Of a DNA stretch of 64,000 bases, positions 1 to 64,000 are shown piece by piece. The stretch's first letter is position 1. Each line of letters starts with the position of its first letter. The notes under the pieces were generated by a model. That model saw only the letters and a program-made list of their open reading frames with translations. It was not told where the DNA came from and did no database searches. The DNA lies in contig JBAIAA010000237.1 of assembly GCA_037893245.1 (NCBI GenBank), forward strand, positions 1,674,001 through 1,738,000, written 5' to 3'. This DNA is from Crossaster papposus (taxonomy: Eukaryota > Echinodermata > Asteroidea > Velatida > Solasteridae). Position numbers and translations under genes: made by a program.

Positions 1-33
1 GAAAATGGGATGTAAAGAATGTGGTGGATTTCG

Positions 34-183
34 GGGGAGGGGGGAGGGCGGAGGGGGAGGGGGAGGGGGAGGGGGAGGGGGAGGGGGAGGGGGAGGGGGA
101 GGGGGAGGGGGGAGGGGGAGGGAGAGGGGGGAGGGGGGAGGGGGAGGGGGGAGGGGGAGGGGGGAGGGGGAGGAGGAGGGGAG
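34..183. repeat. GGGGGA purine tract
   Basis: About 150 bp of (GGGGGA)n and variants on the plus strand. Runs of four to six G make G-quadruplex or triplex formation plausible. Poly-Gly open frames across it are artefacts. Confidence 0.95.
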
Positions 184-2760
184 GGATGAGGTCAGAACAA
201 ATGATAAAACTAGAGGGGTGGGATCCAACAAAGACAAGAAAACATTTCAAGCCGGCCAGGGTAGGCAAAAGCCTGCCTTTGAAATGTCTATCAAATTAAA
301 ATAAATTGAAATTAAAACAATACGTACATTTGATATAAACAATGTTATTTACATACAATATGATAAACAAGATCATAGTTGATGGCCGGCAAGCAAGTCA
401 AAACTAAAAAATTAACAAACTAACACCCACAAAACCCAAACAAACACCCCAACAATAGCATGAATATAGGACAACAAACAAACAAACAAACAATTAACTA
501 GTGAACAGGTAGTCCGAGTTACTGGACTCTATAGATATCGCTTTTTTGGCGATGATGTCAAAATGTTAAAAAAGCGATAACTAGAGTCGACTAGTCCAGT
601 AGCACTAGCAGTATTAACTCGAACAGGATACGCTCCAAATCCAAACCTTTATATACTTATGATTTTAATAAATATTGTGCAAACTCGTCTCGAAAACTTC
701 AGGCATTAATGTTCAACGAAGAACGCAATGTAAACAAACAGAGGTTAGTGATTTAATGTGCCTATCAATTGTTGCCGATTAATTTGCCTTAAAAAAAAAA
801 TTGTATTGAAATAAATTACGGAGTTCCAAAACACGTGTGCGCGCCTTCGTCAGTTCGTTCTCCCATGGTTCTCCGGCGAGCCGTGCATATTTATGAGGCC
901 GCACGTCGACCACGGGTCAAAAAAAACTCCATGTCTATGATAAAACCTAGCCCTGATAATGACAGAACCTGCATACGACGAAACCGTAAAACCACAGCCA
1001 TTAAATATACAATATTTACAATCACAACCTAGCTCAATGGGCGAAAAGTGCTAACAAAACAGTACACAAAATTAACATGACAAAAAAATTGCCAGCGGCC
1101 AGCCAAGCATCGCGAAAATATTTATAATACTAACCTTGGCTCAAGACGCTATAGTAAATATTGTCAATACATGTACTAGTCTTTGTTCAAGACGCCTTTG
1201 TGGTACATGGTCGTAACTGCTCGACACCGTTATAACACCAACTACACATTTAAGGGGGGAAAAGAAAAATTTAAAGTTAAATCATTGAACTCATCCAATA
1301 TGGATCTCATCTCCATGGAGATCAACATGCTGCTGGTGTTTAAACTTGGAGCATGCAGTTCATATTTTTATTTGCAAACATCTTGTTATTTGCAAACATC
1401 TTGTTTTTCAACTGCAAGCCTTCTGATTTTGGTCCTGAAGATCACTTACCATTAAAACCATAGAAACTATTGGAACAGTTACTCGAGAACGACTTGACAT
1501 ACATTTCAGACTTGGCATGGGTTTGTCTTGGTCTCTTCTACTGGAGGCCATAAAGATAAAAATGCTTGAAACATTGTATAATAATGAAAAGACCATGGCA
1601 AATTGAGAAGTACTAGCTATTTCAACTAAACTTGATCACGTACCTCACCCACAAACTCTGTCTTAGTTGATTGGCCGAGAGCGAGTCACATGGCATTTTC
1701 AGCACCTACAAGTGTTTTGGATGCAGCATAGTGCTTGCATGCTGAGCAAGTTTATTATTGGTTAAATTATTGGGACGCTGAAAAAAGGGGGAGGGGCCTT
1801 AGGTTGAATATGCCGCCCACATTTGTATAAAAAACTTATTCACAAACAACTTCCGAACACCTCATCACACTTCTGTAAATAACAACTATATAAAAAGAGT
1901 CTTTGAAATAAAACAATTAATTTATGAAACCAATTTTTATTACATTTATCAGTGAAGTGGACAACTTGCATTTATATTAGAGTTCAAGTTTACACCTTTA
2001 TCATCTGAACCTTTACCACCAACTAATATACTGGTACCCAGCAGACAAGTCTGGTTCCTAGACAAATATAGATCATGACATACTGCAGGCAGCACAGCTA
2101 TTTTTCAAATGATGCAACATTTCAAATATTGAAACGTTTCAAAAAATGGGCATAATGCGTGCATTGGCTATACAAAGTGGTGTTTCGTCCGAGTTTTGAT
2201 TTTATGCAAAACCGAAAAAAAATCATTCTGGATCGATGTCCATTTTACTCCCAGAAACACTTGACAGTCGGAACACTTTATTGGTCACATGACATTGGCA
2301 GCTACTGGGACCAGGACCTAATGTTCATCCAAAATAGTCAGAATCATTTGGTCTGGGAACCAGACTACCAGCAGACTTGTGCTTAGCATATCAATTTGCT
2401 AAGCAAGGGTCTGTGGAACCAGCTAAGTGTTACAGTTTCAGAAATCCAGACCCAAGTTAAAAAAAAAAAAAATTCTCAGGATGACAAGCTCAAATATATA
2501 ATACCGAGAACCTAAAATCAACAATTGACATAACTTGTTTTGCTAAGCATAAATACATTAAGCAAGATCTGTTTACATTTGAACACATTTGTGTGTGTAT
2601 TAAAGTAAATGCGATTGTAAAAAAAAACTCTAAGCATATTTTATGGCAGACCCTCTAAGCACAGTCCCTAAATAAGCAACCTTTAAAAGAGAACTAAAGG
2701 ATATTGCAATATATTTGTCTCCACATGCTGCGCATTTTCCTCCAACCTATGATCTGCCCA

Positions 2761-3015
2761 GGGGCCAATATCAATGAGCTGCTATGCTAAGCAAACAAAT
2801 TTGCTTAGCATGACAAAAATGTCCTTGTGGGAAAAACAGGGTAACAAACTAAATTTTCAGGTGATGTGCATTGTTTGCAATTGGTATTCAGATGCGTTTT
2901 GCTTAGCATATACAGAAAATGGAGTTTTGGCTGGTAACCTGCTTTTACTGAACAAGACTTTGTTTGTGCTAAGCAAATTGTTGTGCTTAGCAGCTAGCTC
3001 TATAATATTGGCCCC
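2761..3015. mobile_element. Family 4 (GGGGCCAAT-ended) MITE
   Basis: Ends ggggccaatatcaatgagct and agctctataatattggcccc; interior rich in 'tgcttagca' words. Confidence 0.78.
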
Positions 3016-4914
3016 TGTTTTTCAGAAGAATATAATTCCTACCTTCAGTTTTCCCAAGTACCTTCTTTATTTAAATTTATCTTCTAGCCCTGTACCTACT
3101 GTGGCCCCAAGACTCGTTCTGGGCAAATATGCCTCAAAACGTTGTAACTTTCAAAAAGGTAAGGTATTAGGACTCCAATACAAAAACAAAGATACAAAGT
3201 AATTGTCCAGAAATTAACAGAAAATCAACCCATGTTAAACTCGCCTCTTTCCAATCAATAATTAAACATGCTACAGTGGACTAAAATTAAGAAAAGAAAA
3301 AAAATATATATTAAATTTATTACAATGTCATAATTATTGTATATACAAGATACCTTTAATGAAAAAAAAAATTGACATGGGTAGAAATTAAACAGCAATA
3401 GCTTTAATTTGTACAAACCTTGCACTGACGTAAACAAATCATACATCTCATTATTCACTTGTTAAGATTTTAGAATTGAGATTAGATATAATTTACAATT
3501 GACACAATATTTAAATGTGTCCGAAAAAGAAGAAACATTAATTGAATCTTATATCATCATTATATACTAATATCCAACCAAACAAATTCAAAAGCCGGAA
3601 CAATCCATTCTGCTTTCAAAACGTGCGACTTGTGAAATCTTATAGTGAAAGGATAGTATCTTTATCTACAAGATTATATATTTGAAGCCAATATGCTATT
3701 TTGGGGGGAAATACACTCTCAAAAAGCAAATGATTAAGCAATGTGTTAATAACTTGTATCATGGTATGAATACACTTAATTTTAATAATCAATTTCTATC
3801 ACAGGATTGGTTAATAAGGCAGGTATGGTGTACTCTAAAACAAAGTAGGACAAATTATATTTCTTTAAAATCAATTTGTACAAAACGTACAAGAAAAACT
3901 AAATTGGGAATGTACTCGGCATCCAACATTCAAATTGCTAGCATTTTTTTTTATTACCTAGGCAACAAACTCATGTTTTTAGTCAGAACTTGGTAAAAAG
4001 TAGGATCAAACAAACAAACAAACAAACAAACAAATAAGGACAAAATTAGTTCAGGATAAAGGTTTTTGTAGATATCCACCCATGTCTACAGCGCCACAAG
4101 CCTCATTTGGCATGTTCTGTACACGCAACACTTGTGCTCCATCCTCAACTAAGCTCTTGGAAGTACAGTTGCAGTACTTCTGTACCGTAGCCCTTCACTG
4201 TGTGATTTAAAGATACGACAGTGTGTAACACTGTTATGGAAAATATTCAATAAGATTTCATCTTTCAGGGTTGTGGGACAACAAAAGTAGGTCCTCCAAA
4301 ATCTTTCCGATTTTGCACACACCCTAGGAAGTTAGGGTTAAGAAAACAGAAAAAGTAGGAGCAAGGTAACAAAAACTAGAAAAAAGAAGGAGCCTGGTAA
4401 AAAAGTAAAAATAGGAAAAGTAGAAGGTAAAAAAACTAGGAAAAGTAGAAGCAAGGTAAACAAAAATTAGGAAAAAGTAGAAATACTTAAAAGCCTGCCA
4501 ACTAGTCTAAACATCCGCTGTAACTAATGTCTGGGTTAATATGTAAGAAATGTACATTTTATGTGACCAGCTTGCTCGCCAGCCAATCAGATTCGACTTC
4601 AAACAGGTTGCTGAAGATCCGATAGAAGGCGCCTGCTGATTGGTCAGAATCACGAGGTCAAAATTAAATTTTGTTTTACATATTTAACGTTTGTGTGCAA
4701 GCGGCTTTTCCAACCCAATAAATAAAAACAGGGTTTTCTCCCGCCTCTTATTTTTTTAGCGAATTACATCTTGAAATTACATTAAAATTGCATTGAAACA
4801 TTATTTACTCAAAAGTAGTAATAGTTCTAATTATAACACCTCACCTACAGATTCTGTGTCTTGATTGGCCAAGAGCTAGTCACATGGTATTTTCTATTTT
4901 TACTATCTTTCTGT

Positions 4915-5083
4915 GCACGTGAATTTTATATAAAATTTAATTTTGGGGAACAATTACAAGATATCTAGCGCAATCATTGTGCTGGATGCCTAGAATCATT
5001 ATTTACTTTCAAATAAGTAAGAGATTTCTTAATAATTCGGTAGTACACATTTTTGATATCTGCAAATAGTATCCTACCTTTAA
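4915..5083 (+). mobile_element. Family 2 MITE, half copy
   Basis: Shares 'acaagatatctagcgcaatc' and the terminus tatcctacctttaaa with the full copies. Confidence 0.7.
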
Positions 5084-5389
5084 ATAATGTTAAAATATTA
5101 AAACCAAGCAGAATCTGTGGGTGAGGTTTTATAAAATTAATATTTAATTATATCATGGCGTAGTAAAACTAGCCTCTCTCGGTAATCCATGGAGCATTCC
5201 ATTTTCTCTCGGCATCATCTTAGGAGGCTAGTTTTACTACACCACTCTAAGCGTTCAATAATTGTATTATACATATCTCTATTTCTTTCTTCAAGTTTGC
5301 TTGTTTAACAATCTTGTTTCACATTTTTTGAAACGTGGTCTGTCTGGCCATGACTATGGTGTGTGCCTCGCACGCGCTTTGCGTACTGC

Positions 5390-5631
5390 TTAACCAGTTC
5401 GCCCTGGGATTATTTTAACATCACCGAACCGAGGGGCAGGATTATTTTTAACGAAACTCGATCCGAAGCGGGTTCAGGCCGATAGTGCCAGGAACCACAC
5501 CCACGCATTTCCGGCCTTGCTCGCAGCTGACAGAGATTTCCGAACTTGAACTTGGCGTGTTTATGCATCATCCGTTTTGAATTTGGGGAAAACTTTGCAT
5601 TTATATATGTCATCCGGCACGAACTGGTTAA
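5390..5631 (-). mobile_element. Family 1 TTAA-flanked MITE, copy in 3' UTR
   Basis: 242 bp with TTAA at both ends and inverted termini derived from CCAGTTCGCGCCGG. It lies 287 bp past the stop codon, probably inside the 3' UTR. Confidence 0.85.
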
Positions 5632-5917
5632 TGCTGCACAAAATGCAGTGGTGCAGGGATTAAGAGGTTTTCGAAACTTCTACTTCGTCTTCTACTTCGT
5701 CTTCAGCTTCGCCTCAGACTTCCGATTCACCAAGTACCAAATAAAAATGGAAACAAGTGAACAAATTTGAATTGTTGAATGATTCAATCAACGGATTGAA
5801 TGTTTCTGAAGCACAACAGGCACCAGAATGTGGCTGGAGTCCCCGCAGACGAATGCGTCTTTCAAGGATTGGTGTTTCAATCGTGTTTGTAGAGCTGAGC
5901 ATTCTTGGAGCCTGACT

Positions 5918-6025
5918 TCATACCGAGTCCTTTTTGGATGACGGCTTGACGAGTTGCTGCCATTCCTTCGTTGCTTTGTTAGGAAGGCCAATGGCGATAC
6001 CTAGAGCAGCGACGTTCTTAATTCC
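5918..6025 (-). CDS. ZZEF1: ZZEF1 last coding exon and stop
   Basis: GIKNVAALGIAIGLPNKATK to KKDSV and TGA. Acceptor ttgcag. The 3' UTR runs on to lower coordinates. No AATAAA occurs on this strand in the first 1.9 kb; the nearest is at 3950-3955, so the 3' end cannot be fixed from sequence. Confidence 0.9.
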   Translation of the reverse strand, partial: GIKNVAALGIAIGLPNKATKEWQQLVKPSSKKDSV

Positions 6026-9000
6026 CTGCAAGTGAAAACAACTCAAAAAATAAATTTTCATTATGACATTTTTAACATGGAAACATCAGTTGTAAGTTTG
6101 TGTCACAACCCAGTAGTGTGAACATTTATAAATCATGGTGGTGGTAAAGGGGTGGTGGTGAAATAGGTGTCGGTGAAAGAGGGGGAGGGGGAAAGACGAT
6201 CACATTCTTCCTTACATTTACATCCTCCCCCCCAATCAAAGCTAATTTACGCTCGGTTCAGACAGGCGTTGCACAGTCGCGTCGAACCAATTGAGTGAAT
6301 TGAGTCCGACGTCTGAAACGAATAAGGGCGACAAGGCGCGCCAGACGGCGAACGATCGACTGCTGGAGTTGTTAGAGCGACTCGGGAGCGACTTCATCTT
6401 AATTTGGTTCGGCGCGACTGTGGAACGCCTGTCTGAACCGAGCGTAAGATATCGAAATGAAGGCAGTACTAAGGCCTTGTTGCAGACCAGTAATCTCTGC
6501 ACTGATTGTGTCCCTGAGCAAGGCAATTTATTACAATACTGTTTAATATTCAGACCTGGGCAACAGCAGCAAGCACGCTCTTCTCATCCATCATGGCCAA
6601 GGCATACTCCTCCTGAATTCCCCAGTCCTAGGATGGAACGCAGAACAAATTAAATAAAGCTAATACATACAAAAAACCAACAACACAAAATAAAGTCGCA
6701 AATGGTCACCAATACAATAATAGATAATAATAGACAATCTTAGCATAAAGCTAAAAGGAATTGATCGTCTTTTAGGTCGCACCGGCAAACTGTGGTCTGT
6801 TGATAAGGTGCTGCATTGCACAGTACCCAGGGTAACAAGAAGACAGCTAACACTAGAAGGCGGCGCCGTGGGCACACCTGTCTAAAAAAAGGCGAGCCGT
6901 CTGCTATTTGGAAAAATTTGCCATTTTGGGAAGAAAATTGGGGTCGTCCTTCAAAAAGTATGAATGAGACCTATGACCTTAGTAATCCGATGAAGAATTG
7001 TGTCTTCCCACCCAATGGTCACTGCATTCAAGTTTTATCAAAATCCATAAAAGCATGTAGACGTTATAACACTTTTTTTCTCAAAAACAACCTAAAAACT
7101 TTAACATACATACGGAGCTACGGTCATACGGAGCTACAGAATTTACGACTGGTTAGTGCCCCCAAAACTTTGTTTTATAGGCAACACAAAAAAAGTCGTC
7201 CTTCAAAAAGCATGGATGAGAAATTATTTTATTTTATATGGTTGTATATCACTTCTATCTCCCCCACCTAAATTTTCCTTCTAAAGTTCAAAATAAAATT
7301 GACGTACGAGTGCTAGGTTTTCGGCTCTCATGAAGAGTTCGGTCAGGGCCCGTTGCAACGGTGGTAGCATGGTGGACACAGCGTCGGGTACCAGCTTCTC
7401 ATTCATGGTGTCCAGCAACCTCAGTAAGGGCTTCAAGAGACCCAGGTCGGGGGCCGTTGCCACGTCGATGGTTGCCGAGGCACTCACCAATCGGGCACTG
7501 CTGGGAGATAGTCAAGAGTTTGCATATTCACGGTTTCAGAATTTGTTAGTTTCTGTTTTTAAAGTAGTTCAAAGAAACAGTAGTGCTAATTGTCACTGGT
7601 TTCTAAAGGCCCTTTCATACTTGCCGCGAAAGCAAGTTTTCGTGCTGCTAAAAACAGTTGTAATCGTATTCAAGAGTGGGCCAAAATGTTATTAAACATT
7701 AAATTTAAACATTTTATTTGTTAAAGAACATGAAACGTGAAACATTTAATAAACTGGCAGAAAGGTTTGAAAATAGTTAAGAAAACTGAAATTTGGTGTC
7801 AATTTTCATTGATTGTCAGCTGGCAATTGTTAGAATCTTTCACTTTTCTTGAACACCACAGCACACCAGGATGCTTAAGACTGTTATTTACTAACAGTCA
7901 AGTAAGGTATTTCATAAAAAAAAATCAGTTTTCTTTTTGTTATGTTTGCAAATGGTGTATACTACCTTCAACCAGTTCGCGCTGGAAGACAAGTTTACAC
8001 GTAAAGTTTTTCCTGAATTCAAAAACGGAGGACTGATAAACACGTCACGAGCAAGGCCGGAAATATCTGTCAACGACCAGCTCGTAAAAAAGTGAGGCTA
8101 GAAAAATCAGGGTGTGCTACCCACAGATGCCAGCCTGAACCCGTCTCGGATCGAGGTTACTGAAAAACAATCCCATGCCTGGATCCAGTCAATGTCAAAA
8201 AATAAGCCCGGCGTAGACTGGTTAATACTCGAGGTGATGGATCGTTCATGCCATGACGGGAACCGGCCTTACCTTGTGAGCGTGTGAAGAACTTGCAGTA
8301 GTATCTGGACTGTCTTGAGTCTGTACTGAGCTGTCTGTCGACACGCGACGTGCACCAGCCAAGCCCACAGCTCCCGCAGGGCTATATGCCTGTACCACAC
8401 CCACAAAATATAGAAAAGATACCGGTAGTTGGTTCAAAATTGAAATCTTAGAATATTATTTTGTCAAAGTGAACAAAGAAATTGGCAAGGCGGGATTTGA
8501 ACCTGCGACCTCCAGAATACCGGACCGCGTTTCACCAACTGAGCTATCTTGCCCTATGTTGGCGGTCTCCCAAAATGTCAGTATCTTTGTTAGAGGGCAC
8601 TAGTCAGAAGTCATAAACCTTAGAGTGCAGTGTGGCCAAGAATCACGCCCAGTTTTACGAAACAACCTCGGAAGCGACATTGTGGGGGGGATCACTCAAT
8701 GAGGATACGACTTTTTATCTTATAATACACAAGACACCACAAGGGAAACTGACTAGGTAAATTTGCATAAATTTCAAATGAACAAAGAAATTGGCTAAAC
8801 ACAGTCTTCGCAGAACTAAAACTTTGTCAGGTTAGTGGTCAAGCATCATTTTCTTTTAGATTTTGAGAACTTTTGCTGCTTCAAACGATACAATTGCACA
8901 ACTGACAAATAATATACTCCGTACAACACCTAAAGGAATCCCTGTCATCTGATTGGTGGTATCTTGATCACATGTATTAAATTATTCGTCCCAATTCTCA

Positions 9001-12000
9001 CTACGTAGCAGTGCCGCAAAAATAGAAGTTTTATTCAATGGCGAATAGAACTTCCATTGCACGGTCGCACCAATGGTCGCGCTCTTCCAAATCAGATTTA
9101 TTTATATGTTGTATAAAACAAGTAATGAATGTTTCATGTTCGTGAAAAGGAAAGAATAATTTCGTTTGGTGACAGATTTGGGAGTCAGGTTGGCGTAGCG
9201 GTTCTTTCCTCGCCTTCCACCGCTATGACCCGGGTTCGAACCCCGCCTGGGCCAATATGTGGATTGGGTTTTCAGAACCTGCCTGACTGTGGGTTTTCCC
9301 CAGGATATTCCTCTGGGGTTTTCCTCCCACCTCTAAAACTGTACCTTCTTCTTATTGTCTTTTCTCTACAGGTTTCTTCAGGCTTACGAGCTACAGTGCC
9401 TAGAGCGCTTTTGAGGGATCCTTGGTTTCATTACCAGAAGGAATTAATAATAATAAAAATAATGTTCCATTTCACTTGGCGATGACAATATTCTTACCAT
9501 TGCACTCACAAACATTCATTATTTGTACAATAATTTCAACATGAATTGCCGTGTCACAAACTATCGTACCTTGTTAGCTTCTGTTTAGACAGCACTGTGT
9601 TCAGTATCAGGTAGCCGGTGTCAAACCTGTCAAACGAAACAAACATGAAGACTCTTGTAAAGCGAATGGGCTCCGAGCTTAAACAGGAGAACGTGCTTTT
9701 AACTCACAAATGACAATTGATAGAAGACGTCGCCCACTCAACAACGTTATTTTTAACGAAACTCGATCCTAAGCGGGTTCAGGTTGATAGTGCCGGGAAG
9801 CACACCCAAGCATTTCCGGCCTTGCTCGCTGCTGACAGACATTTCCGAACTTGAACTTGGTGTGTTTATGCATCATCCGTTTTTAATTTGGGGAAAACTT
9901 TGCGTTTATTTACGTCATCCGACGCGAACTGGATAATATCTGCAGTTTCAGGTTTTATTCACAGAATTGTTGTTTTTGATGGATAAAGTGGGAGGAAAAA
10001 ACACGACCATTTTGTGTGCATCGTTTTGTTGTTCTCAGTTGTGAAATTTTGTGAACTCCAAGGAAGTAATCAATATGCAAACATGTCATATCTCAAGATA
10101 CAGAGCTCTATTATATATCAAATGAAAGCCGACGTTGTGAGCTTTCAAAATAATATATAACGCAATTTCTTTTGTTTTGTGCAGTGGGTCACAAATGTCA
10201 CATTAAACAGTCTGAAATGGCGATTTATCGTTTTATCTCACCTTCCAAGTCTGTTGCCTATAACAGTGAACTTATAACCCCAGTCGTTGTTGCTGCTGTC
10301 AGATACAAACTTGTAGTAAAGCACATCGCCTGAATAAAACACAGAAATAATCTCCATGTTAACAAAAACCCAACCAAAAAAAATAAGTTAAGAGGGCCTA
10401 ATATTTCGATCTTAACAAGATCTTCTTCAGAGACTAAATGACTGTGTACAAGAAACAAACATATATAGGGCAATATACAGCATGATGCACATCATGGACG
10501 CTGAAAAAACACAAAAGAAACAAAGCACAGAGTTCAATGGAACAAACAACAAAAGGAGGATTAGGCTGAGGGATTAAAGGGTGAGGTCAGTGTGGGTAGG
10601 ATCAAAGGCGGGGTAGGAACAAAAACAGAAGGGGTAAAGCCACAAGGAAAGGGGTCCAGGGTGGAGATCAAAGGGAAGAACTAACAAATAAGTATGAATA
10701 GGAGTAATGAGGATGGGGTCAACTGGACAATGACATTGGTCATGTCACATGAGGTCATGTCTAGTACATACAAAACAATTGCGGGTGGGAGGACTTTCTT
10801 AAACTACCTTCAATTATTGGGTGTTTTTTTAAATGATAACCGGGCTTTTAAGCAAAGCCGGGTAAAAAAAGTTTTAAAAAAGTAGGATCACATTTTTTAA
10901 AGCAGGAAAAAAACAACTTTTCAAGACAAAACAAAAGTCAAGACAAAAAGTAGGAATTTTAGTGGCTTTCAGGGGTATTTTTTTTTTGGAGATACCACCC
11001 ATGTCCACAGCATCTCAAGCCTCATTTGGCATGTGCTCACAACACTTGTGCTCCATCCTCAACTAAGCTCTTATAAGTACAGTTGCAGTACTCCTGCACC
11101 CAAGCCCTTCACTGTTATGACAAATATTTAATTAAATTTCAATTGTTTGAGTTGTGGGACCCCAAAAAAAATTTAAAATAGGAATTTCCAGAAACAAAAT
11201 AGGAAAAGTAGGAGCAAGGTAACAAACAAACAAAAATACCATTTTAGGAGGAATAATTTCACAGGGTATTTGCCACTAACTGTTCTATCTTTGTTATAAG
11301 CAAGGATTCTCTCAGCAAGTGTTCTAACGTGACTTTAAAAAATAAAAAAAATCCTCTGATGATGCAAATTACACCAACCCTGCATCTCAAAGTCCGTCCA
11401 GTTCTCCCGACCGCCGCTGAAGTCGTGCTTGTCGTGCTTGAAGTTAGGGTCCGACGCAAACGTCAGGATGTCGCATTCACTCTCAGTGCTGCACCGTTCG
11501 TCAAAACGGATACTGAGGTAGGTGACGCCTCGTATCGTCACATTACCCTAAACAACAAATAAATTTTAAAAAATTAAAATTTAAAATTTAAAAATTTAAA
11601 ATTTAAAAATTTAAAATTTAAAAATTTAAAATTTAAAAATTTAAGAATTAAAATATTTAAAATTTAAAAATTTAAAATGTAATAATAAATATAAATTTAG
11701 AAATATAAAGGCAATATAACCTAAAAAAATTTAAAATTCAGAAATTTAAAATTAAAAAAATTTAAAATCAAAAAATTTAAAATTCAGAAATTTAAAATTA
11801 AAAAAAATTAAAATTCAAAAATTTAAAATTCAAAAATTTAAAATTCAAAAATTTAAAATTAAAAAATTTAAAATGTAATAATAAATATAAATTTAGAAAT
11901 ATAAAGGCAATATAACCTAAGATTCGGCTTTCTAAAATATTGGTCTTGATTTATAGTAACGTTAGAAGATTCCACAAGTTTTACAGTATAAAAGTACAAA

Positions 12001-15000
12001 ATCACGTCAAAAAGTCTGAAACAATCCATAGATAAAATATACACTGAAGTATCATTCACTTTTGAATACAAAATGCAACCACCTCTTATCCACAAAATTG
12101 CACAAGTTCAACAATTTATTTTCTTGAAATGTGAATTTACATTTTGTTTGTGTTTATATTTACTACCCAAATCGAATATGCCTTCATACTACTGAATAAG
12201 ACGATCGCAAAATTGACCTTTCTAAATGTTAAGTTTTGGTGGGAAATTCCTCATTATAATTACAGATTATCCGTTATTATCAAATAAATATCTTTTATTG
12301 AAAGATATTTTAGAGGGTTCTTCAGTTTTCCCAAAAAACAAAAAAACAAAACAAAACAAAAAACACCACCAAGCACAACAACAATTTTCTTTCACAATTT
12401 GCAGTTGGTCTTTGGGTTCACTCTGGTCTGGTACCCACTACCCACCTCGTCCGTTGTATTGTTCTTGTATTTGTGCAGGGACTCCCTGATGACTGGTGCC
12501 ATGCTAGCCTCTTCCATGAAGGTACAAGCAGCGACGGTGAGGGGGGCTAAGAGTTCAGGCTCACAGTGGGTGACTATGTTGGATACAACCTGCAGATGTC
12601 AAGCAATGTACGTGTAGATACACAATGGCACCCATTTAATTGCCTTCTCTGTTTTAATTATACCCAGCACGATATGTGGCAGAGGGGTACCCCCCTCTTA
12701 TCCCTATATACTTTATACGCACTCAACACTATTGTAACCTAACCCATCCCCCTTGAAACCTAAAAGGAATTCCTGAGATTCCGGGAACACAATGGTCAAC
12801 ACAAAAGAGGGGGGGTTTTCTCTGCCACATATCGTGCTTCATATGGTTTTAATACACGGAAGACACTTAAAGGTAGGATACGCCATTTGCAGATATCAAA
12901 AAAAAAAATTATTGCCAAATTATTAAGAAATATCTTACTTATCTAAAAGTAAATAATGATTCTAGGCATCCAGCAAAATTATTGCGCTAGATATCTTGTA
13001 ATTATTCTGAAAAATTGAATTTTATAAAGAAAACATTCGCGATCGCCGTCCGGCGAATAAAGACAAATAACACAACAAAAACTGCTCGACGCCAGTTGAA
13101 AACAAACGCTGTTTTTCGTGCTATTCTCGGCATCCATGATTGTAAAACTTCGGACAGGTCAGTTCAACGTTATTTACTATAAATTACAACACCCAAAATC
13201 TACCTATTCATGATAATTCCAGCAATTACCAATGGTGTATCCTACTTTTAATACTAACCAGTGTAGCAGTTCGCAATATCTTTTTTTCAGGAGCTAGGTG
13301 GTGCGTGAATGTATATTTATGAGAATGATCAATGGCAACTCATATACAGTAACCAGTTCGCGCCGGAGGAATACAAGCAAATTTTCCCAAGATTCAAAAC
13401 GGATGACGCATAAACACTTCACAAGCAAGGCCGGAAATGTCTGTCAGCAGCGAGCAAGGCCAGAAATGAGTGGGTGTGCTTCCTGATACCATTGGCCTGA
13501 ACCCACCTCGGATCGAGTTTTGTTTTGTTTCGTTTCGTTAAAAAATAATCCTGCTTCAGGCTCGGGAATGTTAAAATAATCCAGGCGCGAACTGGTTGAA
13601 GAACTATAAGTACATAAGTTGCCTTGAAAAATATAACCGCTACACTAGTTAGTTTTTAGTGACTTCCGGTTTACACACAGGGTTACACCTCGAGGAAGCC
13701 ACAAAATGAGGCTAACCAACGCTGCGTGTGTTTGCTAGACATTTTTATGAAAATAGTCCAAGATTGTTTAGCGATGGGACTTGAACGTGAACAAGCTAAG
13801 CGTACAGTCGTCTGATTCAGGGACAAATTCTAATGTCCATTCCACTGGTCTAGACATCAGCTCGATTAATCCGGTACAGGAACAAAAGTTTGTTACAACA
13901 AGAAGCGGGGGACAACAGGCGAGCACGGACTCTCGAACTTTACATAACTCAATTTGTATGTACACAAAACTTTAAATTACTTGAATTACTTTACGAATTC
14001 TTAACAATATGCTGCCTTGGGGGTTTGACATCACGACAGCAAACTTGGACGGGGTTGAGGGATTTTCTTGACCACTAAAAGAATCTGTGATTACCAACTG
14101 TATGAAATTTAACACATGCCAGGAACTCAGACCCACCTTATTCAGGACCTCCTTCTCCTCTCCTCGTTGAAGAAGATCCAACATGCTGACGATCTGAGCA
14201 GGCTCAGTGCAGCCCAAGGTGGATGTATTGATGACGCGGCCCGACGGCCAATCAGCGAGCAGCGCTGCTAGCAGGTGACGCGCGTACATGATGGAGATTG
14301 CATAGTTGACCTGACATACAACAATTGTAGGATATTAATGTTCCTCTTGTGTTGCTAGCCTCCCATCTTGAGCGTACCCAGTTCAAATCCTACTTTGGTT
14401 GTATTGTGAGACGAATATCCAAGTTCCTGTCTAAGCCTAATGCTTAAGAGATGAACGCAAAAGAAATGTACACTAAAGCCGTGTTCCCATTGTACTTTTT
14501 TTTCTTGCAGGCTTGTGAAAACTAGCGCGATATGCCTTTGTGTAATTCTACCGTGCGTTCCCACCAGGACTTTGTTTTACCACGCCGGAATGTTTATTTG
14601 CTGTCGCTGATAAATTCCCGCGGGCGAGCGGGAACTTCCCGCGACATTTCGCCTGGTAGTTCTAAATCACCGTTGTGGCAAGTTGACAGGAACGTCAGTC
14701 TAGCGCACGTTCTCGTTAGATTTAATTTTGTCATTCTACAAAAAGTCGCAGCATGTTAACCAATGGGAACACAACTTAAACAAATAATAGTTGACGCCGT
14801 TATTGCTGGCCAAATATTTGTTAACACAACAAATTGAAAACGATGCCAAATGTTTGCTCCTCGCTTTGGATTGGCAATAAACGATGGACCATTTTGGTGA
14901 TAAATAATTGAAGTGGGTAGTGAATAAAAAGCAATTCAGCACATATGTGACCGTCCACGACGAAAGGGCTGTAAATTAGGCATCTTGACGTTTTGAGATA

Positions 15001-18000
15001 TTTAGAGAAAAGAAATCTACAAGAAATACGCTTTAAAATGATGTATTACAAGACATAGTTGGTATTTATGGTTAGCTACAACAAGTAACACTGAATATGA
15101 GTATTCTTAGTTTGTTATGGTTTTTCACATATTTTAATGGTACTTTCCTCAAAATAAGCTCTGGCGACTTTACATCCCTTTTGTCGTGGATGGTTACATA
15201 TGGCAATGTCATGGGTGGACTGGAACAGAAGAATCTACTTGAAGTAAAGCAGTCAATCGATGCATAAACAAAATTATACTTTTATTCCAAACTACGGGTG
15301 AGTAGACTATTCTTTTTCACAGAACATGATCTAGTCTGATGTAGCTAGCCACTCACTTTGTGTAGATGCTCCCTGGAGGGGCTCTTGTCCAGAGAACTCA
15401 GCTCCTTTTTCAGCAAGGCGGCACTTCTAGATCTCTGCTGATTGTGGTAATTCTGTTCATGGAACAATAGACAACATGAATGTACGATATAACATTTTTG
15501 GTTTGGTTTTCTTCACCCATTAGGTATTACCAAACTTATCGCGAAATCCTTTTATATATTCATATGAACCTTCTACCCGGTTGAAGACGTCAACTTTCAA
15601 CATAAAGTCAACAGAGCTAATAATAATATAACAATATCACTTATAGCCATTAATCGAATAAATTGCTCATAGGCACTGTACAAACAAAAATGTAAAAACA
15701 TTAAGCATAAACAACCAAATTAAGAGCACAAAGAATCTCCCCCCCCCCCAACCAAGAAACAACCAAACACTACAGCCAACACTACAAACAAACCCACAAT
15801 AACCCACAATTGACTCAACGGACCAAAACATTAGTTTAAAAAAATGTTCAGGATATCAAAAACATTACTTTAAAATAATGTTTAACCAGTTCGCGCCGGA
15901 TGACGTATATAAACGCAAAGTTTTCCCCAAATTCAAAACGGATGACGCATAAACACGCCAAGTTCAAGTCTGGAAATGTCTGTCAGCAGCGAGAAAGGCC
16001 GGAAATGCGTGGGTGTGCTTCCCGGCACTATCGGCCTGAACCCGCTTCGGATCGAGTTTCGTTAAAAATAATCCCGCCCCTCGGCTCGGCGATGTTAAAA
16101 TAATCCCGGCGCGAACTGGTTAAGATAAAAAAACCTCTTTAAAAAAATGCATGTCTTGGAGACCATACGGGTTTCCTGTGCAGCTCTGGAAGCATCAACT
16201 CCATAACAAACAAGGATGATTCTCAAACCACGAGTCTCGTCTACTTTCATGATTACCCCATTTTACACTATGACACGACCATGATATGAAGGTTACATTA
16301 TTGCAACTTTGCATATAAGAGTAATTTTTTAAAACTTTAACCAAAATGACACATACATACGGACGGACTATGTACAAAAATAGTGATTGTAGTCTCTTTT
16401 TGAACTTCGTTTAGGCAAGACAAAAATCCATGTGTGTCCCAAAGCCCCAATTTCAGGGAACTGTCTTCTGCAGTTTGGAAGAGCGACACGGTGCCCAAAA
16501 TAAACTGTGGGGAAGAGAACATACTTTATCAGCGTCTCATTCTTACCTCCCGCAGCGACTTCTCAGAACTCCCGATGAGTTTCAACGAGCCATCCACGCA
16601 AGGCTCTGGTTCGGCTTCGTTAGGAGTGACAGCCGGCCTGATGAGGGGGGGACAAAACAGACATCCAAAGAGGTTTAAAGGTGCATTATAAATTTCAAAA
16701 GGCCGCCAATATACCGTTATCAAATATAATTAATTGATAATTGATAACACCCAAAAAGTTGGCACTGCTCACGGAGCAATGCTGCAACACATTTTGTTTT
16801 CAACTCTAGGTGTGCATTTCTGACAAAAATCGCTATGAGCATTACTTCTCTCGATCATTAGATACCAGTGGCCCAATTTGTAGACGGAAGCTGATGGCCT
16901 ACAGTGTTTCCAGCCAGAATACCAAGAGGGCTAGGGTTAAGGTTTCTACAGCAAAACCCTTGTAAAACGCAAAAACCCTTGTCAAACTACAGCACAATCC
17001 TTTACTTGTGAAGAACTTCCAGATGATTTTGTTTGGGAAGGGGCCTCGTTATAAGAAACCATTCATGGAGCATACTTTGGCAGCGAGCTTGAAGCGCTGA
17101 AGGAAACCACCCCAGAGTCCACCGACTTCAGATCCAATCGCGAGGGTTTGTCTGCAACGTTTTGGAGCTCCCATCGCTTGGCCATCTCCTTAACTTCGCT
17201 GCTCACGCCCGGCGCATCCTCCTCAAGAAACCTGGGCAGCACAACGGGGTGAAAAGGGAACCCCACAAAATATCACTCCAGTACAAACCAAACTGCACTT
17301 TGTTTAGACGGAAGCCGAGAAGTTGGTTTTGAGTCACAATTAGATGCGGAAACTTGTTATGCTTTCCCACATTTCCGCAATTAAGTTTGAGCACAAAATT
17401 ATCACAGATACAAAAATGTATATATAAAAAACGGAAGAACAATACCAAGTCTCCACAAAGATGCAAACATGAGAATGTGTGCGCATAACCAAAATGTGTA
17501 CTTTTTAAATGCAAACCATTCTGCACTTTTTACGAAACCTACCATTCCTGTATCTTAGCCTCCATTGCTTCAAGGCTGTGGCCAGACTTTTCGTAGATTG
17601 CCCGCAGTATCGGAAAGGAAGTCTGGAAGGCATCATTCGTGACCTTTAAACAAACAAAAAAAATGGCAATGTGAAAGTAAAACTTTATCAAGTTTTATCG
17701 ATAAAAAGGTAGCATTTAGAAGCCTTTAACCAGTTCGCGTCGGAGGAAGTGTATACACGCAGAGCTTCAAAACGGATGACAAATAATAAGCAAGGCTGGA
17801 AATGAACAGCGACCAGCTTGCAGCGAGCGAGGCCGGGTGGGCTATCCATGGATGCCGGCCTGAACCCGCCTCGGATCGAGGTTCGTGAAAAACAGATCTG
17901 CGCCTGGGCCCAGTCAATGTCAGACCAGATTTCACGGGTCTCCAAATTTCATGTGACATCGAAAAAGTGTTTAAAACCAGCCCCGGTGTTTTATCATCCG

Positions 18001-21000
18001 TTTAAAACTGGCCAAATGACAGGTTCTCCACCAATAGGAATGGGTCAACTGTCTTGAGGTATTTATGAATAAAACCTTTTAAAAAAAATCATGATCTGCA
18101 CAAATGAGAAAATAGAAAAAGGCTGATCATGAGTAGCATCTACAAGGCATTTTCATTTTTGGTGCTGCATCAGTTAAAAACAAAAGAAACAAAAGAAACT
18201 TACACTCATGAAGGTCTTGGCTTTTTCGTCCAGTCCCTCCAGAGGATCCAGACCCCCCTGAGAAGAAATAGATGATTCCGAGATCCTCCTGGGCGATACG
18301 GACCTGGAGGGTATGTCGTCCGGCGTCATGTAACCCGAGCCGCCAGAGTCCGACGAGGAACGAAAGGTGGAGTAGGATTCATCGTCATCATCACTGTCAC
18401 TGTCATCGCCGTCACTGGCGTCCTTATTGTCGTCAGCCTCACCCAGGGTTTTTAGCTTGTCACTGTTGAAGACGGCAGTGTTCACATCCAGTCTGCTGAG
18501 AGAGACGGTCGTGGACCCAGACTTGCCGTAGGCGTAGAGACGAATGGAGAGTATCTACACAAATCACATGTAAATGTGTATGAATAAAGCACACGTATAG
18601 ATCTATCAGTATTCAGGGTTTCCACCATTTCATGAAAACAAAATTTCCCCAAAATGTTTCCTTTAGTTTTTCTTGATACAGTTTCCCTGGTGAATTGTTT
18701 TGGCCAATTTCATAAAACATGTCTTTCATTGTATCTCCACAATTCCTGTCGAACATTTTAAAGCGTTTTTCTCTGAATCGTCTTTCCGTTACATGCTTGA
18801 GTGTTACTTTGTGAAAACAAAAATCGTCAGTGCCGCGTACATTCTCGAGTGCTAGTTCGTGAAACCGAAATTGTTCATTGAGTGTTTTTCACGAAGTAGC
18901 ACTAGTAATACGTCGTGTCTGGTTTTACAACGGCATTCATGTGCGCTTTAAGCACAATGAAGACCAAGGGCCAATTTTATAAGCAAAACAAATTTGCTTA
19001 GCATGAAAATTCTTCCTTTGCAAAAACAGGGTTACAAACCAAATTTTCAGGTGATGTTTATTGTTTGTGACTGGTATTCAGCTTAGCATGAAAAGCAGAT
19101 GAAGTTTTGGCTGGTAACCTGTAAGCACACTTTTGTGCTTACATGGTTTTTTTTAATTGGCCCCTGGCTAAAGCGAGAGATACAGAGGGATTTCTACACT
19201 AAAAAAAATACCATAGCCAATCACCAAGTGAATACGCTGTTTGGCCAAGAGACAAAATATAACAGACTGACCATTATCTCTTCCCTGAATTTTTCCCGAT
19301 TGAAGGCCTTTTTTAATGTTAGGGTTTAAGTTGTCGATGAGATATGTTGAGACAATTTTTGTGCACTGTCAAGAGCCAGAGTTGTAGTCGAGTACTTTCA
19401 GAGTACCAGCTTAATAACTACTAGATAGTAACCAGTTCGCGCCGGAGGACGTATATACACGCAAAGTTTTCCCCAGATTCAAAACGGATGACGCATAAAC
19501 ACGTCATGAGCAAGGCTGGAAATGTCTGTCAGCAGCGAGCAAGGCAGCAAATGTCTGTCAGCAGCGAGCAAGGCCGGAAATGTCTGTCAGCAGCGAGCAA
19601 GGCCGTGGGTGTGCTTCCCGGTACCATCCTGGATGTACTCAAAAGGTAAAATTAAAAAATCACAAACAAAACATTTTTATTCCTTGATGCCTACCTCTAA
19701 ATCTCTCAAGATCCACTGTCGACTGAGTTTGGTTGCCTGACTCGCCAGGTGCACAAGCATTGGAATTAGGTCACTATTGAGAAGCTCCAGTCTACCCTCG
19801 AAATCGTTACTCCCCTTGAAATAGGTCAATACAAAAAAGACTGAATTAACATATTATTTTCGCAAAAGAAATGAAAAGATAATGTCTTGAAGACTAATCA
19901 GATGATGAATGGGGACTCCAATATTGTATCCTTTACAAATCAGATTTGTGTATGCTTTATATAGGCAATGTGCCCTCTGACATCACATGTTTACATCTGT
20001 ATTGAAATGCAACCGTCAGTATGCGCACAAATCGGGTTTTGTAAAAATAAACTGGTTGAGGAGAGATGTCGCAGGTCGGATCGCCTTTGAATTATATGAC
20101 CTTTGGTGCATTTTTAAACAAAATTTATGCAAAACACGATACATGCGCATATCACCAGTCTTATTTGAATATAGGGGGACTTGTGGGGGACCATTTATAC
20201 CTTGAATGTTAATAAGGAAATAAATGTGTGTTCGAGAGGTTTTAATCACTGTTTAATACCGCTTGGAGTCTGGGTGCTGATAATTACCCGAGCCGAAGGC
20301 GAGGGTAATTATCAGCACCCAGACTCCAAGCGGTATTAAACAGAGTGATTAATACCGACCGAACACACATTTAGTCCCATTCATAAATACCTTTTTTGTA
20401 AAATTCAGCCATAAAAGCCCCGAAAATCACGGAAAATTGTCGCAAGTAAATTTTGGTGTTTCGCCATTCTGTGCGTGTCAAATGACATGTTTCCGCCTCT
20501 GTCGCTCTACACAATACATGCAATAAAGCGTATTTACTAGGAACCAGACTATTACTGCTATTGGCAACCTCGTTTTCAGCGTGTCAAGCTGTACGCGCCC
20601 AACACCACCCTACTATTGGAGACGATGTACGGTTGGAAATAAAGTGAGCCCTGGGGACGGGTATAATGCGACATCGCATGACGTATTTTGCTGCCAGCTG
20701 TGTTTAAACACCATGTCTTTATCATCCGTTTAATACCGACCAATAGGAATGCCTAAACTGTCCCAGGTATTTATGAATAATAGTTTAAATATCTTTTTCG
20801 TAAGGAAAATATATAAAAAAATAATTCTCGGCCATCCAATCATCCTTTTTTAGCTGCGGCAAAAAATCTCAATTGGATTTTGTTATATAAAAACCATCAA
20901 ATGATGAAAATCCAAGTGATTTTCACATCAGCACTTTTCTCCCGATCGTAATTTTTCTCTTTTTGCAGTCTTTAGGAGCACAGTATGCAGGGGTGAAGTC

Positions 21001-24000
21001 TAATTATTACGTAAGTTTATACATACATTACCACCTCCCCCCCCCCCCCCAAAAAAAAAAAAAAAATAAAAAAAAATAAATAAAACGGCTTTTCCTTTTT
21101 TCCCCCCAAAGTTTGGACACAAAAACTAGTTTGTTTTTTGTTGGGGGGGGGGGGGGGGGGGGGGGGGGGCCTTATAAGATGCTTGTAAACTGGGGATTGT
21201 TGATCGAAGATCAAGAACAGAAGAAAACTTGCAGCTTCAGTTGTACTCAATCATACCTTCCACTGTTGCCTCATAAGGTTTATCCAGGAAAAAAGAAAAA
21301 AAGAAAAAGAACTAAACAAGCAAGCAAACACCCCAACAAACAAACAGGCTAGTTACCTTCATATTGGTAAGGATGGCCTTCATAATCAGATACAACACCC
21401 ACACTGTCTCCACACCAAGTTCCCCACCTGAAACAAAATATGAATATTCATAATAGCAGTTTCTTGATTATTCATAAATTTATTATTCAAATATTTATTA
21501 TTCAAATATGTATTATTCAAATTGTTATTATGCGCGAGTTATTCATGACCTTGAAAAAGACACTTTGCTGCAATTGCTTCTCTCTGTGGTAGTTGGCAAT
21601 AGTACAACTGAACTGGGGCACAATTGGAGCAATGATAAATAAACACTTCTTATCAATGCGTTAAGGCCTGCCAATGCAAAAATCTAATTTATTCGTATAC
21701 AGTACATGGTCTTCCTTCAAAATTCGTTCGGAAAAGAAATTCAAATTTTTTGGGAAGCCAACTTTAAGGTTTTTTACCAACGATAAAGTTTGACTTGCAA
21801 ACTTGCATACAAATAAAGATAAGTACCTTCTTTGAGCTTCAGCAGGATGTCTTTGGTAATGGTGATGAAGAAGGAGAACTGGTCTGGTTTCAGACTCTGC
21901 CCCAACTCCTCATCCATAACCAACTTGTAATCCTTCACCTGAGTACGGTTGACAGTAAAAAAAAAATAAGAAAACGTTTCTTGTTGAATTTCCAACATCG
22001 GATTGAATAAATTGAATTGCCTCTGCCTCTCCAAAACTTTGTTTCCAGTCACTAAACACCACCCAAGCCACAAAAGCGTAATTGATCGCCCAATCTATTT
22101 CATGATTTATCACTGCTAAAGACTTGTGCCTGCATGTGCATGTGCATGTGCATGTGCATGAAAATACTGTACCCTTTGCAGACGTGAACATAATGGGGAC
22201 AATAAGACTGAATACGTCTACACTTGGTAATTTCTATAGGTGTAAAGGGTTCAACATGGATTTTCACAAAATAGATTTTTGGATTTTACTCAAATTACTC
22301 AAAATCTAGGGTTGGGATGTGGGTTAGGGTGGGGGTTAGGGTATAATATAGGGTATAATATTGGGTCAAAATTTCAACCCAGGAAATTAATTGTGGTTGA
22401 AAAAGGAAGGAGCATTTTTAAAAAAGTTGACTGTCTAACCATTTTTAACACGAGAACAAAAAGATGTCTCCAAACGGATACAAAAATGCTAATGTGTGTT
22501 GGCCAAACAATGGGACACAATATAAAGAACAATATAAATGAGAACATTAAAAAATGTTGACCATTTAAAAAAATATACCATTAAAATCAACCAAATAGTA
22601 TAGTGTGCCAAATTACGGCATAGCGAGTTATTACTAGAGTTATTACGTTCAAGTAGCGTAAGGTTAATAGGGTTAGGGAAAAGTACAGGAAAAGGAAAAC
22701 ACAATAGGGTATCCTCGGTCGTTATGTGGTTCACGACTGTATGTACATGTAGATGCCATGACTGTGGGAAAAATAATCAAAAAACCTTGCTTAATACGAA
22801 CTCTAGATATCTCAAATTTGTTATCCATTCGCTTGAGATTCGACTTCCCCAGAGTTCACTGTATTCGGAAAATCATCAACTTGCCTGTTTCTTCTTCCGC
22901 GTTCTGACGTCCGTCACCACCACCCTGTTCTTCTCGACGAGATGTTTCATGACAACCACATTGGCCTGCTCTCCGAGTGCCTCAACATACTTGACGGCAT
23001 TTCCAAGGCACAGAACCTGATGGGAAAAAACAGAAAAATATCATTAAACAAAACAGGAAAACAGCAGGCTTGCAACTTGGAAAATGAGGAAATGTCAATC
23101 TTTACAAAATCATTTGTAATACCCTAAGTGTAAGGTGAAAAATGTGAAAATCAGCTAATCCGAGAATAAAATGCTTGCCTAAAAATGATTTAAAAATACG
23201 TCTCTAAAACCTAAAATCTGGGAAACCTCCCAACAATATGGGGACAGTCTGCAAATTTTTGGATGACCAATGGATTTTTTTCTACTTTGCAAAGATGTGA
23301 AATTGGGCCAAGGCTAGAAAACTAAGACCACCTGCAATAACAAGATTAAAAATGACTAAGAACTGAAAAAAGTGTGTTTTAAATGAAGAATTTTAGAAGG
23401 AATATGAACAAAATTCTGTGTTCTGAAAAAGAAAGCTTTAAAACAAGCACTAAAAGTAGGTGTTCATAAATAGGGCTTTAAAAAAACGGGGAAACAAAAT
23501 GTTTTGAGAGACTCTTTTTGGGAAACCCAGCCAGCAAAGAGCATTCCAAAAGCATAAAGAAAAGAAGGCGCTTTAAAAGAAAAGAAAAAACACCTTCTTG
23601 TAATTCAGTAGCGGAGTGTGGCCTAGAGTTTAGAGTTTGTGACTCATCATCAGAGGATCAGGGGTTCGAATCCAGCTACTGACCATGTTGTGTCCTTGGG
23701 CAAGCCAATTTACCCCTACTTGCCTCTCTCCACCCAGGAGTACAACTGGTACAAATGGGTACCAGCATTAGCTGGGGAGTAACCTGCGATGGACTAGCAT
23801 CTCATTCAGGAATAGACTGAAACTGGAGTTAAACACTGACCTTATGAGCCATGTCGGCTCAGGTAAGACTTTACTTTTGTGTTGTTTTGTGTATTTCAGT
23901 GAAGATTCTTTACCTCGGGAAAGCCGGCGACCACAAACAGAGTAAAGATACAAGGCAGAGGGCACTGCTGGGGTAGACACTGGATAGTGGTGGTGATCTT

Positions 24001-24465
24001 GTGGGCTAGGACCGTCTGCCATGACGGGACAAGGCACAGATGCTGGAGAATACTGGCCATCAGGGATGTCCACTCTAGACCGCTCCTGGGACAAAGAGAT
24101 AATGGTCATTCTATCTATTTTCTGGGCTAGGACCAGGCCTGGAGATTGCTCTGTTACCCAACATATGATACTCAGAATAGGGGGAGGAGGAGAGAGGGGC
24201 ATGCTGTATGATGGAAATCTGCAACATGAAGATGGAAATGTTCTTCTTCTGTATCTGAATGCATGCCAAAGACAATTCATTTTTACTCACTTTTCAAGGC
24301 ACGAGGCTCCAAGCTCAAACAGGAAATCCACAGTCAACGCCCCCTCTAGCTTTTTTTCTGTCCCGCCTCCTACTGCCTCCTTCTCCTTCTCTTTCTCTTT
24401 CTCCTTATCCATCTTGGAGGCATCGTCGTCTTGGGTTCCTTGAGACTCTACTCCTCCTCCTCCTC

Positions 24466-24496
<31 letters not shown>

Positions 24497-27400
24497 ACCA
24501 GTGTGATTGCCAACTGCCAGGGGTGGGGCCAGGGCCTGGGATCGTCGGATGACTTCGTCGGCTTCTCGGGGCAAGATGTGGATGAGAAGCTGGCCCAGCA
24601 AGGCCACAATCTGATGTTGGCAGTTGTTTTTGCCGGTGGCATTTGGCTCTCTGAAGAAGAAAAAAAGGCAAAAAAAGGAGAAAAATCAGGAGAAAAGTAT
24701 ACAAAACTCTTTTAACCCCAACCTTCACGCATCCATCAAAATCTATACTTTGGAGATTAAGGGGGCTTGCCCATCAAGTTTCGTCCTGAACCTCCCGATG
24801 GCCAGTTCGCCCATGGAACTGTATAATATATTTCAAATCAAGTCCAAACATAGAATTTGTTTTTTCAAGTTATTTTTTTAGCTAAAAATATCACCAGACT
24901 TTAACAAATTTGTCAAAATAATTTATACAAATATGTAAATTGTTACAAACATAAAGGAAGCTTACTTGGCTAATTTCAATAACAGGGGCAAGATTGTTTC
25001 TACGTGAAGTTTGTGCGAGTGAAGTCGTCGTAGTTGTGAGCCGTCGTGCTGGGGAAAGCAAAAACAACAAAAACGTATTCATAACTTTTAAACAAAACTA
25101 TGACATGAATGAAATACATTCAACATTTCCAGGACAAAGCAGATTTAGGGGGCTTTCCAAGATCAATTTGTTGTTTTGGGGGGATTTTTGTTTATAAACT
25201 GACCAGTAATCTTAAAGTTTTGTGTGCACCACAATTTTTCATAGTCCGAGAAAAATTTGTATTTTGGTGAAATTTGGTCCAGGATTCTCAACTACAACGA
25301 ATTTAAAATAATGTCAACACGAGGTGTGTAATGTAAGCTGGTCTACTTACCCGTGTGTTTTCTAGTAGCATGGCCCCTAGCAACCCCAGTACTCTGGCTT
25401 GGGAGTTGGCAACGAAGGTCTGCTCCAGTAAATTTGGCTTGTCCCCTACTACTGCTTCCATTTCTTGAAAAAATGAAATGAATATTTAATACCTCCTATG
25501 GTTTTACCTTTCAAAACCTTTCCAAATCTGCTTACTTGACAAAATGGCTATAAATAAGTATGAACCTTTCAAAACGCTCCTGAATTTGTTGCTACTGCAC
25601 TACTACACCTTTCAAAACCTTTTGAAAGGTATTTTTTGTATTACACCAGTTTTGTTCAGAGAGTTGTTTTACCTTTCAAATCGTTTCATAGGTCCCTTTT
25701 GTCAGACAGTTTTCTCACCTTTCAAAACCTTTCAGTCCAGAAAACTTGAAAGGTTTTGAAAGGTCAGACACTTGTATGGCTAATGTCCTATAATAATGAC
25801 AAATATTAATGCGTACTTATTGAGCACGCATACCAAATACACTCCCTGTGAAATACACAGATCCGTGCTGCCATTTGGGTGCAAGGCAGCTAATCAAAAA
25901 AATCAATCAATGAAATAATAACCCTTTGTGTGTGACATTAATTGACTGATTTGACAAAATTTAAATGATGCAGTTGTTCGTGATGCTTAACCAGTTCCCC
26001 AGATTAAAAAAAGTGGATGACGCATAAACATGTCATGATTAAGGCCGGAAATGTCTGTCAGCAGCGAGCAAGGCCAGAAATGCGTGGGTGTGCTTCCCGG
26101 TACCATCGGCCTAAACCCGCCTCGGATCAAATTTTGTTAAAAATAATCCCGCGCCTCGGTTCGGTGATGTTAAAATAATCTCGGCGCAAACTGGTTAATG
26201 TACTATATATTTGAATACCTTCCAAGTTTTTCTTTTCCGTTCCTTCAGATGGTTTCTCTTCAACCTCAGATTTCTTCTCAACCTCTTTCTCATCCTTCTT
26301 ACCCTCTGCAAACAATATTTACAGAAATTACCATTCGCAAATTGACTATACATTTTAGGCTTTCTTGCTTTCTAAAATGCATTCATTTACGCCATATTGA
26401 TCAGACTCGTGGGGGAAAAAAAAAAAAAAAAAAAAACATGTTCGATCAACTGTTTCACATGGCAAGTTGTCCTCGAATTGCAAGTGTCGCATTCCCACAG
26501 TCAAACCCTATATGTTGTGTTTTTTTAAAAGTCACATTTTGTGCATGTTTAAACGACGACCTAAAACTACCTGAACATGACCTTTGACCTCGATAATCCA
26601 ATGAAGAATTGAGTCTTCCCACCCAAGAGTCGCTGCATGAAAGTTTCATGAAAAATCCATGAAAGCTGGAAGTTCTAAATTTTTCCCATAAAAACTGAAC
26701 CTGACTCATTAACACACATACGGTCATACCCTCAAATACCCTCCAAAGATTAAACAGCCTCTGACCATTTTACTCTTTCCGACTACTTACCCAATTCTGG
26801 GCGGGGCTGATCAACACTGGGCAGGCACTGGGTGGCTAGCTCAATACACTGCTGGAACAACTTACTAGCTGTGTGTGTATACTCTGGATTAACAACTGTG
26901 GTAGTAATGCAGGAAATAGACAGGTGATGAAACAGTCGTGAATAAACTATCACGAATGGAAACTGACTAGGTGAATTATAATAATTTTGTTTCAAAGTTA
27001 ACTAAGACATTTGCTGGAGCAGGGTTTGAACCTGTGACCTGCAGATTGCCATTCCAGTGCTCTGACAAATGAGACATTCAACACTATATGGTGGTGGTTA
27101 CCCACATTATCAATGCCTTTGTAAAACACAACTAAAAAAACTAAAAAACTTAAACATGAGCAAGAAATAGGTATTTATAATAAAAACCACCTATTCAACC
27201 ATTAGAAAACAGATAATAAATTTATGACTTAACCAGTTCGCGCCGGATGACTTATATAAACGCAAAGTTTTCCCAAGTTTCAAAACAGATCACGCATAAA
27301 CACGCCACGAGCAAGGCCGTAAAATTTCTGTCAGCAGCGAGCAAGGCCAGAAATGCGTGGGTGTGCTTCCAGGTACCATCAGCCTAAACCCGCCTCTGAT

Positions 27401-30400
27401 CGTGTTTCGTTAATAATAATCCTGCGCCTCGGCTCGGTGATGTTAAAATAACTCCGGCGCGAACTGGTTAATGTAAAAACAATCCTAAACATGGGGGAAA
27501 AATCTATAAATGATTTGAGGTTAAGACTAGGATTTATATTACAGTAAATGTTTAATATACGGTACAGTACAGGTGTTTGAACCGGCCTTCAGATGAAGAC
27601 AAAGCCAGGGATTCAAAAATGCCCACAGACGTCAGATGCAACAGCGACAAAAACATAATTTATAGAATAATCCATATTACTTTTCCGCTCCACATTTCTG
27701 AAAATGACACAATTTGGAGTCTGGTACCTCGACTCTGAGCAGCGTGCATCATATTGGCGAGGGACAGAGCCAGCGAGCTGAAGAGCAGCCAGGCGTGATG
27801 ATGGCTGTAGGTCTCCAGCAAGGTTCCCTGCTGCATGCCTGACGTGACTGTCTTCATGGAGAACACCTCCACGCAGTGCGAGGCAGTGTGCCTGTTGAAA
27901 TTCAGACATGTTCAGACATGTTCAGACATGTTCAGACATGTTCAGACATGTTCAGACATGTTCAGACATGTTCAGACATGTTCAGACATGTTCAGACATG
28001 TTCAGACATGTTCAGACATGTTCAGACATGTTCAGACATGTTCAGACATGTTCAGACATGTTCAGACATGTTCAGACATGTTCAGACATGTTCAGACATG
28101 TTCAGACATGTTCAGACATGTTCAGACATGTTCAGACATGTTCAGACATGTTCAGACATGTTCAGACATGTTCAGACATGTTCAGACATGTTCAGACATG
28201 TTCAGACATGTTCAGACATGTTCAGGTTTTGTTAATACTGTCCTTGCCTTCCACTGATGTGGCTGGGGTTCGATTCCACTCGGAAAGGGCATGATGTGAT
28301 TTCGCATTCGAAGCGAACAGTCATTAGCAGGATGTGATTTCAACTAAAAGATGACCAAAATCACAACCAAATGCTCTAAAATCACATCCTTTTCCAAATT
28401 CACATCCTGAATTAAGTCATTAAATGTAGGATACACCATTGGTAATTGCTTGAATTATCAGGGCTGGGTTGATTTAGGGGATTGTATTTTATAGTAAATA
28501 TCATTTAACTGGCCTGTCCAAAGTTTTACAATCATGGATGCTGAGAAAAGCAAGACAAACGGTGTTCGTTTTCAACCGGCGTCAGGCATTGGTTTTTATG
28601 TTGTTCTTGGGTTTTTTCGTGAACAATTACAGGATATCTAGCGCAATCATTTTGCTGGATGCCTATAATCATTATCTACTTTCAAATAAGTAAAATATTT
28701 CCTAAAAATTCAGTAGTAATTTTTTTAGATATCTGCAAATGGTGTATCCTACCTTTAAAATCCAAATTCACATCCACTGTTTAACTGTAATCTTATACAC
28801 TGTGGAGGTGTGTTGGGGAGGGGGGTGTAAGCTAAGAGATTTTAGACTTTACTTCCCTTAAAAAAATTCTCCGGAGCAAAAAAGTAGAAAAACAAATTAA
28901 TTTGATCCTAATAAATTTTTCAACTATATTTCCCTTAAAAAAATAAAACACACAAAAAAATAATCAGACTTGAAAAACCCTAGTAAAGTCGAGGTTTCAA
29001 ACCCACAATCTCCAATCTGAACGCCTTGCACCTTTTGGACTGAGCTATCTGAATTGCTTGGCTGAAGGCGAGAATTCATTGCATTTTGTACCTATATACC
29101 TATAATATATGCATACGTGTATTAAAATTATTGTAGAGAGCATTCAATAATCCATCGATTCGGATGCAATTTGGAAAACAATTATTCGTTATCAGGCAGG
29201 GTATCTCATACTCGACACTAATATTTGCCCTGAGATACACACAACGGCTACCTACCCTTCGGGATAGTCCTGTGCATGGTGGCAGCCGTAACACAGGTCA
29301 AAGTCCTCACAGATGTTGCAATGTACGCGAGTACCCACGATGAAACCGTGGCAGAAATCACAGTTATACCTAGCAGGATAGGCCAAGAAAACAAAAAGAA
29401 TGAAGTCAAAACCACACCAAGTAGAGAAATGACAAATATTGGGTGGGGGATAGGGGTGGGGGATAGGGGTGGGGGATAGGGGTGGGGGATAGGGGTGGGG
29501 GATAGGGGTGGGGGATAGGGGTGGGGGATAGGGGTGGGGGATAGGGGTGGGGGATAGGGGTGGGGGATAGGGGTGGGAGATAGGGGTGGGAGATAGGGGT
29601 GGGAGATAGGGGTGGGAGATAGGGGTGGGAGATAGGGGTGGGAGATAGGGGTGGGAGATAGGGGTGGGAGATAGGGGTGGGAGATAGGGGTGGGAGATAG
29701 GGGTGGGAGATAGGGGTGGGAGATAGGGGTGGGAGATAGGGGTGGGAGATAGGGGTGGGAGATAGGGGTGGGAGATAGGGGTGGGAGATAGGGGTGGGAG
29801 ATAGGGGTGGGAGATAGGGGTGGGAGATAGGGGTGGGAGATAGGGGTGGGAGATAGGGGTGGGAGATAGGGGTGGGAGATAGGGGTGGGAGATAGGGGTG
29901 GGAGATAGGGGTGGGAGATAGGGGTGGGAGATAGGGGTGGGAGATAGGGGTGGGAGATAGGGGTGGGAGATAGGGGTGGGAGATAGGGGTGGGAGATAGG
30001 GGTGGGAGATAGGGGTGGGAGATAGGGGTGGGAGATAGGGGTGGGAGATAGGGGTGGGAGATAGGGGTGGGAGATAGGGGTGGGAGATAGGGGTGGGAGA
30101 TAGGGGTGGGAGATAGGGGTGGGAGATAGGGGTGGGAGATAGGGGTGGGAGATAGGGGTGGGAGATAGGGGTGGGAGATAGGGGTGGGAGATAGGGGTGG
30201 GAGATAGGGGTGGGAGATAGGGGTGGGAGATAGGGGTGGGAGATAGGGGTGGGAGATAGGGGTGGGGGATAGGGGTGGGGGAAAAGAAATTCCACTTGAG
30301 CAAGTTTTTCCAGCGGCATTTCACCATTTAATTGGTTCTTTTTAGAAAAACATAAAAGAGACATTACCTGAAATCTACCATTGCATGGTCGTCACGGTGA

Positions 30401-33400
30401 CCCTCCACCTGGACACCACCTGGAAAACCAACAGCCAAATTGTGATTGTTATTATTTATAAATTATAAGAATTATAATTTGCACAAATTTTTGGTGGCAA
30501 TAAAATAATGGCAATACCTCCAAATAGGCACTTGGGGAGACAATCCCATAGAGATGTACACAAACTTAAAACAGTCCTAAGATCTTCGAGATTTATGCTA
30601 TTTAGACCCAAATCTTTCGTTCTTGGACAAAAATAACTCCCAAATATATTTTTTTAGGGTAGCTAGACAAATGTCTCCCTAAGTGCCACTGTTTCCTTAT
30701 TACCTAAAAACTTATGCTAATTTGTCTCCCCAAGTGCCTATTTGGAAGAATTTCTTTCCAACTTACCAAAGAAGCATGTGCGGCAGAAGTCAAAAGCTTC
30801 GCACTCCAGACAGTGATAGTATGCGCCCCGTAAACTGGCCTGGCAACCATCACAAATCATAGAAATGGAGGGCAGGAGATCGGAGAAACGAGCGACAAAT
30901 ATATGCATGCCCTGGTGATGAATGTTAACAAGAGAAAATTACATGCAGCTTACCGAAGAAGCAACGAGAGCAATAGTCCATGTCCGCGCATTCCAGACAG
31001 CGGTAGCGCGCCCCGGGGATCTGAGCGTTGCAGCCATCGCACGAGATGGTTACTTGGAGCATGCTGCAATACCGGGCGATAAACATATGCATTGCCTGGT
31101 GTGGTAAACGACACATCAAGTCATTTTTTTAAAGTCTGGTTCCGAGACGGAATGATTCGGATTATTTCGGATGAACGTTAAATTCGGCAGCTGCCAATGT
31201 CACGTGACCAAAACGGGAGGAATTCCGCCTACTTCTGATAATATGTTTTTCGAATACGTTTCAATGACATTCTGGTATTAATCGTTAACGTTCGCGATGC
31301 TCGAGTGTTTCCCAGTTTCGTTTCATATTGCCCGAACCCCTCACATATTTGCACGGGACGACCCAATGTTCATGGAGCTACTGAGCACAAGAAGTTTCTT
31401 CCTTGGCAAAAAACAGGGTTACAGATCAAATTTTTCAGGTGATATATATTGTTTGTGACTGGTATTCGAGTGATTTTGTTTGCTCTAAGCCTAAAAAACA
31501 CGTGGAGTTTTGGCTGATAACCTATTTTTACTCAGAATATGGGGCTTAGCAGCTCCACGAAATTGGCCCTAGACTGTTAAAAGGTGAACCACATTGACCG
31601 CGACACTCACCCTTCTCTTCTCCAAAGTGTCCTGGTGCTTAATATCGGAGAACCAATTCGAGAAGCGATTGCCGGAGCTAGTCTGGAACTCTTTGAACCA
31701 CGCCATGCACTGCTTGTGCACATCCAGCTGCTTGGCTTCATCCGCCATGACGGAAAGACCGTCCCGGACGCTCACGTTCCCTGCAGCGTCCAGAATCAAT
31801 GGCATTTCAAAAAATTCTCGTCGGCCAATGTCATATGAATCACAATTTAAGTCACAGTCAGCTGAACTCGGTCATCAGCTGAACTCGGTCATCAGCTGAC
31901 ACCAGACAATTGCAGTCACAACGACCAGACACAGTTTAGTAATTAGGGAATAACAGTGCGAGGAGCCAGTCTTCAATGCATGATAATGACCGGCTTGGGG
32001 GATAGACGCTGTTGATGGACCGAGCCAAAGGCTATTATGGGCTACTGGAGTGTTTTGAAGTTTAGTACTTCATATTAAACCATTAAGGGACTTTACCAAA
32101 CTTAAAAAAGGAGGATACACCATTGGTAATTGCTTGAATTATCATGAATGGGTGGATTTTGGGGGTTGTATTTTATAGTAAATATCCTGTTTAACTGACC
32201 TGTTCGAAGATTTACAATCATGGATGCTGAAAAAAGTCTTTTTGTGATCGCCTTTCCGGCGATCGTGATTTTTTTTATCAAAGTCTAAATTGCAACTGTT
32301 TCATACAAAAAGAGGGAAAAAAACAACAACACTCGATTCCCGTCTTACGTTTTGCAATGTTTAGCAGCAGGGCGGGTGCCTTGATGTCACAAAGGAACTT
32401 CAAGTCATAGGGTTGCCAGTCTACATCAAGCAGATGAAGCACGCAGGCCTCCATGCAGGCATAGCCAGTCTCAACCTCTCTGTATAAGATAGTAACCAGA
32501 CTCCTTATAACCAGATTGTAGCGGAGGACGTATAAACACGCAAAGTTTATGTAAACGGATGACGCATAATCAGCAACGAGCAAGGCCGGAAATGTTTGTC
32601 AGCAGCGAGTAAGGCCAGAAATGTTTGTCAGCAGCAAGCAAGGCCGGAAATGTCTGTCAGCAGCGAGCAAGGCCGGAAATGTCTGTCAGCAGCGAGTAAG
32701 GCCGGAAATGTCTGTCAGCAGCGAGTAAGGCCGGAAATGTCTGTCAGCAGCGAGCAAGGCCGGAAATGTCTGTCAGCAGCGAGCAAGGCCGGAAATGTCA
32801 TGAGTGTGCTTCCCAGTTCGTCCGCTCAATATCACAGTGAAGAGTAAATACAATTCTCAAATCATGATCATTTTTCAGAACCTCCGCTTAGGCTCCGTCA
32901 CCATTGCCAAACTGCATTAACGAAGCCAAAGTTGGAGTCAAAGCTGCCAGGGTTTAGAAAACGGCCCATGTTGTATTAAACACTTACTCTGATTGGTCAG
33001 TGCAGTCAAAGTTTTGGACAGCCTCGACTAGACTCTGCACCAGGAGGTAGAAAGAACCTCTCAGCCTAGCCTCCAATTCCAGTCCACAACCATCTAGTCC
33101 ACTTGCATAGTGCCTGCAAAAGGAAAACCACAAAAATACACGACGGCCTGTGACTATGGTGCGTGTGCCCTTGGGCAAGGCACTTTGTCACTCATTGCTT
33201 CTCCCCACTCAGGAGTAAATGGGTACCACCTGTGAGGGCAAAGATGGTTGTTATTAGCTGCTTTGCGCCGAAATGGCCGCATTGAGCTGTATACTCCCCA
33301 GGGAGCTAAATTGGTAGTTGGAATGTTTTGTGGGCCTAATGAACAGGAATATTAATGACACAACGCCTTGAGTATCAGTACTGGTAGATACGTGGGCTAT

Positions 33401-36400
33401 AAAACAGTTCTGTAGTATTATTATTATAATCATTATCTGTATCAATTTTGTTAAATAAACTTTTATCAACAATATTTTTTTATGGCAAAACCTGATGATT
33501 TCCAGATTTCAAAAGGGTTTCAAAAAAAAAAAAAAAAAATATTAAAAAATTTAGACCAAACTCACCCTGGGCGAACTTGATTCGGCCAAATTTTGAGAAA
33601 AAATGTATTGATGTCAAATTAGCTGTGCATTTAGCATTTGCTTGAAGTACGAACCCGTTAATAATAAAACAAATCCAACTTTTATGACATGAAAACGCAC
33701 ATTTCTGGGGAGGATTTGGAGAGGAGCATTTCCTTGAGGAACTGCAGACAGTCTGATTGGAAGACGGTAGGCTTGCCGCTGGCCTTCAGGAATCGACAGG
33801 CAAACCGGTAGACGTCGGCAACAGCCTTGGCTCGTTCCTGACGCTCCTCTAGAAGACGTTTCACCCTGAGGGTGAAACGGTCAAGAGAATTAGCATTTAA
33901 ATCAGTTATTTATTGGAAGACGGTAGGTTTGCCACCGGCCTTCAGGAATCGACAAGCAAACCGGGAAACGTCGGCAACAGCCTTGGCTCGTTCCTGACGC
34001 TCCTCTAGAAGACGTTTCACCCTGAGGGTGAAACGGTCAAGAGAATTAGCATTTAAATCAGTTATTTATTGGAAGACGGTAGGCTTGCCGCTGGCCTTCA
34101 GAAATCGACAGGCAAACCGGTAGACGTCGGCAACAGCCTTGGCTCGTTCCTGACGCTCCTCTAGAAGACGTTTCACCGTGAGGGTGAAACGGTCAAGAGA
34201 ATTAGCATTTAAATCAGTTATTTATTGGAAGACGGTAGGCTTGCCACCGGCCTTCAGAAATTGACAAGCAAACCGGTAGACTTCGGCAACGGCTTGGCTC
34301 GTTCCCGACGATTCTCAAGAAGAGAGCAAGACGGTCAAGAGAATTAGCATTTAAATTAGTTTTTTTATTGGAAGACGGTAGGCTTGCGCCGGCCTTTAGG
34401 AATCGGCAGGCAAACCGGCCTTGGCTCGTTCCTGGTGCTCCTCTAGAAGACGTCGGAATTTCATTTCTATTTGCAAGTTCCAAAAATGAAGATTTTACCT
34501 CGCTTTCCGTTTAAGACCTGAATAAAGCTTATAGGAGCCTTTTGCGTGCATAACATGTAGTACAAGAATTGAAATGTAGTACATCATAAGTCAAACCACA
34601 AGTTGAATATTGAACAAAGGAATGACTGGAGCGGGGCTTGAACCAGCAACCTCCGGGTTGCCGTTCCGGTGCTCTACCAACTGAGGTATCCAGGCCTGTG
34701 TTGGCGGTTCCCCAAATAAGTCAATATCTTTGTTCAGGGGGCGTTTGTCAGAAGCCACAAACCCGTACTTGACATGTGGCCAAGGATCACGGCCAAGGTC
34801 AAGATACTAGCAACATTTATGTGCTATATATCACATATAAAAGAAGAACATCAGTGAGCGATATAAATAACCATGGCCATCTTTACCTTTCCACTGTTAG
34901 ATGAGGGTTCTTGACAAAATCCAGGACCAGTTTAAACTCTGGGTACTGGCTCAGTACTGTGCCCTCCTCGGCTGTACCCTAACATTGGAAAAAGAGATCA
35001 ATGGAGTTCAGTTCATACTTTAGCAAAAGCAAATGAGCTTAAAATCAGAAAATTGCCATTTTGCAAAACAGAGGGCAATAACCAAAATTTTTAAGTGGTG
35101 GTCGTTTTTGTTTCTTTTCATGTGAACCTTATTTTGCAAGTCGGGTTTTACCTTTCTCCACTTTTGTTCTTTAGTCAAACATCTTTGAAACCTATTTCAT
35201 CCCATTTTTATTATGTCGTCATACATTCACCGAATTACACAACCGATTTGAAATGTCATTTTCTCAAGAATCAGTTTTACCACTTCAAGTAAGTTGTTGG
35301 TCCATATTTCCATTACTGGACTCAGTATCCCTCAATGTTGTATACCATTGGAAAGCTCTCGTTCTGCAGAATCCAGGTATATAAATATCTCAATTCTATA
35401 AAAAGTCTGACTTTCAGCTCATTTTGTGGCGACAGCTCACATAATATATTTTGTCTTAAATTCACCTGGAATGCAGCATTCATCTCTGAGGAGCTCTGGC
35501 GTTCCTTCATGGCTCTGTTGTCCAGCGACTTACTCCTTGTGTACAGTTCACTGCATCTTCGCTGAAGCTTTAAAAAAAAAAATAACAAAACAAAAGTGCA
35601 TCAAAGTTTGATTGAGCAACAGATCCCGCACCTGCACCTATTTTACGTGTGCACAAAATCTTCAATGCAAGCAGGAGGTTATCAAATGCAAGAAGTTTGA
35701 AATGGACTGAAATATTGGAAGGCAGGAGAAAGGGCATCATTAATTCTGTCGGGATGAAAGTACTTCCTGCGTGGCGTTATCTAATTTTTCGATTCTGCAA
35801 AATCATTTCCAGGACTTTTTCAGATTTAGTGAAATCTATATAATTGTCAGTTGATAATGAAGAGTTTAACAATTTTAAACTTGACTGCTTCATTCTAAAG
35901 CTTGACGTTGATTTTCAAAGCTCGGCTAGAGTCGTGAAAAACTTGGCACCCCGCCAGGCTAGTTTTAGATGTTTGAAAACCTCGCATTCTTGCCAATTTG
36001 ACACTTCTTTCCACAATAGATCATAATTTATGTGACCCAACCCTGCAAAATGAGTCTTAACGACTAGTTTTAAAAAAATGGGTTTTTTCACATGCATTGG
36101 AAAGCACATCATTTGCTTTTTATTTTTGTGTCTCACTCAGGTTGGCACCTTATAATGTACAGTTATTATTTTAGGTAAAAGGGTTGGGAAAAAAAAGAAG
36201 GAATATTTAAAATGTACCTCGACTTTCTTTTGTAGTTTGGTCAACCCAGCAAACTGAAGCAAAAACCTGGCCTTGTCCCGAACCACTCCAACTACAATGA
36301 AAAACAGAATTTATTAACCCTAACCATCCCAAATCCTCCAAAATCCTCTTTGCAAAATGCAGGATTTTTATTTTTGCAGGATTGAGAGCACTTGTAAGTT

Positions 36401-39400
36401 GATACATCAAAGGATTTTGCAGGATCGAGGGCGTTTGAGTTTTTTGCCACTGGAGGATAATGCAGGATCCAGGTCATAAGGCCTAAACTAATGCTGGATG
36501 ATTTTGCAGGATTGAGGTTACTTGGGGTTTTATCCAAATGAGTATTTTGGAGGATTGAGTTTAATTGCTACTTTGTACTTTCACACTGCTCATGCTCTAT
36601 GCACATTCTCCATAGAGCTTCAGTCAAGGTGTAAGTTATGTGTCAAGGTGCAAGTTATGTGTCAAGAATAGGAAGCGCTTGCATACCGAGGGTCGTGTGT
36701 GCAGACCCTTGTTGTAATAGGGCACTTAGCAGCTGTTTGTTCCATGTTTGGCTGCTTCATAGCTCAATGGTAAACCCACTGCAGGATTTTGCAGGATTCA
36801 GGCAGTGGTCACCAGTAATAAATATTAGAGGGTTTTGCAGGATCCAGGGTATATGGAGTGTTAATACTTTTGAATTGCAGAATTTTGCAGGATTCAGGTT
36901 ATGTGCAAAAATAATGGAGTAGGGAGTTAGGATTAATAAATCATTATTTAGATATTGATGAACTTTTCAGAGACAACATTTGGCAGAGTGCAACACGTAC
37001 TACCTTTTTTCTATTTAATTATCAGAACAATTGAATGTATATTATTATTGACATAATCACTACTTACTGGGTTCAACCTCAGGGCAGCCTGCTTTAGGAT
37101 CCTTCTCTTTCTCCTGCGCTGCTAGTTGCTTCTGTCGGAGATCAATCTTTAAAATAAAATAAAAAAATATTCCAACATTATATTGACTTCGCAAAATCAT
37201 GTCATATAAAAAAGACCAGTGAAGTTGTTTCAAAGACAAAGCACTGACAAGTCCTTTTGATGTAAAAAAAATTTTACGAAAAATATACTTTTTGCAACTA
37301 TCCAATTAAATACGTATTATTAACATAATGGTATACTGCAACTTTAATAAATATATATAAGTCGAGTAAAGAAATTGACTAGAGAAAGATTTGACCTCAA
37401 GATCTCAGAAATACTGTTCCAGTGCTCCACAAACAATCCAGCTTTATGTTGGCAGTTTCCCAATTTGTCACCGTCTTTATTGATAGGGTGCTGCCTAGAA
37501 GTCATCTTGGTTACACAAACTCACAAAATTTGGCATTCGGCAAATCACTCACAGAGTAGGTAGATTTCTATTTACACATCGGCAAATTGCCAGTTGGACA
37601 AGTTGGCAGTTGCGTTATAATGGTTCATCACGAGAGACTTACGAGGAGCGGTCTGAGTCCCTCTGCAGTTCGGAATGCTTGCAATATGCCGTCGCTGGGC
37701 TTGGACGGAGAATCAGGCTCAACTGCAAAAACCAATAGTCAAGATGATCAGTTGGCGCATATTTAAAAGATTCATTTAAGGAGGCACTTCCTAAAACAAA
37801 ATTGGAAAATCATACCAAAATAAATTTCGGTAACGGGTAGGTAAACTCACGATTGTTTAGAGCTTGATAACAATTTCACTTACTGTAAGATTTGAGTTGA
37901 AACTTTTGTTTTAGCAAGACAATAGTGGCGTATCACTTTAGGGGCCGCGCCACTTTAGGGAACATTAACAAATTGTACACTGAAACTTACTGTATTAGTT
38001 ATTTACACAAATGTGACCCACCACCCCAAAACCAGGCTGAAGTCGAAATTTGTCATATGAGAGATTTTGATACCATTGGATTGCTAGCGTTTTAAGCTTT
38101 AAAATAAGCTATAGTGGACTCAAATAGGTGATATACCTTCGAAGTTACATCTTTTTGAAGTTAGGAAGTGTCAAGGGATGCTTTCGAGAAAACGAGCAAT
38201 AAAGTCGTTCATCATTATCATACATTATTGAGCAAAAATCAGAAGAAGGCCGATATTATCATTTTCAGGGATTTTTAAAAAGGTTTAAACATGAACAGCC
38301 TATAAATTAGAGTTTTAACTAACGATTTATGAAAAAAATAACAAATCGACCGGCAGCACATTGTTTGTGTACAATGCCGTATCTCGAAATGGCATTTGCC
38401 GACTTCCGCCTGGTTTTGGCGTGGTGGGTCACAAATGTACAATTCTTTTTGCAACTACCGTGTGTGGGGATGGTGTTTCGCAGTTCCTGCGAGTGCCACA
38501 AGAGGGCGGAAAACACCGAAACGACAGCACTGTTGACCAGCTCCCCGCCAACAGAGGGCATGTGATAAAGAGACTGGCATCTGCGAGAAATCAACACAAA
38601 TTATGAATAACTCACAAATAATCAACTTCAGAACAGACCTAATTTGCATACTTGTGGTTTTTAATAATACTTTTTGCTTATATACTGTGCAGCTACTCAA
38701 ATTATAATCAGTAGATGTGACATGGGGAAGAGTTCCCACCTTTTAGTACATGACGTTTTAGGGGCCATTTCATAGGGTTCATGTGATTAAGAAAAATCTC
38801 TCTAAACTCAAACTCGACCACAAATTGTTAACATCACCCTAATTTGTCGTCTTCTTCATTTTCTGTCAGTATACCCTAACCCAATTCTGCCTATAGAATC
38901 CTTTACTGGAGACCGTAAATGTTATGGGGACACGAAAATATCCACACAACTCGGTCCGATTTTGTTCAAACAAAAGAAAGTATCCCCATAACTCGGTGTA
39001 TGCCTACCCCCACCTATACCATCGTTTAAAATTGCACATCTAAAATTGCAAGACTTTCTCTGATTTGGGTATGGACAAGAGAAGCCTTTAGTTCATCCTG
39101 GATTCAAACCAGGCACCTCTAAAATGCAGTGACGCTGATCTGCCCGGACTCACAAGATGGTACCAACAAGGACGGTTCTCGAACCACGAGTCTTGCCTAC
39201 TTTCGTAATAATCTTTAAACCTCGACCTTTGACCTTTAACAAGACCATATTATAAAGGTTAAAATATTGCATGCATGACCCAAGTTTGATTGGAATTGAA
39301 CTCACCAAAATGACACATACATATAAACTACATATTTGACCTGTTCCAACAAAACCCGGACAAAGTCGCACAATGTGTTTTGTCACAATGTACTCCTGAA

Positions 39401-42400
39401 GTCATTTCGGGATGGATTTTACCATTTTGAGGTTTTAGGTTTTCCTAAGTCACTTACTATTAATCTACAATCTCCTCAAATTTGAACAAAATCCGTCTAC
39501 CAGAAGTGTGTTTTTTGTCATTTTTGTGAAACATTTGTGTATAGAAATAATACGCTTTTCTGAACTTCAAAGCTGTTTATCTCATAATTAGGTTGTCAGG
39601 GTTTTATCACTAAATCCAGACCCCAGGGAAGATAGGGTGGGGGTACATATGTAAATGATACATCATTTTGAAGCTGAGAACCTAGAGAATTTGAAAAAAA
39701 TAAAATCTGAAAAACTAAAAAGTCGACTTTGTCCGGGTTTCGTTGGAACAGGTCACATATAAAGTCTCCTTCTGAACTTCGTTCAGGCAAGACGAAACCT
39801 AAATTACTGGCAAAATACATATCACTTTTAATCTGTTTTTATAGTTAAAAAAGGCAGAAAGGCAAATCCCAAACACGCCTCTAGTTTGGATGTCTTACTT
39901 GTTGATAAACACGGCTGGAGCACCAGGGGAACTGTTAGCAACGCTCACTAGAAACTCATTGATGACTGACTCGATGGGCTCAGTGGTCTACAAGACACAA
40001 AAGAAGCAATGACAGAGTTGCAGTGAAGCCCATCACAGGTTGACTGCCGGGCATAATTTCACAGGGCGCCCCATTTGCAAAGCGTTGTACGCATGTGCAT
40101 ACTTAATAGGTACTTTATAAATACAAAATTTTGTTTTAAACATAAACATTTGATAGATGTATGTCCTCACTCACCACTGCCAGCAGCGTATTTGTTATCT
40201 TAATTTGTAGCGTTATCAGTGATGCCAGTGTATTCAATTGACAATACAAAAACCTTTCGTTTTCTACGAGTATACTCGTAGTGGCAGAACCCAGTACACC
40301 TGTTACTACACACAACCGCGCATATGGAGACTTGTGGGGAAGACCTTTAGACTAGGAGCACGGACCAAAAAAAAAAGTGGGTGCTCAACTCTCACTACAT
40401 CTAAGGTTCGATTGCTTTATCTGGTGGAATAGACCTAGTAGAACATCTCTAGGTAGTATGTGGACTCAAATTGTGGTATAAATTTAGCGCTGCTATCAAA
40501 AAATATTCCAAAAAAAATAATTTGATAAAAAATAATAAAAAAAACAAATTTAAGATAAGTTTGACACAATGAAAGCATATAAACATCACTTTTGTTCATG
40601 CAAATGATGCTGTTTAATGAGTTCATGACTCAAATGTTCCTTATTGGCTAAAAAATAATAATTATGGTCTAAGGAGACAAAGGGGCGTGGCCACGCCCCT
40701 TTAAAAGATAACCTTTAAAAAAAAAAAAAAAAAAAAAAAATCTTAGGAAGTAGCCTCGTACAATTTTTCTTTGTTCTTATTTCAAAATTATTTCAAATTT
40801 TAGTATGTACTTTATAAAAATGAAATGTAAAAAATATTTTAATGATAGTTGTGATAATTTATATAAGATATTAAGATATATAAAAAATAAAATGCTTCAT
40901 TTTTTTTTTTTATATGAATATATGACTAGACTGTTTACTAACAATTGGTGCCAAATTAATAACAATACCAACTTTTTACCCTCAAAAACCAAGTTTTTCT
41001 CAAAAGTGATACCACAATTTGAAGCCACATACTACCTAGCAGTGTTCAGTAGGGTATGTTCTTCCATATTGTGAAGTCAAACCTTGGATGTAGTAGGTGT
41101 TGAGCAAAATTCTTATTTACAGGGCTTTCACAACTTTGCTCCTAGTCTACTTTGTTACCCTCTTTTGTTTTCCTTTGTCCTATTGTAATATTTAAGGATT
41201 TTCGCTCTGGGGTAAATTTATCCTATTGTCCTATTGTGTTTCCTTCCCCATAGGGCTGCGTGTATACGAGCGACTTTAGTCGTAGTCGGCAGTCAACGTG
41301 TTAAATAACTCAAGTTACAAGAAAAATCTCCAGCGATGATTATATTTGAATGAAATGATTTCATTTTAGAAATGTTGAGGGAAAAGTAGCAACTCTAGAA
41401 TGTTGGGGTCTATTGTTTGTTTTCATGTCATTGTAACATCTAACATAAATGTATATACTTCTTAACCAGTTTGCACCGGAGGACGTATATACACGCAAAG
41501 TTTTCCCCATATTCAAATTGGATGATGCATAAACACGTCACGAGCAAGGCCGGAAATGTCTGTCAGCAGCGAGCAAAGTCGGAAATGCGTGGCTTAGCAG
41601 TACCATCGGCTTGAACGCACCTCTGCTCGGTGATGTGAAAATAATCCCGGTGCGAACTGGTTAATGCACTTTAATAAAAAATTGGGGTTCGAATCCAGTC
41701 TATGCTAATTTTGCATTGACTATTTTGGTCTCCAAGTTTACTGTCGGAGTGAGTTTAATTTAAGGGAAAGTAAGGATCTGAGAACCTAAGTGTCTTCCAC
41801 TTAGTGCGGTCTGGATACGCCCAGTTATGATAAATGACCGTAACCATCCTAGGGAACAAAATAATTACGCCGCTTGCTTTGGCTACAACTTACATGTATT
41901 CCAGAGAATGAGCGAGTGAGCCGTGCGACCTCATGACCTCCTCTAAACAGTGTCGTCCACAGCTCTCCCTTCAGTAGGTTCTCAGCCGCTGCCTTCAAGC
42001 TCTGCTCCTGGTCTTCTAATGGGCTGGAAGGTCTTTCAACAGACTTGGCTGATTTTCAAGTAAATTTAAAGTTGAACATTTTATTTTTGTTGGGGTGGCG
42101 GGGGCAATTTTTTGAAAATACAAACAATGGACTGCATAAGTCGATTCCAAAAACGATACCTTGTGGAGACCTGAACACAATGGAGACAAAGGGAAAGAAT
42201 AGGTCTCCAATTTCTATGGGTAGAAAGGTCTTCACAAAATATATTCCTGGAGTTTTACCAAAAAAGGGCTTCAGAGTACAAATCGGGTTATATGGTCATC
42301 CATCGCAGAATAAATAAAAAAATAATTGAGAGGACCAGAATCAACATTTGGGGATGAATGAATTATTTGGGTGGGAATAAAATTAGTATTTAGGCAAACA

Positions 42401-45400
42401 ATTCGTAACACAAAGGAATGTGCAGACTAGGTATGTAAAGTTGGCCTTAATTTTTCAAAAACTACACCAGAAGCAAATGGCGTATACCACCTTTAACCAG
42501 TTCACGCCGGGATTATTTTAACATCACCAGGCCGAGGCGCGAGATTTTTTTTAACGAAACTCGATCATGCATATATGTGACCTGTCACCAGAAAATGAGA
42601 GTAAAGTCGCACAATGTGATTCAGAGATATGGCCATCCAAAGTCAAAATATGAAGGGGTAGTTAATTTTGAGATTTTGAGTAATTTGGAAAGCCCAAGTC
42701 CTCCTCTACATATTCCCATTTTTTGGGCGAGATCAGATGATCGAAAACCTCCTAAATTACGTGATTTTGCGTAGTTAGTGTTTGGATTAAAGTCTATTAG
42801 TGGTCTAATTAACACGGTAATTAAATATGCAATTCAGGTCCTCGTAATTATTACACGTTTTTGAAATTTTGATATTTTGTTGTTTATACAATAGTTTGTA
42901 TGTGTGGAAAATTTCAACCTAACCTTACTTGTCCTGTTTTGTAATCTTTTGCGTGTTTTGTTTAAGGTGTTTAAAGTAAGTTTTCTCACAAACACGTTTT
43001 GTGTAACCCATGACTTTCTGGAGCGCTGTAAAAAGTATTTATCGCAAAACCCCCAAGTGTTATATACCATTGGAAAGCTCTCTTTCTCAAGAATTTGAAA
43101 ATACCAATATCTCAATTTTCAATATTTCTGACTTTATTCTCATATTGTGGTGACAGGTCACATATGTCCTCCAGCTCGAACTGGTTAAACTGAACAATTT
43201 ATTTCATAGAAACGCAGAAAAGTGTGCTTGCTGACATTTTTTAAAACAGAAACGAAACATAAAAAAGACTTACGTTTTAGGGGATTTAGGAACGAGGAAC
43301 AAATCTTCCCTTGCACTTTGGCCAGACTCAGTTGAAGGTCGTAGAGCCAGGAAAACTGGATATCACGAGACCCTAAAGCTGTCACCTGTAAAATGCCCAA
43401 AACAATTAAAAACCCAAGAATGGGACATTTTAGAAAAACCTATCCTGGCCTCAACATGTTTTTTCGTTACTTCATCATTTTTTTTCCTGTGAGGGTTATA
43501 AATAAAAAAAAAAATAATAAATAAAACAAAACAAAAAAGTGTTTACTAACACAAAATTATTGAATGAGCTCAACGCAAAACCAACTTCTTTAAAACACTT
43601 ACAGTGAATTTGTATCCCCACTCGTTATTGCTGCCGTCGGAATGGAAGAGAAAATGCAGACGATGGGGTGATTTGAAGGTGTTAGAGACCGGCCATTTAT
43701 CACTGCCGACCTTCTGATCATAGACGGTCTTCTTGCCAAAGGAATCGGTGAATTCAAGGTAATCGTACCTGATGGAATTGAACACACACATTTGTAGGAA
43801 ATTAAATTTTCGTCTCGAGGCGATCAAAATTTTGAAGAATCTGTGAATTTAAAGTATTACCCAACTGATTCGGTTCAAACCTACAATATACATTGTAGGT
43901 GTACAGTTCAAGATGTTTGCAACCCAGAATATTTGTTTCCTCGTTAACCAGTTCGCGCCGGGATTAATTTAACATCACCGAGCCGACGCGCGTGAATATT
44001 TTTAACAAAACTCGATCTGAAGCGTGTTCAGGCCGATAGTACCGGGAAGCACACCCACGCATTTCCGGCCTTGCTCGCTGCTGACAGACATTTCCGACCT
44101 TGCTCGTGGCGTGTTTATGCGTCATCCGTTTTGAATCTGGAGAAAACTTTGCATTTATATACGTCACCCGGCGCGAACTGGTTAAGGACTGAATAAAAGC
44201 AAAACAAACTTCACATCGATAAAAGGCAGAGATCTTGCTAGAGAAGGTAAAAGTTCTTCTGGTGAATAAAAACTTGTTGCAAGAGGAAAAAGGTACTTGT
44301 TTGTAAAGGGCAAAGATCTAGAAGGGGAAGGATCTAGAAGGGCAAAGATCTAGAAGGGCAAGGATGCAGAAGGGCAAGGATCAAGAAAGGATAGGATCTA
44401 GAAGGGCAAGGATCTAGAAGGGCAAAGATCTAGAAGGGCAAGGATCTAGAAGGGCAAGGATGCAGAAGGGCAAGGATCCAGGTAACGCGCTGTTCAAATG
44501 TGAGATAGCCAAGACGTCCTTTCCGATCTATGAGCGCCGCATAGCATACACTACATCGCTTACGGTCGTGCAACCAAGACTAGTTGAAAGGCAAAGTTCT
44601 GGTCTATAAAACAGCTGACCTGAGTTCCGTCTCGCAGTGTGAATCAAAGTCCACCTGAAACACCTGAGCTCCCAGGCAGTTGAAGACCTGGATCGTGTGC
44701 TGGTTGTGGGCATACTTGTGGGCCGACTCCACCTCCCACTTACGCAAGACAACCTTCTCCTTCTTGGTGGAATCTTCCTTGGTGTCGTCAATCAGACTCT
44801 GGCAATAATCGCAGTAAAATGGACGCCGTGTCAAATTTCTCCCACATTATGTACGAGCCTTGAGCCATTTTGCAATTGGTGCGTTCATTAATGCTGTGCA
44901 TTTCCCATTAACTTACTCTTCGATAAGCTGAACTGAAATTGTTTCGAATATTCGAAGAGTCCATCACTGAAACGCAGGTAAAAACTTTGAATAAATATTA
45001 TTTTAATGGTAATTTTTTGTTTATTTGAAGAAAGCTGACAAGCTGATGTCTTAGAGATTTTTAATAATACAAAGTTAGACTGTAAAATCACTCAACTAAT
45101 ATCAAAATATTTAGTTCGGGGACTGTAATGTCATCTTTTCTAGACAGTTCATGTTTCCATTGTTCTATGGCTTTTCCTGGCCGTTATCGTTCGGCATCAC
45201 AATTTCACGCTTTTTATACATTTTCAGGTTTTTTTAACCTATTTTTTCTTATGTTGATATATTATTTTTCTTGAAAGATTCACCTCATTAAAGTCCCGTC
45301 CCAGGAGTTCCTGCAGCCGTTTAACTGCTGAAGAGACGTGAATGATGTCATCCAATAGAGACTGGGGTAAACACTGCTCACTCAGCAAAATCAGCATCAC

Positions 45401-48400
45401 GGTCTAGAGTACCACACAAAAGGTTAAAAGTTGAAGGTTGAATCATCAAGGCCGTGTCTGAATTAACTTGGCTGCGGCTTAAAATTACACACGAGTCTAT
45501 GGTAGTGGATGCAGTCACTTCACAAAGACTAGTGTGTAATATCAAGCCGTAGAACCAACACTGCAAGGAAGTACGGGCCAGAATCAGGCAAGTCATTGCG
45601 CCCTACGAAGAGCTTCTGACCGCTGTGAAAAAACACAAATTGAAGTGGTATGAGCTTATTTAACGATCATCAGGACTTGCGAAGTCGTTCCTGCAAGGCA
45701 CCGTACAAGGAGGAAGGAAGAGAGGCAGACAGAGATACGAGGACAAAATCTGTACAGGCCTGACACTGAGTGACTTCCTGAGAAAGTCGTAGGGATGGAG
45801 AAAAGCTGGTGGTCAAATCTTCAAGAGGTGCAGTGCACCCACGATTACACAGACTAAGGGACAGTGGGGAAAACTAATACTGGGCAATATGTGCATTATA
45901 TTATTATATTATGAATAAAGTTACTAAAAATACAGTATATACAAGGACGGAAAAGTTTAAAATAATGAGTGTGAAACAATTTGCTTTTGAAAGAATTCCA
46001 TATCTGAACATTAGATGTTATGCTGAAGAGGTCCCGACGGATGCTAACATTTCAGGTTTGAGAACACTGTTTAAAAATGAGAAATACTTTATTTTTGTCG
46101 TGGCTGTTAACTGTGAGGTTTTGTACACAGGAGCTTGAACGACGTCCAGATATGGAATTCTTTCTTAGAGTCTTTACCAGTTGTCTCATGGTTGTTCCCA
46201 GGAAGCTGTACTGCAGTGCATCGATGAGCTTCTGTCGCTGCTGTTTGAGCTCCAGCAGACGCTGCTGCAACTGCTGCAGCTCAACTCGCTGGTGTCGCTG
46301 CTCCACTAAGATCTGCAGCTCCTCCTCTAAGTTGAGCTTCCTCCCGGTTTCTTTCTCGCTGCTGTCAGCGACTTGCTGAGGTTTTTGCTCTGTTGCTTCC
46401 TCTCTTCCAGACACTGCAGTGCATTTTACTGAAGGCTCTGACTGTTCCGCTGCTGTTTCTTGAAGGGTCTCGGCCTTTGTCGCGGCGCTGTCTATTTCTG
46501 ACGGGCCTGGCTTCTCCTGCGGCTGTTCTGGTCGTTGCTCCGGTTGCTGTTCCTGCTGTTGTTCCGTTGCTGCTTCTTTCGCCGACACCCCAGAGTCTTT
46601 TACTGCAGGTTTGAGCTTTTCCACATCTTCTTGAAATGTCTCAACCTTCACTGCTGCACCATCTACGTCCGTTAGGACCGGTTGTTGTTCTTGCTGCTGC
46701 TGCTGCTTGTTGCTGACAGTGTTTCTGGCTGCCGTTTCTGGTAATTTTTTAAAGGTAGTATACACAATTTGCAAACATTTAAAAACAAAACTACAGAATT
46801 ATTATGAAATACCTTAATTGACTGTAAGTGAATAACAGTCTCAAGCATCTTGTGAAATCACAACCTGACTATTTTTAAACACTTCCCCCAATTTCTCAAT
46901 TTTAGTTAGTCCACATATTGTTTGCATTACTGTTACACATTCGTGAATGGGTGCAAGCCAGCTAGTCTGGTCTCCTTAGAACCTGATAATTGCCTGACGT
47001 TTATAAATTGATCTGTTTCGTCTGAAGGAAGTCAACGAACCAGACTACAAGAACAACATTTTTTCTTGGTTTTTCTGGCACTTTTTAATACAAAACTTTC
47101 ACAGGTCTGAGTCACAATATTTACTATAAAATATGAATCCCCTAACCCCTAATCCCCAACCTGTTCTTTTTTTCTTTGTTTTAAATCACAGCAAAGGCAA
47201 ATGGTTTACACTACCTTTGTCTTCAGAGGCTATCTGCACTTGTTGCTGTTTGGTTCCGTCTTTCGCGGCCATGTCTTCAGACAGCTTCGGCTGCTGCTGT
47301 TGCTCTTCAACTGTCTCTTCTTCCTTCTCAGCTTCCTTCTCTTTCTTGTCTTCTCTCTGTAGTTCCTCTTTATCTTTCTTAGGAGCTTTTTCCTCGAGTA
47401 TCATTTCCCCTATGTCTTTCTCAAGCAGCGTCAGCACATCTTTCCGTTGCGCAAGATGCCTGTGGAGGAGGTCGAGGGCGCCGACGCTCGAGGCACACTG
47501 CATGCTGGTGTCTACACGACAGAAAGAAAAAATATAGTATTTTGATTCTTTCTAGTCATGGAGAAAAGGTCAAACAATCTTAAGGTGGAGTTAAGAACTT
47601 CCCTTTAAAAAAAATTGTGTTTTATTTCAGTAAGTGAGTCTGAAGACCAAGTAAGATAGAAAACTTTAATTCCTTCTTTACTTTTGAAATAAAGCATAGC
47701 ACTATTATGTGGCAAATTGACAAGAGACCATTCTCGACGAAAGATATTTTTTCAAAGTATGGCATAAACCTGTTAATTGAACTGTTTATTCATTTATTGA
47801 TTACATTTCTTGACCAAAGGGGTATACTTATAAGTTTTTAGTTAGGGTCTTTGCCTTTAGCTAATCTTTACATCATACCACAAGGCTTGCTAGCAGAGCA
47901 AGCGACAAACTAGGGCTTTCATTTTGATGTGCCCAGGTTCGAATCCATCTCACGTACTTACACTTGAGTATAGCATCATGAGCTAGCTTGATATGCACTA
48001 GGTTATCAGGCTTAGCCTGTAGGAGATCTTTACACCATACCACGAGGTTTGCTAGCAGAGCAAGCGACAAACTAGGGCTTTCATTCTGATGTGCCCAGGT
48101 TCGAATCCCTCTCACGTACTTACACTTGAGTATAGCATCATGAGCTAGCTTGATATGCATTGGGTTATCAGGCTTAGCCTGTAGAAGATCTATACACCAC
48201 GCCATCAGGCTTGCTAGTAAAGCACCAAGAAGCTTACTGACGTAGGATTGGCCTTTCGGTAGTTCTGCTGGGCTGATCAAACTAGTTTCAAACTATTTTA
48301 AAAAATATAAAAAAAAATTTTATAATAATTAATAGCAACTACCAATATTATTGATAATTGCTTAAATATAATTCACTGTCTTTTAACTTGTATACACAGT

Positions 48401-51400
48401 ACATTTCTAAGGATTCACGCGTAACAGTACTCAGTGAAATGGTGTTAAAAAAGCAAGGCACATTTCCATGTGCATTGACGTAATTATTGAAATCCATTTT
48501 GAAAATGATCATTTAAAGGTAGGATACACCATTTGCAGATATCAAAACATTTTAATACCGAATTATTAGAAAATATCTTACTTATTTGAAAGTAAATAAC
48601 GATTGTAGGCATCAGGCAAAATAATTTTGTTAGATATCATGTACTTCTGAAAATTGAATTTTATAAATAAAAACATCCCTGGCTTAGTCTTTGTCTCTGG
48701 CTTTTGGCTTAAGGGGATTTTTGGCTACCGATTGTGGGAACTATAGCCGAATTCTATAGCCTGTTGTGCTTCAGAAACATTTTTTCGATTGATATGAATT
48801 CAAAAGTTCGAGTATTCCCTTTTGCTTTAATTTATCTTTGCTTGTCAGTGATTCGAAACAAAATCTTCGAAAACTTCCTACATCTGCAATGTCTCAGCAT
48901 TTATGTGATTCCACAGTGCGATACTGTGTAAATAAACTAAATAAAGATTTCTGGACTCGACCAAGTGAGTACACTCAAGTTAATAGTGGACTTTACCTCC
49001 TTATAGACGACAGATTGCAGAGTCGAAAACACACTAAAGATGGCTTGAGCATCAAAGTTCTCCTAAGAAACCAGAATTCACACACAAATTAACTGATGTT
49101 TTGGCAAACAGATAAAGGTAGATAAAGCACATGACCAGGTAGGTAGGACCAGGTAGGTAGGAAAAGGCCGTACATTTTTTTATAATTTTTTGGGGGTGTA
49201 TTTGTGACCCGCTCCTACGAAACCCGACATAAGTCGCACAGGCTATTTCGAGAAACAGCTCGTCAAAGTTGAAATAGGGTGAAAAATGTGGCGGACATCC
49301 ATTTTTGTTTTTGTTATGTTTTATTCTTTAATATGTATACTTTAACCCTCAGTTAAACAAAAATACAAAAATCATGAATTTATTGAGGCAAACTGTGTCC
49401 TAAAAGTGGTAATTTATCTCCCAAATACATCAATTTTTTCATAAATTATCGCTACTTGGGAGTGTATGTATGGTATAGAGGTGGTTTTGGTACCAAATGA
49501 AAGCTGAATATGTGTACTAAATGGAAATAACAATATCTAACTTTTCAAAAAAACCCACTTATGTCTGGTTTTGTGAGAGCAGGTCACATTTGTGATAAAC
49601 CAAAGTCTGTTTTAACCAGTTAAACAAACATGTATTTTACAACCATTTTGTTTTTAATATAGTTTTTCGTATTACATTAAAAAATAAAATGGGTGGGTAA
49701 ACCTCTTGTTTGGCTTACATTAGCCGTCATTCAAATTGTGAATACTGTTTTTTTCAAAATCTACAACATTCACAGGGATACAATTGTATAGTTGTTAACA
49801 CTATGAGTTATTGAACAATGAAATTAAAGTTTTACCATTAAAATTAAGTGAAAAACCTTAAAATTTCACGGAGATTTCACGGTGATTTAAGGGTGAAACA
49901 GCATTTCTATTATTCAAGAACTCATAGTGTAAGGTTAGTTGTCAAGAACATTTCTTCAAAAGTTGAGCACTTTTTGTTGCTTTAAACGATAAAAACTCAC
50001 AACTGACAAATGTGACCTGCTCCCACAAAATCAGAGTAAAGTTGACATATATTTTGAGATATTGGTATTTCCAGATTCCTTGAATTCTTAGTTTTAAATT
50101 GATATATAATTTATTGGGTAGGGTATTTAAAAAATATATAATATTGAGCAAAACCAGCGGTTATTACACACCAAATTAAGAATAGTTACTGAGAAAACAC
50201 ACAACATTTTACTGCGAATCTTTTGAAAAAAATACTTGGTAGTTCAAAAGAAAACATTTGTGGGAATTGTATCATGCCAAAACCCCCAAAACGATTCCCC
50301 ACTGTCAAATCGGCTATTTTCAATCATAACTCAATATAGCATAGCACGACTTTATGCTGTTTTCGTGGGAGCAGGTCACAAATGGTCTACTACAGCTTTA
50401 AGCAAGTTGGAATTGTGTACCTCAGTTGGGTCAGTGGGTAGAGTCAGCAGACCTCTGGTGTCAACGCTCCCAAAATGATGGCACAAGGACTGAAAGACCA
50501 GGTTAGTAGCTGGCTCCACGGTGCTCTGTCAACAAGAAAACAAATGGATAAGTACAATTTTGAAGAGAACCAGTTGTGCATATATTTTTCTACCAAAAAA
50601 AAAAAAAAAAATTGGGGTTTTATTGAACATTACTCATTAGCCTGCAAACATACACAGAAATGCTGATTTCAAGAGGACCCATTTTCAAAAGTGCTAAGTT
50701 CACCAGTTCGTGCCAGAGGACCTATATACACGCAAAGTTTCCCTTAGATTCAAAACGGATGTCGCATAACCACGCCACGAGCAAGGCCGGATATGTCTGT
50801 CAGCAGCGAGCAAGGACGAAAATGCGTGGGTGTGCTTCCCGGTACCATCGGCCTGAATCCGCCTCAGATCAAGTTTCGTTAAAAATAATCCCGCGCCATG
50901 GCTCGGTGATGTTAAAATAATCCCGGCACGAACTGGTTAAAAAGCAGAAAAATATCACTATTGAAGCTGACAGTTACAAGAATACATTCCCAAAAAGCCG
51001 AGTACCGTAATTTCCTGCGGTAAAGCCGCGGCTTATCTGACTTTCTAGACCACAAAAACATCGCCGCGCCTTATCTTTCGGTGCGCCTTATATGATGTCG
51101 CTTGATTTCAAAGTGACGGTCTTTGTGTGAAGAATTCTTTGAACGCCGTAATCTTACTCAATAATGCGGTCAACCAATTAGCTCAACTCTTCGGACATTG
51201 TGACCGTGTTTCCATTCTAACAATGCCGTGATGTGTTGATCCCCTATGAATGTGCTTACCCTCCAACAATGCCACGATGTGTTGATTTCCCCTCCCCCCC
51301 CCCCCCCCCCCCCACGACCGTGCTTTTATTCCAACCATGGAGAAATAAGATGCCGCAATGTGTCGATCCCCTTTTTCTTTCTGGCCGTTTTCTTTCATTC

Positions 51401-54400
51401 CGAAAATGCTGCAACAGAATTACTTAAACGTTTGGAATTCGCATTCACCCAACCTCTATTGTGTGAACGTTGAGGGTGTTTTATTATATCTTCATTTTAG
51501 ATGTTTGTTTGAGAAAGTATTATAAGAATTTAACGTAATATTATCTTATTATTCAGGGTGACTGAGTGATGAGCCGACCAAGTTTCTTGAAAAGACCAAC
51601 ATCAAAGCCCTCAGCACCGCTCACTACTTCCCCAGTGACAAAATCGTTATCCAACCCTGAAGTCCAGTTAAAAAAATCTTCATTACCATTGGGTGTTGAC
51701 GTTCTCTCAACACAAACTGCTTCTCAATAAATGTTGTCCCGGCCTGCTTATCTCCAACAAAGATACATTGTATTTACTTACACTAACCCTCGCCTGGCAG
51801 TTATTTAATTTATTTAAAAGGCGTTTGTCAATGTATTTCTCGAGCGAATTGATTTATTTCGCCATAATCGTTCCCCTATACGAATCTGGCGATAATTAAG
51901 GGCGCCCTCAATAAGCCACCTGACATATAGCTTCCAATAAATGTTGAAGAGTCCAACAAAACAAACCGTCCTTATCAGGACGACCAAACGGGAAAAGAGA
52001 TGGTTCATGTGTCTGTTTCGTTTATTTTATTTGTAAGATATTAAATAAGTTTAATGATCTTCAAAACAAAACTAACACTAAGAGTAGTGATGTATTAAAC
52101 AAATATCTTATGAACGTGATTAACAAATTATAGGTTTGAAATAAAGGAAAAGAACTTTATTTAAAAACAAATCCCCTCTAAAAATCCCTTCCATATATTA
52201 AGTCAACTCTATGTTGTCTGATTACGTTGTCTGGAAAGAAACTATAATCACTGACTGACTGAACTTACCGGTACTACCGGTACTGAATTAATTTATAATC
52301 CCACGGACCAAAACATTAAACGTGGTTTTGAAACCCGATATCTGTGGGAGAGGCACGTGTATCGGCTTCCATTGTATAAACTCTGCGGTCAGGAACATCT
52401 GGTGTTTGCGATTGTTGATACATTTCGTGTCGGCTCACTCAATGGTTTTAGTTCATTGAACCTTATTTCTTTTGGAAAAAGACGCACCATTGCAGGGTCA
52501 GAAACCGCAATCACGCACAGCTAGCTTTGGCTCGATGGATAATTAAAGGTACTTTGGATTTTTTCTTCATGGGACCAGCCCATGGGGTTACGGTTTAATT
52601 CATGCTTGGAATAGTGGGATCGTTCTAAGGCAACAAAATGACCCCAATCATGCACAGCGTTGGCTCGATGGATAAAGGTACTTTGGGTTTTTTCTTCATG
52701 GGACCAGCCCATGGGGTTACGGTTTAATTCATGCTTGGAATAATGGGATCGTTCTAAGGCAACAAAATGACCCCTTTCTGGCGATGTACCTACACCGGGT
52801 GGCGCCTGGTGTTCTTTTGGGTGCGTTCAAGCATGCGCCTTATTCGGCAGTGCGCCTTATCTGTTGGCGTTTGAATTTTTTTTGGGTGATTTTAGGGACC
52901 TGCGCCTTATCCGCCGTGCGGCTTTACCGCAGGAAATTACGGTACTGCAGGGATTTGTCTTAACCCTAATCTTGCCAAATCCGTCACAATCCTCCATTTT
53001 GGCGGATTGTGGAAAACTTTGTCTTGCAGGCCCCAGGTGAATAAATGTTGATGGATAATGATGGACTTGGCCTGGAAGGCCTGAAGCACTGCTGGGGAAT
53101 CTGATTGATTTTGTCCATCATGCAGTACTGCAGAGTGGTGGATTTTTGGCAGATTTGGTCCAGTAATTTGTAAAAAGCAGTATGTAGTTGGGGCTAAGGA
53201 CGGTCCAATAATATACCCTTTTATAAAAAAAAATTAAAATTGAAAATTGACCGCATCTTACACTCAACAGATCCATAAGATGAAACAATTCTTTCTTTCG
53301 TTTCTCTTTGTCTGGGAAGAAGACGGCAGCTCCTGTAAGCAAAAATGAAAAATTGAGAAGTTTTCTCCATTCTAGATTTACCGGTAGTCGTATTTACAAT
53401 TAACATAACACCGCCGTTTAATCACGACTATGATAAAGAAAACAACATGTTGATAATGGAATCACTGAAACAAAAGTAAAATCTGTAAAATCTGCAAAAA
53501 GTGTGCAGTAAAACTATTATAATGTAAAGAATTTATGTCAAACAATATGTGACCTGTCACCACAAAATGAGAGTAAAGTCGGAAATATTGAAAATTGAGA
53601 TATTGGTATTTTCAAATTCTTCAGAAGGAGAGCTTTCCAATGATATATAACACTTGGGGGTTTCAGATAAATACTATTTACAGCGCTCTAGAAAGTCACG
53701 GGTTTCACAAAACGTGTTTGTGAGAAAACTTACTTTAAACATATCTTAAACAAAACAAGCAAAAGATTACAAAACAGGACAAGTAAGGTTCGGTTGAGCA
53801 TAGCAACGGCTATGTTCTAATAATTATTTCTCACTAAAAATTTCCACACATACAAACTATTGTACAAACAACAAAATATAAAAATTTCGAAAACGTGGGA
53901 TACTTACGAGGACCTGATTTGCATATTTAATTACCGTGTTAATTAGACCACTAATGGGTTTTAATCCAAGCACCAACTACGCAAACACTACGCAAAATTG
54001 CGTCATTTAAGAGGTTTTTGATCATCTGATCTCACCCCAAAAATGGTAATATGTAGAGGAGGGCTTGGGCTTTCAAAATTACGCAAAATCTCAAAATCTC
54101 AAAATCTAATATTTTGACTTTGGATGGCCATATCTCTGAATCACATTGTGCGACTTTACTCTCATTTTGTGGTGACAGGTCACATATGGTGGCAATTTGT
54201 CAGACCTTCAATCATGCACTGGGTTTGGTCAATTATTCAAGGGGCGTGGCCTACTAACCAGGGATGTAGTCAAGTCCATCACAAGTCCCTGTAAGTCCCC
54301 GCAAGCCCCTGCAAGTCTATCACAAGTCCTCTAGTTCCAATTCAAATCACAAGCTATTCACATGAGCTTTGACAAAAGAATTCCTTTGTCATTGTTCAAC

Positions 54401-57400
54401 CAGTTACCTTATGACTGGCTTTATATGACTGGACTTGGGACTGGACTTGTGCAAGGACTTTGGACTGGACTTGTGCAAGGACTTGCAGGGACTCGAATAC
54501 AACTCTGCTACTAACCCTCTAGGATAGCTTCCTTGGCCGCGTCTTGCAGCAGTGCCTCGGGGCCTTGGGCCGGGGTGTCCTGATTGACCAAGTCGCACAG
54601 ATGACTGAACATGGCTTGGCTGCATTCCTCCCATTTGACGAGCCAGTCTGGCTTGGTATTCTCCTGATTTAGGGAAAAGACACCGGAAGATAAAAACAGG
54701 AATACAAGTATTGTGTTTGCCCCTCAGAAATAAAATTAAAAATTTCCTCGGATCACGAGTGTCGATTCCTATGTTTTGTTTTCTTTAAAAAGGTCAAATG
54801 TTGACCTCAAATAACCCCTAGAATACCTTTGACCTCATTCAAAAAAGTTGTGATGAACCCCCCCACCCAAAGATCACTCGATCCAAGTTAATTAAAATCC
54901 CTCAAATTCTGTAGACAAAAAAACAACACAATTGAACAGTGACCTTTAATTATCGCATTATGACCTTTGACCAACAGCCTTCTGGAAACATACCAAGACA
55001 ACACCAAATACCAAGTTTTAAGTTGATATGTCAAGTTGTTTCTATTGTTTTACCCTTAATGACCTTGAACATTGACCTATTGGATCCAAAATCACCATCC
55101 TTCTAGAGCACACCAAGACCAACCCACATAACAAATTTTAAGCTGATATGTCGAGTTGTCCCCAAGTAATGGTGAGAAAACCATTTCTATTGTTTTAAAA
55201 ATAATGGCCTTGTCTTTGACCTACATGTACATGTGCAAATATCTACAGCCATCTAGACCACATCCAAGACCAACCCACATAGCAAGTTTGAAGTTCATAA
55301 GCCGAGTCCTCAATTGTTTTTGTCTAAAATCAGAGATTAGTATATAGTGGCAGTGGTAAAAACCTGTAGCATCTTCGCATGTTTGCTCTGCACCTATTTA
55401 CAATGGCATTTGAAATAGGAAGAGTTGTGAGTTGTTCGCTTTCACACCTTTTGCAGCGTGATCACTGCTCCTTCTTCCGTCGGCAGAGCCTGACTGATGA
55501 CCTTCTTCAGTTTGAGTTTGGCCGTGTCATTCTCCAGTTTACTCATGATGAACGGGTAGCTGCTGTGAAGCAGCTTGAGGGTGAGCATCCGGGCTAGCGT
55601 CCACTGGGGACTTCTGAATAATACAACAGACGGACGAGGAACAGAGGGTCATTAAAGGTAGGATACACCATTGGTAATTGCTTAAATTATCATGAATGGG
55701 TGGATTTAGGGGGCTATATTTTTAGTAAATATTGTTTAACTAGCCGGTCCGAAGTTTTACAATCGTGGATGCCGAAAAAATCACGAAAAACAGCGTTTGT
55801 TTTCAACCGACCTCGGGCAGTTATTCTTATGTTATTATTTTTTTCCGCCGGAAAGCGAGCGCGAATTCAGTTTTATAAAATTCAATTTTTGGGAATAATT
55901 ACAGGATATCTAGTGCAATCATTTTGCTGGATGCCTACAATCAATATTTACTTTCAAATGAGTAAGATATTTCTTAATAATTCGGTAGTAAATATTTTTT
56001 GATATCTGCAAATGTTGTATCCTACCTTTAAAGCTGGAGTATAGCTTTTGCAGCCATCCAAAAAGTAACCAACCAAAATACTGTTCAAAAGCTTAATTGT
56101 TTTTAAAGATATCAATGATTCTAAACTCCCTGTAAAATTATTCCTTCTGGCATGCTGTCATTTTGCAGAAAAAATATATAAAAATGTCATTTCCGGAGAC
56201 GAAATTCAAATTGTGACTCGGCAAATTTTAAATTAAAATTGAAATCTTAGAATATTTTTTTAAAAGAATATACAGTGTTCACAGAGATAAAACTTTGTCA
56301 GGATAGTTGTCAAGCACCATTCTTTATAATTTGAGCACTATTGCTGCTTCAAAGTATACAAATACACAACTGACATATGTGACCCACCACCCCAAAATCA
56401 GGCTGAAGTCGAAATTTTTCATATGAGAGATTTTTATACCATTGGATTGCTAGCGTTTAAACCTTAAAAATAAGCTATAGTGGACTCAAATAGGTGGTAT
56501 ACTTTTGAAGTTACATCTTTTTGAAGTTAGGAAGTGTCAAGGGATGCTTTTGAGAAAACGAGCACTAAAGTCGTTCATCATTATCATACATTATTGAGCA
56601 AAAATCAGGAGAAGCCGATATTATCACTTTTGGGGATTTTTTTAAAAGGTTTAAACATGAACAGCCTATAAAGTAGAGTTTTAACAAACAATTTATAAAA
56701 AAAACAAAAAAAACCAACATTTTTTTGTGTACAATGCCGTATCTCGAAATGGCATTTGCCGACTTCTGCCTGGTTTTGGCGTGGTGGGTCACAAATGATA
56801 TATCATCCCTTTGAAAACTGATATATCATCCCTTTAAACCACAGACTAAGTGAACTTTTTTTCACAAGAATTTGATTATTGTCTTCGGCTAGTGTCTAAG
56901 TTTAAAAAAAATGAAAACAAATATGCACATGCTGAGAATAAACCGATCCAGTAGGCCACACCACTAAAAAAAAATTGAAAACCAGAAAATATACCTTATT
57001 GTAAAAATGAATACGTCTTACGTGTTAGGCAGGGCATGGTAGAATTTGCTGAGTAGATCCAGAGACAATGCCTGCATGTCAAGGCCCACTATCTTGCCGT
57101 TGCAATTCTCAGATTTCTTAGAATGGTCCTGAAGGCAAATAAAGAAACCCACTTTTTGTTTTAAATGCAAGTCTCCAGTCACAAGGCACAAAGGCCACTC
57201 AAGTTAAAAGCTTCAACAAGAAAGAAACAGAAGGAGACAAAGAGGCAAGGATGGTTCTCAAACAATGCGTCTCGCCTACTTTTGCGATTATCCCATTTTA
57301 CAACTTGACCTCAAATGACCTACTACCCCAGTATGACCTTTAATATCACCATCACGTGCGAGTTTCCAATTGCATCTATGACACAAGTTTGATTGCAATC

Positions 57401-60400
57401 GGACTTCATATTTTCAAATGAGACCAATTTTACAATTTCAGCCTCTTTACGACTTGACTAAAATGACCTTTGACCTCAGCACTTGACATTTGACATGACC
57501 ATCATAAAAAGGTTACAATATTACATGCATGACCCAAATTTGATTGCATATTAGACCAATTTTTCAAAACTAACTAAAATGACATATACATACGGATGGA
57601 CTTCAACTTTGAATATCAGACCAATTTTTCAAAACTAACTGAATTGACACATACATACGGATGGACTTCAACTTTAAATATAAGACCAATTTTTCAAAAC
57701 TAACTAAAAAGACACATACATACATATAGACTACGGACTACAGCCTACGTACAGAAATAGTGATTGCATAGTCTCTTCCTAAACTTCGTTCAGGTGCGAC
57801 AAAATATTTATAGACAAGTTCTATGTGAAAGATGCATGTTCACATTGCGCTTAAACTGGCCGGTAAGCGGGTATTGACTCGTGAATGATTCGCATATAAG
57901 ATCAATTTTTCGAAACTAACTAAAATAACAGATACATACATGTACATATTGACTACGGACTACAGACTACATACAGAAATAGTAATTACATACTCTCTTT
58001 TTTTAAACTTGACTGACCGGCATCGTGAAAACTTCCTTATTTTTTCTATGCTATAACATGTGACCGAAAATCTAATTCAGAATTGGAAGAGTTGTACTCA
58101 CCTGGCATTTTGTGGCACTGACAATGAAGTGAAGCACTCGGACGCAGAGATCTGCCGGGGTGACTGATGCCTCCTGATCAAACGGTAGTGGTGCCATAAC
58201 CGACTGGAACAAACCAAATGATGCCAACAATACAGTGATGAAGTCGAGTACTTTCAGAGTACTTTGTTTACTACCAAACATTGTGCCGTTTGTTGCGAAC
58301 AAACCGAGACAAACATTGACAGTAAACAACAAATGAAGTCAGTGTTAGAGAAACAAAATAACTTGGGGCTTAAAGATGCATAAAGATACTTTTTAATCGA
58401 ACATTTTGGGACGAGAAAAGAACTCAGCCGAGTATAATTAAAAAAAAAAAAAAAAATAAAAAAATATGTATGTATCAAATGCTTTTGTCTTAAAAGCGTT
58501 TTCTACTTTTGAGCAAAGTATTTACTGTCCAGAGTCTGTATTATGCAGCTTTATTCATACCAAACCATCTTAATATCTGGTAACTGAGCTGGTACTCGGC
58601 AAGTATTCGACTCCAACTCTGCAAAATTAGAACCATTATTAACCCTAAAAGTCCTGAATCCTTCTATTTTGTTGATGATTTTTCACACCCTAAGGAGTTA
58701 GGGTCGGAGTTGGTACCTGCAGCTAAAAAATCAGCAATAAAGTGGGATAAAGTACCTTCTAAACTAGGGTGTCATCTTCAGTAAATTTCTGAGAGCAAAG
58801 AGTTTCCTAACTAGAAGCCGTGTAGTTTGTGCCTTTTAAAATTCTTCAGAAACATTTTCAGTTAAAAAAACGGGGGTTTGGAGAAGGGAGGGAACTTCAA
58901 AAGATGTTTCGTGGACAAATTCACAGAAACATCCGAAGAATCAAGCAGAAAACCTGATTCCCTTTGTTTGCCCACCCAATATTCAAACAACAGGCACAAG
59001 AACAGAAAAAAAAACAAGGCAAGTAAGAAAAAGGCGAGGAATAGAAATACAGAAAGGCGAGGCACGTACCAATTTGATTTTAACTTTAAAAGATGAAAGA
59101 TAGTGTTGAGGTATCGTCCCCCTTTTTACCTTGATCGCGTTGTCCACAGACGACGAGGTCGTGACATGACCAAAGAACCTGAGACCTACGATACCGAGTC
59201 TCTCTGCGTTCGCAGGGTCCTTGGGTCTGAGGAACTTGACCAGGATGTAACGGCCTAGGGTAATCTGGTCCAGCTGAATGTCCGCCTCGTCCCTGCAAAT
59301 TCAAAGGACGTGTTTTTGTTTGTTACAGATTTGTTTTTGTTTGTGTGTCATTCCGTGTCAATTCAACACGCTTTTGGACCTGACTCTCACAGATTGAAAT
59401 ATTTGATGTTATGATTGGCCTATATGAGAAAACCCTAGAACTTATTTTCTTTTTTGCAATTTGGTTTGTTTTTGAGATGCGGGTCACTGAACTTTGGACT
59501 AATTAGCATGACCTCCAAAGTATAGCACCGAGAAGGCTATGTTGTACATCATTTTGAAGCTCTTTGAATGGTCTCTATTTCATAAAATCAAATCGTAGTG
59601 CGAGACATAGAGAAAATACGTACCAAAATTACATTTGACCTTGAATTATGGAGATATGTAATGTTCAAGTTTCCAAAAAAAATCTTAAAAGTTAGTTTAT
59701 GATGTTGGCAACAATCTTGGAAAATGATGGGCAACCAAACTTTTGATTTTTTTAAAGAGTTTTGAGAGGAAAAAGTCTCATTTGCATATACAGTGAATTC
59801 TTGATAAGGCATAAAAAAAAAAATGTTATGTTGGCGTAACGGGCCCAAAAAAATAGGGTAGGTAGGTCGGGATTCTTTTTTTTTTTATTTTTTTTCCAGC
59901 AATGAAAATGATATGTTTTCTAATTGTTTCAGCCGGTAGTGATACACGATAGCGTGTCCAGGTTCAATATATACACAATCCACACACACAACAATGAGAA
60001 ACGGTCAGAAATGGTTTCAAACGTATTTATAACTAGATTTATATAGATTTTAATCATTAAATTTCGTCCCTTGAAAAAAAAAATATACAGGGTCGGCCGT
60101 ATTTTTAGGGTCGGTCGGGTTACGCCAACATAACATTTTTTTTTTTTATGCCTAAGTTAAAACCTGCTAACTCGAAAACCCGGCTAACTCGAGGTAAGAA
60201 TTTATTCCCGTCAAAAGAATTGTGTATAAACGTGCCCATGTTCAATACCTAAACAAAAATCGATTGTTAAGCCCCATTTAGTCGATTTCAAAATTGGCAG
60301 GTGCAGAAATAACTTTCATAATTAGGCCACAATTAAACCTTCAAATCTCATCTCATGCGTAACTCGAGATTCCCTTGAGATTTGACTTTAAAATCGAGAT

Positions 60401-63400
60401 TTCACTGTAGCTAATATCGGACCTTAAGGACTGGAACTCACCAATCATTGTTCATAGTGAAGAAGGCAACCGGGTTATCAGGCTTCCCAGCTGTGGAGAC
60501 AGATCTGCAATGAAAAAACCCAAAAAAAACAAATCATAAAGGTTAACAAATTGGTGGGTAAGTACAAATGTGAACATCTTTGTAATATTTTTTCTTTACG
60601 GGATACACAAACTAATGGACTCTGTGAACAAGTACTCCCTCGACAGCAAAAAAAAGGAAGGTAGGGGGGGGGGGGGGGAGGTGTCACTATCAACGCAATC
60701 TTGGCCGACTGCAATTAATTTTGGTGAAGTTACCGATTCCCGTCTCTATCAATCAGAAGCAAAAAATTCAGAGAGTCCGCGAACAGACTATCCAATCCCT
60801 CTGGTAGCCACGTATCTCGTTAACGAGGAACGCAGTGTGTGAAACCAGCAAAAGTGTATGTAACCCTCCCATGCTAGGTGAAAAAGTGCCCTCTTTTGTT
60901 GGGGCACCGAGTTCATTTACCGTGGATCCTGACCAAGTTAGAAGTCACTAAAAACTAACCAGTGTAGCAGTTCTTGTTGTATTTTTCAAAACACTTATGT
61001 ACCTAACCCGGCTTTCCCTTCAACCTTGTTCTATGGTTAAATTAACCCATAGAACATTTGTCAAAGAAAAAGACAAACGTTAACGCAGGGTTTCCCCTTA
61101 GCGGTCGCCCGCTCGCCAAATGCGACCCAAAACAGCCACGGACGACTCAAAACACTTCCATCGGTCATCCGGCCGGCGAGTTAAAATATTAAATACATTA
61201 CATGTGATTTCCCAGATCAACTGTTTACCAGTACATGTACATTGTACATGTACAGCAGTACCTTTACACAACAGTGCACGCGCACGTGCATTGCAGAGAT
61301 AGGATCCTGTCATTCCTGTTTACAGATTCGCGATGTTTATGGCCGGCTTGCTATAGCTAGCGCATACATTGGCGCGCATGGCCTGCGCGGCACACATACA
61401 TGTACATGTACATGTACATGTACATGTATACCGCAAGCGTACGTAAAAACGGTGATGGTGCCAAAAAGCCATGTGCTCGCCCCATGCAAAGCATGCATAA
61501 TGCAGGCGCATTCTTGGATTGGTTTCCGCCGCACGCTTCAATGGACAAAGTTAAGGACCGAAACCAGTCCATGGCCGACATGCATGTATTTTTCCGTTAC
61601 GCGAAATGGTCGAATTTGACATCGTAAGATGTAAAAATGCCCGGCAAACAAACGTCAATGAAGAAAGTCATATCCTGCAGGTTAATTATCAGATCATGGT
61701 CGCCCTTTCCTATTTTTTTTTTTTCTGTTAATGTATTTCTTTCGAGGTAGTAACGCTTGTCCTTCTTGAGCGATGTAGCGTGTTTCTACAAAATGTTCAA
61801 CAGCGGCATGTTTCCTGCATTCAGTTTACGCTTGTGTGGTGTATTGGTCAGCTCGTGTGAAAGATTTAGGCCAACATTCTCCGTTTTTTTCCCTAAAAAG
61901 TTTTCAACCTTAAACATTTAATATGCTTTTACAATAACTCCGCCAGTTTTGTTGTCACAGGTGAGGTTTAGTTTTGATAGCTTTTGTGGCGGATGCAAAT
62001 TAAATCTTCCCGCAAGATCAGCAATTACAACAAGCAGTGGGCTGTAAAGTGCCGTGCCGTGCCGCGTTACGGCAATTTTCCCGAACTCGCAGCGCGCTTT
62101 CGCGGAAGGTCGGACCATAGACATGAAAAAAAAAAAAAGACCAAAAAAAAACTCCATGTCTATGGTCGGACAATGCAGTTGGCGTTGCGTAACCTCGGTG
62201 GAAAACACAGATATGGCAAATGCACACGTGGCCACTGAAAATGCTTGCGGGCGACTGAAAACTCTAATTAGGTAGCCCGGCGGGCCACTGAAAAAAAAAG
62301 TTAAGGGAAACCCCTGGTTAACGATTGTCGGACTCAAACCACAGACCTTTCGATCCATAGCTCTCCTCTTTACCAACTATGCTATTGGCGAGTTGGTTAA
62401 GAAAGCCGTTCTTTATAATTCTTTATAGTTCTTTATTGTATACGAGTTGCCATTGCTCTTTCTCAGGAATACACATTCACGTACCACCCAAATTGAAGTT
62501 CATGAGGTCAACCCTGAATTTCTTCTTAACACAGACGTTGTGAATCACTCTTCCTTTGCTTGCTGTAGTTAGAGTTACAATGCAGTGCTTATATAGTGCT
62601 TTATACCAAGGGTCTCAAGGCACTGCACATTCAATCAGGCCATATGACCATTTTTGTCGTTCAGCAGCTTGAGATCACCTCAATATGATCTCTATCTTGG
62701 AAGATACCCATTTATACTCATGGTTGGTGGAAGGCAATTGTAGTAAAGTGTCTTGCCCAACAATGCAAGCGCCATGCCCCCCCCCCCAAAAAAAAAAAAC
62801 AAAAAAAAAAACAAAAAAAAAACCAATAAATAAATTTAAAAAAAAAAAAAAAAAAAAATCAGGGTTCGAACCCAATTCTGCTTTGCACAAAATTAGAACG
62901 AGAAACCAATAAATAGATTGCTGTTACCTTAGTCCATTGAGAATACGGTATTCACTCGGTGTACAGGTGTCATACGACTCAAACTTGGCAAGGTGACGTT
63001 CCAGTTCAAATTCTTCCCTTTATAAAAAAAAAAACCAACAAAACAATAGTAAAGTCAAACTCAATAAGAACCATAAGAATTAATACGCGTACAGGATACG
63101 CAAGCGACTCAGATAGTAACAATAGTGATAGAAAAATAGGGCCAATTTCATAGAGCTGCTAAGCACACAAATTTGCTTAGCATGAAAATTCTTCCTTGGG
63201 AAAAAAACAGGGTTGCAAATCAAATTTATAGGTGATGTGTATTGTTTGGGACCGAAATTCAGTCGATTTTTACTAGGCATGAAAAGCACATGGAGTTTTA
63301 GCCGGTAACCTGATTTTACTAAGCAAGACTTGTTGTGCTAAGCAATGTTTTGTGCTAAGCAATTTGTTGTGCCAAGCAATTTGTTGTGCTAAGCAATTTT

Positions 63401-63984
63401 TTGTGCCAAGCAATTTTTTATGCCAAGCAATTTTTTGTGCCAAGCAATTTTTTATGCTTAGCAATGTTTTGGCGCTTAGCAGCTCCATGAAATTGGCCCC
63501 AGCAGACATCTAAGACTGAACTCACTCATCATCATAGACGAAGACGAAGCCGGCTGCAGGTCCAATGCCTCCCTTGCTAACCTAGGGGGGAAAAAAACCG
63601 AAATAAATTAGTTTAGGTTAAAATCCATTAGTTTTGAAAGAAGTTTTCAAAAAACTTTGAGAGCCCCTCGATTGAGACATACAGCAATGTTTCCACAAAC
63701 AATTCCACACTGATATCAACAGAAATTAATATTCTTCAGGACAACGTTAAGTATACTGTGTAAATGCACGTCGGTAAAGGGCAACAAAATCTAATATTGA
63801 AACTAACATCTGTTGAAAACGAGGCACCTTCAGCTTCACAATCTAAAGTGCAGTATCGAAGAAGATATATTTTCTTTTTTAATTTTTTGTTTCACTGATA
63901 TTACCTTGATTTGTATTTTGGTGACATGAACGGGCGTCTCGCTGACAAAGATCATGTTGACTTTTAATTTCTCAGACAGATATG
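5918..63984 (-). CDS. ZZEF1: ZZEF1-like giant protein, 59 coding exons, 5' partial
   Basis: Spliced model joining all exons listed below; the summed coding length is 7,901 nt (2 nt of a split codon, then 2,632 residues and a stop), with matching phases at every junction. Domains in window residue numbers: APC10/DOC-like about 1-150, Glu/Gln-rich and coiled coil 451-736, CUB-like 776-891, ZZ finger 1 about 1407-1450, ZZ finger 2 about 1456-1505, Ala/Gly tract near 1727, acidic Ser/Asp tract near 2030, second CUB-like 2366-2451. The pairing of a DOC domain with tandem ZZ fingers is the ZZEF1 arrangement. HERC2 also has ZZ and DOC domains but lacks paired ZZ fingers, and no RCC1 or HECT motif is seen. 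Human ZZEF1 is about 2,960 residues, so roughly 330 N-terminal residues with the EF-hand should lie upstream. ZZEF1 is poorly characterised; from memory, its ZZ fingers have been reported to read histone H3 tails and SUMO. Introns not listed under a repeat showed nothing I could name. Confidence 0.9.
6556..6627 (-). CDS. ZZEF1: ZZEF1 exon 58
   Basis: DWGIQEEYALAMMDEKSVLA then AVAQ, phase 0 to 0. The donor gtctga is weak but both neighbouring phases demand it. Confidence 0.85.
7308..7500 (-). CDS. ZZEF1: ZZEF1 exon 57
   Basis: 64 codons, SARLVSASATIDVATAPDLG to MRAENLAL, phase 0 out at gtacgt. Confidence 0.92.
7969..8225 (+). mobile_element. Family 1 MITE, diverged copy
   Basis: Starts with accagttcgcgctgg and ends gactggttaa. 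The interior is more diverged than most; it lies between exons 57 and 56, ending 47 bp from exon 56. Confidence 0.75.
8273..8389 (-). CDS. ZZEF1: ZZEF1 exon 56
   Basis: HIALRELWAWLVHVACRQTA to LLQVLHTLT, phase 2 to 2. This frame is chosen over an open Ser/Thr-rich one because it uses the better gtacag acceptor, joins both neighbours and reads as an amphipathic helix pair. Confidence 0.9.
8484..8660 (-). mobile_element. tRNA-derived SINE
   Basis: 8484-8554 on the minus strand reads as a tRNA-like head with A box tagctcagttggtgaaacgc, B box ggttcaaatcc and pairing acceptor ends (ggcaag/cttgcc). The anticodon arm does not fold properly. The tail 'tgttggcggtctccc' is shared with the copy at 34622. 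Confidence 0.75.
9182..9400 (+). mobile_element. tRNA-derived SINE, plus strand
   Basis: A box like ggttggcgtagcggtt, B box gggttcgaacccc, followed by 'gggttttccccaggatattc' and 'ggttttcctccca', a body different from the 8484 family. Confidence 0.75.
9570..9626 (-). CDS. ZZEF1: ZZEF1 exon 55
   Basis: FDTGYLILNTVLSKQKLT, 18 codons plus split ends, phase 2 to 2, donor gtacga. Confidence 0.87.
9747..9935 (-). mobile_element. Family 1 MITE, truncated
   Basis: Carries the interior 'aacgaaactcgatcc ... gcgggttcagg' and only one terminus (gcgaactgg). Confidence 0.75.
10242..10329 (-). CDS. ZZEF1: ZZEF1 exon 54 (second CUB-like domain)
   Basis: DVLYYKFVSDSSNNDWGYKF then TVIGNRLG. 'F.SD.SNN.WGYKFTV' matches the end of exon 18, showing the two domains are paralogous. 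Phase 2 out at gtgaga. Confidence 0.94.
11379..11547 (-). CDS. ZZEF1: ZZEF1 exon 53 (second CUB-like domain)
   Basis: GNVTIRGVTYLSIRFDERCS, CDILTFASDPNFKHDKHDFS, GGRENWTDFEMQ. 'L.IRFDERC.TE...D.L.F' parallels exon 17. A gttggt donor in phase 1 is required by exon 54; a gtgtaa 4 nt on would break the frame. Confidence 0.92.
11562..11900. repeat. AT-rich TTTAAAA array
   Basis: Irregular (atttaaaa)n units, with a roughly 45-bp block 'taataaatataaatttagaa atataaaggc' occurring twice at either end. Confidence 0.9.
12446..12589 (-). CDS. ZZEF1: ZZEF1 exon 52
   Basis: 48 codons, VVSNIVTHCEPELLAPLTVA to HKYKNNTTDE, phase 0 to 0, donor gtgggt. Confidence 0.93.
12867..13252 (-). mobile_element. Family 2 MITE
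   Basis: About 385 bp with inverted ends ttaaaggtaggatacgccat and atggtgtatcctacttttaa. Non-coding. Confidence 0.82.
13350..13599 (+). mobile_element. Family 1 MITE
   Basis: Inverted termini aaccagttcgcgccgg and gcgcgaactggtt; interior as in 15882-16123. Confidence 0.85.
14137..14310 (-). CDS. ZZEF1: ZZEF1 exon 51
   Basis: 58 codons, VNYAISIMYARHLLAALLAD to GEEKEVLNK, phase 0 to 0, donor gtgggt. Well-conserved-looking helical repeat. Confidence 0.93.
14942..15203. mobile_element. Family 3 (TGTGACC-ended) MITE
   Basis: Ends catatgtgaccgtccacgac and gtcgtggatggttacatatg, about 260 bp; contains no open frame of note. Confidence 0.8.
15357..15452 (-). CDS. ZZEF1: ZZEF1 exon 50
   Basis: 32 codons, NYHNQQRSRSAALLKKELSS to SPSREHLHK, phase 0 to 0, donor gtgagt. 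Confidence 0.9.
15882..16123 (+). mobile_element. Family 1 MITE, best-preserved copy
   Basis: 242 bp including a TTAA at each end. The ends TTAACCAGTTCGCGCCGG and CCGGCGCGAACTGGTTAA are perfect inverted repeats. No coding capacity. TTAA target sites suggest mobilisation by a piggyBac-type transposase, which is an inference. Confidence 0.9.
16547..16637 (-). CDS. ZZEF1: ZZEF1 exon 49
   Basis: PAVTPNEAEPEPCVDGSLKL to SEKSLRE, phase 0 out at gtaaga. Confidence 0.88.
17076..17231 (-). CDS. ZZEF1: ZZEF1 exon 48
   Basis: FLEEDAPGVSSEVKEMAKRW to SFSASSSLP, phase 2 out at gtatgc. Confidence 0.9.
17543..17643 (-). CDS. ZZEF1: ZZEF1 exon 47
   Basis: VTNDAFQTSFPILRAIYEKS to EAKIQE, phase 2 out at gtaggt. 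Confidence 0.92.
17726..17925 (+). mobile_element. Family 1 MITE, 3'-truncated
   Basis: TTAACCAGTTCGCGTCGG start and typical interior; the right terminus is missing. Confidence 0.75.
18204..18554 (-). CDS. ZZEF1: ZZEF1 exon 46, acidic Ser/Asp-rich
   Basis: 117 codons. ILSIRLYAYGKSGSTTVSLS opens it; then DGDDSDSDDDDES, a Ser-rich stretch with possible CK2 and proline-directed sites, and DPLEGLDEKAKTFMS. Phase 0 to 0, donor gtaagt. Confidence 0.92.
18968..19166. mobile_element. Family 4 MITE, shortened
   Basis: gggccaattttataagcaaa at the left, aattggcccc at the right, typical interior 'caaatttgcttagcatgaaa'. Confidence 0.75.
19429..19628 (+). mobile_element. Family 1 MITE with three inner units, truncated
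   Basis: Left terminus intact. The inner unit 'ctgtcagcagcgagcaaggc' occurs three times in a row, and the right end is lost after 'ggtaccatc'. Confidence 0.8.
19695..19814 (-). CDS. ZZEF1: ZZEF1 exon 45
   Basis: 40 codons, GSNDFEGRLELLNSDLIPML to LSRQWILRDLE, phase 0 to 0, donor gtaggc. Confidence 0.92.
20218..20377. repeat. Long inverted repeat (hairpin)
   Basis: Near-perfect core arms of about 36 bp (from aataccgcttggagtctggg) surround a short 'gagccgaaggcgag' centre at about 20290-20305. Weaker pairing extends the arms to about 75 bp. Confidence 0.85.
21030..21170. repeat. Homopolymer cluster
   Basis: A C run, a long A-rich tract and a G run of about 25 bases lie within 140 bp; assembly length here is unreliable. 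Confidence 0.9.
21357..21427 (-). CDS. ZZEF1: ZZEF1 exon 44
   Basis: GELGVETVWVLYLIMKAILT to NMK, phase 0 out at gtaact. A strongly hydrophobic helix within a soluble scaffold rather than a membrane segment. Confidence 0.9.
21827..21938 (-). CDS. ZZEF1: ZZEF1 exon 43
   Basis: VKDYKLVMDEELGQSLKPDQ to KDILLKLKE, phase 1 out at gtactt. Confidence 0.92.
22885..23016 (-). CDS. ZZEF1: ZZEF1 exon 42, GC donor
   Basis: 44 codons, VLCLGNAVKYVEALGEQANV to DVRTRKKKQ, phase 0 to 0. Its donor is CAG followed by gcaagt, a consensus GC-AG intron start. Confidence 0.9.
23606..23860 (+). mobile_element. tRNA-derived SINE, plus strand
   Basis: Head agtgtggcctagagtttaga with B box ggggttcgaatcc, then 'tgtgtccttgggcaagccaa' and 'cacccaggagtacaactgg'. 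A similar body without the head lies at 33165-33390. The 'ccttgggcaag' core resembles a central domain I recall from several animal SINE families; that link needs a search. Confidence 0.75.
23914..24085 (-). CDS. ZZEF1: ZZEF1 exon 41
   Basis: 57 codons, SGLEWTSLMASILQHLCLVP to FTLFVVAGFPE, phase 0 out at gtaaag. The reading frame with many Leu/Ile/Cys residues fits; the alternative open frame does not join exon 40. Confidence 0.9.
24291..24650 (-). CDS. ZZEF1: ZZEF1 exon 40 with Ala/Gly trinucleotide tract
   Basis: EPNATGKNNCQHQIVALLGQ, then LLIHILPREADEVIRRSQAL, then nine Ala and six Gly coded by back-to-back trinucleotide repeats (24452-24495), then Lys/Glu repeats and LTVDFLFELGASCLE. Phase 2 out at gtgagt. 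The conserved helices flank a low-complexity insert. Confidence 0.9.
24966..25048 (-). CDS. ZZEF1: ZZEF1 exon 39
   Basis: HDGSQLRRLHSHKLHVETIL to PLLLKLA, phase 2 out at gtaagc. Confidence 0.9.
25351..25463 (-). CDS. ZZEF1: ZZEF1 exon 38
   Basis: MEAVVGDKPNLLEQTFVANS to LGLLGAMLLENTR, phase 0 out at gtaagt. Leu-rich helices. Confidence 0.92.
25504..25765. repeat. Dispersed CTTTCAAAACCTTT words in both orientations
   Basis: At least six copies of acctttcaaaacctttc or its reverse complement in 260 bp, able to form several small stems. Located just 5' of exon 38. Confidence 0.8.
25987..26198 (+). mobile_element. Family 1 MITE
   Basis: TTAA at both ends; shortened near the left end. It stops 21 bp before exon 37. 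Confidence 0.85.
26219..26305 (-). CDS. ZZEF1: ZZEF1 exon 37, Lys/Glu-rich linker
   Basis: GKKDEKEVEKKSEVEEKPSE to GTEKKNLE, phase 1 to 1 at gtattc. Probably a disordered, highly charged linker; skipping it would keep the frame. Confidence 0.85.
26791..26883 (-). CDS. ZZEF1: ZZEF1 exon 36
   Basis: YTHTASKLFQQCIELATQCL to VDQPRPEL, phase 1 to 1, donor gtaagt. Confidence 0.92.
27008..27120 (-). mobile_element. tRNA-derived SINE, decayed
   Basis: 'gctggagcagggtttgaacc tgtgacc' carries the inverted B box, and 'gctctgacaaatgagac' the decayed A box. Confidence 0.6.
27229..27471 (+). mobile_element. Family 1 MITE
   Basis: 243 bp, TTAA at both ends, inverted termini well kept. Confidence 0.88.
27728..27891 (-). 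CDS. ZZEF1: ZZEF1 exon 35, end of ZZ finger 2
   Basis: HTASHCVEVFSMKTVTSGMQ to NMMHAAQSR, phase 1 out at gtacca. HTASH gives the last two zinc ligands. The acceptor lies 9 nt from a perfect 10-bp tandem array. Confidence 0.93.
27901..28225. repeat. Perfect 10-bp tandem array, 32.5 copies
   Basis: TTCAGACATG repeated 32 times with no variation seen, plus a half unit. On the transcribed strand the unit is CATGTCTGAA. It ends 9 nt from the acceptor of exon 35. Confidence 0.98.
28420..28758 (+). mobile_element. Family 2 MITE
   Basis: Inverted ends ttaaatgtaggatacaccat and atggtgtatcctacctttaa; lies in the intron between exons 34 and 35. Confidence 0.82.
28985..29060 (-). mobile_element. tRNA-like remnant
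   Basis: Inverted B box 'ggtttcaaacc' and inverted A box 'ggactgagctatctgaa' at tRNA spacing. Confidence 0.55.
29256..29369 (-). CDS. ZZEF1: ZZEF1 exon 34, ZZ finger 2
   Basis: YNCDFCHGFIVGTRVHCNIC then EDFDLCYGCHHAQDYPE, phase 2 out at gtaggt. CDFC, CNIC and CYGC are the ZZ cysteine pairs; His ligands follow in exon 35. The intron upstream contains the 13-mer minisatellite. Confidence 0.95.
29441..30281. repeat. 13-bp minisatellite, about 65 copies
   Basis: Unit GGGAGATAGGGGT, with GGGGGATAGGGGT variants forming the first 10 or so and the last two copies. It lies in the intron between exons 33 and 34. G runs on the plus strand suggest quadruplex potential. Long minus-strand open frames across it are only a result of stop-free units. 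Confidence 0.97.
30368..30419 (-). CDS. ZZEF1: ZZEF1 exon 33, end of ZZ finger 1
   Basis: Completes a Gly codon and encodes GVQVEGHRDDHAMVDF, phase 2 out at gtaatg. Its EGHRDDH supplies the two histidine zinc ligands for whichever version of exon 32 is used. Confidence 0.93.
30767..30911 (-). CDS. ZZEF1: ZZEF1 exon 32b, ZZ finger 1, version B (likely mutually exclusive)
   Basis: 48 codons: GMHIFVARFSDLLPSISMIC, then CDGC, YHCLEC and DFCRTC, ending FF plus one base before gtaagt. About half its residues match exon 32a and all six cysteines are kept, so it is an old, selected duplicate. It enters in phase 0 and leaves in phase 1 like 32a. Joining 32a to 32b would shift the frame into a stop, and only 42 nt separate them. 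Exon 33 can follow either. Confidence 0.9.
30954..31095 (-). CDS. ZZEF1: ZZEF1 exon 32a, ZZ finger 1, version A
   Basis: 47 codons: AMHMFIARYCSMLQVTISCD, then CDGC, YRCLEC and DYCSRC, ending FF plus one base before gtaagc. Six zinc-ligand cysteines in ZZ spacing; the two ligand histidines come from exon 33. 'RYRCLECADMDYC..CF' looks closest to the canonical vertebrate first ZZ as I remember it. Phase 0 in, phase 1 out. Confidence 0.93.
31371..31569. mobile_element. Family 4 MITE, partial
   Basis: Interior 'aaaaacagggttacagatc' and right end gcagctccacgaaattggcc. Confidence 0.72.
31611..31780 (-). CDS. ZZEF1: ZZEF1 exon 31
   Basis: NVSVRDGLSVMADEAKQLDV to QDTLEKRR, phase 0 out at gtgagt. Its phase 0 end lets it join either exon 32a or exon 32b. 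Confidence 0.93.
32104..32275 (+). mobile_element. Family 2 MITE, half copy
   Basis: Only the left half (gaggatacaccattggtaat to the 'gatcgcctttccggcgatc' hairpin) is present. Confidence 0.7.
32349..32479 (-). CDS. ZZEF1: ZZEF1 exon 30
   Basis: EVETGYACMEACVLHLLDVD to PALLLNIAK, phase 1 out at gtaaga. A MITE with an expanded inner repeat begins about 30 nt outside its acceptor. Confidence 0.92.
32508..32815 (+). mobile_element. Family 1 MITE with expanded 29-bp minisatellite
   Basis: Left part resembles family 1; from about 32574 to 32800 a 29-bp unit (ggaaatgtctgtcagcagcg plus agcaaggcc) occurs about eight times. The right terminus is not found. It begins about 30 bp from exon 30. Confidence 0.85.
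32988..33113 (-). CDS. ZZEF1: ZZEF1 exon 29
   Basis: HYASGLDGCGLELEARLRGS to AVQNFDCTDQS, phase 2 out at gtaagt. Acceptor ttgcag. Confidence 0.92.
33160..33395 (+). mobile_element. SINE body fragment
   Basis: 'gtgcccttgggcaaggcact' and 'ccactcaggagtaaatggg' match the body of 23606-23860; a distinct 3' part follows. Confidence 0.65.
33701..33865 (-). CDS. ZZEF1: ZZEF1 exon 28 (5' part tandemly duplicated)
   Basis: VKRLLEERQERAKAVADVYR ... FLKASGKPTVFQ ... EMLLSKSSPE, phase 2 out at gtgcgt. Its acceptor is the centre of a perfect 10-bp inverted repeat. The first 110 nt recur in decayed upstream copies (33866-34470). Confidence 0.9.
33866..34470 (-). repeat. 156-bp tandem pseudo-copies of exon 28
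   Basis: About four further copies of exon 28's first 110 nt plus 46 nt of intron. Each lacks the exon's 3' part and donor, and runs into TAA after 'VFQ'. Divergence grows with distance from the real exon; the first copies keep intact acceptor sites. Confidence 0.9.
34622..34790 (-). mobile_element. tRNA-derived SINE
   Basis: Minus-strand A box acctcagttggtagagcacc and B box tggttcaagccc, then the shared tail 'tgttggcggttcccc'. Same family as 8484-8660; a decayed copy lies at 37370-37510. Confidence 0.78.
34887..34978 (-). CDS. ZZEF1: ZZEF1 exon 27
   Basis: GTAEEGTVLSQYPEFKLVLD to KNPHLTVE, phase 2 out at gtaaag. The intron that follows carries the exon 28 pseudo-copies. Confidence 0.9.
35466..35567 (-). 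CDS. ZZEF1: ZZEF1 exon 26
   Basis: 34 codons, LQRRCSELYTRSKSLDNRAM to SEMNAAFQ, phase 0 to 0. A strong T-rich tract precedes the acceptor; donor gtgaat. Confidence 0.9.
36218..36291 (-). CDS. ZZEF1: ZZEF1 exon 25
   Basis: GVVRDKARFLLQFAGLTKLQ to KKVE, phase 0 out at gtacat. Amphipathic helix. Confidence 0.88.
36355..36900. repeat. Scattered TTTTGCAGGATT motif
   Basis: About ten irregularly spaced copies of ttttgcaggattgagg-like words on the plus strand, not in strict tandem. Confidence 0.75.
37068..37146 (-). CDS. ZZEF1: ZZEF1 exon 24
   Basis: IDLRQKQLAAQEKEKDPKAG to CPEVEP, phase 1 out at gtaagt. Charged helix. Confidence 0.88.
37370..37510 (-). mobile_element. tRNA-derived SINE, decayed copy
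   Basis: Shares the tail 'atgttggcagtttccc' and 'agaagtcat' with 8484-8660, but the tRNA boxes are degraded. Confidence 0.55.
37643..37722 (-). CDS. ZZEF1: ZZEF1 exon 23
   Basis: EPDSPSKPSDGILQAFRTAE to GLRPLL, phase 0 out at gtaagt. Acceptor ttgcag. Confidence 0.9.
38009..38438. mobile_element. Family 3 MITE, subfamily 'CCACCACCCC'
   Basis: Ends aatgtgacccaccacccc and gtggtgggtcacaaatgt. Nearly identical to 56374-56798. Confidence 0.85.
38459..38580 (-). CDS. ZZEF1: ZZEF1 exon 22
   Basis: CQSLYHMPSVGGELVNSAVV to QELRNTIPTH, phase 2 in and phase 1 out at gtagtt. It was located because exons 21 and 23 are out of phase without it. A MITE ends about 20 nt past its donor. Confidence 0.88.
39331..39760. 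mobile_element. Family 3 MITE, subfamily 'TGTTCCAACAAAACCCGG'
   Basis: Inverted ends tgacctgttccaacaaaacc and cgttggaacaggtcacatat, about 430 bp. Confidence 0.8.
39899..39987 (-). CDS. ZZEF1: ZZEF1 exon 21
   Basis: TTEPIESVINEFLVSVANSS to PAVFIN, phase 2 out at gtaaga. Only this frame is open. Confidence 0.9.
41462..41664 (+). mobile_element. Family 1 MITE
   Basis: TTAA at both ends with an internal deletion near 41600. Confidence 0.85.
41894..42048 (-). CDS. ZZEF1: ZZEF1 exon 20
   Basis: KSVERPSSPLEDQEQSLKAA to HEVARLTRSFSGIH, phase 0 out at gtaagt. The acceptor used is aaatcag; a nearer ttccag would put a stop in frame. Confidence 0.88.
42493..43188 (-). mobile_element. Family 1 MITE interrupted by a family 3 element
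   Basis: Both family 1 termini with TTAA are present, but most of the interior is replaced by a family 3 element at 42571-43166. Confidence 0.8.
42571..43166. mobile_element. Family 3 MITE, subfamily 'TGTCACC'
   Basis: Ends atatgtgacctgtcaccaga and tgtggtgacaggtcacatat; about 595 bp, homologous to 53545-54187 and nested in a family 1 element. Confidence 0.85.
43274..43385 (-). CDS. ZZEF1: ZZEF1 exon 19
   Basis: 37 codons, VTALGSRDIQFSWLYDLQLS to SFLNPLK, phase 1 out at gtaagt. Completes the last CUB-like strand and enters helices. Confidence 0.9.
43603..43768 (-). CDS. ZZEF1: ZZEF1 exon 18 (first CUB-like domain)
   Basis: YDYLEFTDSFGKKTVYDQKV to FHSDGSNNEWGYKFT. 'YDYLEF' and 'F.SD.S...WGYKF' are hallmark strands of the domain begun in exon 17. 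Phase 0 out at gtaagt. Confidence 0.94.
43944..44185 (-). mobile_element. Family 1 MITE
   Basis: 242 bp, TTAA at both ends, opposite orientation to 15882-16123. Confidence 0.9.
44309..44476. repeat. 16-bp tandem repeat
   Basis: About eleven copies of gatctagaagggcaag and variants (gatgcagaagggcaag) in the intron before exon 17's donor side. Confidence 0.92.
44620..44798 (-). CDS. ZZEF1: ZZEF1 exon 17 (first CUB-like domain)
   Basis: SLIDDTKEDSTKKEKVVLRK then WEVESAHKYAHNQHTIQVFN and QVFQVDFDSHCETEL. 'WEVES.H.Y' followed by 'V.FD..C.TE' is the opening of the CUB-like beta domain found in ZZEF1 and related large proteins. Phase 2 out at gtcagc. Confidence 0.92.
45284..45403 (-). CDS. ZZEF1: ZZEF1 exon 16
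   Basis: 40 codons, TVMLILLSEQCLPQSLLDDI to LQELLGRDFNE, phase 0 to 0. Acceptor ctctag, donor gtgaat. Confidence 0.92.
45590..45912 (+). pseudogene. Non-LTR retrotransposon reverse transcriptase tail, dead
   Basis: The plus strand encodes a recognisable C-terminal RT tail (KKHKLKWYELI, stop, RSSGLAKSFLQGTVQGGRKR). In-frame stops and a truncated start rule out activity. It ends in a short ATT microsatellite, as RTE-like elements often do. Confidence 0.75.
46178..46737 (-). CDS. ZZEF1: ZZEF1 exon 15, Gln-rich then coiled coil
   Basis: The longest exon seen, 186 codons. It starts ETAARNTVSNK followed by Gln/Glu/Pro-rich sequence. A heptad-like segment follows (LEEELQILVEQRHQRVELQQ and LQQRLLELKQQRQKLIDALQ), ending GTTMRQL in phase 0 at gtaaag. 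Open frame continues past the donor into the intron, but exon 16 joins only from this donor. Confidence 0.88.
47215..47511 (-). CDS. ZZEF1: ZZEF1 exon 14, acidic Lys/Glu/Gln-rich
   Basis: Finishes a Tyr codon, then TSMQCASSVGALDLLHRHLA and a long charged stretch (EDKKEKEAEKEEETVEEQ) ending with a GSK-poor, Gln-rich tail IASEDK. Phase 1 out at gtagtg. The first 40 residues look structured; the rest is probably a disordered or coiled-coil insert. Confidence 0.88.
47865..48200 (-). repeat. 162-bp tandem duplication of exon 13 and its intron
   Basis: The 3' half of exon 13 with its gtaagt donor and about 70 nt of intron is repeated with a 162-bp period. Copy 2 (pseudo-exon 47962-48051) keeps frame and donor. 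Copy 3 is cut short and has TGG changed to TGA. The intronic part contains 'ggttcgaatcc', a tRNA B-box-like word. Confidence 0.88.
48124..48292 (-). CDS. ZZEF1: ZZEF1 exon 13 (3' half tandemly duplicated)
   Basis: 56 codons, FETSLISPAELPKGQSYVSK ... DNPMHIKLAHDAILK, then one base before a gtaagt donor. The acceptor aaaatag is needed for phase 0; a tag 11 nt further in would hit a stop. Its 3' half is repeated downstream (47865-48200). Confidence 0.86.
48522..48680 (-). mobile_element. Family 2 MITE, half copy
   Basis: One terminus tttaaaggtaggatacacca and about 160 bp of interior. Confidence 0.7.
48997..49062 (-). CDS. ZZEF1: ZZEF1 exon 12
   Basis: 22 codons, ENFDAQAIFSVFSTLQSVVY to KE, phase 0 to 0. 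Acceptor ttcttag, donor gtaaag. Confidence 0.87.
49201..49594. mobile_element. Family 3 MITE
   Basis: Ends tttgtgacccgctcctacga and ttgtgagagcaggtcacatt; about 390 bp. Confidence 0.8.
50008..50385. mobile_element. Family 3 MITE
   Basis: Ends aaatgtgacctgctcccaca and gtgggagcaggtcacaaatg; it stops about 35 bp short of exon 11. Confidence 0.82.
50421..50489 (-). CDS. ZZEF1: ZZEF1 exon 11
   Basis: 23 codons, SLCHHFGSVDTRGLLTLPTD to PTE, phase 0 to 0. Acceptor tttcag, donor gtacac. The 2.8-kb intron before it contains the 51002-52945 TIR element. Confidence 0.85.
50699..50940 (+). mobile_element. Family 1 MITE
   Basis: Termini caccagttcgtgcc and ggcacgaactggttaa: paired changes at matching positions of both inverted ends. 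Confidence 0.85.
51002..52945. mobile_element. 1.94-kb TIR element
   Basis: Perfect 28-bp inverted termini at 51002-51029 and 52918-52945, beginning gtaccgtaatttcctgcggt. Just inside each end are copies of 'gcgccttat', so subterminal repeats also match. The interior has no transposase frame that I can recognise, only a roughly 132-bp tandem duplication, so it is probably a non-autonomous DNA transposon. Confidence 0.8.
52529..52775 (+). repeat. Two-copy tandem repeat, about 132 bp
   Basis: 'ctcgatggataa' through 'catgcttggaatagtgggat' occurs twice inside the 51002-52945 element. Confidence 0.85.
53262..53332 (-). CDS. ZZEF1: ZZEF1 exon 10
   Basis: Encodes AAVFFPDKEKRKKELFHLMD to LLS, phase 0 out at gtaaga. 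Basic KEKRKK patch followed by a helix. Confidence 0.88.
53545..54187. mobile_element. Family 3 MITE, complete 640-bp copy
   Basis: Inverted ends of about 35 bp: tatgtgacctgtcaccacaa at the left and ttgtggtgacaggtcacata at the right. Confidence 0.88.
54516..54663 (-). CDS. ZZEF1: ZZEF1 exon 9
   Basis: Encodes ENTKPDWLVKWEECSQAMFS to AAKEAILE, then one base. The donor is gttagt, weaker than its neighbours; acceptor atcag. Confidence 0.87.
54790..55320. repeat. Repeat rich in TGACCTTTGACC words
   Basis: A degenerate region with many 'tgacctttgacc' and 'accaagaccaacccacataa' words; related pieces occur at 6960-7030, 26575-26720, 39215-39330 and 57290-57530. Confidence 0.6.
55448..55613 (-). 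CDS. ZZEF1: ZZEF1 exon 8
   Basis: 55 codons, SPQWTLARMLTLKLLHSSYP to EGAVITLQK, phase 0 out at gtgtga. Leu-rich helices like an ARM/HEAT-type scaffold; a MITE starts 39 nt beyond its acceptor. Confidence 0.9.
55652..56033 (+). mobile_element. Family 2 MITE, complete
   Basis: About 380 bp; the ends ttaaaggtaggatacaccat and atgttgtatcctacctttaa are inverted repeats. Confidence 0.85.
56374..56798. mobile_element. Family 3 MITE
   Basis: Same subfamily as 38009-38438, about 425 bp. Confidence 0.85.
57022..57128 (-). CDS. ZZEF1: ZZEF1 exon 7
   Basis: Encodes DHSKKSENCNGKIVGLDMQA to KFYHALPN, phase 2 out at a gtaaga donor. Helical, no named domain. Confidence 0.9.
57551..57725. repeat. 65-bp tandem repeat
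   Basis: Nearly three copies of a unit containing agaccaatttttcaaaacta and acatacggatggacttcaac. The unit belongs to a dispersed repeat also seen at 16200-16400 and 39160-39330. Confidence 0.85.
58102..58203 (-). CDS. ZZEF1: ZZEF1 exon 6
   Basis: Phase 0 to phase 0, 34 codons: SVMAPLPFDQEASVTPADLC to HFIVSATKCQ. Acceptor ttccag, donor gtgagt. Begins the helical part after the DOC domain. Confidence 0.9.
59130..59292 (-). CDS. ZZEF1: ZZEF1 exon 5 (DOC domain core)
   Basis: Encodes DEADIQLDQITLGRYILVKF and LGIVGLRFFGHV, ending NAIK in phase 0. The order 'ITLGRYILVKFL ... GIVGLRFFG' is the most recognisable APC10/DOC-like stretch and one of the main reasons for the ZZEF1 call. Confidence 0.93.
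60442..60504 (-). CDS. ZZEF1: ZZEF1 exon 4 (DOC domain)
   Basis: Encodes SVSTAGKPDNPVAFFTMNND, then TG of a Trp codon finished by exon 5. Acceptor ttgcag, donor gtgagt. The 2.4-kb intron before it holds a TTAA-flanked element. Confidence 0.9.
61080..62321. mobile_element. 1.24-kb TTAA-flanked element
   Basis: TTAA at 61080-61083 and 62318-62321, followed inward by imperfect inverted ends (cgcagggtttccccttag and ttaagggaaacccctgg). The interior contains an ACATGT microsatellite (61395-61430) and a fold-back around a poly-A stretch (62105-62170). Its short open frames resemble nothing I know. Confidence 0.65.
62329..62397 (-). mobile_element. tRNA-like remnant
   Basis: Minus strand: tagcatagttggtaaagagg and tggtttgagtccgac at tRNA spacing, directly beside the 61080-62321 element. 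Confidence 0.55.
62575..62885. mobile_element. SINE-like or degenerate repeat with poly-A stretches
   Basis: 'tgcttatatagtgctttata' and 'aagtgtcttgcccaacaatg' with a B-box-like 'gggttcgaaccc' after a C/A-rich stretch. Identity uncertain. Confidence 0.45.
62928..63017 (-). CDS. ZZEF1: ZZEF1 exon 3 (DOC domain)
   Basis: Completes a Glu codon and encodes EEFELERHLAKFESYDTCTP through YRILNGL, phase 2 out at gtaaca. The acceptor is the AG of an AT-rich tract ending in aaag. Confidence 0.88.
63139..63500. mobile_element. Family 4 MITE with internal tandem growth
   Basis: Ends gggccaatttcatagagctg and agctccatgaaattggcccc. From 63330 to 63470 a roughly 19-bp 'ttgtgccaagcaattttt' unit repeats about seven times. 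Confidence 0.85.
63526..63581 (-). CDS. ZZEF1: ZZEF1 exon 2 (DOC domain)
   Basis: Phase 0 in, phase 2 out. Encodes VSKGGIGPAAGFVFVYDD between a ccctag acceptor and a gtgagt donor. The hydrophobic FVFV strand after a Gly-rich turn fits a DOC-like beta sandwich. Confidence 0.9.
63905..63984 (-). CDS. ZZEF1: ZZEF1 exon 1 of window (DOC domain)
   Basis: First exon visible. Acceptor ttacag, then two bases finishing a codon, then YLSEKLKVNMIFVSETPVHV, ending IQIK in phase 0 at a gtaata donor. It forms the start of the DOC-like beta sandwich seen here; earlier strands lie outside the window. Confidence 0.88.
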
Positions 63985-64000
63985 CTGTAAATAAATCAAA

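Follow-up and report, generated by a model that had tools for sequence, protein, structure and literature searches.

Ligand recognition by a chromatin protein can be set by alternative splicing. In macroH2A1, the form of the ligand cavity depends on a mutually exclusive exon, and one form binds ADP-ribose while the other does not (PMC7290658). How such exclusion can be achieved has been described for the exclusive exon pair of human OGDH, where branch points were mapped 25-41 nt from the donor and a limit near 50 nt was proposed (PMC7969005); possible steric interference was also noted for 57 human clusters (9%) (PMC5740500). Among readers built on the ZZ finger, p62 holds the N-terminus of its ligands by D129, N132, R139, D147 and D149 (PMC6098011, PMC6197226). 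Human ZZEF1, a protein of 2961 residues encoded by 56 exons, contains two ZZ fingers; a description from 2024 calls the function of the first (ZZ1) unknown and the second (ZZ2) a predicted H3 reader (PMC11623951). Here, we describe a ZZEF1-like gene in which the cysteine half of ZZ1 occurs twice, in two adjacent exons that are very likely spliced in a mutually exclusive manner, as judged from their sequence.

A ZZEF1-like gene on the minus strand

The window analyzed here is a stretch of 64,000 nucleotides from Crossaster papposus, and its minus strand carries a long animal gene of many exons that is ZZEF1-like. We modeled this gene by simple dynamic programming, with no hint of duplicate exons given to the procedure. 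The resulting model had 52 exons and included exon 32a unprompted. The ZZ2 exon (29256-29369) was placed by hand from the sequence, which yielded a 53-exon partial model. The model, in which no EF-hand exon was recognized, begins at 59292, and the start of the gene may lie outside the window. The labels of exons 31 to 33 follow the numbering of an earlier, sequence-only reading of this DNA.

Pfam was run on four pieces of the 2504-residue translation. One piece contained two ZZ fingers, and weak CUB matches, below the cut-off, were seen in two pieces. An APC10/DOC domain was not confirmed, as a 123-residue N-terminal piece had no Pfam match and a 54-residue piece had no clear match in PDB, but the region that would encode the domain may lie outside the window together with the gene start. 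NCBIfam gave no match, no structure named ZZEF1 was present among the 35 and 23 solved chains matched, and a scan of viral contigs with ZZ2 as the query found no relative. As expected of a ZZEF1 orthologue, two ZZ fingers stand in tandem in a very long gene of many exons (53 in the partial model), and we took the gene for ZZEF1 because of these tandem fingers and the number of exons. We also take the ZZ2 region to resemble that of human ZZEF1.

Several repeats were found in this gene. A 156-base tandem repeat (TRF 33756-34418, 4.3 copies, 90%) duplicates the start of a coding exon at 33701-33865 on the minus strand. Further copies of the first part of this repeat, from 34021 and from 34177, both run into an in-frame stop, and an acceptor AG is present only at 34021. 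Most of intron 33-34, which separates the two ZZ exons, consists of a 13-base tandem array (29441-30279, 64.5 copies, 99% matches), and a 10-base array of 32.5 perfect copies (27901-28225) lies in the intron adjoining exon 27728-27891. One 29-base unit, in rotated form, is shared by tandem arrays in two distant introns (19508-19605 and 32570-32799). In addition, an intronic Rfam tRNA match was detected at 34623-34695 on the minus strand (38.1 bits, above the gathering score); it was not called by ARAGORN and is possibly a tRNA-derived repeat.

Two candidate alternative exons for ZZ finger 1

The region of interest is arranged as follows, in the order of transcription.

31611..31780, minus strand: exon 31, upstream constant exon, ending in phase 0 (gene model; frame test)
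31096..31610, minus strand: intron 31-32a, 515 nt (folding against shuffles)
30954..31095, minus strand: exon 32a, candidate alternative cysteine half of ZZ finger 1, 142 nt (gene model, Pfam, alignment)
30912..30953, minus strand: intron 32a-32b, 42 nt, GT-AG, with an in-frame stop if retained (scan; frame test)
30767..30911, minus strand: exon 32b, candidate alternative cysteine half of ZZ finger 1, 145 nt (Pfam, alignment, duplicate-exon scan)
30420..30766, minus strand: intron 32b-33, 347 nt, with a strong hairpin (folding against shuffles)
30368..30419, minus strand: exon 33, two histidines of ZZ finger 1 for either version (gene model; frame test)
29256..29369, minus strand: exon 34, constant cysteine half of ZZ finger 2 (hand-placed; Pfam ZZ)

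Both 32a and 32b have intact GT-AG splice sites and run from phase 0 to phase 1. Five splice outcomes were tested for reading frame. The chains 31-32a-33-34 and 31-32b-33-34 were open without a stop, and an early stop appeared when 32a and 32b were joined, when both were skipped, or when the 42-nt intron was retained. One long exon made by retention of this intron was also considered and is ruled out by the in-frame stop. The ZZ finger was recognized by Pfam in the 32a form (39.7 bits) and in the 32b form (34.2 bits), as was ZZ2 (37.0 bits; cut-off 21.4), and the 32b form additionally matched ZZ_ADA2 with 40.1 bits.

In the alignment of 32a with 32b, 23 of 47 aligned residues were identical (6/18 before the CDGC motif and 17/29 in the finger half), and the six zinc cysteines were common to both. 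What the sequence-only reading had said of the layout was thereby borne out: its positions, its view of each exon as the six-cysteine half of ZZ finger 1, and its estimate that about half of the residues are shared. The frame test agreed with its phase 0 to phase 1 assignment for both exons and reproduced the early stop that it had described for the joined form as well as the open frame with either exon alone. The histidines of exon 33 serve both chains, also as claimed.

Age and constraint of the two copies

The likeness of the two exons was well above chance, with a local alignment score of 142 against a mean of 25.4 and a maximum of 51 in shuffles (n=3000). Their DNA identity was 57%. Silent sites were saturated (pS 0.85), whereas replacement sites were not (pN 0.32), and pN was lower than pS in 5000 of 5000 bootstraps. 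When 32a was evolved in neutral simulations, none of 20000 runs kept all six shared cysteines, and none of 20000 yielded an open sequence with a pN/pS as low as that observed or lower. Saturation of pS together with an unsaturated pN therefore indicates an old duplication, followed by protein-level constraint for much of the time since. It should be noted that the pairwise pN/pS averages both branches and is compatible with a very recent loss of one copy.

We then scanned, in the style of WebScipio, the introns on either side of all 53 modeled exons for duplicate exons. Among 1399 candidates, a relative score above 0.15 was reached at two places only, which were 32b (0.53) and a shortened form of 32b (0.21). 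No third copy of the exon turned up in a search of the two flanking introns. Codon usage did not separate 32b from open intron sequence, as it did not reach the 95th percentile of the scores from 2000 open intron windows; 32a was between the 95th and 99th percentiles. When ranked from the bottom against the 52 other exons, 32a was 5th and 32b was 2nd. The cysteine-rich content of these exons is a likely reason why codon usage was uninformative.

A 42-nt intron and a possible basis of exclusion

The intron between 32a and 32b contains two branch-point-like motifs, and the better placed of them (TTAAC) lies 29 nt from the donor, with 13 nt to the acceptor. By comparison, the 51 introns of the 52-exon model, whose lengths are modeled and not derived from cDNA, ranged from 96 to 6251 nt, with a median of 755. 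The 96-nt intron, located within a repeated segment, is questionable, and the next in length has 205 nt. Steric exclusion requires that the donor and the branch point be less than about 50 nt apart, and the whole intron is 42 nt, the branch point being known as a motif. Given this length and a motif 29 nt from the donor, joining of 32a to 32b is probably hindered sterically. Mutually exclusive use of the two exons, as proposed in the sequence-only reading, has strong support from the frame, the 42-nt intron and the old, constrained divergence, all of which are properties of the DNA.

The flanking introns were folded and compared with shuffles. Intron 31-32a showed no unusual folding (z -0.81, with 23 of 100 shuffles folding equally well). 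Intron 32b-33 folded with z -4.74, and none of 100 shuffles was as stable. Its hairpin has arms of 31 nt (30722-30752 and 30513-30543) that are 94% complementary. The hairpin stretch (30513-30752), about 240 bases with inverted ends, starts 15 nt past the 32b donor and may be a transposon remnant or a splicing element. The inverted-repeat box of this hairpin was present in three copies. Exclusion by a docker and selectors, with one docker and a selector beside each exon, was rejected because all three copies of this box are downstream of 32b.

The preferred mechanism would begin with a single internal exon that was duplicated in tandem long ago, giving two alternative cysteine halves for ZZ finger 1 that would be spliced in singly. 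The first barrier to double inclusion would be the 42-nt intron, on which U1, bound at the donor of 32a, and U2, bound at the branch point of 32b, would probably not fit together. As a second barrier, transcripts with both exons or with neither would be removed by nonsense-mediated decay, as any joining that escaped the first would be frame-shifted.

Predicted ligand pocket of ZZ finger 1

At the five positions that contact the ligand in p62, the alignment shows D, N, R, D and D in 32a, identical to p62 at 5/5, and D, Q, Y, A and D in 32b, identical at 2/5. The second finger of the window has D, H, R, D and D at these positions, and the corresponding stretch of HERC2 has D, Q, R, D and D. Thus, 32b is alone among the five aligned fingers in having neither the R nor the first D of DxD. 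In p62, binding was lost with D147K, reduced with D147R and impaired with R139A (PMC6098011, PMC6197226), and N132Q lowered the affinity for N-degrons in general (PMC8038991). A D147A mutant does not appear in the passages of these papers that deal with p62 mutants (PMC6098011, PMC6197226, PMC8038991). In one comparison of ZZ domains, p62 was the only one with Asn at the N132 position (PMC8038991).

With 5/5 of the p62 contact residues in 32a and 2/5 in 32b, the selectivity of the pocket probably changes between the two versions, and two protein forms with distinct predicted pockets are probably produced from the gene. Both proteins would share the zinc coordination and the pair of aspartates that hold a free amino terminus; they would differ where the first side chain and the second residue of the ligand are read. 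The 32a form might be a p62-like reader of N-termini, and the 32b form might read other ligands or bind more weakly.

Several observations temper this prediction. HERC2 binds a peptide with N-terminal Arg with a Kd of 1.2 uM (PMC9001736) despite having Gln at the N132 position, and thus Gln at this site alone need not matter. In addition, 32b keeps two aspartates tied to N-terminus binding, which match by position those required for H3 binding in ZZZ3 (PMC6138639) and HERC2 (PMC9001736). For human ZZEF1-ZZ, no or minimal binding of Nt-Arg was described, in a passage that does not state which of the ZZ fingers was used (PMC8038991). The retained aspartates, the binding by HERC2 and the result for human ZZEF1-ZZ together make the pocket part of our interpretation weaker than the splicing part.

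The sequence-only reading had placed the strongest differences before CDGC and between CDGC and CLEC. The two exons indeed differ at 12 of 18 residues before CDGC and, counted by eye, at 6 of 10 between CDGC and CLEC, but this account was incomplete, as it left out the five residues directly after CLEC, which include a known ligand contact and differ at 4 of 5 (also by eye). It had further claimed that the gene switches the reader pocket. Homologues of p62 contacts do differ at 3 of 5 positions; however, differences are also present at 9 of 24 aligned finger positions outside the contacts, and the change concerns ZZ1 and not ZZ2. We do not claim an enrichment of differences at ligand contacts (3/5 against 9/24), and since so many other finger positions differ, five contact sites are too few to indicate a change aimed at the pocket. 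A switch of the reader pocket by exon choice is plausible at this stage. A bolder version, in which ZZ1 would be a splice-switched reader of N-termini, with 32a providing a full p62-type N-degron pocket linked to a putative ubiquitin ligase and 32b turning off or redirecting the reading by tissue or stage, is speculative, and we would not expect it to hold in full.

Alternative explanations

It is possible that one copy is constitutive and that the other, although intact in appearance, has recently fallen silent in this species and is a relic of what was once an exclusive pair. A pairwise pN/pS averaged over branches would accommodate such a recent loss, and the codon usage of 32b is below that of all but one of the 52 other exons. 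However, neither copy has lost its open frame or its GT-AG sites, each still encodes the six zinc cysteines even though silent sites are saturated, and we consider a relic unlikely. Still less probable is that both exons are used mainly for control of dose, with joined or skipped products made deliberately and then decayed in the manner of a poison exon. The early stops in the joined, skipped and intron-retained forms would fit such a role, but the 42-nt intron should hinder joining, and a poison exon could do without another ZZ half kept under constraint.

That the likeness arose by chance, or that the assembly is wrong here, is in our view very improbable. Nothing was found in favor of either beyond the long tandem arrays nearby (29441-30279), which could disturb assembly; however, copies that are just 57% identical in DNA are not a doubled copy of one sequence, and their likeness is far above that of shuffles, which argues against chance. 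We therefore favor, with good though incomplete confidence, an old tandem duplication with exclusive splicing that would yield two versions of ZZ1 differing in predicted N-terminus reading.

Comparison with known systems

A search of the main text of openly licensed papers found no report of ZZEF1 with mutually exclusive exons. One paper contains both terms, but in the passages concerned ZZEF1 is named only in an expression table (PMC4365374), and the main text of two human surveys of exclusive exons does not name ZZEF1 (PMC5740500, PMC9741552). Should RNA data confirm exclusive use, the gene would provide a natural pair of ZZ pockets within one protein frame, differing at residues for N-terminus selectivity, and with it a direct way to find the ligand of the first finger of ZZEF1. 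A separate study reportedly treats ZZEF1 as a histone reader. Upon such confirmation, the ZZ finger would also be added to the small number of readers in which exclusive splicing determines the pocket, macroH2A1 being a known case.

Human and mouse ZZEF1 (NSPA) resemble the gene described here in having two ZZ fingers and very many exons, and the passages cited mention no exclusive ZZ1 exon (PMC11623951, PMC7648380). Exons Ab and 3 of U2AF1 are similar to 32a and 32b in that they are tandemly duplicated, exclusively spliced and located in a zinc-finger protein; however, the part they change belongs to the UHM, which contains the fingers, and is not the pocket of a finger (PMC5224494). Exons 4a and 4b of OGDH share with our pair a branch point of the second exon that is too near the donor of the first (PMC7969005), but there the branch points were mapped experimentally, whereas the 42-nt intron offers a motif, and the protein and its function are different. 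With regard to the ligand, a known counterpart is the ZZ domain of p62, an N-degron reader, to which 32a is identical at all five contact positions and from which 32b differs at three, as seen in sequence. The macroH2A1.1/macroH2A1.2 pair is a close parallel to the predicted ZZ1 pair, with an exclusive exon located in the ligand cavity of a chromatin protein; it differs in that its domain is a macrodomain and not a ZZ finger, and in that it was demonstrated at the level of RNA and binding, whereas the 32a/32b pair is predicted.
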